Shown piece after piece: positions 1 to 45,580 of a DNA stretch of 45,580 nt. Position 1 is the stretch's first letter. Each line of letters starts with the position of its first letter. The position numbers and the translations under genes were made by a program. Source of the DNA: Actinomycetota bacterium (GTDB lineage: Bacteria > Actinomycetota > Actinomycetes > Actinomycetales > Microbacteriaceae); contig JAIUOH010000026.1 of assembly GCA_020161315.1 (NCBI GenBank), positions 1 through 45,580 of the forward strand, given 5' to 3'. The notes under the pieces were generated by a model. That model had not been told where the DNA came from and ran no database searches. It was given only the letters and a program-made list of their open reading frames with translations.

Positions 1-33
1 TCGCGCAGAGACTGAACGGTCGGCCACGCAAAA

Positions 34-61
34 CGCTGGACTGGGAAACCCCAGCCCAGCG
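34..61 (-). terminator. Hairpin, possible terminator
   Basis: CGCTGG (34-39) pairs with CCAGCG (56-61) and CTGGG (41-45) with CCCAG (50-54), around a 4-base AAAC loop with one A/C mismatch. Read on the minus strand it is followed by TTTTGCG, so it could end leftward transcription. It lies about 260 bases beyond the stop of the nearest leftward gene, which makes assignment uncertain. Confidence 0.4.
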
Positions 62-284
62 CCTCACTAAGCTCATCCTTACGAACTGATCTATACCCCG
101 GTGTTGCGACGACTCCTAGAATCCGCCGGTATTTAGGGGGCACATTCGCTAGCCCTATATACATTCGGTGGCTTGCAGCGCATTCGCTCGCTGAATTCCT
201 GCGCACTCGATGGGCGGCCTGGGCGTTGCTCGGGTTCGATTCGGCGCAGGTTTTGCGAGGGCGAGGATCACGCCCCTCGCCAGG

Positions 285-305
285 GGTCCCGGAGCTTGTT
301 GAAGG
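285..305. repeat. Dispersed REP-like element, copy 1
   Basis: This 21-base unit has the core GAGCTTGTTGAAGG preceded by GGTCCCG. Related units occur at 26509-26547, 28099-28158 and 32726-32747 in this window. The core resembles short palindromic intergenic repeats (GAGCTTGTCGAAGG and its complement) that are common in Microbacteriaceae genomes; that link is from general knowledge and was not searched here. Confidence 0.5.
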
Positions 306-322
306 ACTCGGGGTGACCTGGG

Positions 323-859
323 CTAGAAGTCGCTGGCTGATACGACCTCGGCGAAGCCGTCGCCGAGTGCCGCAACGAACGCCGTGTGTACCTGGGCGCC
401 CGGCACGCTCGCCGTGCCGAATTCGAGGTCTGGCGCGGCGCACGCGTCGTGCACCAGCTGCACACTCAGGCCGCGCTCTGCGGCAGCCCGCACCGTCGAG
501 TCGATGCACATGCTCGTCATCATGCCCGCCACCACCAGCTGGTCGATGCCGAGGAAGTCGAGGGTGTCTGCGAGTGCGGTGCCTAGAAACGAGTTCGGCT
601 CGGCCTTCTGTAGCACGAGCTCACCCTCGGCGGGCGCAACCGAATCGTGGATCTCGACGCCACGCGTGCCCGGGCGCATGAACACAGCGTCGGGCGCATC
701 CCACACGTGCTGCATGTGAACTACTGGCTCGCCGGCGCCTCGAAACACCGCGATCACGCGGGCGGCTTCAGAAGCTGCCGCGTCGGACCCGACGAGCGGA
801 TACGCTCCGCCCTCGAAGTAGTCGTTTTGAATATCAACGATCAGTAGCGCACGGCTCAT
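323..859 (-). CDS. Isochorismatase-family cysteine hydrolase
   Basis: The 178-residue product has the complete triad of the cysteine hydrolase (isochorismatase-like) fold: Asp9 in ALLIVDIQND, Lys85 in LQKAEPNSF and Cys118 in AGMMTSMCID, with the usual cis-peptide strand before the cysteine. Family members hydrolyse amides or vinyl ethers such as nicotinamide, ureidoacrylate, N-carbamoylsarcosine or isochorismate; the substrate cannot be told from sequence. The start at 859 is chosen over an in-frame upstream start (883) because AAAGGA lies just before it and the conserved SRALLIVD strand begins there. The gene follows the amidase at 945-2336 in the same direction with an 85-base gap, so both may act on related amides under the TetR regulator at 2436. 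The protein is soluble and cytosolic by appearance. Confidence 0.85.
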   Translation of the reverse strand: MSRALLIVDIQNDYFEGGAYPLVGSDAAASEAARVIAVFRGAGEPVVHMQHVWDAPDAVFMRPGTRGVEIHDSVAPAEGELVLQKAEPNSFLGTALADTLDFLGIDQLVVAGMMTSMCIDSTVRAAAERGLSVQLVHDACAAPDLEFGTASVPGAQVHTAFVAALGDGFAEVVSASDF

Positions 860-944
860 GGCAGATCCTTTCGATGCCCTCATCGTAATGACGACTCGAG
901 CTTGACACTAGAACCAGGTGATACACAGGCGAGCAGAGACCCGC

Positions 945-2336
945 CTACAGTGCGGGCCACCACTCGGCACTCGTCCACAGCGCCATCTCGGCCTCGAGCG
1001 CCGCGCCGACCTTGAACACGGTCTGGTCGTCGTAGGTGCGCCCGACAATCTGCACGCCAGTGGGCACCCCGTTCGAGGCGCGCCCAGAGGGCACAGCAAG
1101 CACGGGCACCCGACCCACGATGTTGAACGGCATCGTCATCACGTTGCTGAAGACCGTGTCGGCATCATCGCAGGGATCGTCTGCGGCAAGACCGGTACCG
1201 GCGACGGTCGGGCAGACGAGCGCATCGAAGCGCTCAAGCATCTCGCCGAGCGGCCTGTAGAAGCGCGCCTCTGCCTCGAGACCCGCCGCGTAGTCCATCG
1301 CGCCCTCGCCGTTGCCGATCAGGGCGCGCGAATATGGCATCAGCATCTCGAGCAGCTGCGGGTCGCCCTGGGCGAGATCAGCGAGCGCCGAGCCCATGAT
1401 CGCTGCGAAGTGCGGTTTCATCGTCTCGAGCACCTGGTCAACGCTCCACGGCAACTCCACGAGCTCCACCTCGGCACCTGCGGCACGCAGCGCTTCTCCA
1501 ACCGCGAGCGTGTTGGCGATCACCTCGGGGTCAACCCGGTAGTTGCCGAGCGTCAGGCAGAGCGCGATGCGCGTGCCCGCGAGGCTTGTCACCGAGGCGT
1601 CGAGGCTGAGGCGTTCGCGAAGCGACGCCTGATCCCGCGCCCATGGCCCGGCGATGACGTTCTGCAGCATCGCAACGTCAGCAACCGTGCGAGCCATCGA
1701 CCCGTCTGCGCAATACGTATCGCTGTTGAAGGGTGCCATGCCGGGCACGCGCCCAAATGGCGGCTTGAAGCCAACCACGCCGCAGTATGACGACGGAATG
1801 CGAATCGAGCCGCCAATGTCTGAGCCGGTGGCGAGCAGGGTCGAGCCCGCCGCCAACACGGCACCCGCACCACCCGACGAGCCGCCCGGAGTGAAGTCGG
1901 TATTGTGCGGGTTTCGGGTGGTGCCCCAGAGCTTCGAGTGTGTGACGGTTGACGCACTGAACTCGGGGGTCGTCGTGCGCGCGTGCATCACCGCGCCCGC
2001 GGCCTCGATGCGCTCAATGATGGGGTGCGTTTCTTCGGCGATCTCGCCCTTGAGTAGCAGCGACCCCTCTTCAAGCGACATGCCCGCGATCGGCTGCTCC
2101 TCTTTCAGCATCAGCGGAATGCCCTCGAGCGGGCGGGCAGTGCCTGTTCGGTAGCGACGCTCCGACTCGCGCGCGGCCTCGTAAGCCGAGTCGATCATCT
2201 CTTCGGTCACCGCGTTGATCGTGGGCTCGACGCGCTTCACGCGAGCAATCATGTCGGTCAGCAGCTCGACGGGCGAGAGCTCACCGCTCTCGAACAGCCC
2301 GGTCGCTTCGGTTGCGGTGAGGTGGGTGGCAGTCAT
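945..2336 (-). CDS. Amidase signature family amidase
   Basis: A 463-residue amidase of the amidase signature family. The Ser-cisSer-Lys catalytic set is visible: Lys78 in PLMLKEE, the GGSSGG loop (Ser153/Ser154) and the nucleophile Ser177 in GSDIGGSIRIP. Length is normal for the family, which cleaves carboxylic amides to acid plus ammonia. It is not adjacent to gatB/gatC, and the sequence lacks obvious GatA-specific context, so a stand-alone amide hydrolase is likelier than the tRNA amidotransferase subunit. AAAGGA precedes the ATG at 2336. The gene diverges from a TetR regulator with a perfect palindrome in the 99-base gap, and it is followed by an isochorismatase-fold hydrolase, suggesting an inducible two-gene amide-degradation unit. 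Substrate unknown. Confidence 0.9.
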   Translation of the reverse strand: MTATHLTATEATGLFESGELSPVELLTDMIARVKRVEPTINAVTEEMIDSAYEAARESERRYRTGTARPLEGIPLMLKEEQPIAGMSLEEGSLLLKGEIAEETHPIIERIEAAGAVMHARTTTPEFSASTVTHSKLWGTTRNPHNTDFTPGGSSGGAGAVLAAGSTLLATGSDIGGSIRIPSSYCGVVGFKPPFGRVPGMAPFNSDTYCADGSMARTVADVAMLQNVIAGPWARDQASLRERLSLDASVTSLAGTRIALCLTLGNYRVDPEVIANTLAVGEALRAAGAEVELVELPWSVDQVLETMKPHFAAIMGSALADLAQGDPQLLEMLMPYSRALIGNGEGAMDYAAGLEAEARFYRPLGEMLERFDALVCPTVAGTGLAADDPCDDADTVFSNVMTMPFNIVGRVPVLAVPSGRASNGVPTGVQIVGRTYDDQTVFKVGAALEAEMALWTSAEWWPAL

Positions 2337-2388
2337 GCTTGGTCCTTTGGTTTCGCCGTTGAAACGCTTCTTTTGCGTTGGATCGCAG

Positions 2389-2407
2389 CTGCGTACTAAG
2401 TACGCAG
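2389..2407. promoter_or_regulatory. Perfect palindrome, likely TetR operator
   Basis: CTGCGTACT-A-AGTACGCAG is a perfect 9+1+9 palindrome lying between the divergent amidase (ATG at 2336) and TetR (ATG at 2436) genes. TetR proteins commonly bind such sites to repress both flanking genes. It sits 17-35 bases before the TetR gene's probable -10 box (TACAGT, 2424-2429), where binding would block that promoter. Confidence 0.75.
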
Positions 2408-2435
2408 TGTGTCACCTCAAGTGTACAGTGGTGGG

Positions 2436-3059
2436 ATGTCGCCACGTCAAGTCGCCGCTGAGCCCGGCGCTCAGCTCGACTCGCCCGCCCCGCTCAGCCG
2501 CGATGCCATTACGCATGCGGCAATCGAGTTCATCGAGCATCGGGGCCTTGAACGGTTGACAATGCGGGCACTCGCGCAGCAGCTCGGCTGTGGCACGATG
2601 AGCCTGTACCGCTATGTGGCGAACCGAGACGATCTTGTGGGCGCGATCATCGAAGAGCTCGTAGACCGCAGCGACTTGCCCGAGCTCGCGAGGCGGCGCT
2701 TCAAAAACTGGCAAGAGATGAGCGTGGCCGCGATCCTCGCGTATAAAGACCTTGCGGTCGCCTACCCCGGCTCGTTTGAGCTGCTCGCGCTCGCGCCCTA
2801 TGACGCGGAGCCCGTTTCGAGCCACATCGAGCGCATGGCGACGGCACTGCAGGGCACGGGCCTCACCGAGCGGCAGGCCTACGAGGTGCTCGGCGGCCTC
2901 GACGCCTATGCAACGGGCTACCTGCTCGTCTGGGCGCGGGCACGGGGTGCCTCAGGCGACGCAAGCGGGCCAGCGGCGCTTCGCAAGATTCGCGACATTG
3001 ACGAGTTCGAGCGCGGACTGCGCGTATTCGTTGCCGGGTACGAGGCTACGCTGCGCTAG
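2436..3059 (+). CDS. TetR/AcrR-family transcriptional regulator
   Basis: A 207-residue regulator. The N-terminal helix-turn-helix is clear (roughly residues 22-65): AAIEFIEHRGLERLTMRALAQ, then the recognition stretch LGCGTMSLYRYVANRDDL. The remainder resembles a TetR ligand-binding domain of the C-terminal type with an alpha-helical, hydrophobic core. An in-frame start at 2409 is possible, but the ATG at 2436 is preferred because TACAGT (2424-2429) ends six bases before it, matching the leaderless pattern seen throughout this window. It is divergent from an amidase, with a perfect palindrome between them, so it probably represses the amidase/hydrolase pair and itself. The inducer is unknown. 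Confidence 0.88.
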   Translation: MSPRQVAAEPGAQLDSPAPLSRDAITHAAIEFIEHRGLERLTMRALAQQLGCGTMSLYRYVANRDDLVGAIIEELVDRSDLPELARRRFKNWQEMSVAAILAYKDLAVAYPGSFELLALAPYDAEPVSSHIERMATALQGTGLTERQAYEVLGGLDAYATGYLLVWARARGASGDASGPAALRKIRDIDEFERGLRVFVAGYEATLR

Positions 3060-3089
3060 CGTCCCGCACCGCCAACGCAATCGATGCGG

Positions 3090-3878
3090 TTACTTCGCGC
3101 CGTTCTTCTTGGAACGCAGCTTTCGAAACAACATCTGCCCTAGCAAGAAGAGAATGTAGAGCGAGAACAGCACGTTGCCGACGAAGGGGTCGAGCAGTGT
3201 CGCGAGCAGCGAGCTGAACGGCACGCAGACAGATGCGGCGATGCCGACGATCAGGGCCGCGCGAAGATCGATGTTCTTGCGCCGCATATTGCCGAGCGTG
3301 CCCGAGATCGAACCCGGGATCATCATGACGAGCGAGCTGCCCTTCGCAACGAGGTCGCTCGCGCCGAAGAAGAACATCAGCACGGGCACCACGATGATGC
3401 CACCGCCCACGCCGAGCACCCCAGAGAGCACCCCGGTGACGAAGCCGGTGAGCACGAGCATGACAACCGAGAGCACCCCGATGCCGATCTCTGAGTCACG
3501 CTGGGGTACTACCAGCCACAGACTCACGATCACCACCAGCAGGAAGCACATAAACGCCCACTGAATGACGCCAAGGGGCAGCCGGGCAAGCAGGTACGTG
3601 CCCAGCTGCGCCCCGAGCACGATGCCGAAGGCAAGGCAGAGCGCAGCGATCCAGTCGACGTGCCCCTGCACCCCATAGCTGATTGCGCCCACTACCGCGG
3701 TGGGAAGAATCGCCGCAACAGAAGTGCCAGCCGCAAGCTTCTGGTTCATGCCGAGCCAAAGCGCAAGGGCTGGAACGATGATGGTTCCGCCGCCGATACC
3801 GAAGAGCCCCGAGAGCAGGCCTGCCGCGAGGCCGACGAGAATCAGCGGAAGAGCGCCTGGGCGAGCGGAGTTGGTCAT
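3090..3878 (-). CDS. TauE/SafE-family membrane permease
   Basis: The 262-residue protein is strongly hydrophobic with about eight membrane spans and the two-fold internal repeat of the TauE/SafE (DUF81) family: AGLLSGLFGIGGGTIIVPAL near the N-terminus and TGVLSGVLGVGGGIIVVPVL in the middle. Members export sulfite, sulfoacetate or other organosulfur/organic anions; substrate here is unknown. An ATG at 3878 with a purine-rich GAAAGAAAAG just before it is preferred over an in-frame TTG at 3908. It ends tail-to-tail with the TetR gene (30-base gap) and lies 59 bases downstream of the gamma-glutamyltransferase gene in the same direction, so it may be its last operon partner. A link with thiol or glutathione-like breakdown is only inference. 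Confidence 0.88.
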   Translation of the reverse strand: MTNSARPGALPLILVGLAAGLLSGLFGIGGGTIIVPALALWLGMNQKLAAGTSVAAILPTAVVGAISYGVQGHVDWIAALCLAFGIVLGAQLGTYLLARLPLGVIQWAFMCFLLVVIVSLWLVVPQRDSEIGIGVLSVVMLVLTGFVTGVLSGVLGVGGGIIVVPVLMFFFGASDLVAKGSSLVMMIPGSISGTLGNMRRKNIDLRAALIVGIAASVCVPFSSLLATLLDPFVGNVLFSLYILFLLGQMLFRKLRSKKNGAK

Positions 3879-3937
3879 ATCAATCTTTTCTTTCGGGGGT
3901 GTGTGCAAGAATCGGGCGGCCTGGCCGTGGCAGGTCG

Positions 3938-5449
3938 TTACACGACGATTGCTGAGCCGTCTGAGCGCGGATCGCTTGCGGCGGTGTAGCCGTCGCGCTC
4001 AACGCGAATAAGGTTCGAGTGGCCCAGGTCTTCACTACGGCTCTTCACTCGCCTCAGAGAGAAGCCCTCTGCTTCAAGCGCCGCCATCGTTGCTGCTGAC
4101 ACGTCTTCTTCGATCGTGACCGAGCGGCCTCCCGCGGCAGAAACCTCGTCGACCATCCATCGAGGAGCATCGACCGCTTCGTTGGGCTCGGCTCCGGCAA
4201 GCGATCTCAAGAGGAGCTGCGTGTGAATCTGCGGTTGCGCAGCGCCGCCCATCGTAGCTGTCACGTAGCGAACTTCTGCGCCGTCTATCACCAGCACCGG
4301 CATCAACGTGTGACGCGGGCGCTTGCCGGGGGCAAAAGCGTTGGGTGAGGTGGGGTCGAGCGAGAACGCGGTGCCTCGGTTCTGAAAGAGCACGCCCGTG
4401 CTCGGCTCGAGAATATGCGCACCAAAGCTCCAGTAGACCGAATTCACAAAAGATACGGCCCAACCGTCGGTACTAATCGCGCTGAAACCAACGGTGTCGC
4501 CGCTCGCCTTCTGCGCGCCCGAGATGGGTTGCTGCGGAGGCGCCGCCGAGATCAACTCGTCGCCTCCTATGCCACCCGCGAGTGGGTCAGCAAGAAATGC
4601 CGAACGCACCAGGTTTGCACGGTAGAACGCGTCGGCAAGTTGCCCGGCGCCTGATCCGAGAGGATCAGCAATGCCGTCTTCCACCTCACCGAGCACGCGC
4701 AAGTGCATGAATCCCGAGGTGTTCGGTGGGCTGGTCAGCACACGTAGGCCCTGAAACTCGCGTTCAAGGGGCTCTGCCCAGTAGGGCGCGTACTGTGCGG
4801 CGTCATCTAGCGTGATCTTGGAGCCGAGCTCGGCAAGGCCACTCACCCACCGCTCTGCGGTTTCACCGACGTAGAACTCGTCAGCACCCCGTGAAGCGAT
4901 TCGGTCGAGCGTCTGGGCGAGGGCCGACTGCACCAGGGGTTCACCCTGCGCCAGCGGTTCGCCGTGGGGGTAGAAGACTGCGCTGGCACCAGGGTCTTGC
5001 TGCAGCGTCTCCCGGTCGCGAACCAGGGCCGCAGCAACCGACCTCGAGTTCGGCACGCCCTCGCGTGCGTACTCGATAGCCGCGCTGAAGTGCTCTGCCC
5101 AGCTTCGCTGCGCACCGTAGTCGTGCAGCGCTTTCCATCCGCGCACACCACCGGGCACAGTAATCGTGTCAACGTGGCGAAGCGGCAGCGCGTGGCCGTG
5201 GCTCTCACGCAGTGCCTCTATGCTCTGCCCACCGGGGGCCGTGCCCGTGGCGTTGAGAAACCTCACTTCGCCGTCTGGGCTGCGCACCAGCGCGACCAGG
5301 TCGCCGCCGAGAGCGACGTTGTTGGGATACACGACGCACAGCACCGCTGCCGCCGCTAGCGCCGCATCGATCGCGTTGCCTCCGGCCCGCAGGGCTTCCG
5401 CCCCGGCTTCGGTCGCCAGGTGGTGTGAGGTCGAAATAGCGCCGTTCAT
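3938..5449 (-). CDS. Gamma-glutamyltransferase family protein
   Basis: A 503-residue member of the gamma-glutamyltranspeptidase family, N-terminal-nucleophile hydrolases that self-cleave into two chains. The N-terminal GG..AIDAALAAAAVLCVVYP region, the central SGDTVGFSAIS with Thr319 as the probable self-cleaving nucleophile, and the downstream ATMGGAAQPQ glycine loop are all present. There is no signal peptide, unlike exported GGTs; it resembles the cytosolic YwrD-like subgroup. The usual T-H after the nucleophile is T-V here. The ATG at 5449 begins seven bases after the pyrE stop codon; upstream in-frame sequence overlaps pyrE and looks non-homologous, so the short start was chosen. Coupling to pyrE is positional. 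Likely activity: hydrolysis or transfer of gamma-glutamyl groups; the substrate is not evident. Confidence 0.85.
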   Translation of the reverse strand: MNGAISTSHHLATEAGAEALRAGGNAIDAALAAAAVLCVVYPNNVALGGDLVALVRSPDGEVRFLNATGTAPGGQSIEALRESHGHALPLRHVDTITVPGGVRGWKALHDYGAQRSWAEHFSAAIEYAREGVPNSRSVAAALVRDRETLQQDPGASAVFYPHGEPLAQGEPLVQSALAQTLDRIASRGADEFYVGETAERWVSGLAELGSKITLDDAAQYAPYWAEPLEREFQGLRVLTSPPNTSGFMHLRVLGEVEDGIADPLGSGAGQLADAFYRANLVRSAFLADPLAGGIGGDELISAAPPQQPISGAQKASGDTVGFSAISTDGWAVSFVNSVYWSFGAHILEPSTGVLFQNRGTAFSLDPTSPNAFAPGKRPRHTLMPVLVIDGAEVRYVTATMGGAAQPQIHTQLLLRSLAGAEPNEAVDAPRWMVDEVSAAGGRSVTIEEDVSAATMAALEAEGFSLRRVKSRSEDLGHSNLIRVERDGYTAASDPRSDGSAIVV

Positions 5450-5456
5450 TGAAAAG

Positions 5457-6011
5457 CTACTGCGGGTCGAGCCCCAGGTCGCCAAGGCCGATGGCATAGC
5501 GGTACTCGTAGCCGGCCTCTTCGATGCGCGCCTTCGCGGGCGCCTGGCGGTCGACCACCACGGCCACACCGGCGACGATCGCGCCGACCTTCTCGAGTGC
5601 CTCGATCGCCTTCAGCGGCGAACCGCCGGTGGTCGAGGTGTCTTCGACCACGATGACGCGCTTGCCGTCGAGATCTGGGCCCTCGACCTGGCGGCCGCGG
5701 CCGTGGTCTTTCGGCTCCTTGCGCACCACGAACGAGTCGTAGGTCTTGCCGCGCGCGACGCCCTGGTGCATGATCGCCGAGGCGATGGGGTCTGCGCCCA
5801 TTGTGAGGCCACCGACCGCAACCACACCGTCGACGTCGTCGATCAGATCGAGCATGACCTGCCCAATGAGAGGAGCCGCGCGGTGGTCGAGGCTCAGCTT
5901 GCGCAGGTCAATGTAGTAGGTGGCCTTCTTACCGCTCGTCAGGGTGAAGTCACCGTGAAACACGGCCTCGGTCTTGATGAGGTCGATGAGCTGTGCGCGC
6001 GCGTCTGTCAT
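5457..6011 (-). CDS. pyrE: Orotate phosphoribosyltransferase
   Basis: A 184-residue type I phosphoribosyltransferase. The PRPP-binding signature VIVVEDTSTTGGSPLKA (residues 119-135) and the mobile RKEPKDHGRGRQVEG loop (97-111), which carries the catalytic Lys/His residues of orotate PRTases, are intact; TSGKKATYYIDLRKLSL near residue 25 is the orotate/dimer region typical of PyrE. It converts orotate plus PRPP to OMP in pyrimidine synthesis. The gene stands apart from other pyr genes and is followed after seven bases by a gamma-glutamyltransferase gene. TAGAAT ends six bases before the ATG, so the mRNA is probably leaderless. Confidence 0.95.
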   Translation of the reverse strand: MTDARAQLIDLIKTEAVFHGDFTLTSGKKATYYIDLRKLSLDHRAAPLIGQVMLDLIDDVDGVVAVGGLTMGADPIASAIMHQGVARGKTYDSFVVRKEPKDHGRGRQVEGPDLDGKRVIVVEDTSTTGGSPLKAIEALEKVGAIVAGVAVVVDRQAPAKARIEEAGYEYRYAIGLGDLGLDPQ

Positions 6012-6017
6012 GCCCCA

Positions 6018-6025
6018 ATTCTATA
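6018..6025 (-). promoter_or_regulatory. pyrE -10 box, leaderless start
   Basis: On the minus strand TATAGAAT covers 6025-6018. TAGAAT ends six bases before the pyrE ATG at 6011, which would place the transcription start at or next to the start codon. No Shine-Dalgarno sequence is available in the short interval. Confidence 0.55.
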
Positions 6026-6058
6026 GAGTGACTGAGCCTGGGCCGATCCCGCGCAATG

Positions 6059-6090
6059 AAAAACGGGGCGGGGCCGAAGCCCCACCCCGT
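6059..6090 (-). terminator. Rho-independent terminator of the amino-acid ABC operon
   Basis: A GC-rich 12-pair stem (6063-6074 with 6079-6090, one C/A mismatch, CGAA loop) lies four bases beyond the stop of the ABC ATPase gene. On the minus strand it is followed by five T residues (A tract at 6059-6063), a classical intrinsic terminator. It separates the lysA-ABC unit from pyrE. Confidence 0.85.
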
Positions 6091-6094
6091 CAGA

Positions 6095-6922
6095 TCACTT
6101 GACGCTCTCGAGAAAGTTGCGAGTGCGTTGCCGCTGCGGGTTGTCGAGCACCTCGCTCGGCGGGCCCGACTCGACCACGAGGCCACCGTCCATAAAGACG
6201 ACCTGGTCGGCGACGCCCCGGGCAAAACCGATCTCGTGCGTCACGACGATCATGGTCATGCCCTCGTTTGCGAGCTCGCGCATGACGTCAAGCACATCAC
6301 CAACGAGCTCGGGGTCGAGCGCCGAGGTCGGCTCATCAAACAGCATGAGCTTCGGGTCCATCGCGAGGGCACGAGCAATTGCCACGCGCTGCTGCTGACC
6401 GCCCGAAAGCTGCGCCGGGTAGTGCCCCGCGAAGTCTGCGAGACCGACGCGCGCGAGCAGGTCGAGCGCGCGCTGCTTCGACTCAGCCTTCGAACGCTTG
6501 GCCACGCCAACCGGCGCCTCCATAACGTTCTCGAGCGCGGTCATGTGCGGAAACAGGTTGAACTTCTGAAACACCATGCCGATGTTTTCGCGCTGCTTCG
6601 CGATCTGGCGCGGAGTCATCTCGTGGTTCTTGTTGCCCACGCGGCGGTAGCCGATGAGGTCACCGTCAACGATGATGCGGCCGCCGTCGATCGTCTCGAG
6701 GTGGTTGATGCAGCGAAGCAGTGTCGACTTACCCGAGCCCGAGGGGCCAAGCAGCACCGTCACCGAACCCGCCGGCACCGACAGCGAGATGTCTCGGAGC
6801 ACCTGGTGCGCGCCGAAGCTCTTGCGCACCCGACGAATCTGCACGAGCGCATTCGGGTCGAAGCGCGACGGCTGCTCTGCCCCGGCGTGCGCAGCGCTTT
6901 GCGTTGATTCGTTCACCGTCAT
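6095..6922 (-). CDS. Polar amino-acid ABC transporter ATPase
   Basis: A 275-residue ABC ATPase with Walker A GPSGSGKST (59-67), Q-loop VFQKFNLFPH, signature LSGGQQQR (172-179), Walker B LMLFDEP (192-198) and switch His229 in VVTHE. The pattern, including FNLFPHMTALENVMEAP, is that of the GlnQ/HisP (polar amino acid) class. It powers uptake through the permease encoded immediately upstream: its ATG overlaps the permease stop as ATGA, which favours coupled translation. An N-terminal extension of about 25 residues precedes the ATPase domain. It is the last gene before a strong terminator. Substrate is likely a basic or polar amino acid; the lysA gene at the head of the cluster makes lysine or diaminopimelate attractive but unproven. 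Confidence 0.93.
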   Translation of the reverse strand: MTVNESTQSAAHAGAEQPSRFDPNALVQIRRVRKSFGAHQVLRDISLSVPAGSVTVLLGPSGSGKSTLLRCINHLETIDGGRIIVDGDLIGYRRVGNKNHEMTPRQIAKQRENIGMVFQKFNLFPHMTALENVMEAPVGVAKRSKAESKQRALDLLARVGLADFAGHYPAQLSGGQQQRVAIARALAMDPKLMLFDEPTSALDPELVGDVLDVMRELANEGMTMIVVTHEIGFARGVADQVVFMDGGLVVESGPPSEVLDNPQRQRTRNFLESVK

Positions 6923-7905
6923 TCTCCAATCACAGTCGTCACGGTTGTTGCGGGTGCCGGCTCAGGGCCGGGCTTGCGGCTGTTCAGTGCCGCCTTGATG
7001 CGCTGGAACGGCGTGGGTGGCAGGTTACGCGTGGTGCCACGACCGAAGCGGCGCTCGAGGTAGTACTGCGGCACTGAGAGCACGCTCGTCAAGAATAGGT
7101 ACCAGGCGCTGACCACAATGAGCAGCTCGACCTGCTTGAGGTTCGATGACGAGATGACCTGCGCCTGGGTGTAGAGCTCCATCACCGCGATGACAGAGAG
7201 CAGCGAGGTGTTCTTGAGCATCGAGATGAGTTCGTTGCCCATCGGCGGAATGATGACGCGCATCGCCTGCGGCAGGAGCACTCGACGGAACGTGTAGATG
7301 GGCGACATGCCGAGCGAGAACGCCGCCTCGCGCTGGCCTTCATCGACCGACATCATGCCGGCGCGCACGATCTCTGACGAGTACGCCGCCTGGTTCAGCG
7401 TCAGCGCGAGCAGGCCCGCAACGAGCGGCGTGATGAGGGTGTTCGTATCAATCGACCAGAACTCGATGTCGGTGAGCGGAATGCCGAGTCGCAGCTTGTC
7501 GAAAAGCAGGCCGAGGTAGCCCCAGAGCACAATCTGCACGAGCTGAGGGGTACCGCGAAACGCCCACACGTAGAACCACGAGACGCTTGAGAGCACGGGG
7601 TTCGATGAGAGCCGCATCGCGGCGATCACCACCGCGAGCAGAGTCGACACGACCATCGACACGACCGTGATGAGAATCGTCAGGCCGACACCGCTCAGAA
7701 TGCGCGGGTCGAAGAGAAACTCGCCGACTGCAGCAAAGTCGAGGTTCGGGTTTGTCGCCACGGTCACGATGAACCATGACAGCAAGAGCAGTACGAGGAT
7801 CGCGCTGACCCAGCGCCACGGGCGCCTCAGGGGCACCGCGACGATGTCGTCTTCGGTCGAAAACTCGAACGCCTGCGCGCCCGAGGCCGGAGTTTGGGCC
7901 GACAT
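6919..7905 (-). CDS. Polar amino-acid ABC transporter permease
   Basis: A 328-residue HisM/GlnP-type inner-membrane permease. Five or six hydrophobic spans are visible, with the cytoplasmic EAA loop (EAAFSLGMSPIYTFRRVLLPQA, about 193-214) that docks the ATPase, and the family motif FRGTPQLVQI. An unusual hydrophilic N-terminal tail (about 30 residues) and proline-rich C-terminal tail flank the core. It forms the membrane channel with the ATPase encoded just downstream (4-base overlap) and receives substrate from the lipoprotein encoded just upstream (1-base TAATG overlap). Only one permease gene is present, so it probably acts as a homodimer. Confidence 0.92.
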   Translation of the reverse strand: MSAQTPASGAQAFEFSTEDDIVAVPLRRPWRWVSAILVLLLLSWFIVTVATNPNLDFAAVGEFLFDPRILSGVGLTILITVVSMVVSTLLAVVIAAMRLSSNPVLSSVSWFYVWAFRGTPQLVQIVLWGYLGLLFDKLRLGIPLTDIEFWSIDTNTLITPLVAGLLALTLNQAAYSSEIVRAGMMSVDEGQREAAFSLGMSPIYTFRRVLLPQAMRVIIPPMGNELISMLKNTSLLSVIAVMELYTQAQVISSSNLKQVELLIVVSAWYLFLTSVLSVPQYYLERRFGRGTTRNLPPTPFQRIKAALNSRKPGPEPAPATTVTTVIGE

Positions 7906-8819
7906 TAGGCGGCCGTACCCTGGTTGATCATTGCCGACTCGACCGCGTATGCGCCGATGTTGTTGCGATCAAGCACCTTCTGGTAGCTGCCCTCGTCAAT
8001 GAGTGCCTGCAGCGCCTGGCGCACGGCCTCAATGAGCGCCTCGTCTTCCTTCAGAATGCCGATGCCCGAGTAGACCGGGTTGAAGCCCGCGGGGTTCTTC
8101 GGGTCACGCACGATCTCGAAAGCCTTGCCGTCATCGGTGGTTGCCACGACGTACTCGGCGACGACTGCGTCAGCGACGTATGCTTGGCTCTTGCCCGCGC
8201 GAAGCGCGGTCTGTGCGTCGAGGTCAGACGGCAGCTCCATCACGTTCACTCCGCAATCCATGGCACGCAGCAGATCGCCCTGCACGGTCGCCTTCTGCAC
8301 TGAAACGGTGAGCCCGCAGAGATCGGTCTGCGTCTTGACTCCATCGGGGTTGCCCTTCTTCACAGCAACGGCGAACCCACCCTTGCTGTAGTTCACGAAC
8401 GACAGCGTCTCTTGACGCTCCGGGGTGTCGTTCATGCCGCTCATGATGATGTCGTTCTTGCCAGCCTGCAGCGAGGGGATCACCGAGTCGAATGCCTGCT
8501 TGTTGATCGAGACATCGATGCCGAGCTTCTGGCCGAGCAGGCGCCCGAGTTCGGGGTCAAATCCGATCTCGCGATTTGCCTCGTCGTACATTGCCATTGG
8601 CGGGAACGGAATATCGACGGCGATGTCGATCTTGCCCTTCTTCACGATGTCTTCGGGCAGCAATTTGGTGAGCGCGGGATCAACCGTCGTCGAGACTTCG
8701 TCGCCCACGGGCAGATTGGGACCTGCCGGCTTCGCGTCTGCCGCACCCGCACAGCCGGTGAGCATGAGGGCTACAGCAGCGCTGGCTGCCGCGAGCAGAG
8801 TCATTGGGGTCTTCTTCAT
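7905..8819 (-). CDS. Amino-acid ABC transporter substrate-binding lipoprotein
   Basis: A 304-residue periplasmic-binding-protein-type lipoprotein (SBP family 3). The signal peptide MKKTPMTLLAAASAAV ends in the lipobox LTGC, with Cys23 the lipidated residue. Family features include GFDPELGRLLGQKLGI, SGMNDTPERQETLSFVNYSK and the VQKATVQGDL strand. The ATG at 8819 is chosen because AAGGAC lies five bases before it; an ATG at 8834 and longer frames lack a ribosome site and put residues ahead of the signal peptide. It captures the amino acid outside the membrane for the permease encoded next. A 109-base gap containing a bulged hairpin separates it from lysA upstream, so expression may be tuned separately. 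Confidence 0.93.
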   Translation of the reverse strand: MKKTPMTLLAAASAAVALMLTGCAGAADAKPAGPNLPVGDEVSTTVDPALTKLLPEDIVKKGKIDIAVDIPFPPMAMYDEANREIGFDPELGRLLGQKLGIDVSINKQAFDSVIPSLQAGKNDIIMSGMNDTPERQETLSFVNYSKGGFAVAVKKGNPDGVKTQTDLCGLTVSVQKATVQGDLLRAMDCGVNVMELPSDLDAQTALRAGKSQAYVADAVVAEYVVATTDDGKAFEIVRDPKNPAGFNPVYSGIGILKEDEALIEAVRQALQALIDEGSYQKVLDRNNIGAYAVESAMINQGTAA

Positions 8820-8875
8820 GGTGTCCTTCTTCATTGGAGGGGAAAGTGTTGATCTATGGATGGTGAGAGGTTGTC

Positions 8876-8910
8876 GGATGGGTGGGCGGTGAATGCCGGC
8901 CACCCGATCC
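8876..8910 (-). promoter_or_regulatory. Bulged hairpin between lysA and the binding-protein gene
   Basis: GGAT-GGGTGG-G-CGG pairs with CCG-G-CCACCC-G-ATCC around a TGAATG loop. It has no T tract in the minus direction, so it is more likely an mRNA processing or stability element, or a partial attenuator, than a full terminator. Such structures between an enzyme gene and a binding-protein gene often raise binding-protein mRNA levels. Confidence 0.35.
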
Positions 8911-8928
8911 TCGGATAAAAATTGAACG

Positions 8929-10263
8929 TCAGTGACCGAGCGCCGGCGCGTGCGTCGCCAGCAAATCGTCATAGGTTTCGCGGCGGGTCACGAGGCGCGC
9001 CTCGCCACCCTGCACGAAGACGATGGCGGGCTTAAGCGCGCCGTTGTAGTTGTTCGACATCGTGTAGGCGTAGGCGCCGGTGGTGGCCATGAGTACGAGG
9101 TCGCCCACGCGTGCCTCGGGAAAGTCGGCACCGTCGACCAGCAGGTCGCCCGACTCGCACTGGCGACCGACGAGCTGCACGCTCTCGACCCACGGCTCGT
9201 CGATGCGGTTGGCGAGCACGGCCTCGTAGCGCTGCTGGGTGAGGGCGATGTCCATCTGGTCGGCGAGGCCGCCGTCGATCGCGACGAACACCTCGCCAGT
9301 GCGCTTGACCGAAACCACGCGGTAGAGGGTCACACCCGCGCGGGCGATCACCGAGCGGCCCGGCTCGATCATAATCTTCGACTCTGCTGGCAGGTGCGCC
9401 TTTGCCGCAGCAACGATCGAGTCGAGGTAGCTCTCGACGCTCGGCGCCTCTTCGGTGTAGGTGTACTTCACACCGAGGCCACCGCCCACGTCGTAGGTTG
9501 CAAACGTGCCGGTCGATGAGATGTTTTCGACCGCCTGAGCGAACTGGTGGGTGTTCAAGATCTGCGAGCCGATGTGCAGGTGCACGCCCTCGAACTCGAT
9601 GAGCGGGTGCGCCTGCATGCGCTCGATGGCAACCTTCGCCTGATCCATCGGCAGGCCGAACTTCGACTTGTCACCACCGGTCGCCTGCGAAGCGTGGGTC
9701 TCTGCCTCGACGCCTGGGATCACGCGCAGCAGCACATTCTGTGGGCGGGTCAGCAGGCGCTCGAGGCGCTCGATCTCGTCGAAGTTATCGACGATGATCG
9801 TGCCGATGCCAGCCTCAAGCGCGATGCTGAGTTCTGCGTCGGTCTTGGCGTTGCCGTGAAAGTGCAGGCGGGCGGGGTCGACACCGGCCGCGAGCGCGAG
9901 CTTAATCTCGCCACCACCGGCGACGTCAATCGAGAGCCCCTCTTCGTGCGCCAGCTGGTACATGCCAACTGCAGGAAACGACTTCGACGCGTACAGCACC
10001 TCTGAGTTGGGCCAGCGCTCTCGCAGGCCGTCGATGAAGCGGCGAATCTGGCGGCGCAGGCCGGCCTCGTCGACAATGTGGAGTGGGGTGCCATACTGCT
10101 CCGCCAGTGCGGTGACCGAGACGCCGCCGATCGCGAGCTCGCCTCCGGTTTCGCCGTCGATGCGGCTCGACTCCTCAGGCAGAATGCTCCAGAGTTCGCC
10201 GAGGCGGGTACCTTCGGCGGTGGGCTGGTTGAGTGTCGTCTCGTTCGACAATGAGTCCTCCAT
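8929..10263 (-). CDS. lysA: Diaminopimelate decarboxylase
   Basis: A 444-residue fold-III PLP decarboxylase. The PLP lysine is Lys94 in YASKSF; further landmarks are HFHGNAKTDAE (135-144), HLHIGSQI, the phosphate-binding YDVGGGLG (257-264), EPGRS (300-304), the partner-subunit CESGD (369-373) and the terminal GAYAYTMSNNYN. These match diaminopimelate decarboxylase, which makes L-lysine from meso-DAP. Unusually it is not beside argS or hom but heads an amino-acid importer cluster and diverges from a PucR regulator. It could therefore be the sole lysA or a second, specialised copy acting on a related substrate. The stretch GGLADQMDIALTQQRYEA replaces the more usual M-x-DNPRPALY-type sequence, which supports checking specificity. 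A PucR promoter lies 60 bases upstream on the other strand. Confidence 0.88.
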   Translation of the reverse strand: MEDSLSNETTLNQPTAEGTRLGELWSILPEESSRIDGETGGELAIGGVSVTALAEQYGTPLHIVDEAGLRRQIRRFIDGLRERWPNSEVLYASKSFPAVGMYQLAHEEGLSIDVAGGGEIKLALAAGVDPARLHFHGNAKTDAELSIALEAGIGTIIVDNFDEIERLERLLTRPQNVLLRVIPGVEAETHASQATGGDKSKFGLPMDQAKVAIERMQAHPLIEFEGVHLHIGSQILNTHQFAQAVENISSTGTFATYDVGGGLGVKYTYTEEAPSVESYLDSIVAAAKAHLPAESKIMIEPGRSVIARAGVTLYRVVSVKRTGEVFVAIDGGLADQMDIALTQQRYEAVLANRIDEPWVESVQLVGRQCESGDLLVDGADFPEARVGDLVLMATTGAYAYTMSNNYNGALKPAIVFVQGGEARLVTRRETYDDLLATHAPALGH

Positions 10264-10323
10264 TCGCGACGTTGCGAAGTCAGCCTAAGCTGCGAGGCGT
10301 CGTAATTTTTTAGAGAAATCAGA

Positions 10324-10329
10324 TAAATT
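10324..10329 (+). promoter_or_regulatory. PucR-gene -10 box, leaderless start
   Basis: TAAATT ends six bases before the ATG at 10336 inside a notably AT-rich patch (10300-10335), the only such patch in the 72-base lysA/pucR gap. No ribosome site precedes the ATG, so a leaderless transcript is likely. Confidence 0.55.
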
Positions 10330-10335
10330 ATGTGA

Positions 10336-11982
10336 ATGACCGCAGCATTATCGACAAATGAGTCAGTGCCGTCCTTTCGTCTAGGTGAGCTCATTGAGCA
10401 GCTCGGCTCGCGCACCGTCACGCTGCTCGGGCCCGCAGACCCAAACCGCCTTGTGCTCGGGGCCGAGTTTCACGACCCTGTCGACGAGCTCACCGAGCAG
10501 GCAGGCACGCTGCTCATCGTCTCGGCCGGGGCACACCTGCACACGGCCGAGCTGCAGGCACTCGCCGCGCGCGCGGCCGATCTCGGCTACGCAGCAATCT
10601 GCCTCAAGTGCTTCGATGAGAGCGCCCAGACCATCGCGGCGATCGCAGAAACGAGCGGCCTGCCCATCTTGCGGGTTGCCCCACGAGTCGGCTGGCGTCT
10701 CTTTGAGGCGCTCGTCGGTGGCCTGCTCGGCGAGCAGCGCTCGAGCGGCGATGCACACTTCGACCGAGGTGCTGAGCCGCTGTTTGCGCTCGCGAACGAG
10801 CTCGCGAGCCACTTTGGCGGCTCGGTGGCGATCGAAGACCTTGGCCGCAGAATCGTCGCCTACTCGTCGGTGCCGGGGCAGCTCATCGACTCGCTGCGAA
10901 CCAGGGGCATTCTCGCGCGCAAGGTGCCCGAGTCTCCCTTCAACGACGACCAGTATCGCACCGTGATTCGTTCTGAGGCGCCCGTGAAGTACCCGCAGCT
11001 CGGCGACGAGTACCCACGCGTAGCCTATGCGATTCGCGCGGGCGCGCTGCCGCTCGGCACGATCTGGGCGATCGACGCATCGGGTGAGGGGCCCCTGACC
11101 ACAGAACAGCACCAGCTGATGCAGCGGGCGAGCGGCATCGCGGCAGCGCACATGCTCGACGACATTCGCGTGCGCGAGGCCGGCCAGGCGCCCCGCGAAG
11201 AGCGTCTTCGCACCCTGCTCGCAGGCAGCGCCATCATCGGCACCGAACTCGCCGAACTCGGCATTCCCGAAGAGCGCGGCGCTCAACTGCTCGCCTTCGA
11301 CCCGGGCCGTGACGAGCACCCGACCACGCTCGCCCAGTTGCGGTCAACGGTGCAGCGCCACCTCGCTCTGCACCGTCCAGAGGCCGCCACCGTGGTGCGT
11401 CGCGGGCGCGTCTACTCGCTCATCTCACACCAAGAGCCAGCGCAGCTCGGGCGCATCGTTGATCCTCTGCTACCAATTCTCGACCGCCTCGTCGGCACCG
11501 AAACCGGCGCCAGAGATGCGACCGGAGGCATCAGGCTCGCCTCACCAGGCACGACGCACCGCGCGAGCGGCGTTGCAGAGCTGCGCGAACAGGCCGACTG
11601 GCTCTTCGACACGGCGTCGCGGTGGCCCGACGCGGCGAGCGGGCGCATGCTGACGCTCGACCGCCTGCGCCCCCAGCTGCTGCTCGAACGCTTGCGCGAG
11701 CTGCTCGCAAACGACCCGGCCCTCGTCGACCCGTGGGTGGCCAGGCTCGCGACCGAGCAGCCGGCAATTGCCGAGGCCGTGCTCAGGTGGTGCGAGGCGT
11801 TCGGTAACGTGACGCAGGCGGCGCGCGCGGCGGGCGTGCACGAGAACACTATTCGCTACCGGGTGAGAAAGGCTGAGGAGCGGTACCGGCTCGACCTCGG
11901 CGATGCCGACTCGCTCATCTCGACCTGGGTACAGTTGCGCTTGCAATTACAGGCCGTTGGCGATGCTCGCACCATAGGCTAG
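10336..11982 (+). CDS. PucR-family transcriptional regulator
   Basis: A 548-residue regulator. An N-terminal PucR-type sensing domain (about 15-125, FRLGELIEQLGSRTVTLLGP) is followed by a long GAF-like/GGDEF-like middle region and a C-terminal PucR helix-turn-helix (about 495-535) with FGNVTQAARAAGVHENTIRY then RVRKAEERYRLDL. Proteins of this type usually activate or repress catabolic genes in response to a metabolite. It diverges from lysA and the linked amino-acid ABC importer across 72 bases, making that cluster the most likely target. A sirtuin gene begins five bases after its stop and could be cotranscribed. Confidence 0.87.
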   Translation: MTAALSTNESVPSFRLGELIEQLGSRTVTLLGPADPNRLVLGAEFHDPVDELTEQAGTLLIVSAGAHLHTAELQALAARAADLGYAAICLKCFDESAQTIAAIAETSGLPILRVAPRVGWRLFEALVGGLLGEQRSSGDAHFDRGAEPLFALANELASHFGGSVAIEDLGRRIVAYSSVPGQLIDSLRTRGILARKVPESPFNDDQYRTVIRSEAPVKYPQLGDEYPRVAYAIRAGALPLGTIWAIDASGEGPLTTEQHQLMQRASGIAAAHMLDDIRVREAGQAPREERLRTLLAGSAIIGTELAELGIPEERGAQLLAFDPGRDEHPTTLAQLRSTVQRHLALHRPEAATVVRRGRVYSLISHQEPAQLGRIVDPLLPILDRLVGTETGARDATGGIRLASPGTTHRASGVAELREQADWLFDTASRWPDAASGRMLTLDRLRPQLLLERLRELLANDPALVDPWVARLATEQPAIAEAVLRWCEAFGNVTQAARAAGVHENTIRYRVRKAEERYRLDLGDADSLISTWVQLRLQLQAVGDARTIG

Positions 11983-11987
11983 GCGGT

Positions 11988-12857
11988 ATGCAGCACGAGG
12001 ATCGCCCGGCCCCGAGCACCACGGCGCCCGAAGGGCAACTGAAGGCGCTTGCGTCGCTCTTCGACCGTGGCCCGGCAGCGCTGCTCACGGGTGCCGGCAT
12101 GAGCACCGATTCGGGCATCCCCGATTACCGCGGCGCGGGCACTCCCCCGCGCACCCCGATGAGCATCGACCAGTTCACACACGACGAAGCGTACCGGCGC
12201 CGGTTTTGGGCCGGCGCGCGCGTTGGTGCGTTGCGGCTTGAAGACGTACGGCCAAATTCGGGGCACGAGGCAGTTGCTGCACTCGAGGCCGCGGGGCATC
12301 TCACGGGCGTCATCACACAGAATGTCGACGGCCTGCACGGTCGCGCTGGCACCACAAACATCGCCGAACTGCACGGCAACGGGGCCACGATTCGCTGCGT
12401 GCCCGAGGGCCATCGATTCTCGCGCGCCGAGGTGCTCGCGTGGTTTGATGTCGCGAACCCGGGTTTTGCAGAGCGCAACGATGGCGCGAGGATCACGCCT
12501 GACGGCGATGCCGACGTGGCCGATACCGCGGGTGTGCGTGTGCCGATCTGTCCAGCCTGCGGCGGCATGCTGCGCCCCGATGTGGTGTATTTCGGTGAGC
12601 ATGTGCCGCGCGAGGTGTTTGCGCACGCCGCAGAGATCGTTGCGGCGGCTTCGTCGCTGATTATCGCTGGCTCGTCTCTTGCCGTGAACACGGGTGTTCG
12701 CCTGATGCATCGCGCCGAGGCGCGCGGGCTGCCCGTTGCGGTGATCAATCGCGGGCCGACGCAGATCGACCGTCGAGACTCGGTGACCGTGCGCATCGAA
12801 GCGGGTACGAGCGAAACGTTTGCCCTTTTGGCCAGGCTGCTCGGCGTGGTCGGTTAG
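11988..12857 (+). CDS. Sir2-family NAD-dependent deacylase
   Basis: A 289-residue sirtuin. NAD-binding GAGMSTDSGIPDYRG (35-49), TQNVDGLH (110-117) and catalytic His129 in ELHGN are present, so it should remove acyl groups from lysines using NAD. The zinc site is unusual: the second pair is normal (Cys188, Cys191 in CPAC) but the first pair, normally CxxC, is Cys137 with only His142 nearby (CVPEGH). Zinc may be held by C-H-C-C or be lost. TAGGCT ends seven bases before the ATG, overlapping the pucR stop region, so it may have its own leaderless start as well as reading from pucR. The target protein is unknown. Confidence 0.9.
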   Translation: MQHEDRPAPSTTAPEGQLKALASLFDRGPAALLTGAGMSTDSGIPDYRGAGTPPRTPMSIDQFTHDEAYRRRFWAGARVGALRLEDVRPNSGHEAVAALEAAGHLTGVITQNVDGLHGRAGTTNIAELHGNGATIRCVPEGHRFSRAEVLAWFDVANPGFAERNDGARITPDGDADVADTAGVRVPICPACGGMLRPDVVYFGEHVPREVFAHAAEIVAAASSLIIAGSSLAVNTGVRLMHRAEARGLPVAVINRGPTQIDRRDSVTVRIEAGTSETFALLARLLGVVG

Positions 12858-12869
12858 CGCGCCAGGCTC

Positions 12870-12919
12870 AAAAATAAAGGGATCGGGCCTCACCCTTGGG
12901 GAGGTGAAGCCCGATCCCT
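12870..12919 (-). terminator. Terminator of the giant surface-protein gene
   Basis: A long stem pairs AGGGATCGGGC (12878-12888) with its complement (12909-12919), extended inward by CTCACC with GGTG.AG. On the minus strand it is followed by TTTATTTTT. It lies beyond the stop of the leftward 9.8-kb gene; the rightward sirtuin gene converges on it but would get no T tract. Confidence 0.8.
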
Positions 12920-12933
12920 GTCCGATCAGTGCC

Positions 12934-12981
12934 GCGGTTTGTCTTTGCCTACCTGTTGGGCAGTCGGCAGAGACAAACCGC
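12934..12981. other. Second long hairpin in the convergent spacer
   Basis: Sixteen bases (12934-12949, starting GCGGTTTGTC) pair with 12966-12981 with a single G/U-type mismatch around a 16-base loop. It lies directly after the giant gene's stop (12992) and before its T-tract terminator, with no T run of its own. It may protect the 3' end of the very long mRNA or act as a first terminator. Confidence 0.6.
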
Positions 12982-12991
12982 GACGCTGAAA

Positions 12992-15900
12992 CTATGCGTG
13001 CCGCGCCTGCTGGCGCTTGCGGCCCGCGAGGTAGGTGCCACCGCCAAGCAGCAGCATCAGGGCAATCGCGGCCAGCACGCCACCGGCGAGGTCACCGCCG
13101 GTGACCACCAGCGGATCAACCGGCTTCACCTTGACCACCGCGTCATCGATCAGCACCGATTCTTCGGTGAGCTGCGACTCGGTCGTCACCTCGGCAACGT
13201 TGGTAATCTCGTGGTTTGGCTGGTCGTAGGCGGCCTGCAGCACGTTGACCACGAGCAGCAGCTCGACCTTCTCGCCGACGCCCAGGGGCTTGGTGAGGGT
13301 CCAGGTAACCAGACCGTTCGCGTGGTCGACCGTCGCGCCCTCCGGCAGCTTCGGCGACTCGCGGAAGCTGAGACCAGCGGGCAGCTGGTCGGTCACGGTG
13401 ATCGGGCCGAGATCGGTGTGCGGGCCGAGGTTCTCGACCGTGATCGAGTACGTGCCGGCCTTACCCACCTTGAACTCGCCAACCGCGGTCTTCTCGAGCA
13501 CGAGGGTCACCAGGGGCTGCACGAGAATCGGGTCTTCGAACTCGTTGTTCTCGGGCTCGGGGTCGGGCTCGTTCGCGTCGGTGATCGCGACGTGGTTCAC
13601 CACGTCGTTTGCCTCACCGTCGGTCTCGCTGAACGCCTGCTCGTGCACGATGGTGTCGATTACGAGCGACGGCACGCTCGCGCCCACCTCGGTCACGCCG
13701 GTGTAGGTGGCGACAACCTCGGTCGTTTGCGTCGGGTCGTAGACGTCGGGTGTGATCGAGTCGATCACCCAGCCGGTCGGCTGATCGTCTGCATCGAGCA
13801 CAGGGCCGACCACACTGGTCACCTCGAAGCCGACCGGCATCGTGTCGGTGATCGTGAAGCCACTCGAGACCGACGGGCCGTGGTTGGTCACGTCGATGGT
13901 GAACGGCAGCGCTTCACCCACGATCACGCGATCACGATCATCGGCTACCGGGTGCGACTTCGTGATCTCGAGGTCGGCCGAGCGCGTGATGTTAAGCGCA
14001 GCGTCATCGGTATTCGGGTGCGGATCAACAGCTGGTTCGGGGGTGCCCGAGGTCACCGTCGCCGTGTTCAGCAATGCTGGCACGTCAATTGAAGTTGCCT
14101 CGAGACTAGACGAGAGCAGCACATCGAAGAGGATCGGCGGGGCCGCGGTTGCGGCTGCCCCCACGATGGGCAGGCCAACGTTTGCCCCACCGGCCACGCG
14201 GGTGAAGGTCACGACCTGTGGCACTGCGGGGTCGTAGTCGGCGGCATCGATCGCCCAGTTCGCGGCGGTGTTACCGACTGGCCCGACGTAGGCGACGCCG
14301 AGCGGCAGCGTATCGGTCACCACGAGGTCGGGCACCGCGTCGCTCGGACCGTAGTTGGTCACATCGAGACGGTAGCGCGCTTGTTCGCCTGCCACGGCCG
14401 AGGTGACCTCGGTCGTGTTGTCTTCTGGGTCGACGGCCGTCTTCACGAGGCCGAGATCGGCCTGAGTAGTCACCGTGATGTCTACCCTGCTCGACTTGTG
14501 GCGCGGGTCGTCTTCGGGGTCAGCGAAGGTGCGGCTATCTGTCCAGCTGAGGTCAGCGACGTTCGTGAACGGGTTTGTCTGAGTGGTGGTGGGCAGACCG
14601 CTGGCAATCTTCGCGACAACCGTGATGGTCGAAGTGCCCACCGGGTGCGCACCAACGTAGTCGCAGCTGCCGCTCGAAGCACCCGCCGCTGCTACGCAGG
14701 TCCAGTTGGTGCCAGACATCGAGACCATTGTGAGGCCACTCGGCAGGGTGTCAACGACGCGAGCCGTAGGCGCCGCAGATGGGCCAGAATTGGTCACTGT
14801 CAGCGTGTAGCTGACGTTCGTGCCAGCAAGCCACGGGCCGTCTGCAACGGTCTTCACGATCGACATCTCGGCGAGGGTATCGATGCGCACGTTCGCGTCG
14901 TCGGTGTTGTTCGCCGGGTTGGGGTCGTTCTGACCGGTCACCGTGGCCTCGTTGCGAACGCTGGCGGCAGCACCGTGGGTCGAGGCGACAGTTGCCTGCA
15001 GCTCGATCACGATCTGGTTGCTGCCCGTCGCCGATGAGAGCGTGCCCGTGTCTGGCAGCGCCACCCAGCTGAGGTTCTGACCCACCACCGCGGGCTCGGC
15101 CGACACGCCGCCTACCGTTGCCGAGCCGGCAACGTAGGTAAAGTTTGCGGGCAGCGCATCGGACACGCTGATCGGGCCAACCGCGTGGCTCGGTCCGTTG
15201 TTCGTAACCGTCAGACGGTAGGTAACCACGTCACCCGCGTGCACGACTGGCAGATTCGGGGACTCTGGGAGCACGGTGCCAGCAAGACCACTGATCACGT
15301 CTTTCTGTATTGACAGGTCAGACACTCGGTTCGAGTTGAAGCCCTCGCACGCACGTGGCTGGCTGCTGTTGTCAGCGGAGCCGGCCTGTACGCAGTTGCT
15401 TACATTTTCGGGGGTCGAAGCCGAGGTGCCGTACTCAACCACGAATTGACGTGAAGCACCGACCGGCAGCGTGTTACTGTCGCTGGTCAGGCTGAACTGA
15501 TCCCAAGTACCGTTCGTGTGCAGGCTACGAGTCCAGGTCGCGGGCGACACTGCTTCGAAGCCCACATAGCTGAGGCCTGTCGGCACTTCGTCTACGACAA
15601 CCACGTTGCGGGCCACCGCCAAACCATTGTTCGACACGGTGACGAGGTAGTGCACCGGGTCGCCTGCGCGCACAGGAGGCACAGGATCCTGTTCGGCGGC
15701 GGGCTTCCACTCGCCGTTGACCTCCACCACACGCACCTTCGAAACACCGAGGGTCGTATTGAACGTCGGGGTCGCAGGAACGGTGCTGGAGTTGTTCGAG
15801 GTCTTCGGGTCTGGGGTGAGGCCAGCGCCCGGGGCAATAGTCGCGGTATTGCGGATGCTACCGTCACCCTGCGGGCCCGAGGCCGGAGTCCATGTGGGGT

Positions 15901-18900
15901 CAACGGTACCGTTCAGCGTGATTGCTGGCGCTCCGCCGACAGACATCGACAGGTAGCTCGCGTTCAGCGTGAAGGTGATCGTGTCGCCCGCATCGGCAGG
16001 GAACCCGCCGGGCACGGTAGCCGTCCAAACGGCATTGGTCAACATGATGACGCCGTTGACGCCTGCGGGCACCGTGTCTGTGATCGTAATCGGGCTTGCC
16101 TCGGTGTTGCGCGAGACAGAGGGGCCATTGTTGCTCGGCGTGATCGTCCAGCTGATCGAGCCGCCTGCGTTCGGCGTCGCCGGCGTAACCGACTTCGCTA
16201 CCTGCAGATCTGCGCTCTCGATGAGCGTGCGGCTGTCATCGTCGGTGTTCGGGTTGGTCGCAGTCGGCCCCTGAGTCTCGGGCTTCTCATAAGTGCGGCC
16301 AAGCACGGTTGCCTGGTTGCTCACCGCGGCACCGGGCACCGCCGAGGTCGACACTGTCACGTTGGCTCGCAGCACAATCTTGTCGCTGCCATTGGCAAGC
16401 AATCTGGTGTCGTTGGCACCCACGCTGAACGAGGTTCCGGTGTAGGTGCCAATAGTGGACTCAACACCGGTCGGGCTCACGTAGACCGCAGTCCAGTCGC
16501 TGACCGTCACACCAGCCGGGGTGGTCGGGGTGTCGCTGACCGCGAACGGGCCATAGCTATCGGCGGGCCCGTGGTTCGTGACCGTGATCTCCCACTGAGG
16601 CTGCGTGTAGACGCCGGTCTCAACACTCTGCCCGATGACCCACTGGTTTGCGGCCACGCCAGCGAGCGGGTGATCTGCCGGAATAGTGTTCGTCGTGCCA
16701 CCCTTCGCCTGCTTCACAAGCTTCAGGTCTGCAACTCGCAAGAACGCGCTGTCGCTCGCGTTCGGGCCGGTGTAGCTGCCCGACTGATTCGCACTCAGGT
16801 TTGTGCGGTCAGTTGTCACTGCCGACAGCGTGTTGGTGTGCGGATTCGAGTTGCCGACACCCGGGGTCGCGAGCGCCTCTGGATTCATCGGTGTCGCGGT
16901 GTAGCGGATCACGATGCTCTGACCCGGCAGCAGTGTGGCCGCAGGCACACCGTTCACCGAGTCCGCACCGAAGGTCCACACGAGCGGACCGGTCGGGCCG
17001 CCGGTCGGAGCGGCGGCGGCCTGGGCCGCACCACCAACGGTGATGCTGGTGACCGCTGTGAACTGCCAGTTTGCGGGCAGCGTATCGGTCAGCACAACCT
17101 TCTGAGCTGCACCCTGGCCCGAGTTCGTTGCGGTGAGCTGCCACTCGAATGGCTCGCCGACATATGCGGTTTTGGAGCTGTCGACGGCGGCCTTCGCAAG
17201 CATCACCTTCGGGAAGAGCGGGGTCACCGATGCGCTCGAAGTGGTTCCCGTCGTCGGAATAGTAACGGTACCGTCTCCGCTCGGACGCGTGCCCGGCTTG
17301 CCTGTCGCGCCCGGCTGGTACAGCCAACCACCGGTCGTTGCCGAGGTATAAGACACCACCTTGCCCGTGTTCTGCTGGGCCACGCCAACGCTCCACGTCG
17401 AGGCGTTTGTCGAGGCGGGGTTCGCCGATACCAGCGAGCCAGCTGCTGCAAACTTCGCGTCGTAGGTGAGGTCAAGCGAAGCGGCGGCAGCGATAGCGCT
17501 CAGGCCGGTCCAGGTGATCGTGCCACCGGCACATCCGGTGACCGGGGTCGACGAGTACACCCCACCGGTGGGCAGAATGTTTGTCACGCCGACAACGTCT
17601 TCTGGCAGGCAGTCGGTGATCGCACCGCTGTAGGCAGGGCTATTGCCGATGTTCGAGACACGCAGACGATAGGTGAAGACCTGATCAACGTTGCCGGTCT
17701 TCGATGCAGCATACGTCGTGTCGGCCGCACCCTGCAGCTTCACCTGCTTCTGAATCCTCAACTCGGGGTTCAAGATTGTCACGGTCGCTGTGGCGGGTGC
17801 TTCGATCCGGGTGCCAGGAACGTCATCAGCCGAGTTCGTGTTCCACGAGAAGGTTGCCGTGTTGTCTGGTGTGCCCGACACGACCGAGTCTAGAATTTTC
17901 GCCTGGTAAGTGACGACGACCTGACGGGCTGTAACTGCCGTAGCGATCGTGCCCGCACCGATGACCCAGTTCAGCTGCTGGCCGCTCGCGACGTCACCTG
18001 TCTTCAGTGGCTCGTTCGTGACAAGCGGGCCGCCGGCGAACGTCGCGACTGCAGAGTTCTCAACGTACTCGATACCTGCTGGCAACTGATCCTTCAGATC
18101 AACGAAGTAATAGTTCGCGTTTGCCGGAATGGTGGTCGTGAGCGTGTAGGTCACGGTAGCACCGACCGGCGCCGAGGTCGGCGAGACCGACTTCGCCTGT
18201 GTCGCAGAAGCGACCGGCACCGTGTCTTGCGCGAGGGCGGTGCTCTCGCCGCGTCGGTCGGTCGCGTTAGGGCGCGAGTCAGGAAGCGTGTACCCGGTGA
18301 TCTTCGCGTGGTTCGTGTAGCTCACACCGCCGGCCGCGTCAGGGTTCACCGTGGTGGTAAACGAGAGCGTTGGGGTAGCGCCTGAGTTGATAGCGCCAAC
18401 TTGCCAGCGAATCAGCGTGCCAGAGCCCCCAGGGTCGTTGGTGTTGATGACCGCGTTCGCTCCCGTACCCGCAACAGAGCAGTTCACGCCGCTCACAACT
18501 GCAGCGGTGCCCTGACTTGGCGTGATCGCTGTGATTCCGGTGAAGCCAGCGGGCAGGCAATCGTAGACGACTGAGTCGAACAGGGTCGGGCGATCAGCTG
18601 TGTTGCCCGCGGTCAGCGTGAACTCCACCGCACCGCTGGCGCCGTCGACACCGGTGTGGCGCTTTTCGAGGGTCGCCTGAGGCGCAATGAACGGCACCGA
18701 AGCGTCGTCGTCGAGCACCTTCGCGGCACCCTGGCCGTTGTTGTAGGTGAACGTCGCAACGTTGTAGAGCGTATTGCCGTGCGACAGCGCACCGACCGCA
18801 GTCGGGCCGTCTGCCACGCGCACGCGCAGGTGCACGGTAAAGACGCGATCCTCGTCGTCCGCATCGAATCGCTGGTCGAAGGTGAGCGTACCGGTGGCGT

Positions 18901-21900
18901 TCGCGAAGGTGAAATTCCCCGCGTTTGCGTTGCTCGGATACGTCACCGAAGTGCCGGCCGGCTCGACCGTGTAGTTGATGCGGGTGCCAGTCTCGCTACC
19001 GAGTGTGAAGTAGCCGCGGTCGGCGAGCACCGCGCCCGCTGGCACGCTTGTGTACGCGGGAACGGTCACCTTGTAGTCGAAGGTCGCGAACTCGCCCTGA
19101 ACAATCTGGCCGTTACCATTGTTCGTACCAAGGTTGTTCTCACCGATGGGGGCAGACGAGGCAGGATTCGGCCCAATCTCTGTCGCGGCCAGCTCCTTCG
19201 CGAACTCGGCATCGGGCAACGTGAAGCCCGATGGGTCGGTCATGAAGTCGGCGGCGACCGGGTAGGAATCGGGCACGGAGCTCGCCGCACGAGCCGACAC
19301 CGAGAGCGCGGTTTCGTTCGACTTCCGGTGGTCGACGCCTTCCGAGCTGCCGCCCGTCGGCACCTGAGTGGTCGGGCTGGCCGTCGGAACGTTTGCGATG
19401 ACGGTGCTGGTGTCGTTAACGTTCTGCACATCGAACTGGACGATCGACGCGGTGTTCGTGAACTGCTGCGCAATCAGCGCAGGGTCACTATCAGTGTCAC
19501 CGTCTGGCACGTTGATCGTGTAGAACAGCGAGATTCCGCGCTGGATCGCGTCATCAGCGTCCGTGGCCGGCGTCGATCCGGGAACAGGCGCTGTCACAGT
19601 CCAAACGACGATGCTTCGGCCGCTGTAGCCGGGGTTGATCTGCCCCCACGAAGCGAAATCAGTGTCTCCCGGATTGTAAGCGTGAGCGGTAAATGCAGAG
19701 GTTGCTGTTGCCGCGGCATCGTCGGCCCAGATTTCCGCGTTCGCCGTAATCGTGTCGGTGGTCTCGTTGTAACCCGCGAGATCCGCTGCCTGAATGCCTT
19801 CGGGCAGTGCGTCCCAGATCTGGTACCCGGTCGTCACTGAGGCGGGCGAAGTCACGTCGAGACGGAACTTCAGCGCGTCGGCCTGCACGACTGGCCCGCG
19901 ATCCTGCATGTCGACGTTGCTGTTTACCCCGTAGCTATCTGCACCGACGCTCGCGATGCCCTTGACGAGACGCGGCGACATGTCGGGAACGATCTCTGCC
20001 TGGCGTCGCTGGAAGAAGATCTCGCCGTCGACGTTCTCTTGCTGGTACTTTGCTAGGTTCTGGCTCAGGTCGGTCTTGCCGAACGCCTGCGCGTCGCTGA
20101 TGGTGACCTTAATGTAGAAGTCGAGATCGATGCCGCCCGGCCAGAACCGAGCGCTCGAGGCGCTGGGGCCGCTCGAGTAGCAATCAGCCGAACCGAGTGT
20201 CCAGGTGAGGCGGCTGTTGTTGTCAGACAGGGCAACCTTGCCGACGAACTCATCGAAAGCGGTTGCCGAGTCGGTGTAGCTGCACTCGGGCGTGATCTCA
20301 AGCGGGCTGCCGGCGTCAATCGTAATGGGCACGCCGTTCTGAGATGCGACCACCCGAAGGTTTGAAGAGGCGCCCCACTCGTTCGCGGCATCGAGACCAT
20401 TCGGGTCGAACCTGACGCCCTGCGGCAAGAAATCAGTGAGCACGGGGTTGCGCACCTCGGCACCACGCGCAGTGTCCCAATGAATCTTGAACCAGACCTG
20501 GTCACCGATGCCGAACGGCTTGGATTCTTTGCCGGTCCACGGATACGCAGGATCAGCCGGGTCGGTGACCGCGCCGCTGCCATAGTCGAGCGCCACGACG
20601 CCGTCGGCATCGAGCGCACCGAGGTCAGGCGTGTTGCGCAGCAAAGACTTCTGTGTGTCGCTGTAATTCGTCACGACCGTTGCCTGCGAGTCGTCCCAGG
20701 TGAAGTAGTCGTCGCCGACCTCGGCCCCGCCGTCGTTGACGAGCCCATCAGTCTCGGTGCGCGGCGTGGTCTTCGCCTCGATCTCGGCGGTGTTGATGAC
20801 AGTGTCGCCCGAGCTCGTCGCGCCGTTCTTACCGTCGGCGCCGTCGGTGACGTAGCTCTGATTCTGGCGTGCCGAGTAGATAATCTCGATCTCCGCATTC
20901 GGCGCGGCGAACGCGTCAGCGTTTGGCGTATCGAGCACGAACTGCTGCGTGAATCGGCCAGTGGATGAGTCGAAGGCGACGCTCGCAACAGTCGCGCCCG
21001 AGAGCTTGGCATCCTCGGCGTCGTCGCTCTCCGCATCCCACTTGCACTCAGAAAGGCCCGCCGCATCAAGTGCCGTGTTCCACTCCTCGAGCGTCGCAGG
21101 CACCGAGCCCAGCAGCAATTCATCGGGAGCAGCAGCCGTGGGCGGGTACACCGGGCACAGGCCGTTCGCAAAGGTATCACTGATGTGTGTGGTGCCACCG
21201 TCGACTGCAGCCCCAACGTACTCGCTCGTCTCGATCGTCACGCGGTAGTCGGCGATGTTGCCCTGTGCGAATGACGCCTGGCTCGACCAATCGCCGCCAC
21301 CAATGCGCACCGACTTCAGCACACGCACGTCAGTGACCTGCACCGAGTTATCGGCGTGGTCCTCGCTCCAAACCGGGGTCAGGCCACCGCTGGCACCACG
21401 CCAATTACCGCCACCGATCACCGTGTTTGTCAGCGCTTTAGTTTGCTTGTCACCCTGGAGCGCCCCACTGTTTGCGGTGCCCTGTCGGGTCGATGCGCCG
21501 CGGTTGTTGTCGAGGTTGGCGCCTTGCGCACCGGTCGTGGCCGGAGTGCCGGGCGTCGTGCCCTCAAACGTCATGGTGTTCTCAAACAGTGGCACGCCCG
21601 CGCGGTAGCTGATGGTCGTGATGCCGGGCACGCCAGCGGTACCCGGGAAGGTCTGTTTCGAACCAGCTGTTGAGGTGTTGGTTCTCGGCAAAGCACCAAG
21701 ATTCCAGGTCACCTTCGTAAAGACCTGCCCGCCGCTGCTGGAAGTAAACACGCCGTCAACGAGTGTGCCCTGCACAGTCTCGACAGTCGCTGCATCAAGG
21801 CAGTTCGCGCCGGCGCCACCGGTCATCATCTCGCCTGAATCTAGCCACTCTTCATCACCGGCATCATTGCCAGCGTCAGTAGTGTTATCGCTGGCGGTGC

Positions 21901-22792
21901 ACGACCCGAGATATTCAAGGCCCGCTGGCAGGTAATCGACCACCGTCGAGTCAGAAAGGGGGCCCTCGCCGGTGTGATGCACCGTCAGTGTGTAGATGGT
22001 GGTGTTGTCGTGCACACCGCGCAGCAGCTCGCCCTCTGGCGCGCCTGCGACGCTCTTTTCAACGCGCAGTGCGCGCATCTTCGGGTCAATCTCGTCTACT
22101 CCGGGGGCTGAGGTCGCGGTCTTCGCGTCGGTACCACCGACTCCGGTGCCTCCGGGGAACACCGGAATGAAACGTTCCATCGCGCTCGTGTAGGCGCGCA
22201 CCGCAACTTCGAGCTTGTCACCGACCGCGTAACCGCCCGCGATGCCACCTGTATCGGTCGTGTTTACTTTCGGGCGCAGTTCAATCGACCCGCTCTGGGT
22301 ACCGGTTGCGGGCAAATCAGAGAAGTTCTGGAACACCGCGTACTGTTTGCCCGCAGGCACAGCACACTTGCCAGAAGCTGCCGGTGTGGGGTCGACAAGC
22401 CCGAGGTTGGTACAGGTATAGGTGGCGTCAGCCATTTCACCCGGCAACACGGTGCCTGCAGGGTAGACAGCGGTGGGGGTGCCAAACGAGCCACCGACAA
22501 TGTCGACCGTCGCAGGCAGCAGTGCGGTGATGCTGAGGTTGTAGATCGCTGTTGCGCCCGCGGGGTTTGCGATGCTCACGTCGACGACAACGTCTTCACC
22601 GAGCACCGGCGACTCTGCGATGCCAACATTGACGGTAGGCGCAATCGGCGCGGCCAGCGCACTCTGCACACCAATTCCGGCGACGACGGCCATGCCCGCA
22701 AGCAATGTCGCTGCTGCGCCACCTGAAATGAGTTTTTGTGCTCGCGTCCAACGGTGCGCACGCGTGTTACCCGACACTGAAAGCTCAGCCAC
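12992..22792 (-). CDS. Giant secreted DUF11-repeat surface protein
   Basis: About 3266 residues. The N-terminus has a basic stretch (HRWTRAQK), a hydrophobic core and an ALAAP cleavage site: a Sec signal peptide. Most of the rest is a train of DUF11/isopeptide-like beta-sandwich modules; the clearest in the C-terminal third share V.Y.LTVTN.GPS and then DTLP.G (for example YRLTVTNNGPSHAVG, YTLTVTNSGPSAAP, TIDVTNHGPSVSSG), with more divergent copies (LPAGI, LPAGF, LPANW) before them, over a dozen in all. The C-terminus is LVVTGG, a hydrophobic span and RKRQQARHA, resembling a sortase sorting signal with LxVTG in place of LPxTG. GTG 22792 is preferred to an in-frame TTG at 22804 because GGGGGAT lies just before it. 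It probably forms a long wall-anchored stalk for adhesion or shielding. Hairpins flank the gene at both ends. Confidence 0.88.
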   Translation of the reverse strand: MAELSVSGNTRAHRWTRAQKLISGGAAATLLAGMAVVAGIGVQSALAAPIAPTVNVGIAESPVLGEDVVVDVSIANPAGATAIYNLSITALLPATVDIVGGSFGTPTAVYPAGTVLPGEMADATYTCTNLGLVDPTPAASGKCAVPAGKQYAVFQNFSDLPATGTQSGSIELRPKVNTTDTGGIAGGYAVGDKLEVAVRAYTSAMERFIPVFPGGTGVGGTDAKTATSAPGVDEIDPKMRALRVEKSVAGAPEGELLRGVHDNTTIYTLTVHHTGEGPLSDSTVVDYLPAGLEYLGSCTASDNTTDAGNDAGDEEWLDSGEMMTGGAGANCLDAATVETVQGTLVDGVFTSSSGGQVFTKVTWNLGALPRTNTSTAGSKQTFPGTAGVPGITTISYRAGVPLFENTMTFEGTTPGTPATTGAQGANLDNNRGASTRQGTANSGALQGDKQTKALTNTVIGGGNWRGASGGLTPVWSEDHADNSVQVTDVRVLKSVRIGGGDWSSQASFAQGNIADYRVTIETSEYVGAAVDGGTTHISDTFANGLCPVYPPTAAAPDELLLGSVPATLEEWNTALDAAGLSECKWDAESDDAEDAKLSGATVASVAFDSSTGRFTQQFVLDTPNADAFAAPNAEIEIIYSARQNQSYVTDGADGKNGATSSGDTVINTAEIEAKTTPRTETDGLVNDGGAEVGDDYFTWDDSQATVVTNYSDTQKSLLRNTPDLGALDADGVVALDYGSGAVTDPADPAYPWTGKESKPFGIGDQVWFKIHWDTARGAEVRNPVLTDFLPQGVRFDPNGLDAANEWGASSNLRVVASQNGVPITIDAGSPLEITPECSYTDSATAFDEFVGKVALSDNNSRLTWTLGSADCYSSGPSASSARFWPGGIDLDFYIKVTISDAQAFGKTDLSQNLAKYQQENVDGEIFFQRRQAEIVPDMSPRLVKGIASVGADSYGVNSNVDMQDRGPVVQADALKFRLDVTSPASVTTGYQIWDALPEGIQAADLAGYNETTDTITANAEIWADDAAATATSAFTAHAYNPGDTDFASWGQINPGYSGRSIVVWTVTAPVPGSTPATDADDAIQRGISLFYTINVPDGDTDSDPALIAQQFTNTASIVQFDVQNVNDTSTVIANVPTASPTTQVPTGGSSEGVDHRKSNETALSVSARAASSVPDSYPVAADFMTDPSGFTLPDAEFAKELAATEIGPNPASSAPIGENNLGTNNGNGQIVQGEFATFDYKVTVPAYTSVPAGAVLADRGYFTLGSETGTRINYTVEPAGTSVTYPSNANAGNFTFANATGTLTFDQRFDADDEDRVFTVHLRVRVADGPTAVGALSHGNTLYNVATFTYNNGQGAAKVLDDDASVPFIAPQATLEKRHTGVDGASGAVEFTLTAGNTADRPTLFDSVVYDCLPAGFTGITAITPSQGTAAVVSGVNCSVAGTGANAVINTNDPGGSGTLIRWQVGAINSGATPTLSFTTTVNPDAAGGVSYTNHAKITGYTLPDSRPNATDRRGESTALAQDTVPVASATQAKSVSPTSAPVGATVTYTLTTTIPANANYYFVDLKDQLPAGIEYVENSAVATFAGGPLVTNEPLKTGDVASGQQLNWVIGAGTIATAVTARQVVVTYQAKILDSVVSGTPDNTATFSWNTNSADDVPGTRIEAPATATVTILNPELRIQKQVKLQGAADTTYAASKTGNVDQVFTYRLRVSNIGNSPAYSGAITDCLPEDVVGVTNILPTGGVYSSTPVTGCAGGTITWTGLSAIAAAASLDLTYDAKFAAAGSLVSANPASTNASTWSVGVAQQNTGKVVSYTSATTGGWLYQPGATGKPGTRPSGDGTVTIPTTGTTSSASVTPLFPKVMLAKAAVDSSKTAYVGEPFEWQLTATNSGQGAAQKVVLTDTLPANWQFTAVTSITVGGAAQAAAAPTGGPTGPLVWTFGADSVNGVPAATLLPGQSIVIRYTATPMNPEALATPGVGNSNPHTNTLSAVTTDRTNLSANQSGSYTGPNASDSAFLRVADLKLVKQAKGGTTNTIPADHPLAGVAANQWVIGQSVETGVYTQPQWEITVTNHGPADSYGPFAVSDTPTTPAGVTVSDWTAVYVSPTGVESTIGTYTGTSFSVGANDTRLLANGSDKIVLRANVTVSTSAVPGAAVSNQATVLGRTYEKPETQGPTATNPNTDDDSRTLIESADLQVAKSVTPATPNAGGSISWTITPSNNGPSVSRNTEASPITITDTVPAGVNGVIMLTNAVWTATVPGGFPADAGDTITFTLNASYLSMSVGGAPAITLNGTVDPTWTPASGPQGDGSIRNTATIAPGAGLTPDPKTSNNSSTVPATPTFNTTLGVSKVRVVEVNGEWKPAAEQDPVPPVRAGDPVHYLVTVSNNGLAVARNVVVVDEVPTGLSYVGFEAVSPATWTRSLHTNGTWDQFSLTSDSNTLPVGASRQFVVEYGTSASTPENVSNCVQAGSADNSSQPRACEGFNSNRVSDLSIQKDVISGLAGTVLPESPNLPVVHAGDVVTYRLTVTNNGPSHAVGPISVSDALPANFTYVAGSATVGGVSAEPAVVGQNLSWVALPDTGTLSSATGSNQIVIELQATVASTHGAAASVRNEATVTGQNDPNPANNTDDANVRIDTLAEMSIVKTVADGPWLAGTNVSYTLTVTNSGPSAAPTARVVDTLPSGLTMVSMSGTNWTCVAAAGASSGSCDYVGAHPVGTSTITVVAKIASGLPTTTQTNPFTNVADLSWTDSRTFADPEDDPRHKSSRVDITVTTQADLGLVKTAVDPEDNTTEVTSAVAGEQARYRLDVTNYGPSDAVPDLVVTDTLPLGVAYVGPVGNTAANWAIDAADYDPAVPQVVTFTRVAGGANVGLPIVGAAATAAPPILFDVLLSSSLEATSIDVPALLNTATVTSGTPEPAVDPHPNTDDAALNITRSADLEITKSHPVADDRDRVIVGEALPFTIDVTNHGPSVSSGFTITDTMPVGFEVTSVVGPVLDADDQPTGWVIDSITPDVYDPTQTTEVVATYTGVTEVGASVPSLVIDTIVHEQAFSETDGEANDVVNHVAITDANEPDPEPENNEFEDPILVQPLVTLVLEKTAVGEFKVGKAGTYSITVENLGPHTDLGPITVTDQLPAGLSFRESPKLPEGATVDHANGLVTWTLTKPLGVGEKVELLLVVNVLQAAYDQPNHEITNVAEVTTESQLTEESVLIDDAVVKVKPVDPLVVTGGDLAGGVLAAIALMLLLGGGTYLAGRKRQQARHA

Positions 22793-22822
22793 TTGATCCC
22801 CCAACAGATCTAGAAGAAGCGC

Positions 22823-22863
22823 CTCGTTGCGTTCCGAACCCCCCGGTATCGGAACGCAACGAG
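22823..22863. promoter_or_regulatory. Perfect 15-bp inverted repeat ahead of the giant gene
   Basis: CTCGTTGCGTTCCGA (22823-22837) is repeated as its exact complement at 22849-22863 around an 11-base C-rich loop. It lies 31-71 bases upstream of the GTG start at 22792. As DNA it could be an operator; as RNA it would be a very stable 5' leader hairpin close to the ribosome site. Transcription start is not known, so the two cannot be separated. Confidence 0.7.
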
Positions 22864-22872
22864 CACTAGAGA

Positions 22873-22921
22873 GAACCGCACAAGAGGCGGTTCACAACTA
22901 ACCGTAACGTTACCACGTGGT
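22873..22921. promoter_or_regulatory. Cluster of palindromes between divergent genes
   Basis: Three palindromes are packed in 49 bases: GAACCGC (22873-22879) with GCGGTTC (22887-22893), GTAACGTTAC (22904-22913) and ACCACGTGGT (22912-22921), the last two overlapping. They sit in the 150-base divergent gap between the giant surface-protein gene and the gene at 22948. Their density suggests binding sites for dimeric regulators, perhaps with the -35/-10 of the leftward promoter between them. No regulator can be named. Confidence 0.45.
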
Positions 22922-22947
22922 TTCGGCCACGAGCGAAAGGGGTAATT

Positions 22948-23937
22948 ATGGGTGAAGATTATTTCGGTGAGGGTGCAGAAGCGACCTCGGCTACCCTTGG
23001 TTGCGTGACAAGGATCGACCCCTCCGCGCCCAGGCTAAGCCACGATGAGTGGCGACGCCTCGAACACGCGCACCATGAACGGGTCGATGCGCTCACCACC
23101 GCCCACCTCACCCGGCGGTCGCGCGGCGAGCGCCATCCTGTCGAAGATTTTCTCTGGACCTATTATTCGGTAAAACCGGCAGAGCTGCGTCGTTGGCACC
23201 CGGGGGCCGGAGTGCTACTCGAACACGGGGGCGAGGATCGCCTAACCTGGCGCCACTACACCGCAGTGGGCGATGGTGTCACCGTTGACCTTGACGCGTT
23301 CTTCGAGAAGCGCAGCGGTACCGTCAACTACGTCGATACCCTGCTGCGGGCGACACTCGAACGCACCCCGCGCTTCGGCTGTTTCGGCTTGCATGAGTGG
23401 GCGATGGTCTACCGCCTCACCCCCGAGCAACTGCGGCACGTCGGGCTGCCCCTGCGCATCGGGCACGAGGCGACCGATCTCGTGGTCGAGTCGAACCCGA
23501 TCAATTGCACGCACTTCGACGCGTATCGCTTCTTCACAAAGCCGGCCGAGCCGCTGAACTCGCTGCGCCCGACGCGCGAGAACCAGCCCGAGTTCGAGCA
23601 GTCGGGGTGCTTGCACGCCGGCATGGATGTGTACAAGTGGGCAGTGAAGCTCGGGCCGATCGTGCCTGGCGAGGTGCTGCTCGATGCGTTCGAGCTTGCC
23701 CGCGACGTTCGCGAGGTCGATATGCGGGCTTCTCCCTACGATGTGAGCGCCTATTTTGGCGCAGATGGATCTCTGCTGGCTGCGATCCAGATCGAGACGC
23801 CCTCGGGCAAACGCGAGTATGCCGAGCTGCAGCGGGGGTTTGCCACACGTGGCAACGCACTGCGCGAACGGGTGATTGCGGCGATCAAAGTTGCCCGCGC
23901 GTCACACGCAAGACCCACGCGCGATCTCGCAGCTTGA
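22948..23937 (+). CDS. Actinobacterial protein usually annotated 3-methyladenine DNA glycosylase
   Basis: A 329-residue soluble protein. I recognise the actinobacterial family with HPVEDFLWTYYSVKPAELRRWHPG near the N-terminus and HEWAMVYR in the middle, which databases often label 3-methyladenine DNA glycosylase; I see no helix-hairpin-helix or AlkA/Tag/MPG motif that would prove that activity, so the label is inherited. Two starts are possible: ATG 22948 with AAAGGGG five bases before it, and GTG 23005, which lies seven bases after TACCCT and gives an N-terminus (TRIDPSAPRLSHDEWR) that fits the family better. The extra 19 residues of the longer form are low in family likeness. It diverges from the giant surface-protein gene. 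Confidence 0.7.
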   Translation: MGEDYFGEGAEATSATLGCVTRIDPSAPRLSHDEWRRLEHAHHERVDALTTAHLTRRSRGERHPVEDFLWTYYSVKPAELRRWHPGAGVLLEHGGEDRLTWRHYTAVGDGVTVDLDAFFEKRSGTVNYVDTLLRATLERTPRFGCFGLHEWAMVYRLTPEQLRHVGLPLRIGHEATDLVVESNPINCTHFDAYRFFTKPAEPLNSLRPTRENQPEFEQSGCLHAGMDVYKWAVKLGPIVPGEVLLDAFELARDVREVDMRASPYDVSAYFGADGSLLAAIQIETPSGKREYAELQRGFATRGNALRERVIAAIKVARASHARPTRDLAA

Positions 23938-23960
23938 CCTTGAGCGATGAGCGTCGAGAT

Positions 23961-24010
23961 CGCCCGAGTCATTCCGCAGGCGTCGAGCCCTCGGCGATGG
24001 TCTTGTGGTG
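23961..24010 (-). repeat. Direct repeat A: stray copy of the chorismate mutase 3' end
   Basis: Fifty bases identical to 24080-24129, in the same orientation. On the minus strand it would encode HHKTIAEGSTPAE and a stop, the exact tail of chorismate mutase, but here without the gene in front. It marks a small tandem-type duplication 3' of the gene. Confidence 0.9.
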
Positions 24011-24013
24011 CAC

Positions 24014-24056
24014 GTCGCGCTCAGGGCGAGGGCCATTTCTGGCCCTCGTGCGCGAC
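24014..24056. other. Two-tier hairpin between the direct repeats
   Basis: GTCGCGC (24014-24020) pairs with GCGCGAC (24050-24056), enclosing a perfect 9-bp stem CGAGGGCCA / TGGCCCTCG (24027-24048, loop TTTC). No T tract follows on either strand. It could be the old end-of-operon structure after purA-chorismate mutase, now placed between the two copies of the gene tail. Confidence 0.5.
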
Positions 24057-24079
24057 CGTGGCGAGCCCCGTGCCGGGGG

Positions 24080-24129
24080 CGCCCGAGTCATTCCGCAGGC
24101 GTCGAGCCCTCGGCGATGGTCTTGTGGTG
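24080..24129 (-). repeat. Direct repeat B: native chorismate mutase 3' end
   Basis: This is the copy that belongs to the intact gene (stop at 24088). It matches 23961-24010 base for base over 50 bases, with different sequence on both sides, and starts 119 bases after the other copy. Confidence 0.9.
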
Positions 24130-24396
24130 ATGAATCACCTCGGCGACAACGAAGTTGAACCACTTCTCGGCAAACTCGGGGTCGAGGTGCGCGTCTTCGG
24201 CGAGTGCGCGCAGGCGCGCGATCTGGCGCACCTCGCGGTCGGGATCGCTGGCAGGCATGCCGTGCTCGGCCTTCAACTCACCCACCTGCTGCGTACAGCG
24301 AAAGCGTTCGGCGAGCATGTGAATCAGCGCAGCGTCGATGTTGTCGATGCTGCCGCGCAGCGCGAGCAGCGTAGCCTCGGGCGATCGATCGCTCAC
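24088..24396 (-). CDS. Chorismate mutase, AroQ type
   Basis: A 102-residue all-helical protein of the AroQ chorismate mutase family, which converts chorismate to prephenate for phenylalanine and tyrosine. The N-terminal helix (LRGSIDNIDAALIHMLAERF), the K in GELKAEHG and the DPDREVRQIARLRALAEDAHL segment followed by a C-terminal helix (FAEKWFNFVVAEVIHHHKTI) match stand-alone actinobacterial enzymes. It starts with GTG, preceded by GGAG at a usable distance, 20 bases after the purA stop, so it is likely cotranscribed with purA. Its last 13 codons and stop are duplicated 119 bases downstream. Confidence 0.88.
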   Translation of the reverse strand: MSDRSPEATLLALRGSIDNIDAALIHMLAERFRCTQQVGELKAEHGMPASDPDREVRQIARLRALAEDAHLDPEFAEKWFNFVVAEVIHHHKTIAEGSTPAE

Positions 24397-24416
24397 AGTG
24401 CTTCTCCGATCCTCGT

Positions 24417-25703
24417 TTAGTCGAGCAGATCGTGGCGCACGACCACTTGCTCGCGCTCGGGGCCGACGCCGATCGCCGACATGCGCGATCCGCTCATCTT
24501 TTCGAGCGCAAGAATGTAGTCTTGGGCGTTCTTCGGCAGGTCTTCGAAACGGCGGGCATCCGAGATGTCTTCAGACCAACCCGGAAACTCGACGTAGACC
24601 GGCTTCGCGTGGTGAAAATCGCTCTGGTTGACGGGCATCTCGTCGTGGCGCACGCCGTTTACGTCATAGGCAACACAGACGGGGATCGTCTCGAGACCCG
24701 AAAGCACGTCGAGCTTGGTCAGCACGAAGTCGGTGACACCGTTGATGCGTGCCGCGTAGCGAGCCATCGGGGCGTCGTACCAGCCGCAGCGGCGCAAGCG
24801 CCCGGTCGTCGTGCCGTACTCGTGACCAACCTTCGCAAGGTGCTCGCCCATCTCATCGAAGAGCTCAGTGGGGAACGGGCCGGCACCGACGCGGGTCGTG
24901 TACGCCTTGATCACCGCGATCACGCGATCGATCTGGTGCGGCGGCAGGCCGCTGCCTGTCGAGGCACCGCCAGCGGTCGCGTTCGACGAGGTGACGAACG
25001 GGTAGGTGCCGTGGTCGATATCGAGCATGGTCGCCTGGCCCGCCTCGAAGAGCACGGTCTTGCCGGCCTGCATCGCCTCGTGCAGCATGAGGCCGGTGTC
25101 GGCCACCATTGGCTCGAGCAGTTCGCGGAAGCTCAGCAGCTCTTCAACCACCTCGTCGACGCCGATGGCGCGGCGGTTGTAAATCTTGACGAGCACCTGG
25201 TTCTTGAAGTCGAGGGCCGCCTCAACCTTCTGGCGCAGGATGCTCTCGTCGAAGATGTCTTGGATGCGAATGCCCACTCGGTTGATCTTGTCGGCATAGG
25301 CCGGGCCGATCCCGCGCCCTGTAGTGCCAATCTGGCGCTTGCCAAGAAAGCGCTCGGTGACCTTATCAAGCGTGCGGTGGTAAGCCGTGATGACGTGCGC
25401 GTTTGCGCTGATCTTCAGCTTCGAGGTGTCGAGGCCGCGCGCATTCAGGGCGTCGAGCTCTTGCTTGAGCACGGCGAGGTCGACGACCACACCGTTCGCA
25501 ATGATCGGGGTGACACCAGGCGTCAGAATGCCCGATGGCAGCAGGTGCAGGGCGTACTTTTCGTCACCAATGACGACGGTGTGGCCGGCGTTGTTGCCAC
25601 CGTTGAACTTCACGACATAGTCGACACGGCTACCGAGCAGGTCGGTCGCGCGACCCTTGCCCTCGTCGCCCCACTGGGCACCGGTGATGAGTACTGCGGG
25701 CAT
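24417..25703 (-). CDS. purA: Adenylosuccinate synthetase
   Basis: A 428-residue enzyme with all PurA landmarks: [12 protein letters not shown] (10-21), [12 protein letters not shown] (33-44), [31 protein letters not shown] and [13 protein letters not shown]. It condenses IMP and aspartate with GTP to make adenylosuccinate, the first committed step to AMP. Length is standard. AAGGAGGGG stands before the ATG, one of the strongest ribosome sites in the window. A lipase-like gene lies 29 bases upstream and a chorismate mutase 20 bases downstream in the same direction. Confidence 0.97.
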
Positions 25704-25732
25704 CTCAGCCCCTCCTTATTACTGGCAGGCAG

Positions 25733-26878
25733 TTACCGAGACAGTCTACCGAAGCGTTCGGCTATCCAGTTCGCGGCCTGCGAGGGGGCGTGTTTGTCGT
25801 GCATCACGCCCGAGTGGTGGGTGGGCCACCACTTCGTTGTCAGATCGAAGCCCTGCTTGCGGTAGCGGCGCATCATTGCGGCGGCGAGGGGTGCCGGGGC
25901 GACCTCGTCGAAGCGGGCCGCGTCAATTCTTACTGGGGGCTGCTTGATGCGGTTTTGGGCCGGGTCCGTGCTCGGCGCGAGGTTTGCGATCTCGTTTTTC
26001 TTGAAAGATTCGAAGAGCAGCTGCCAGAGCTCTCGCTGATGCTTGCTCGCAATTTTGCTTGGGGCGACGTCACCCCATGAACCCTTGGCCGCGAGCTCGG
26101 TGAGGGGTCTTGTGTCGATGTCTGCCCACACGTTTCGGGCTTCGAGGCTGAGCCCGCCGGTGGTTACGAGTTTCTTGATGCGCTCGTCTTCGGTCGCGGC
26201 ACCCGACAGCATGAGGCCGATGAGCGCTGACACCACGCCCGCGCCGGGCACCCAGCCGGGCATGTGGCGTGCGAGGCCGATGCTGAGATCCATGCGGGTG
26301 GGCGGTGCGAAGGCGGCGGTGCCGAGCAAGGTCGCGTCTTCGTCGGGCTCTGCCAACACCGAGGCGTGCAGGGCTGCAAACGCTCCCTCGGAGTGGCCCG
26401 CCGCGACCCAGCCGTTGCCCAGGCGCTCATCGATGCTGCGGCGAGCACGCATGATCGCGAGCATCGACTCGGCGAGCGAGGGGGCGATCAGGTAGGGGTG
26501 GGGGTGGCGGGCTTCGCTCCTCTCGACAGGCTCGAGGTTCGAAGCCCCGCCCATCGGGCTTGCCGAGATGGGAGCGGGGCCGATCCCTTCATAATCTGGG
26601 CGCAATACCGCGATGCCGAGCTTCAGCAAGCGGACGCAGAGCGCATCACCCTGCGAGATGCGCCGCCACTCGGGGTGTCCGGGCGCGGCAAGGCTCGGCG
26701 CTGCGGCGGCCGACGCTCCCGTGGTCATGTGCCCGAACACTACGACAGGGTAGCCGCCGCGCGGCGGGGCCGTGTCGGGCAGGTGCAGCAGCCCGCTCTG
26801 CTCGCGAATCTCGCCATCGAGCGACTTCGCATCAAAAAGGATCGCCCGACCCGGCAACTGCTCGCTCACTGCTTGCAC
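25733..26878 (-). CDS. Alpha/beta hydrolase, secretory-lipase-like
   Basis: A 381-residue hydrolase resembling the LIP (secretory lipase) family: YPVVVFGHMTTG gives the oxyanion strand, RPDYEGIG is typical, and the nucleophile is Ser163 in AGHSEGA. A late acid and His (THHSG near residue 360) complete a plausible triad. No signal peptide is visible, so it may be cytosolic despite the family name. Residues of about 113-127 (NLEPVERSEARHPHP) correspond to a short palindromic repeat read in frame, absent from what I would expect of the fold. The start is GTG at 26878 with a weak ribosome site; a second GTG lies three codons on. It sits 29 bases upstream of purA. Confidence 0.78.
   Translation of the reverse strand: MQAVSEQLPGRAILFDAKSLDGEIREQSGLLHLPDTAPPRGGYPVVVFGHMTTGASAAAAPSLAAPGHPEWRRISQGDALCVRLLKLGIAVLRPDYEGIGPAPISASPMGGASNLEPVERSEARHPHPYLIAPSLAESMLAIMRARRSIDERLGNGWVAAGHSEGAFAALHASVLAEPDEDATLLGTAAFAPPTRMDLSIGLARHMPGWVPGAGVVSALIGLMLSGAATEDERIKKLVTTGGLSLEARNVWADIDTRPLTELAAKGSWGDVAPSKIASKHQRELWQLLFESFKKNEIANLAPSTDPAQNRIKQPPVRIDAARFDEVAPAPLAAAMMRRYRKQGFDLTTKWWPTHHSGVMHDKHAPSQAANWIAERFGRLSR
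26509..26547. repeat. REP-like element inside the lipase gene
   Basis: GGGCTTCG (26509-26516) and CGAAGCCC (26540-26547) are exact complements flanking CTCTCGACAGGCTCGAGG, whose core (TCGACAGGCTCGA) matches the dispersed repeat seen at 285-305 and 28141-28158 in reverse. It lies within the coding frame of the hydrolase and leaves it open. Confidence 0.6.
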
Positions 26879-26966
26879 CTCATCTGGGTCATGCTCTCAC
26901 ACTCACTTCCCACATACCCGTCTCTCTCATACTCATACCCCCGCACACCCATTGCGATCTGACACT

Positions 26967-27005
26967 CGCCTCTTGGTTATTGGAAATTCCAATAGCCAAG
27001 AGGCG
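26967..27005. repeat. Palindrome P, copy 1
   Basis: A 19+1+19 palindrome with a single mismatch; its centre is TGGTTATTGGAA-A-TTCCAATAGCCA. A second copy with the same centre is at 31624-31654. It is far more AT-rich than its surroundings and lies about 90-130 bases upstream of the leftward lipase gene. It could be an operator, a short mobile palindrome or a bidirectional terminator without T tracts. Confidence 0.75.
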
Positions 27006-27099
27006 CCGGCTCGCGATGCCCCTGCGGGTGAGAATCGACAGGCTCGGGGCCAGATCCCACGCCTCGCCAAAACGCAACCCGCGAGCCCCCGGCGGCTGA

Positions 27100-27159
27100 A
27101 ATCCGGGTCAAAAAGGCCTAGTTGAAGGGTGCTAACACCGTGCTTTTGTGACCCGGATT
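27100..27159. repeat. 60-base element with inverted ends
   Basis: AATCCGGGTCA (27100-27110) and TGACCCGGATT (27149-27159) are exact complements; AAAAG and CTTTT continue the pairing, and a small GGTG-CTAA-CACC hairpin lies in the middle. It sits about 150 bases beyond the stop of the leftward M28 peptidase gene. It looks like a miniature inverted-repeat element or a 3' structure; no target-site duplication is evident. Confidence 0.55.
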
Positions 27160-27306
27160 CGCAGGGAGAGGGAATACGGGCTGGGATTGAGACCGGGGCG
27201 AGTGCCAGCACCGGGGCAGAGTGCAGGTCGGGGATCAGGGTCGGTGCAGAGGCCAAGGCAAGGGTGCGGCACAGAAAGCCGGGATCCGCAGGCATGCAGC
27301 GCGACC

Positions 27307-28827
27307 TCACCACTTACCCCGCGGCAGCAGGCGGCGCACCGCCGTGGGCAGCACGCCGATCGTCGCGCCGTTGTGTGCCTCGGCGTCGGCAATCACGTCG
27401 GCGAAGAAGCGCGCGACCGGCTCAAGCTGGTCGACGTCGATGCGGTCGATCGTGTCAGCGTCGTCATAGAGATAGAGTGGCCCCGACACAAGGCTCACCG
27501 TGGGCACGCCCGCTACGAAGGTGAACGAGGCATCGGTCGGAATGCCGCTCGCCGAAGCCTCGAGCGCCGCCGCGCCGAGCAGGCTCGTCGAGTACAGCCT
27601 GTGCCGCTTCACAAGCTTCGCGAGGCGGCGCGTGAACGCGGGGTTCACGTTCACGAAGATGCCGCGCGGCTCGGTCTCGTTTACGGCCTCGAAGCCACCC
27701 TCGGCGCCTCGCACCGCGCGCAGGCCAACGTGCTCGATCGTCGCGTTGAGCACGATGTTATATGGGGGCGCGGGATCAAGCACATGCCGTCGGGCGAACT
27801 CCATGTGGCTGTGATAGCCCGTGAAGTGCGTGTCAAAGGTCACAAACATGAGCGTCTTCTCGAAGCTCGCGCCATCCCGCACCTGTGCGCCATAGTGCTC
27901 GGCGAGCGCGATCACTTCGGCCGTGCCCGAGGCGTCTTCGACCGCTCCGGGGCTCACCGAGTCGTGATGCGACTGCACCATGATGGTGTCGCGCGTGCGG
28001 CCCGGCAGCACGCCGATCACGGTGCGCGAGGTGACGACGTCGCGGCGCACGTCGAGGGTGAGGCGGGCGGTTGGCGTTGAGTGATCGGTGCGGTCGGCCC
28101 CCGAGTCGGTCGAAGGGTTCGAGCCAGCGGGCTCCAGACGTCTCGACAAGCTCGACGAGTGAAGCGACTGGCTCGACGAACGCAGCCGTCGGCGCAGATC
28201 CTCCCCCGCCGACTTCGTGATCCACACCCCGGGCAGCGAGAACAGTGTGCGCCGGTAGTACTCGTTGTGGTATCTGTGCGACTCGGGGTAGTCGCGCAGT
28301 ACCCCGATCAGGCCAACCGCTCCGGCGGCGGCAGCCTCGCGCATCACGCGCCCGAGCGTCGTGATGTAGGGGTTGCGGCTGCCGAGTACCTCGCGACCCA
28401 GCACCCTGCGCTCGGGGTCGTACAGATACAGCGTGAGCGGCAGCGTGTGCGCGTTGGTCATGGTGAACGCGAGGTCGAAGAGCACGATCTTGCCGCGCAC
28501 GTCGTGCTTCTTCACCGGGTCGGCACCGATATCGACAATGGGTGCGTCGAGGCGGTAGTCGGCCTGCCCCACCCAGTCGTGGCCCGCCAGCCCAGAGTGC
28601 AGAATGGGCGAGCACTCGTAGCTGTGACCAGCCACCTCGAGGCCGTGCGCCTCGGCCCGCCACGAATACGAATCGACCTCGAGAAACTCGGTGTCGAGCC
28701 CGGCAGCCTCGAAGCGATCGGCCACGTACTGCGCTGCGCGCTCGCCGCCCGGAGTGCCCGTCGCGCGCGGGGCCATCGCGACCAGGTCTTCGATGGTGCG
28801 AAAGATCTCGGGAGCCTTCAGATTCAT
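27307..28827 (-). CDS. M28-family peptidase-like protein
   Basis: A 506-residue protein with an N-terminal aminopeptidase cap (TPGGERAAQYVADRFEAAGLDTEFLEVDSY), a protease-associated-like insert and an M28 zinc peptidase core: SHHDSVSPGAVEDASG (286-301) supplies the His/Asp zinc ligands. The usual Glu-Glu catalytic pair (EExGLxGS) is replaced by THFTGYHS (333-340), so hydrolysis is uncertain. Residues of about 217-252 (Ser/Arg/Pro-rich) are encoded by a REP-like repeat lying in frame. No signal peptide, so cytosolic if active. TACGAT ends six bases before the ATG at 28827: a probable leaderless start. It diverges from an Lrp/AsnC regulator that may control it. Confidence 0.8.
   Translation of the reverse strand: MNLKAPEIFRTIEDLVAMAPRATGTPGGERAAQYVADRFEAAGLDTEFLEVDSYSWRAEAHGLEVAGHSYECSPILHSGLAGHDWVGQADYRLDAPIVDIGADPVKKHDVRGKIVLFDLAFTMTNAHTLPLTLYLYDPERRVLGREVLGSRNPYITTLGRVMREAAAAGAVGLIGVLRDYPESHRYHNEYYRRTLFSLPGVWITKSAGEDLRRRLRSSSQSLHSSSLSRRLEPAGSNPSTDSGADRTDHSTPTARLTLDVRRDVVTSRTVIGVLPGRTRDTIMVQSHHDSVSPGAVEDASGTAEVIALAEHYGAQVRDGASFEKTLMFVTFDTHFTGYHSHMEFARRHVLDPAPPYNIVLNATIEHVGLRAVRGAEGGFEAVNETEPRGIFVNVNPAFTRRLAKLVKRHRLYSTSLLGAAALEASASGIPTDASFTFVAGVPTVSLVSGPLYLYDDADTIDRIDVDQLEPVARFFADVIADAEAHNGATIGVLPTAVRRLLPRGKW
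28099..28158. repeat. REP-like pair inside the M28 gene
   Basis: The unit GAGTCGGTCGAAGGG (28103-28117) is followed by its rough complement CTCGACAAGCTCGACGA (28142-28158). Related GAGCTTGT.GAAGG units lie in intergenic DNA at 285-305 and 32726-32747. Here the doublet is within an open reading frame and adds a Ser/Arg/Pro-rich segment of roughly 35 residues to the peptidase. Confidence 0.65.
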
Positions 28828-28914
28828 AGCCCGATCGTAAGACTATGATCAGAACTATCGATGAAGCTACGGTGATCCATCGAATTTTCACGAGGGGTAC
28901 GGTGATTCCGTCAC
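28828..28914. promoter_or_regulatory. Divergent promoter with spaced direct repeats
   Basis: The 87-base gap holds the leftward -10 box TACGAT (28834-28839 on the minus strand) and two copies of TACGGTGATYC starting at 28868 and 28898, exactly 30 bases (about three helix turns) apart on the same face. Also ACTATGATC/ACTATCGAT at 28842-28862. Such phased repeats would suit the Lrp/AsnC-type protein encoded just to the right. Confidence 0.5.
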
Positions 28915-29919
28915 ATGAGTTCTGCGCAACCACGCTTCGATTCTGACGAGGATCAGTCCCGCCCCCTCGACGAACTCGACCTCGCGGTCGTGCACGCACT
29001 GCAGATCGATGCCCGCGCCCCGTGGACCCGCGTTGCGGCGGCAGTCGGCGCCGACGCTGCCACCGTGACCCGCCGCTTCGAGCAGATGCGTGACGAGCGG
29101 CTCGCCTGGCTGACCTGCTGGCCGAAGGCCGAGCAGTGGCGCGCGAGCACCGACCTCGCGATGGTGGTGCTCGAGGCACACGCAGACCTCGACGCGATCG
29201 GCGCGCTGCCCTGGGTGCTGAGCGTCGACGAAACCTCGGCCGGGGTTGTGGCGCTCGTCGCCTCAAGCTCGGGGCTGCGCGGGCTCGGTGCGCGGGTGCG
29301 CGAGCTGGCCGAGGCATCGGGCACCACCGCGCCGCGCATGCACGTCGTGTCATCGGTATTCGCCGAAGACTCGATGTGGCGCACCAGGGCGCTCGACGCG
29401 CGCGGGCAGAAGATCATGGCCGAACCCGCAGCGGGTGACGCCCCGAGTGCACCCAAGCCCGCGCTCGTGGCTGAGCTCGCAGGCGCACTCGCCGACGACC
29501 CACGCATGAGCGCGGCAAAGCTCGGCGCACAGCTCGGGGTGTCTGAGGCGACGGCGCGGCGCGCGGTCGAGCGCGCCGCGCTATCTGGGCGGCTCGGCCT
29601 GGGTTGCGATCTCGCGGTGCCAGCCGCGGGGCTGCGTCGCGGGGCGATGCTCTGGGCGCGATCCTCGCAGCTGCATACTGCCGGGGCACAGGCCAGGCGC
29701 CTACCGCAGTCGTACCGAGTGCTCGAGGTGGTGGGGCCCGCGCCGCTCAGCATCAGCGTGCGCGCGACCACGCTCACCGCGCTGCCCGAGATCGAGCGGG
29801 CGCTCGGCGGCGAGATCGAGATCGTCGACCGGTGGACGCTGCTCGGCACAAACAAACGCAACGGGCACCTGCTCGACGACTGGGGCCGCACGCGCGGGCG
29901 CGTCGAGGTGCACTGGTAG
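28915..29919 (+). CDS. Lrp/AsnC-type regulator with two winged-helix modules
   Basis: A 334-residue protein that looks like two fused Lrp/AsnC units. The first helix-turn-helix is near 18-60 (LDELDLAVVHALQIDARAPWT, then VGADAATVTRRFEQM), followed by a RAM-like beta-alpha domain; the second is near 178-215 (LAGALADDPRMSAAKLGAQL, then GVSEATARRAVERAAL), again followed by a RAM-like domain ending in RTRGRVEVHW. Classical Lrp has one HTH; double-unit forms are known in actinobacteria. It would bind small ligands, typically amino acids, and control neighbours. It diverges from the M28 peptidase gene across phased direct repeats and probably regulates it and itself. Confidence 0.85.
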   Translation: MSSAQPRFDSDEDQSRPLDELDLAVVHALQIDARAPWTRVAAAVGADAATVTRRFEQMRDERLAWLTCWPKAEQWRASTDLAMVVLEAHADLDAIGALPWVLSVDETSAGVVALVASSSGLRGLGARVRELAEASGTTAPRMHVVSSVFAEDSMWRTRALDARGQKIMAEPAAGDAPSAPKPALVAELAGALADDPRMSAAKLGAQLGVSEATARRAVERAALSGRLGLGCDLAVPAAGLRRGAMLWARSSQLHTAGAQARRLPQSYRVLEVVGPAPLSISVRATTLTALPEIERALGGEIEIVDRWTLLGTNKRNGHLLDDWGRTRGRVEVHW

Positions 29920-29998
29920 GCGCGTACCCGCACTGAGGCAGGGCGCGTGAGGCCCGGTGATCCTCGCCGCAAAACTCGCTGACTCAGACGCGAGGCGA

Positions 29999-31321
29999 CT
30001 ATTCGCCGCTACTCGCCTCACGCAACTGCGCATCGAGGCGATACCGCGAGAGTGGCACGAGGCTCACGAAGCAGAGCACTGCGGGCACGAGCGAGACACC
30101 AATCACAATGGCCCACTTCGCAGCATCGCTCTGCTGCACCGCCGCGCCGCTCGCCTCTGCGTAGCCGCCAATCGCGAGAATGATGCCGAGCAGTGCCGGG
30201 CCAAGCGCGAGACCGAGCAGCTCGAAACCCGACCACAGACCCGAGATCATGCCGATGCGGTTGACCCCCGAGCGCTTCGCGTCTTCGGCGGCCACATCGG
30301 GCATCATTGCAAGCGGAAATATTTGCGCGCCCGCGTAGCCGACGCCGACGATCGCGGCCGCCGCGAGCATGAGCGCGGTGTTGCCCGTGCGGCTCACGAC
30401 GAGCGCAACCAGACCAACCGAGAGCAAGAACGTCGCGATGGTGAAGCCGCGCTTCTTGCCGAGCCGCACGCCGACGCGCTGCCACAGCGGGGCGAAGATG
30501 ACCGCCGGCAGCACGAAGCACGCGAAGGCGAAGGTCGAGGCCGAGGGGTCGTTCACCACGTGCTTCGACACGTAAACCACGCCGCTCAGCACCATGCCGA
30601 TCGCGACGGCCTGCAGCACAAAGCAGACGATCAGGCCGCGGGTGTCGCGGTCTTTCAGCACGATCGCGAGCTGTTCGACAAGCTTGCCACTCGCCTGCTC
30701 GTCGCGGGTCAGCGACACACCGCGTGTGCCGAGCCAGAGGCCTATCGCGCCGGTCAAAATGAGCACGCCCATCACAATCGCCATGAGGCGGTAGCCCGCG
30801 ATGCCGCCGCCCGCCTCAACCAGCATGGGCGCGGCAGCACCCGAGACCAGGATCGCGATGCTGAACACCGCAACCCGCCAGGTCGTGAGCCGCGTGCGCT
30901 CGCTGTAATCGTCAGTGATCTCGGCGGCCATCGAGAGAAACGGCACCTGAAAGAACGCGTAGACGGTCGCGCTCGCAAGCGAGATCGCCAGCACCCAAAG
31001 ACCCGCGACGAGCGGCGGGTGGGTGGGGCCGACGAAGATGATGACGAAGACGATCGCAAGCAGCGCGCCCGCGCGAATAATGAAGGGCCGCCTGCGGTCA
31101 GTCGGGTGTTTCGAGCGATCGCTGATGCGGCCAGCGACGGGGTTCAGTATGAAATCCCACGCCTTGGGCGCAAACACGATGAGACCCGCAAGGCCTGCGG
31201 CGACGCCGAGGTAGTCGGTGAGAAACGGCATCAGAATGAGGCCGGGCACCGTACCGTAGGTGCCCGAAGTGATCCCCCCAAGGGCGTACCCAGCGCGCAC
31301 GCGCGGCGACAGCTTAGTCAT
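29999..31321 (-). CDS. GPH/MFS-type sugar transporter
   Basis: A 440-residue protein with about twelve membrane spans. KAWDFILNPVAGRISDRS (loop after span 2) and MAAEITDDYSERTRLTTWR (loop 4-5) match the glycoside-pentoside-hexuronide (MFS_2) cation symporter family, while LGLGLALGPALLG-type later helices are ordinary for MFS. Likely a proton or sodium symporter for a glycoside or related solute; the substrate cannot be assigned and no glycosidase gene is nearby. TACGAT ends six bases before the ATG at 31321, so transcription is probably leaderless. It ends convergently against the Lrp/AsnC gene (79-base gap). Confidence 0.85.
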   Translation of the reverse strand: MTKLSPRVRAGYALGGITSGTYGTVPGLILMPFLTDYLGVAAGLAGLIVFAPKAWDFILNPVAGRISDRSKHPTDRRRPFIIRAGALLAIVFVIIFVGPTHPPLVAGLWVLAISLASATVYAFFQVPFLSMAAEITDDYSERTRLTTWRVAVFSIAILVSGAAAPMLVEAGGGIAGYRLMAIVMGVLILTGAIGLWLGTRGVSLTRDEQASGKLVEQLAIVLKDRDTRGLIVCFVLQAVAIGMVLSGVVYVSKHVVNDPSASTFAFACFVLPAVIFAPLWQRVGVRLGKKRGFTIATFLLSVGLVALVVSRTGNTALMLAAAAIVGVGYAGAQIFPLAMMPDVAAEDAKRSGVNRIGMISGLWSGFELLGLALGPALLGIILAIGGYAEASGAAVQQSDAAKWAIVIGVSLVPAVLCFVSLVPLSRYRLDAQLREASSGE

Positions 31322-31494
31322 GCACCGATCGTACGGTGTCGTGCAGAAATTGCGTCGGGTGCGGTGCGATCGTGCAATTTTTGCTTATTTCTGACGAGGA
31401 TCGCTCAAACCGCGTGCTCTGCTCCATCTCAGGGGCCGACCGCCTGCCGGGCGGCCGTATTGTTCACGCCGCACGCACCGCCCACCCTGGCCGC

Positions 31495-31572
31495 GCCGCA
31501 CGTAACAGCGGATGCGGCACGTAACAGCGGATGAAATCGCCGAATCCGTCCGCTGTTACGTGCGGCATCCGG
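31495..31572. repeat. Element B: CACGTAACAGCGGATG repeat, copy 1
   Basis: CACGTAACAGCGGATG occurs twice in direct orientation (31499-31514 and 31518-31533) and its complement follows (TCCGCTGTTACGTGCGG, 31549-31565). The first unit and the inverted one match over 17 bases. The end CATCCGG also recurs at 36959-37023. Both loci lie between leftward genes. Confidence 0.75.
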
Positions 31573-31623
31573 CCGAACAAACACCCCGCAGCCCTGATCA
31601 ACCAGTCTTTGGTTAGGCCAGGT

Positions 31624-31654
31624 CTCTGGTTATTGGAATTTCCAATAACCAGAG
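31624..31654. repeat. Palindrome P, copy 2
   Basis: CTCTGGTTATTGGAA-T-TTCCAATAACCAGAG, perfect over 15 pairs. The TGGTTATTGGAA centre is shared with 26967-27005, while the outer pairs differ but still complement each other, so pairing is conserved rather than sequence. It lies 300-330 bases upstream of the leftward MFS gene. Confidence 0.75.
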
Positions 31655-31787
31655 CTAGATTGAGGTCGTGCCTGAGGGTTGCGAGTGACTGGCTGCCCGG
31701 AATGGCGAGCGCACAGCGGTGGATGGGTGACTGACATTCCTCATGTCGAGAACCTCGTGCCTGCGAGGATCCTCTAGTAGTTAGCGA

Positions 31788-32204
31788 CTACTCGCCAGCC
31801 TCGATCGCGGCAATTGCGCCCTGATCAGCGCCGTTCAGAAACTCGGTGAGCCTTACGACCTCGGCGTCTTCGCCGATGCTCGCGGCCGCGCGACGCAGCG
31901 CGTAAAGCGCGCGAAGCACGCCGCGGTTCGGCTCGTGCGACCACGGAACCGGGCCTGCGCCGCGCCAACCGCCGCGGCGCAGCGCATCGAGACCGCGGTG
32001 GTAGCCGACACGGGCAAACGCGTAGGCCTCGATCTCGCGACCCTCGGCGTCTGCTTGGTCTGCGAGCAGCGCCCAGGCGAGCGACGACTCGGGGTGCTCG
32101 CGCACGACCGCTGCGGGTTCGGTGCCTACGGCGAGCGCCGCGGTCACGGCGTCGTCTGCAGCAAGCAGGGTGGGTTCGGGGCCAAGCAGATTCTCACCGA
32201 TCAT
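31788..32204 (-). CDS. DUF3151-family protein
   Basis: A 138-residue helical protein of the actinobacterial DUF3151 family: LLGPEPTLLA near the N-terminus, HPESSLAWALLADQA and the central YAFARVGYHRGLDALRRGGWRGAGPVPWSHEPNRG signature are all recognisable. Function is unknown; the TPR-like helical pairs (ASLAWALLAD... YAFARVGYHRGLD) suggest protein binding. TAGACT ends seven bases before the ATG. It diverges from the DUF1801 gene with a 52-base gap. Confidence 0.9.
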   Translation of the reverse strand: MIGENLLGPEPTLLAADDAVTAALAVGTEPAAVVREHPESSLAWALLADQADAEGREIEAYAFARVGYHRGLDALRRGGWRGAGPVPWSHEPNRGVLRALYALRRAAASIGEDAEVVRLTEFLNGADQGAIAAIEAGE

Positions 32205-32256
32205 GTGAGTCAGTCTATGAGGCGTGGCGACGGTCGCAACGACCTAGACTTCAGGC
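32205..32256. promoter_or_regulatory. Divergent pair of leaderless promoters
   Basis: Both genes flanking this 52-base gap have TAGACT as -10 box: on the minus strand at 32217-32212, seven bases from the DUF3151 ATG, and on the plus strand at 32245-32250, six bases from the DUF1801 ATG. The two -35 regions must overlap in the middle. Confidence 0.6.
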
Positions 32257-32694
32257 ATGACGAGCAATGGCCCCAGCATCAGCCCAGAGATCGAAGAGTT
32301 TCTCGCGAAGGTGACTCCCTCGAAACGAAGGCGTGACGCCGAGACCCTGCTTGCCCTGTTTGAGCGCGCGACCGGGCTCAGGGCCGGGGTCAGGGGCACC
32401 ATGATCGGCTACGGGAGCTACGACTACCGCTACGACAGCGGGCACAGCGGCTCAGCCCCGGCCGCCGCTTTCGCACCACGCAAAGCCGCGATGTCGATCT
32501 ACCTCTCAGACGGCATCGCGTCACACGAGGCTGCGCTCGCAAAGCTCGGCCCACACCGCGCCGCCGTCGGCTGCCTCTACCTGAGTGACCTCGAGCAGAA
32601 CGACCTTGAGGTGCTCGAACAGATCGTGCGCACCTCGTTCGAGACGCTTACGGCCGGGGTGTTTGGCTCGCGGGCGCGCGACGGCGGCGCATAG
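32257..32694 (+). CDS. DUF1801-domain protein
   Basis: A 145-residue protein with the YdhG-like DUF1801 fold: IEEFLAKVTPSKRRRDAETLLALFE, then MIGYGSYDYRYDSGHSG and AFAPRKAAMSIYLSDG, typical for this family, which is of unknown function and often binds small ligands. The C-terminal ETLTAGVFGSRARDGGA is less conserved. It stands alone, read rightward, and is followed by a 210-base gap with repeats. Confidence 0.85.
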   Translation: MTSNGPSISPEIEEFLAKVTPSKRRRDAETLLALFERATGLRAGVRGTMIGYGSYDYRYDSGHSGSAPAAAFAPRKAAMSIYLSDGIASHEAALAKLGPHRAAVGCLYLSDLEQNDLEVLEQIVRTSFETLTAGVFGSRARDGGA

Positions 32695-32725
32695 TCGTTG
32701 ACGGTTCGACCGGCATCTCGACGGG

Positions 32726-32747
32726 GGTTCCTGGGCCTGTCGAAGGG
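32726..32747. repeat. REP-like element, intergenic copy
   Basis: GGTTCCTGGGCCTGTCGAAG and two further Gs match the repeat at 285-305 (GGTCCC.GAGCTTGT.GAAGG) at most positions. It lies 32 bases after the DUF1801 stop, within a 210-base gap (32695-32904) with no other gene signal. Confidence 0.5.
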
Positions 32748-32774
32748 CTCGATGACCGGCAACAAGCTCGATCA

Positions 32775-32836
32775 CCGAACTCGGTTCCATTCTCCGAACC
32801 CGGTGCCTTTGCAGCATAGAATTGGGCCGAGTTCGG
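32775..32836. repeat. Inverted pair CCGAACTCGG / CCGAGTTCGG
   Basis: CCGAACTCGG at 32775-32784 and its exact complement CCGAGTTCGG at 32827-32836 face each other across 42 bases. They lie between convergent genes (DUF1801 rightward, quinone oxidoreductase leftward). A role as a long-loop terminator is possible but no T tract follows. Confidence 0.4.
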
Positions 32837-32904
32837 CGAACTGCACCGAGTTTGACGAAGGCGGAGTCGGTGCGTCGGAGTTCCTGGCAGCTACGGCAAC
32901 CGGG

Positions 32905-33870
32905 CTACGGCACGAGAACCAACTTGCCCGTCGTGCCCCGACCCGCAAGCGCGCGGTGCGCCTCGGCTGCGTCCGCGAGCGCGAAGCGACCGCCGGAGCT
33001 TGTAGATAACGTGCTCGCCTCAACCGCCTCGAACAGCTCGCGGTAACGCCACGCGCGCTCCGCAGGGGTGCGCATGAAGTGCCCGAGTGAGGGCCTCGTG
33101 ATCGACAGGGATCCGCCAGCGTTCAAGCGTTGCAGGTCAAACGGCGGCACCTGCCCGCTCGATCCACCAAAGAGCACCATCTCGCCGCGCACCCGCAGTG
33201 CGCCGAGCGACTCATCGAAGGTGTCACGGCCGACCCCGTCGTAGACCACCGCGACGCCCTCGCCGTCGGTGAGTTCGCGAGCCTGCTCGCCGAACCCCTC
33301 GTAGCTGAATGAGCGCGAGGCACCGGCCTCTAGGCTCAGCTGGCGCTTCACCTCGGTCGACGCTGTCGTAAGCACCCGCACGCCGCGGGCCGCAAGCAGT
33401 TGGGTGAGCAGCAGGCCGACCCCGCCCGCGCCCGCGTGCACGAGCACGGTGTCGCCGGGCTGCGGCTGCGCCGCCGAGGTCGCGAGGTAGTGCGCGGTGC
33501 AGCCCTGTAGCGGCAGCGCCGCGGCCACCTCAAGTTCGATGCTGTCGGGCACATGGGTGGCCTGGTCTTGATGCACCACGAAGCGCTCGGCGTAGGTGCC
33601 ACGCTGCGCACCCGCGGTCGCAATGCGGTCGCCCGGCGCGAAGCCGGTCACACCTTCGCCGACCTCAAGCACCGTGCCCGCCGCCTCGGCGCCCGGAGTG
33701 AACGGCGTCGGCATCTTGTAGACGCCACTGCGCTGATAGATCTCGATGAAGTTCACACCGACCGCGACGGTCTCGACCAGCAGCTCACCGGGCAGCGGGC
33801 GCGGCTCGTCGACCTCTGCGATCTCAAGCACCTCTGGCCCGCCAAGTTCGTTCACCACGATTGCCCGCAT
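32905..33870 (-). CDS. NADPH:quinone reductase-like oxidoreductase
   Basis: A 321-residue zinc-free medium-chain dehydrogenase of the quinone oxidoreductase group. The N-terminal catalytic half has VGVNFIEIYQRSGVY and the TPGAEAAGTV segment; the Rossmann half has HAGAGGVGLLLTQLLAARG (145-163), with NADP(H) preferred by homology. It would reduce quinones or unsaturated carbonyls using NADPH. The ATG at 33870 follows GAGGAG at good spacing; a longer frame from 33921 was rejected. It follows the alpha/beta-hydrolase-DUF2804 gene by 78 bases in the same direction. Confidence 0.9.
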   Translation of the reverse strand: MRAIVVNELGGPEVLEIAEVDEPRPLPGELLVETVAVGVNFIEIYQRSGVYKMPTPFTPGAEAAGTVLEVGEGVTGFAPGDRIATAGAQRGTYAERFVVHQDQATHVPDSIELEVAAALPLQGCTAHYLATSAAQPQPGDTVLVHAGAGGVGLLLTQLLAARGVRVLTTASTEVKRQLSLEAGASRSFSYEGFGEQARELTDGEGVAVVYDGVGRDTFDESLGALRVRGEMVLFGGSSGQVPPFDLQRLNAGGSLSITRPSLGHFMRTPAERAWRYRELFEAVEASTLSTSSGGRFALADAAEAHRALAGRGTTGKLVLVP

Positions 33871-33948
33871 GCACTGCTCCTCTTCGAATTGCTGCTCTGC
33901 TTCTACGCTAACGCCCCGCACCGGGTTCGTCAGTGCCTGTTCAACCGA

Positions 33949-35955
33949 CTACCAGCGGTTGTGCACCTCTTCGGCCCAGCCGATCAGCCCGTCGAACTCG
34001 ATGGTCTCGCCGTCAGCGGTGACAAACGAACCGCTCCACTCACCGAAGCACTGGTCGGTGTGCCCCTGCAACACCACGAGGTCGGTGCGGGTGCGTTTGT
34101 TGTGAAACGGCACGAATGTCGCGTCAAGCCCCCCGCCCGTCACTCGCCAGGGCTCGCGCCAGCGCTCACCCTCGACCGAATACCGCCACTCGACCTCGCC
34201 GTGAATCTTGTGCATGTGCCCGTCGACGAAGAACGCATTCTCGCTGACACCGGTGCCCTCGGTCCATTTCGCCCCGACTTGCACGCCGATCACGCGACCG
34301 CCCGCCAACGCGCTGCGGCCTGATCCCGCGCCCCAATTCCAGTTGATGTCGTAGGGCCACCTGCCGCGCCCGTGGTCAAGCACCGCCCACGCTTCGCCCG
34401 AGGCTCCGCCGACCTCGTGCTCGACGCCGCCAATGCGAAGCCAGCCCGTCGCTGGGCGCGCGAGATCCTTTACTGTGTATTGAAACTTCGTGTCGCTCCA
34501 CGGTACGACGACCGCGAGCCGTTCGTGCCCTTCGGGCAGCGCCACGACAACGTCAAGCGAGACACCCGGCATCGCCATGCGCAGGCGCGTACCGCGAACG
34601 GCACCAACCCCCGTGACCGAACCAGCACCGCCGCCGCCCGCTGCCTCGCCAGAAAGTACCTCGTCAATATCGATCGACAGGTTCTTTGCGCGCGTCATCG
34701 AGCGCCCCTGCTCGAGCGTCGACGCCATCACTGTGCCCCTCGGCGGAATCACGGTCGCGGCGGCGCCACGACTCTCGCCCGTCGCGCGGTCGTACACCCA
34801 GATCTCGGGCACGCACGCGTAGTCGATGTGCGACACAGTAAGCCCGACGATGTGGGTCGGGGTCGCGATGTTCCAGTACTCCCAGCGCTTATTGCGGCCC
34901 CGTCCGCGCGCGATGCCACTCGTATCAACAATGGGCTGCGTCGTCCAGCCAACAGCGGCACGGTTGAGCCTGCCGTTCGGCAGCGTCAGCGAGACCGCTT
35001 CGGTAAGTTCTGGCTCCATAGCGATCCTGCTTTCTCGTTTCACTGCGATGGTCGCGTCGCATTGCTTTTGCTCGAGGATCGCCCGAAGCCCACGCACGAT
35101 AGACCCTATTGTGGCTCGCGCATCAGTACCTGCCTGTGCAGACTCGTCGGGGCGATTGAGATAGCCGTGCACCGTCTCGGGCTGCACCCGCTCAGTCACC
35201 GACACACCTGCCGAGCGAAGCTGTTCAGCAAACTGCTCAGCTGAAGCGCGCAGGTCGTCGGCCTCGGCGTTCACGATGACGGTTGGCGGCAGCGAGGCAA
35301 GCCGCTCAGCTGGCAGCTCGCCCGCGACGACCGCACCGACGCTGGCCGGCTGATCCTCGCCGAGATAAAACTCATACATCTCGGCGATACGTTTTGCGCC
35401 AAACTGGCGCGCCTCGGGCAGCTTCGCGGTGAGCGCGGCGATCGCCGTGTCTGCGCGCTGCACCCGGTGCAGGGTGGGGTAGACGAGCGCCAGTCCGCTC
35501 GGGCGAATCGCGGCAACACCGGTTGCAGCGGCGAGCTCGGCCTGCGCCAGCGCGGCCAGCACCGCAACATGCGCCCCCGCGCTCGCGCCACCGACGAAGA
35601 CGGGGCCGGGGTGGCTCGCGCGCACCTCGCGCAGCACCGCCGCCACATCGTTTGCAGGGGCGGGCGCCTTCACGTCGTCGCTCGCAAGCACGTAGTCAAC
35701 CGAGTAGACCCTCAGCCCGGTGTCAGCGAAGCGGCGCGACGCCCAGTCAGCCTCGGGCCAGTCGAGGGTGCCACGCACGAAAGATCCGCCGTGTGCCCAG
35801 ACAAGGGTGCCCCAGGGTGCGCCGCCACCGCGAAACTGCGCCGTGTCGGGTTCGTAGACGCGCACTGAAATCTCGGCCGAGCCGGTGCGGTTCGGTCGTT
35901 CAGTCACAGCCGCGGCCGCTGGCCCGGTTATGCGCACGTCGCTGATGCGCACCAC
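33949..35955 (-). CDS. Alpha/beta hydrolase fused to a DUF2804 domain
   Basis: A 668-residue two-domain protein in one uninterrupted frame. Residues 1-300 are an alpha/beta hydrolase (fold 3): HGG at 55-57 (WAHGGSFVRG), nucleophile Ser125 in GGASAGAH, acid Asp233/234 (NAEADDL) and His263 (ETVHGY). Residues 313-668 are DUF2804-like: LPNGRLNRAAVGW, RNKRWEYWNIATPTHIVG, WNWGAGSG and the late HTDQCFGEWSG. DUF2804 usually stands alone at about this length, and an internal ATG (35019) with an upstream CAGGAT ribosome-like site could start it separately. Start is GTG 35955, four bases after the dehydrogenase stop. The pair might couple an esterase to a lipid- or lipocalin-like binding fold; this is inference. 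The two modules being in frame may also reflect a lost stop. Confidence 0.8.
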   Translation of the reverse strand: MVRISDVRITGPAAAAVTERPNRTGSAEISVRVYEPDTAQFRGGGAPWGTLVWAHGGSFVRGTLDWPEADWASRRFADTGLRVYSVDYVLASDDVKAPAPANDVAAVLREVRASHPGPVFVGGASAGAHVAVLAALAQAELAAATGVAAIRPSGLALVYPTLHRVQRADTAIAALTAKLPEARQFGAKRIAEMYEFYLGEDQPASVGAVVAGELPAERLASLPPTVIVNAEADDLRASAEQFAEQLRSAGVSVTERVQPETVHGYLNRPDESAQAGTDARATIGSIVRGLRAILEQKQCDATIAVKRESRIAMEPELTEAVSLTLPNGRLNRAAVGWTTQPIVDTSGIARGRGRNKRWEYWNIATPTHIVGLTVSHIDYACVPEIWVYDRATGESRGAAATVIPPRGTVMASTLEQGRSMTRAKNLSIDIDEVLSGEAAGGGGAGSVTGVGAVRGTRLRMAMPGVSLDVVVALPEGHERLAVVVPWSDTKFQYTVKDLARPATGWLRIGGVEHEVGGASGEAWAVLDHGRGRWPYDINWNWGAGSGRSALAGGRVIGVQVGAKWTEGTGVSENAFFVDGHMHKIHGEVEWRYSVEGERWREPWRVTGGGLDATFVPFHNKRTRTDLVVLQGHTDQCFGEWSGSFVTADGETIEFDGLIGWAEEVHNRW

Positions 35956-35959
35956 TGCG

Positions 35960-36895
35960 TCAGCCGCCGAGCACGAGGTTTTCGGGGGCCTCGCCTTTTC
36001 GCAGGTGATCGATTTGGCGCTGGATCAACGCCGCCATGCGCGGCAGCATTGCGGTTGAGTCGCCGCCCGCATGCGGGGTGATCAGTGCGTTTGGGCACTG
36101 CCAGATCGGGTGATCTGACGGCAGTGGCTCTGGATCGGTAACGTCGAGGGCCGCGCGCAAGCGACCCGACTGCAGCTCGGCGACCAGCGCGTCGGTCACG
36201 ACCACGCCGCCCCGCGCCACGTTGATGAGCAGCGCCCCGTCAGGCATCGCGGCGAGCGCGCCCGCGTCGATCATGCCGCGAGTCTCATCGGTGAGCGGCA
36301 CCGTGAGAATCACGATCTCGGCCTCGGCGAGCGCCTCGCGCAAGCCCTCGAAGCCTGCCACCTCTACTTCGTTGCCCGCCAAGCCCGGTTCGGTGCGGGC
36401 CGTGCGGGCGATCCTCGTCACTCGTGCTTCAAAGCCCGAAAGCCGCGCATCGACAGCCTTGCCGACGCCACCGTAGCCCACGATCAGCACGCGGCGGTCG
36501 GCGAGGCTCGGGAAGGTGCGCAGGTTCCAGGTGCCGGTGAGCCCGTCGCGCACGAAGTCGGCGAGGCCACGCTGCGAGGCGATTGCGAGACCCACCGCGA
36601 GCTCGGCTGTCGAGGTCTCGTGCACCGAGGTGGCATTTGCAAGCTTCGTGCCGGCAGGCAGAAAGCGATCTACCCCGTCGAAGCCGATCGATTGCCACTG
36701 CACAAGCCTGGTTTCGACCTGCGCGAGCTGCGCGAGTCGCTTGCGGCCGCCCCAGTATGGCGGCACCACAATGTCGATGCGCTCGCGGGGTGGCGGGCCG
36801 TCGAGGTTCCAGGTCACGAACTCGACCCCGGTGACCTCGCCGACGGCTTCTGCAAGCCCCTCGTCATTGGGCAGCGACACCACAAATTCAGCCAT
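35960..36895 (-). CDS. D-isomer 2-hydroxyacid dehydrogenase
   Basis: A 311-residue NAD(P)-dependent enzyme. Rossmann motif GYGGVGKAVD (140-149, Gly-rich), and the catalytic trio Arg228 in NVARGG, Glu256 in DVTDPEPLP and His275 in TPHAGG are all present. It interconverts a 2-oxo acid and D-2-hydroxy acid; substrate is unknown, and it looks like a glyoxylate/hydroxypyruvate-reductase-like branch. TAGACT ends six bases before the ATG at 36895 (leaderless). It heads a leftward cluster with the hydrolase-DUF2804 and quinone reductase genes; that the cluster degrades an aromatic or lipid-type ester is speculation. Confidence 0.9.
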   Translation of the reverse strand: MAEFVVSLPNDEGLAEAVGEVTGVEFVTWNLDGPPPRERIDIVVPPYWGGRKRLAQLAQVETRLVQWQSIGFDGVDRFLPAGTKLANATSVHETSTAELAVGLAIASQRGLADFVRDGLTGTWNLRTFPSLADRRVLIVGYGGVGKAVDARLSGFEARVTRIARTARTEPGLAGNEVEVAGFEGLREALAEAEIVILTVPLTDETRGMIDAGALAAMPDGALLINVARGGVVVTDALVAELQSGRLRAALDVTDPEPLPSDHPIWQCPNALITPHAGGDSTAMLPRMAALIQRQIDHLRKGEAPENLVLGG

Positions 36896-36958
36896 ACTGC
36901 GAGTCTAGGGCGCGCCGCGATGGGCTGCACACCCTGGCCCCACACCGTGTTCGTTCAG

Positions 36959-37023
36959 CCGGATGGCGCACGTAACAGCGGATGGTTCCAGCGATTTGAT
37001 CCGCTGATACGTGCGCCATCCGG
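36959..37023. repeat. Element B copy 2 (25-bp inverted repeat)
   Basis: Arms 36959-36983 and 36999-37023 complement each other over 25 bases with one mismatch around a 15-base loop. The arm starts CCGGATGGCGCACGTAACAG, sharing GCACGTAACAGCGGAT and CATCCGG with 31495-31572. It sits between a leftward dehydrogenase and a leftward permease gene, and on the plus strand is followed by TTTTA. Confidence 0.8.
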
Positions 37024-37061
37024 TTTTACGCGCGGTCCAAAACAGGGTCGGCGCGGGATCA

Positions 37062-37111
37062 GCACGCAAGGGGCGGGCTCCGACCGAAGTCGGGGCCCGC
37101 CCCTTGCGTGC
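37062..37111 (-). terminator. Very strong hairpin after the amino-acid permease
   Basis: Sixteen pairs (37062-37077 with 37096-37111) plus an inner CTCCGAC / GTCGGGG stem with one G/U give about 23 pairs closed by a CGAA loop. It starts 19 bases after the permease stop. No T tract follows on the minus strand, so it may be a Rho-independent terminator of the T-less actinobacterial type or a 3' stabiliser. Confidence 0.7.
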
Positions 37112-37129
37112 TTGAGAGCGAAGCGTCGG

Positions 37130-38638
37130 TTAGTCGACCTTGATCGCACCAGTGCGGCGACGAATCTCGTCGGCAACCTCGCGAGCGTCACCCTCGGGTG
37201 CGTCAGACTTGGAGTCGGGGCGCGCGATGAAGAGGTAGAGCAGACCGGTGACCATGACCACCGCGAGGCCGATCAGCACCACGTTGTCGGTGAAGAAGTC
37301 ACCCGAGGCACCCGGCGTTGCGAGCAAGATCATCGCGAAAACACCGTAGGCGAGCGCCAGCACGTTCACGATCATGCCGAGAGCACCGAGGCTGAACGGG
37401 CCAGCCGGCTTCCACCCCTTGAAGCGCTGCCACAGGCTCGCGAAGACAACCATCTGGAACGCCAGGTAGATGCCGAGAATCGCGAACGAGGTGACCGGCA
37501 CGAGAATGTTCTCGTTGATGAAGATCAGCACGCAGATGAGCGCGGGCACCGTGCAAGCCACGATGAGGGCGTTGGTGGGCACCTTGCTGCGCTCAGACAC
37601 CTTCGACAGCCAGGCGTGGCCGGGCAGCATGCCGTCGCGCGCGAACGAGTACAGCAGGCGGCTCGCGGCTGCCTGCAGGCTCAACACGCACGAGATGAAG
37701 GCGAGGATGGCAATGACCAAGAACAGCTTCGCACCTGCGGTGCCGAGCGTCGCCTCGAGGATCGCGGGGATCGGGTCTGCCACCTTGCCCGCAACGATGT
37801 CTTCGAGGTTGGGGGCCGCGAGCACGTAGCCGCCGAACGAGAAGAGCGCCGACACTGCGCCGACGAGGATCGTCATGATCATGGCGCGCGGAATGCGACG
37901 AGCTGGATCAGACACCTCTTCGGCAACGTCACCGCAGGCCTCGAAGCCGTAGAAGAGGAAGAGGCCGGCGAGCGCCGAAGCGAAGAACACCGGCACGTAT
38001 GAACCATCGCCCGCGGTGCCCATGGTGTCGAAGAACACCGAGAAGTCGTGCTTGCGCTGGAAGATGAGCAGGTAGAGACCCAGCCCAATAACACCGATGA
38101 GCTCGGCGAAGAGGCCGATCCTCGCGATGCGTGCGAGCCACTTCGTGCCCGAAAAGTTGATGGCCAACGCGAGCAGCAACAGGCCAAGCGCAAACGCGAG
38201 GTTGACAGCGGGGGTCAGCTCAGCGCCGAACAGGCTCGCCACGAAACCTGCACCGAACTCGGCAACCGCCGTGATCGTCACGATCATTGCCCAGATGTAG
38301 ACCCAAGCCGCGAGCCACGCGTAGCGACGGCCCCAGAGCCTGCGCGCCCAGGGGTAGATGCCGCCGTGAATCGGGTACTGCGACACAACCTCGCCGAACA
38401 CGAGCGCGACGAGCATCTGGCCGCATGCGACAATCACGATCCACCAGATCGAGGGTGGGCCGCCGGTCGAGAGGGCGACCGCGAGCAGCGAGTACACGCC
38501 GACAAGCGGTGAGAGATAAGTGAAGCCGAGGGCAAAGTTTGCCCACAGGCTCATCGAGCGGTCGAACTTGCCTTCGTAGCCGAGCACCGACAGGTGTTCG
38601 TCGTCGGCGAGCTGACCAACTGGTTCGTTGGATGACAT
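37130..38638 (-). CDS. APC-family amino-acid permease
   Basis: A 502-residue membrane protein with about twelve spans. SLWANFALGFTYLSPLVGVYSL, GGIYPWARRLWGRRYAWLAAW and FLFYGFEACGDVAEEVSDPARRIPRAM match the amino acid/choline transporter (ACT) branch of the APC superfamily, which includes GABA and choline permeases; substrate is not certain. The C-terminus is polar and charged (EVADEIRRRTGAIKVD). AGGAG precedes the ATG at 38638, so the longer 38785 frame was rejected. A 19-base palindrome lies about 90 bases upstream. It is followed by a very strong hairpin and is not in an operon with the RCC1 gene, which is 246 bases upstream. Confidence 0.9.
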   Translation of the reverse strand: MSSNEPVGQLADDEHLSVLGYEGKFDRSMSLWANFALGFTYLSPLVGVYSLLAVALSTGGPPSIWWIVIVACGQMLVALVFGEVVSQYPIHGGIYPWARRLWGRRYAWLAAWVYIWAMIVTITAVAEFGAGFVASLFGAELTPAVNLAFALGLLLLALAINFSGTKWLARIARIGLFAELIGVIGLGLYLLIFQRKHDFSVFFDTMGTAGDGSYVPVFFASALAGLFLFYGFEACGDVAEEVSDPARRIPRAMIMTILVGAVSALFSFGGYVLAAPNLEDIVAGKVADPIPAILEATLGTAGAKLFLVIAILAFISCVLSLQAAASRLLYSFARDGMLPGHAWLSKVSERSKVPTNALIVACTVPALICVLIFINENILVPVTSFAILGIYLAFQMVVFASLWQRFKGWKPAGPFSLGALGMIVNVLALAYGVFAMILLATPGASGDFFTDNVVLIGLAVVMVTGLLYLFIARPDSKSDAPEGDAREVADEIRRRTGAIKVD

Positions 38639-38724
38639 CTTCGTCTCCTGATCTGCGTAGATCGGTAGTGGTGTGTTGATGCGTGATGAGCGACGGGTTG
38701 TCGCTTGCTGGTCAAGCATAAACC

Positions 38725-38743
38725 CCACAAGCGACACTTGTGG
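38725..38743. promoter_or_regulatory. Palindrome ahead of the APC permease
   Basis: CCACAAG-CGACA-CTTGTGG (38725-38743), a perfect 7+5+7 inverted repeat, overlaps a possible leftward promoter: on the minus strand TATGCT lies just downstream of it. It is likely the binding site of a regulator of the permease; the regulator is not in this window by evidence. Confidence 0.5.
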
Positions 38744-38884
38744 AACCGAAGACGCTACGAAGGTTGACAGCAGATTCCGTAGCAAAGCTACTCATTGAGT
38801 GCGGTTTCCGCGGCAAACAGTAATTTGGGGCGAGGATCTCAAACCCCCACCCCGCATCACTTGAGACGAAACCTCGCTCGTTGC

Positions 38885-41800
38885 TCAGTCGTTCTCGCCG
38901 CCACCCGAAGTGTTCTCTGCTGCACCTTGCGTGGGCACCGCACCAAATCGACGTGCGCCGAGAAGCAACACCACCGCACCCGCAAGGATGAACACCGCAG
39001 CCACTGCGAACGGCACCCAGTTATTCGACTCATCGGCGCCGGTCACCTCGAGAGTGCCCCAGGCTCCCTTGCTATTCGAGCCATTCGCGGCCCCGCCCAC
39101 CGAGATGTTTGCCATCGCCCCGTCAGCAAGTGCCTGCTGGGTCAGCATGCCGTCGATGGCAGCGCCGCCAGCACCGCCCGTGCCACCGGCGCCAGAATCA
39201 TCTTTCGCTGCAGCGTTTGCCGAAGCGTTGGTTGACGCGTTTCCAAACGCGAGGATCGCGCCATTCGCTGCGGCGCTGGCCGCAGCCCGCGTGTTGCCCT
39301 CTGCCGTAGCCGTCGCAGCCGCATCGATCGCGAAGTCTGCGGAAGCATCGGCGAGGCCTGCAGCCTGCGCTGCCGCAACCGCCGACGCGTTCACGTCGGC
39401 ATCAGCTACCGCCGACGCTTTTACGGACGCATCAGCCGTCGCGGCGTTCTCCGCGGCCGCATTCGCGCTGGCGTCGCGGGCCGCGGAGGCCTCGTTGTCG
39501 CGGTTCGCGAAGGCGGCCGCGCGGGCGGCTGCCTGGGCCGCGATGTCGCCATTGGCGGTTGCTCGGGCAGATGCCGAGGCAGAAGCCGAAGCGTTCGCCT
39601 GGGCGTTCACGTGGCCTGACGCCGTCGCCGAAGCCTCAGAGCCATCGTCTCCGTCTTCATCAGCACCGTTCGGGTCGCCATCGATGTTGTGATCTTCTGG
39701 CTCGAACATCGCGCCACGTGCCGCGGCATTTGCTGCCATGCTCGAATCACTCTCGGCCGCGGCAGAGGCCACGGCATCGGCATCGTTGTCGCTCGAGTCG
39801 TCAGCCAAACCTGCCGCCCGAGCGGCAGCCAGCGCCGCCGAGTTTGCGGTGGTCGTTGCGGTTGTCGAGGCATCGCGTGAGGCGGTCGCGAAAGCTGCTG
39901 CCTGGGCAGCGATGTTCGCGTTAGCTGTCGCCGCTGCCGAGGCCGCGCTCGTCGCGTCGGCGTAGGCCGCAGCCTTTGCTGCGGCGACGGCCGCAGGGTT
40001 GCCATTGACAGTTGCGTTCGCCGAGGCTGCAGCCGAAGCCGAGGCGTTGGCTTGTGCGCGTGAGTCGGTTGATGCCTGCGAGAGTGCCTGGGCCGCGCCG
40101 TCTGCCGACGCATCAGTGTCGGCAGTTGCTGCTGCCGACGCAGACGCAGTCGAAGACGCCGACGGGTCAGCTGCGACGTTTGCGGCGGAATCCGCGCGCC
40201 CACTCGCCGTGCCCTGAGCAGAGCCTGACGCATTCGAGGCTGACAAACTGTGCGAGTTCGCCGATGCCTGCGCCGCAGCCTGCGCCTCGGCGACAGTGCT
40301 GCCGTCGTGGTCGCTGTCGGCAGAGGCATTCGTTGAAGCCGAGGCGCGGGCGGCGGCCTTGGCGGCAGCCTCTGCCGCCGCCTCAGCGTTCGCCGTTGCG
40401 GCGGCAGAGGCCTGCGCCGACGCTGTCGACTGCGCATTCGCCCACGCCGCCGAGATGGCAGCGGCCTGTGCTGCCGGGTTGTTGTCGCCGTCGGCGCGAG
40501 CCGATGCCGACGCCGACGCCGACGCGTTCGCGTTGGTGTCTGCCGATGCCGAGGCCGACGCTTGGCCCGACGCCGCACCGTTTGAGGCAGCCGAAGCCGC
40601 AGCAGAGGCGTTCGAGTTGGCGGCTGCACTTGAACGCGCCGCGCTGTAAGAACTGCCGCTCGCGTCTGCGCTACCCTGCGCCGACGCCTGAGCCGAGGCG
40701 TTCTCGGCTGAAGCCACGTCAGCCGACGCGCGGGTGGCCGCGGTGCTTGATGCGTTTGAAGAAATCTCTGCGGCGGCACGCGCGGCCGGGTCACCGGTGA
40801 GCGGGTCAGCTGCAGCGTCTGCGGCAGCAGAGGCGGTAAGCGTCGCATCTGCGAGGCCAGCTGCTTGAGCCGCGGCCTGAGCGGCGGCGTAAGCACTCAC
40901 GTCGGCACGTGCAGAGGCCGAAGCAGAGGCCGAAGCATTCGCGCCCTGACCGTTGCGCAGGTACTCGAAGCCCTGCATGTACAGCAGCGGCGGTTGCGGC
41001 ACTGCGTCAAGCTCAGTTTCACCTATCTCGGCGAGCACCCATGACACCTCGACGTCAACTTTGCCTGCGGCGTGCGCCGGCGTCTTCACCGCCCACACGC
41101 CACCTCCCCTCGGTATAAGTTCCGTGCCCGACACCCCGTCAAACTTCACATCGGTCACTGCATACGGGCGCAGCAGCGGTACCGGCGCAAAGTTGCTGTA
41201 AGGCGTTCCAGACATGGCCGAAGAAAAATCGATGCCCCAGGTATAGGCGATACCGTCAGAGCCATTAGCCACGCCGACGAACAGCGTCGACGAGCCATCA
41301 CTAAAGGTGACCCCAGGCGGGGCTGGCAGCACGGTAGGCACAAGAGTTTGCCTGCCCATGCTGCCCGTATCGTTCGCATCGAAAATCGAGCCCCACTGGT
41401 ACAGCGTGCCGTCGCTCGCGTGCGCCAGCGATTCAGCGTAGCCAGCCGACACGCTCGCGAAAGTAACGCCGGGCGTGGCGATCAGCGTCAGCACATTCGT
41501 GATGGGACCGTTATCGATCAGGCCGCTGCCCGCCGAGCCGTCACCAAGCTGTGCGGCGAAGTTGTTTCCCCAACTCCAGATACGCCCCTGCGCGTCAAGA
41601 GCGAGCGAGTGAGCAAAGCCCGCCGCGACACCCTTGAACGTGACACCAGGAACCGAAATGACAGTGGGCGTGTCTACGTCGAAAGTCGAATCGTTGGCGT
41701 GGCTCCCGTTCTCGCCGTCACCAAGCTGACCGCTCGCGTTACCACCCCACGTGTAAAGCGTGCCTGCGGTGTCGACTGCGATGCCGTGTGACCCGCCGGC

Positions 41801-42571
41801 GAAGAAGTCGGCGATCACCGTTCCTGCTGGAAACGGCACCTCATTCGGAACCGGCGAGTAATTGTTATCCGGGGTGTCATAGCCGAGCACCTGATGGTTA
41901 TCCCAACCCCACGAGTACAGTTTGCCGTTGTCACCGAGCGCAAAGGTGTGCGCCTCGGTGGCTGAGATTCGTACAAAGCTGACTCCGTCAGGCGTCTGCA
42001 CCTCAACCGGTACAGCCGACATCTCAGCGGGATCGCTACCGTATGGACAGTTATTGCTAGCGGGAATCGCAGTCTGCCCCAGCTGCCCACAACCGTTGCT
42101 GCCCCAGGCATAGGTCTTTCCATCGTTACCGAGCGCAACTGTGAAAGCAAACGCACCGACTACATCAGTGAACTCAAAGTCACTGCCAACACCTGCAGGA
42201 AGCACAACCTTTGTTGCTGCAAATATCGACGACTCGGTCGATCCAATGCCTAGTTGACCGCGAGAGTTATTGCCCCATGACCAAAGCACTCCCTCGTGAT
42301 CTTTCGCGAATACGTTGAGAACACCCGAGAAGACCTCTTTGAACGAGAGCTGGTCGAGCGGCGCGTGCACGGTCACTTCGGTGCCGCCGTACACTGGGCC
42401 TGAGTTTGGGGTCGGGGCCGGCGGCAGATCACCGGGTGCTGCGTTCGCTGCAGTTGGTGCGAGGATCGCGGCCAACACGACCGCGCCACCCAACAGACCG
42501 GCAACGGCCCGCGATGCGACCCTGTGGCGCGCACGCCTCACCCGCGACGGCTGCGTCAAAGACAACGTCAT
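38885..42571 (-). CDS. Secreted RCC1-propeller and silk-like surface protein
   Basis: A 1228-residue protein. A signal peptide (RVRRARHRVASRAVAG then AILAPTAANAAPG) is followed by a RCC1-type region of about residues 95-490 with seven WGxN..GQLG-like units (SWGNNSRGQLGIG, YAWGSNGCGQLG, YTWGGNASGQLGDG, SWGNNFAAQLGDG and more degenerate ones), predicted to be a seven-blade propeller. Residues of about 542-1124 are Ala/Ser/Asn/Asp-rich repeat. A hydrophobic span near the C-terminus (NWVPFAVAAVFILAGAVVLLLG, with LEVTGA before it and RRFG after) should anchor it, though a 25-residue hydrophilic tail follows, unlike most sortase substrates. ATG 42571 has GGGGAG before it; a 40-residue longer frame was rejected. 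It diverges from a sigma/anti-sigma fusion gene, a candidate regulator. Likely cell-surface adhesive or spacer. Confidence 0.85.
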   Translation of the reverse strand: MTLSLTQPSRVRRARHRVASRAVAGLLGGAVVLAAILAPTAANAAPGDLPPAPTPNSGPVYGGTEVTVHAPLDQLSFKEVFSGVLNVFAKDHEGVLWSWGNNSRGQLGIGSTESSIFAATKVVLPAGVGSDFEFTDVVGAFAFTVALGNDGKTYAWGSNGCGQLGQTAIPASNNCPYGSDPAEMSAVPVEVQTPDGVSFVRISATEAHTFALGDNGKLYSWGWDNHQVLGYDTPDNNYSPVPNEVPFPAGTVIADFFAGGSHGIAVDTAGTLYTWGGNASGQLGDGENGSHANDSTFDVDTPTVISVPGVTFKGVAAGFAHSLALDAQGRIWSWGNNFAAQLGDGSAGSGLIDNGPITNVLTLIATPGVTFASVSAGYAESLAHASDGTLYQWGSIFDANDTGSMGRQTLVPTVLPAPPGVTFSDGSSTLFVGVANGSDGIAYTWGIDFSSAMSGTPYSNFAPVPLLRPYAVTDVKFDGVSGTELIPRGGGVWAVKTPAHAAGKVDVEVSWVLAEIGETELDAVPQPPLLYMQGFEYLRNGQGANASASASASARADVSAYAAAQAAAQAAGLADATLTASAAADAAADPLTGDPAARAAAEISSNASSTAATRASADVASAENASAQASAQGSADASGSSYSAARSSAAANSNASAAASAASNGAASGQASASASADTNANASASASASARADGDNNPAAQAAAISAAWANAQSTASAQASAAATANAEAAAEAAAKAAARASASTNASADSDHDGSTVAEAQAAAQASANSHSLSASNASGSAQGTASGRADSAANVAADPSASSTASASAAATADTDASADGAAQALSQASTDSRAQANASASAAASANATVNGNPAAVAAAKAAAYADATSAASAAATANANIAAQAAAFATASRDASTTATTTANSAALAAARAAGLADDSSDNDADAVASAAAESDSSMAANAAARGAMFEPEDHNIDGDPNGADEDGDDGSEASATASGHVNAQANASASASASARATANGDIAAQAAARAAAFANRDNEASAARDASANAAAENAATADASVKASAVADADVNASAVAAAQAAGLADASADFAIDAAATATAEGNTRAAASAAANGAILAFGNASTNASANAAAKDDSGAGGTGGAGGAAIDGMLTQQALADGAMANISVGGAANGSNSKGAWGTLEVTGADESNNWVPFAVAAVFILAGAVVLLLGARRFGAVPTQGAAENTSGGGEND
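39200..40945 (-). repeat. Ala/Ser/Asn/Asp silk-like repeat region in the RCC1 gene
   Basis: About 580 codons made almost only of Ala, Ser, Asn, Asp, Thr, Gly, Gln, Glu and Arg. A super-repeat of roughly 140-160 residues recurs four times, each opening with ANASASA(S/A)ASA.A followed by polar residues and then an AAQAAA-type run (for example ARADGDNNPAAQAAAIS, ANATVNGNPAAVAAAKA, ARATANGDIAAQAAARA). Acidic loops DSDHDGS and DGDPNGADEDGDDG look like calcium-binding type. Internal codon repetition makes long antisense frames here. Confidence 0.85.
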
Positions 42572-42837
42572 CTTTAGCTCCCCATGTGCCCGCGCCCCCG
42601 CGCGAAACAATTTGCCACAGCATACGACGAAGCGCCGCAGCTCACCGTGCCCCGCAACCCTTCGCAAGGCAGTCTTCACCAATAGAAACACCGCGCGTGA
42701 GCAAATCTTGCACTGCGCTCAACATCCGGGCGTGTCGCGCTGAGTTTGAGCCACACCAACAGGGCACCCATTAGGTCGGGGCGCAACAAGAACGCCTATA
42801 GACTCAGTCGCAATCAAGGGCAAGAACGGGAGGGTCA
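42572..42837. promoter_or_regulatory. Divergent promoter region, RCC1 gene and sigma gene
   Basis: A 266-base gap between the leftward RCC1 gene (ATG 42571) and the rightward sigma-fusion gene (GTG 42838). On the plus strand TATAGA (42797-42802) is a plausible -10, with GGAGGG just before the GTG. On the minus strand CGTCGTATGCTG, about 60 bases before the RCC1 ATG, is a candidate -10 and might also suit an ECF-type CGTC -10. No clear palindrome. Confidence 0.45.
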
Positions 42838-44331
42838 GTGCCCGATCCCACGCGAGACGAAGAGCTGCTCAGCCGTGCAGCAAACGGCGACCTGCACGCT
42901 GCCGGGAAGCTGCTCGCCCCAATGCTGCCTGGCTTGCTGCCCGCTGCAAAGCGCCTCGCCGGCGACGCCATCGACCCAGAAGATCTGCTCGCCGAGGCCG
43001 TTGCCGCGGTGCTCGCAAAGTGGGCAGACGGTGCCGGCCCGCGCGACGGCGTGCGCAACTACCTGCTGCAGACGATGCGCAACCGAGCCCTTGACGAGGC
43101 TACCTCGCCGAGGTCGCGCACTCGGCCCCTTGAATTTGACGTAATCGACGTCGAATCCACACCGCCTGACGCCACCCTTGACCTTGATCACGAGCTCGAC
43201 GCGCTGCGGCTCGCGCTGGCCAGGCTGCCCGAGGCGCAACGCACGCTGCTCACCGAGACTTACCACGGCGGCGCCAAGTCTCGCGACCTCAGCGAGCAGC
43301 AGCATCGATCGGCGGGCGCGGTGTATTCACTACACTCGCGCGCAAAGGCGGCACTGCGGCGCGCCTACCTACAGGTGATGCTCGAAGAGGGCGCCCCGCC
43401 AAGTTGCCAGCACGCAATTGCTTCATTACCGACGAGGATCGCGGCCAGCCCCGATGAGACCGAGGGTGTGCCCGCACACATAGGCGAGTGCGCGCGGTGC
43501 CGCCGCGGGTGGGCGCGCTTTGCTGTGGTGTGGGCGGCGCTCGGGGTGGCTCCGCTGTTGGTGCTGGCGACGCCCGAAGCGGTGCCAGCGGCGACTGTTG
43601 GTGGCGGCTCAAGTGGCAGCGGCGACGCCTCGGTCGGTGGCGAGGCTAACGCGGTCACCGAGCACGATATCGGGGTGGCCGAAACAAGCCCGGTCAGGCC
43701 CGGTGCGGTCGCTGCCACCAGCGCGAAACCGCTGCTACTGGTCGGCGCGGCACTGTGCACTGTCGGCGTGGTCATCGGGGTGATTGCGACCGTGCAGCAA
43801 TTCGGCTCATCCGATGCGGCGGTCTCGGCGGCACAGCAGGATTTTGGCACCGCCGAGTTCGGCTCCGCACCGGGAACAGCGCAAACAGGGGCTACTGCAG
43901 CGGCCGATGCCGCCGTAGCCGACACTGACGCCCGCACGGGCACCATCTCGGGAACGATGACCTTCTACATCAGTGAGAGCGCCGGCAAGGAGCGCACCGC
44001 GAAGCTCGACTTCGCGCTCGCCGACGTCGAGTGGCAGGTCGACTCGGTGACATTCGCACTGCCCTCGGGCGTGGCCCTGGCCAGCGCACCCGATGGTTGG
44101 AGCTGCGACAACTCAGCCATCTGTCGCAGCGATAACAAAAACGCCCCGGGTGGCACATTCGTGCTCGCCGGCGCACCGGCCAACGCGACGAAAGCCGCCG
44201 AATTCGCCGTGCAATGGCTTGCCCACAGCGGAGAGCGCACGGTCACCTCAACCGTCGGCGGACCCTACCCCGCACCCGACGAACCCCTCTCGGTGCGGGC
44301 CGAGGCGAAGCAGGGATCCTCTTCGAACTAA
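42838..44331 (+). CDS. ECF-type sigma factor fused to zinc anti-sigma and membrane segments
   Basis: A 497-residue fusion. Residues 1-90 resemble sigma region 2 (DEELLSRAANGD... AIDPEDLLAEAVAAVLAKW ...NYLLQTMRNRALD) and 115-180 region 4 (LDALRLALARLPEAQRTLLTE then SAGAVYSLHSRAKAALRRAY). Then His214-x3-Cys218-x2-Cys221 (HIGECARC), the zinc anti-sigma motif, directly precedes hydrophobic stretch 1 (227-251); stretch 2 is at 298-320. The C-terminal domain (about 368-490) is beta-rich with GWSCDNSAICRSD and AVQWLAHSGERTVTSTV, like a DUF11 or Ig sandwich. If both stretches cross the membrane this domain would be inside; if only the second does, it is outside, where a disulfide is likelier. GTG 42838 follows GGAGGG. 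It diverges from the RCC1 surface-protein gene, probably its target. No separate anti-sigma gene is nearby. Confidence 0.85.
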   Translation: MPDPTRDEELLSRAANGDLHAAGKLLAPMLPGLLPAAKRLAGDAIDPEDLLAEAVAAVLAKWADGAGPRDGVRNYLLQTMRNRALDEATSPRSRTRPLEFDVIDVESTPPDATLDLDHELDALRLALARLPEAQRTLLTETYHGGAKSRDLSEQQHRSAGAVYSLHSRAKAALRRAYLQVMLEEGAPPSCQHAIASLPTRIAASPDETEGVPAHIGECARCRRGWARFAVVWAALGVAPLLVLATPEAVPAATVGGGSSGSGDASVGGEANAVTEHDIGVAETSPVRPGAVAATSAKPLLLVGAALCTVGVVIGVIATVQQFGSSDAAVSAAQQDFGTAEFGSAPGTAQTGATAAADAAVADTDARTGTISGTMTFYISESAGKERTAKLDFALADVEWQVDSVTFALPSGVALASAPDGWSCDNSAICRSDNKNAPGGTFVLAGAPANATKAAEFAVQWLAHSGERTVTSTVGGPYPAPDEPLSVRAEAKQGSSSN

Positions 44332-44442
44332 ATAACGCGGCGCCCGCATTACCCAGCCGTGCTTCGGCGATGGCGCGGGATCTCGGTACCCGAGTTGGTT
44401 TCGTTGGCACCGCGGGGCGGGTTACACGAGTAGGGTGGCAGC

Positions 44443-45372
44443 ATGAGCAGCACCGACGCGGCAGCACCGGCCCACACCGAGTTCGACTACACGGATGCGC
44501 AGGGCATTGAAATTCGCGCGTATGTCTGGCTGCCTGGCCCGGTCGGCAGCTTTGACGACACCGACGTGGTCGCGAGCGCTTCAACCGGGGGCGACCCCCA
44601 CGCGATCGTGCAGATCGCGCACGGCATCGGCGAGCACGCGCTGCGCTACGATGCGTTTGCTCGGGTGCTGGTCGCCAACGGCTTCGTCGTCTATGCCGAC
44701 GACCACCGCGGCCACGGCGAGACCGGCAGGCGTCAGCATGACGGCGACCTGTCGAGGCTTGGCAAGCTCGGCCCCGGCGGGCTGAAGGCCACCGAGGCGG
44801 CGATCTTGAAGCTCACCGCGATCGCCCGCGAGCGTCACCCCGGCCTGCCCGTGATCATGTTCGGGCACTCCTGGGGCTCGCTCATGACGCAGCGCATCAT
44901 CAACCACGAGACGCGCCCGTTCGACGCGGTCGTGCTCTCGGGCAGCGCCTACCGCACCCCACTCACCATGGAATCGGGCGACCTAAATAAGCGCTGGCGC
45001 AGCCCCGAGGCGAACGGCTTCGAATGGTTGAGCAGTGATCCTCGCACCGCTCGCGACTTCATTGCCGACCCGCTGTGCTTCTCAGCCGACGTGCTGAAAC
45101 TCTTCGGCCTCGCAGACGGCGCAAGACTCTTCGGTACCCCCTCGGCGAGCGTCGCGAACGTGCCGATGCTCATCATCTCGGGGCGCGACGACCCGCTCAG
45201 CCGCGGCGACAGCCTGCGCACTCTCGCGGATGCATACCGAGCACGCGGCGTGCGCGACGTCACGCTGCGCCTGTTCGACGGGCGCCACGAGCTACTCAAC
45301 GAAGTGAACCGCGACGAGGTCATGTCGTTCATCGTGACTTGGATGCTCGACCGCTTCGGCGCGGGGGCGTAG
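44443..45372 (+). CDS. Alpha/beta hydrolase, monoacylglycerol-lipase-like
   Basis: A 309-residue serine hydrolase of the lysophospholipase/monoacylglycerol lipase group: HGIGEH (60-65), YADDHRGHGETG, the nucleophile Ser143 in FGHSWGS, acid Asp249/250 in SGRDDPLS and His282 in DGRHELLNE complete the triad. It probably releases fatty acids from monoacylglycerol-type lipids or small esters inside the cell; no signal peptide. TAGGGT ends six bases before the ATG, matching the leaderless pattern. It stands 111 bases after the sigma-fusion gene, in the same direction, and 51 bases before the next gene. Confidence 0.9.
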   Translation: MSSTDAAAPAHTEFDYTDAQGIEIRAYVWLPGPVGSFDDTDVVASASTGGDPHAIVQIAHGIGEHALRYDAFARVLVANGFVVYADDHRGHGETGRRQHDGDLSRLGKLGPGGLKATEAAILKLTAIARERHPGLPVIMFGHSWGSLMTQRIINHETRPFDAVVLSGSAYRTPLTMESGDLNKRWRSPEANGFEWLSSDPRTARDFIADPLCFSADVLKLFGLADGARLFGTPSASVANVPMLIISGRDDPLSRGDSLRTLADAYRARGVRDVTLRLFDGRHELLNEVNRDEVMSFIVTWMLDRFGAGA

Positions 45373-45423
45373 GGGCACATCTCGCGGGGTGCAGCTTAAC
45401 CGCTCGGTACTACGCTTGATCGC

Positions 45424-45580
45424 ATGACCCAGCATCATGGCGAATACAAGGTTCCGGGCGGCAAACTCGTCGTCGTAGATTTCGAGGTGCAGCCCGCCTC
45501 GGCTGTTGATTCAGGCGAGCTTAGCGGCGAGGATCGCCAGATCATCACGAGCTTCAAGCTCTCGGGCGACTTCTTTCTCG
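45424..45580 (+). CDS. Lipoate-protein-ligase-like gene, truncated by the window end
   Basis: Only 52 codons are visible: MTQHHGEYKVPGGKLVVVDF then SGELSGEDRQIITSFKLSGDFFL. HGEYKVPGGKLV...VSGDFFL is the N-terminal signature of an actinobacterial family annotated as lipoate-protein ligase, in which a small accessory domain precedes the ligase domain. TACGCT ends seven bases before the ATG at 45424. The rest lies outside the window, so the catalytic domain cannot be checked. Confidence 0.7.
   Translation, partial: MTQHHGEYKVPGGKLVVVDFEVQPASAVDSGELSGEDRQIITSFKLSGDFFL

Follow-up and report, generated by a model that had tools for sequence, protein, structure and literature searches.

The window analysed here, by which we mean the whole stretch of 45,580 nucleotides, contains at 42838..44331 (+ strand) a frame for a 497-aa protein with a GTG start, in which an ECF sigma factor, a zinc anti-sigma (ZAS) part, a membrane anchor and an ectodomain are fused, as judged from the open frame, family matches and relatives. 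Computation showed this architecture, the family and the adjacency to a surface-protein gene, together with a promoter-like signal that relatives have in common. We consider it fairly probable that the protein is an ECF sigma factor that is tethered to the membrane, inhibits itself and serves a single adjoining surface-protein gene.

Sigma and zinc anti-sigma parts in one frame

The frame runs uninterrupted for 497 codons, with GGGAGGG directly 5' of its start. Sigma-70 region 2 (residues 31–89; 42928..43104, +) was matched by PF04542 with an E value of 1.2e-4 and a score of 22.2 bits, slightly under the Pfam cut-off of 24, and region 4 (residues 121–173; 43198..43356, +) by PF08281 (Sigma70_r4_2) with an E value of 8.7e-7 and a score over the cut-off. 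The NCBIfam model sigma70-ECF (TIGR02937) covered residues 21–176 with an E value of 1.6e-13, also over its cut-off. Two solved structures matched the window protein at <0.001, both of them ECF sigma factors. AlphaFold2 modelled the whole protein with a mean pLDDT of 73.4 and a pTM of 0.41; the sigma and ZAS parts were predicted with high confidence, loop 96–110 excepted, residues 249–350 were disordered and the C-terminal domain was all-beta. The sigma part of the model resembled the sigma chains of the AlgU–MucA and SigE–RseA complexes (E <0.001) and of SigW–RsiW (0.0015), with target-normalised TM-scores that were modest (0.40–0.46).

The ZAS motif, recognised from alignments, has the form C190-x23-H214-x3-C218-x2-C221 (43405..43500, +), HIGECARC being residues 214–221. 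H214, C218 and C221 were invariant in 40/40 aligned proteins, which had been chosen from 55 after the rows without Hx3Cx2C (2/57, both short and unfused) were dropped beforehand. C190 was present in 15/15 members of the window's clade and, from this sequence pattern, is the probable fourth zinc ligand. No match to Pfam zf-HC2 was reported for the window protein at an E value of 1; its ZAS motif region aligned with the zf-HC2 region of L128, a protein of the ECF52 type. The ZAS part would bind zinc and inhibit the sigma domains.

The preliminary description of this DNA had placed sigma regions 2 and 4, HIGECARC, hydrophobic stretches and a beta-rich cysteine-containing domain in one frame, and the Pfam and NCBIfam matches, the alignment and the AlphaFold2 model all bore this out. 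The same order of parts was found in many proteins of the genus and of the family genomes and is therefore not due to chance. That the frame might hold two genes was rejected on the strength of the open frame and of 54 relatives in which sigma and ZAS parts are likewise fused in one frame; judged in this way, the window protein is the product of a single gene.

Hydrophobic stretches and ectodomain

Two hydrophobic stretches follow the ZAS motif, separated by a linker of 52 residues. Stretch 1 (residues 228–246; 43519..43575, +) starts at the seventh residue past the CxxC pair; AlphaFold2 predicted it as a continuation of the ZAS helices, with helices at 219–235 and 237–244. In the light of this model and of the charges around stretch 2, stretch 1 is probably the last ZAS helix covering the sigma domains and no membrane span; its mean hydropathy was at least 1.6 in 37/54 proteins. 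Stretch 2 (about residues 299–319; 43732..43794, +) has a mean hydropathy of 2.5–2.7. In the window protein it is preceded by two K/R and no D/E and followed by no K/R and one D/E, and the flanks summed over the 15-member clade contained 39 K/R and 6 D/E before the stretch, and 12 K/R and 21 D/E after it. The flank before stretch 2 was more positive than the flank after it in 53/54 proteins, the window protein included, a signal that is uneven in that 9/54 proteins had no K/R directly before the stretch. Judged from hydropathy and these flanking charges only, stretch 2 is likely to be the one helix after the ZAS part that crosses the membrane, which would leave the C-terminus outside. The preliminary description had been puzzled by a C-terminal domain that two spans would leave inside; the puzzle rested on counting both stretches as spans, and the charges favour one span and an outside C-terminus.

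The C-terminal domain (43873..44328, +), a predicted beta-sandwich with C423 and C429, was alignable in 14/15 clade members. Modelled alone, it again gave a beta-sandwich (AlphaFold2 pLDDT 79.7, pTM 0.75). Both cysteines were kept in 14/15 clade members, L064 being the one without the pair. A fold search of the PDB with the ectodomain model returned nothing at 0.001 or better, and weak matches to beta domains of adhesins, adaptor appendages and pore proteins were set aside. Pfam named no domain in the C-terminal part of the window protein and gave a match to DUF5979 in one of 14 relatives' ectodomains (9.3e-4). An origin of the ectodomain from the neighbouring surface protein was also considered and rejected: a profile built from 14 clade ectodomains (L064 was left out beforehand) matched its own 14 members, the best other match was at 0.11, and no neighbour protein was matched significantly. 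Sensing of the neighbour is therefore without sequence support. Since one type of ectodomain accompanies varied neighbours, we conjecture that it more probably senses a cue general to the envelope or to anchoring than a neighbour-specific domain.

Relatives and known fused sigma factors

Matches at 1e-10 were obtained in 25/54 genomes of the genus (its own genome included), one of which held ten, and matches at 1e-12 in 26/199 genomes of the family. Two short proteins without ZAS (L059_1 and L095_4) were dropped from the 57 relatives to give a 55-row tree, and L037_0, too short for the ectodomain, was dropped to give the set of 54. In the tree of the 55 sigma–ZAS parts the window protein fell into a 15-row clade, with support of 100/100, separate from the other 40. 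Across the class, the clade profile found matches at 1e-15 in 72/246 genomes. Two proteins from large genomes, L128 and L129, contain sigma, zf-HC2, NPCBM and a proline-rich stretch and are labelled ECF52-type here by these domains rather than by an ECF model. L128 aligned with the clade profile over the sigma and ZAS parts only (E 5.5e-18). In a tree of sigma domains, the window branch, made up of 14 clade members (L067 left out) and the unfused L059_1, was set apart with support of 97/96 from L128 and L129, which fell with the other group. The four unfused sigma factors in this tree had long branches; L059_1 (208 aa) lay inside the clade and L134_10 adjacent to it (87/88). By eye, L059_1, the short sigma factor without ZAS at locus L059, lies beside transposase-like genes.

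NPCBM was absent from the C-terminal part of the window protein and from the 14 clade ectodomains scanned; NPCBM_assoc, which is a different model, matched one clade member at 0.0045. Nor was there a proline-rich region, with 5 Pro in window residues 247–345 compared with 39/173 in L128 and 34/156 in L129. On these sequence features, the window clade is not ECF52 proper.

The preliminary description had taken the order of parts to be without precedent, which did not hold: as far as PMC8999054 and PMC5826349 describe them, ECF48, ECF52 and ECF53 are C-terminal fusions of this sort, to ZAS and transmembrane parts, and proteolytic release is expected for them (PMC8999054). It had also allowed that the extension might align with a known subgroup of settled function; the subgroups that it resembles are of unsettled function. 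SCO4117, the ECF52 protein of Streptomyces coelicolor, is similar to the window protein in combining an ECF sigma factor, a zinc finger, a membrane part and an extracellular domain in one actinobacterial protein, and the account in PMC5826349 gives it wide effects and proposes release by proteolysis. It differs in that ECF52 has a proline-rich region and NPCBM and occurs in one copy in S. coelicolor (PMC5826349), whereas proteins of the window clade end in a beta domain with two cysteines, lie outside the NPCBM group and are encoded beside surface genes. ECF48 and ECF53, compared by description only, share the fused anti-sigma and membrane parts and the expectation of proteolysis (PMC8999054, PMC10766802). 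IutY (ECF243), likewise a sigma factor fused to a membrane anti-sigma, is released by Prc and RseP and is named in PMC8999054 as the sole fusion of this type with experimentally characterized activation; unlike the window protein, it belongs to a siderophore system of Pseudomonas. The SigI/RsgI pairs of Clostridium thermocellum, as far as they are described, offer another likeness, with several sigma/anti-sigma paralogues whose sensors control cell-surface machinery. SigI and RsgI are separate proteins, and the sigma family is a different one. Fusions of this kind have thus been described before; what looks new is their setting beside surface genes. Among titles and the openings of abstracts in the open-licence literature, a body outside which the main ECF classification paper lies, we recognized no fused ECF sigma factor linked to surface, LPXTG, sortase or adhesin genes.

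Surface-protein genes beside the sigma genes

The divergent neighbour of the window sigma gene (38885..42571, −) encodes a large surface protein with a signal peptide, RCC1, Ala/Ser-rich repeats, LEVTG and a C-terminal membrane segment. Its open frame extends to 42691; from the sequence, translation more probably begins at the ATG at 42571, which is accompanied by GGGGAG. Pfam matched the protein with WD40_RLD (2.8e-79) and RCC1 (6.6e-39). A gene for a large secreted or anchored protein adjoins the sigma gene in 14/15 clade members, and no convincing surface gene was found beside the sigma gene at L087. RCC1 was found in seven neighbours (those of the window, L086, L062, L090, L055 and L067, and weakly that of L058). 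Five others have different domains: SpaA and an Ig domain at L060, SpaA at L059, LRR and InlB-type repeats at L065, a repeat of CshA type at L063 and an Ig-type domain at L061; the L064 neighbour matched no family, and the frame of the L066 neighbour is split. RCC1 repeats are best known from eukaryotes; at the six loci other than L058 they are a frequent feature of these bacterial surface-type proteins. An [LI]xxTG pentapeptide, LEVTG in the window, was present in 14/15 neighbour C-termini examined, a set that takes in the protein encoded beside the split C36 sigma gene and leaves out those of L055 and L064.

The association extends to the wider family, where a C-terminal anchor was found in 37/108 adjacent genes compared with 10/270 genes at least four places off (Fisher p 2e-14). 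By a crude hydropathy rule applied to crude gene calls, a surface-type gene lay at most two places off in 34/39 proteins of the genus and in 7/18 from other genera; over all 57 proteins the count was 41/57, and 38/57 with an anchor. Another version of the rule, applied to the first set, gave 36/39 and, with an anchor, 31/39. The rule missed L055, an RCC1 protein without a visible anchor, and its sole mark at L087 (position −2, 391 aa) looks false; this mark was not counted for the clade, yet is among the 7/18.

In the window's own genome, all five fused sigma loci (C15, C27, C36, C31 and C1) have a surface-type neighbour. At the C36 paralogue (L056) the sigma frame is split, and it adjoins an intact 1580-aa anchored protein. 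At L143 (8978-15504), in the same genome, a fused sigma gene lies directly 5' of a gene for a 1227-aa LPNTG protein and one for a smaller LANTG protein. At L059 (1-12094), a fused sigma gene lies 5' of two genes for SpaA-like or anchored proteins and of a gene that, by eye, resembles a pilus-type sortase. Genes resembling LuxR-type regulators, read from their C-terminal sequence, lie near the clade loci L063, L087 and L059. The window encodes a second giant protein of secreted type (12992-22804, −; 3270 aa), and no fused sigma factor was noted among its called neighbours. The adjoining surface gene and the signal common to relatives, which are the strongest feature of the system, did not figure in the preliminary description.

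A promoter-like signal at the clade loci

Comparison of upstream regions suggested CGACAGATT-N14-GTCTTG as a promoter-like signal. The strict form (N13–15) gave 14 matches across the 15 clade loci compared with 0.25 expected, of which five lay before sigma genes, eight before neighbour genes and one within a sigma gene; the loose form gave 17 matches compared with 2.25 expected. Nine of the 15 loci have the strict signal before the sigma gene, the surface gene or both, and L059 adds two looser sites. L087 has a single loose match, away from its sigma gene, and the window, L058, L060 and L061 have neither a strict nor a loose match. The ~1.2 Mb of other loci yielded three strict matches, each a repeat copy of a place already counted, and thus no further place with the signal. 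In five cases the signal lay 41–217 bases from the called start of the neighbour; the distance was longer at L067 (444), L090 (561) and L066 (1394 bases); at L066 a frame of secreted type begins 87 bases after the signal.

Because the motif was derived from these loci, a genome-wide count is a fairer test. The exact N14 form was matched eight times in the 54 genomes of the genus, each time at a clade sigma locus. With N13–15 there were 17 matches (six in the reversed control), ten of them at clade loci, so that N13 and N15 placed only two of nine further matches there. One N14 match, at G035:C222, came from outside the derivation of the motif and lies ~220 bases before a sigma gene that is cut by the contig end and whose best match is the clade member L067 (95.7% over 93 residues). 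In 398 genomes of the family, the N14 form had 28 matches compared with 12, counted from the rows, in the reversed control; of the six among the 28 that were examined, four fell at clade loci already known, one each at C27 and G149 and two at G056, and two at G103:C18. The two copies at G103:C18 (L209, 7974-12634) precede several consecutive genes, the last of which, at the contig end, is an Ala/Ser-repeat frame resembling that of the window neighbour. Contig C19 of G103 begins with another sigma match, and C18 and C19 may adjoin.

The strict signal is absent from the window's own intergenic region, where a matrix made from the sites of 13 relatives placed the two best sites no higher than ranks 22 and 28 of the window. 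The site ranked 28, TGCAAGATT-N14-GTTTCT (42683..42713, −), is a weak candidate for the promoter that serves the surface gene and is spaced like the clade signal. An exact 14-mer, TCCGGGCGTGTCGC (42725..42738, +), lies between the divergent genes of the window and recurs in the corresponding regions of the C36 paralogue and of L058. In the 54 genomes it had 12 matches (two in the reversed control), three of which were at these loci, and both matches in the window's genome were at its sigma genes. The resemblance between sigma and neighbour upstream regions was no greater within loci than between them (10.64 vs 10.53 over 39 pairs), a negative result that is perhaps due to misplaced starts and to a motif common to clade members.

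Proposed mechanism and alternatives

In the reading that we favour, the fused ZAS domain would hold the sigma domains in the cytoplasm, and one span (about residues 299–319) would join this cytoplasmic part to the two-cysteine beta domain outside, which would sense an envelope cue. The extension would then be cut by an outside protease and next by the M50 intramembrane protease of the genome, or would open, and the freed sigma factor would, with RNA polymerase, transcribe its own gene and that of the adjacent adhesin-like, sortase-anchored protein, in the window the RCC1 neighbour. The proposal in the preliminary description of a membrane-held sigma factor in need of release or opening is supported to this extent, cleavage itself being presumed. 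A single M50 protease and four sortases are encoded by the window's genome; since M50 proteases were present in 14/14 control genomes, the former is weak and unspecific support. Tentatively, each such protein could go further and serve a single surface adhesin or pilus as a one-molecule feedback switch, whose conserved ectodomain watches the export, anchoring or engagement of sortase-type surface proteins at large and whose sigma part drives transcription of nothing but its own gene and the surface gene beside it.

It seems unlikely that the protein is an ordinary one-component sigma factor of the ECF52/53 type whose regulon is broad and covers, for instance, development or carbohydrate use, the surface gene next to it being a bystander. 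The match of the clade profile to ECF52-like sigma/zf-HC2/NPCBM proteins, alignable over sigma and ZAS parts, would suit this explanation, as would the wide effects of SCO4117, the sole studied ECF52 member as far as PMC5826349 goes. However, the clade is without NPCBM and stands apart in the sigma-domain tree (97/96), the N14 signal occurs in the 54 genomes of the genus only at clade loci, and the neighbourhoods differ, a surface-type gene being nearby in 34/39 proteins of the genus compared with 7/18 of other genera.

RsrA-type ZAS proteins are opened by oxidation or zinc loss. A cytoplasm-facing switch of this kind, whose two stretches would be embedded in the membrane or lie on it, with the C-terminus inside and opening without proteolysis, would fit the intact Cys/His zinc ligands and the hydropathy of stretch 1 in 37/54 proteins; the charge pattern of stretch 2, C-out in 53/54, and the two conserved ectodomain cysteines, which fit an outside disulfide, argue against it, and we regard it as quite improbable. 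Very improbable, in our judgement, is a decaying copy in the window that controls nothing any more: its frame is intact over 497 aa with the invariant residues of the clade, and two other loci retain the 14-mer that lies upstream of it, as against the weak window promoter and the C36 paralogue of the same genome, which is split between frames.

Implications

Fused sigma/anti-sigma proteins are spread across actinobacteria. As far as the cited accounts go, one ECF52 member has been studied (PMC5826349), and the sole characterized release, that of IutY, is not actinobacterial (PMC8999054). The clade described here brings a short list of predicted targets, namely itself and the next surface gene, together with a predicted promoter, and the fused kind of sigma factor therefore becomes directly testable. 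Were the feedback-switch reading true, the genome with ten matches would contain approximately ten parallel modules of 'one switch, one surface protein', insulated from one another. If the dedicated, self-inhibited sigma factor that we propose is real, the genus would manage many alternative surface proteins through private one-molecule switches, somewhat as SigI/RsgI do for cellulosomes.
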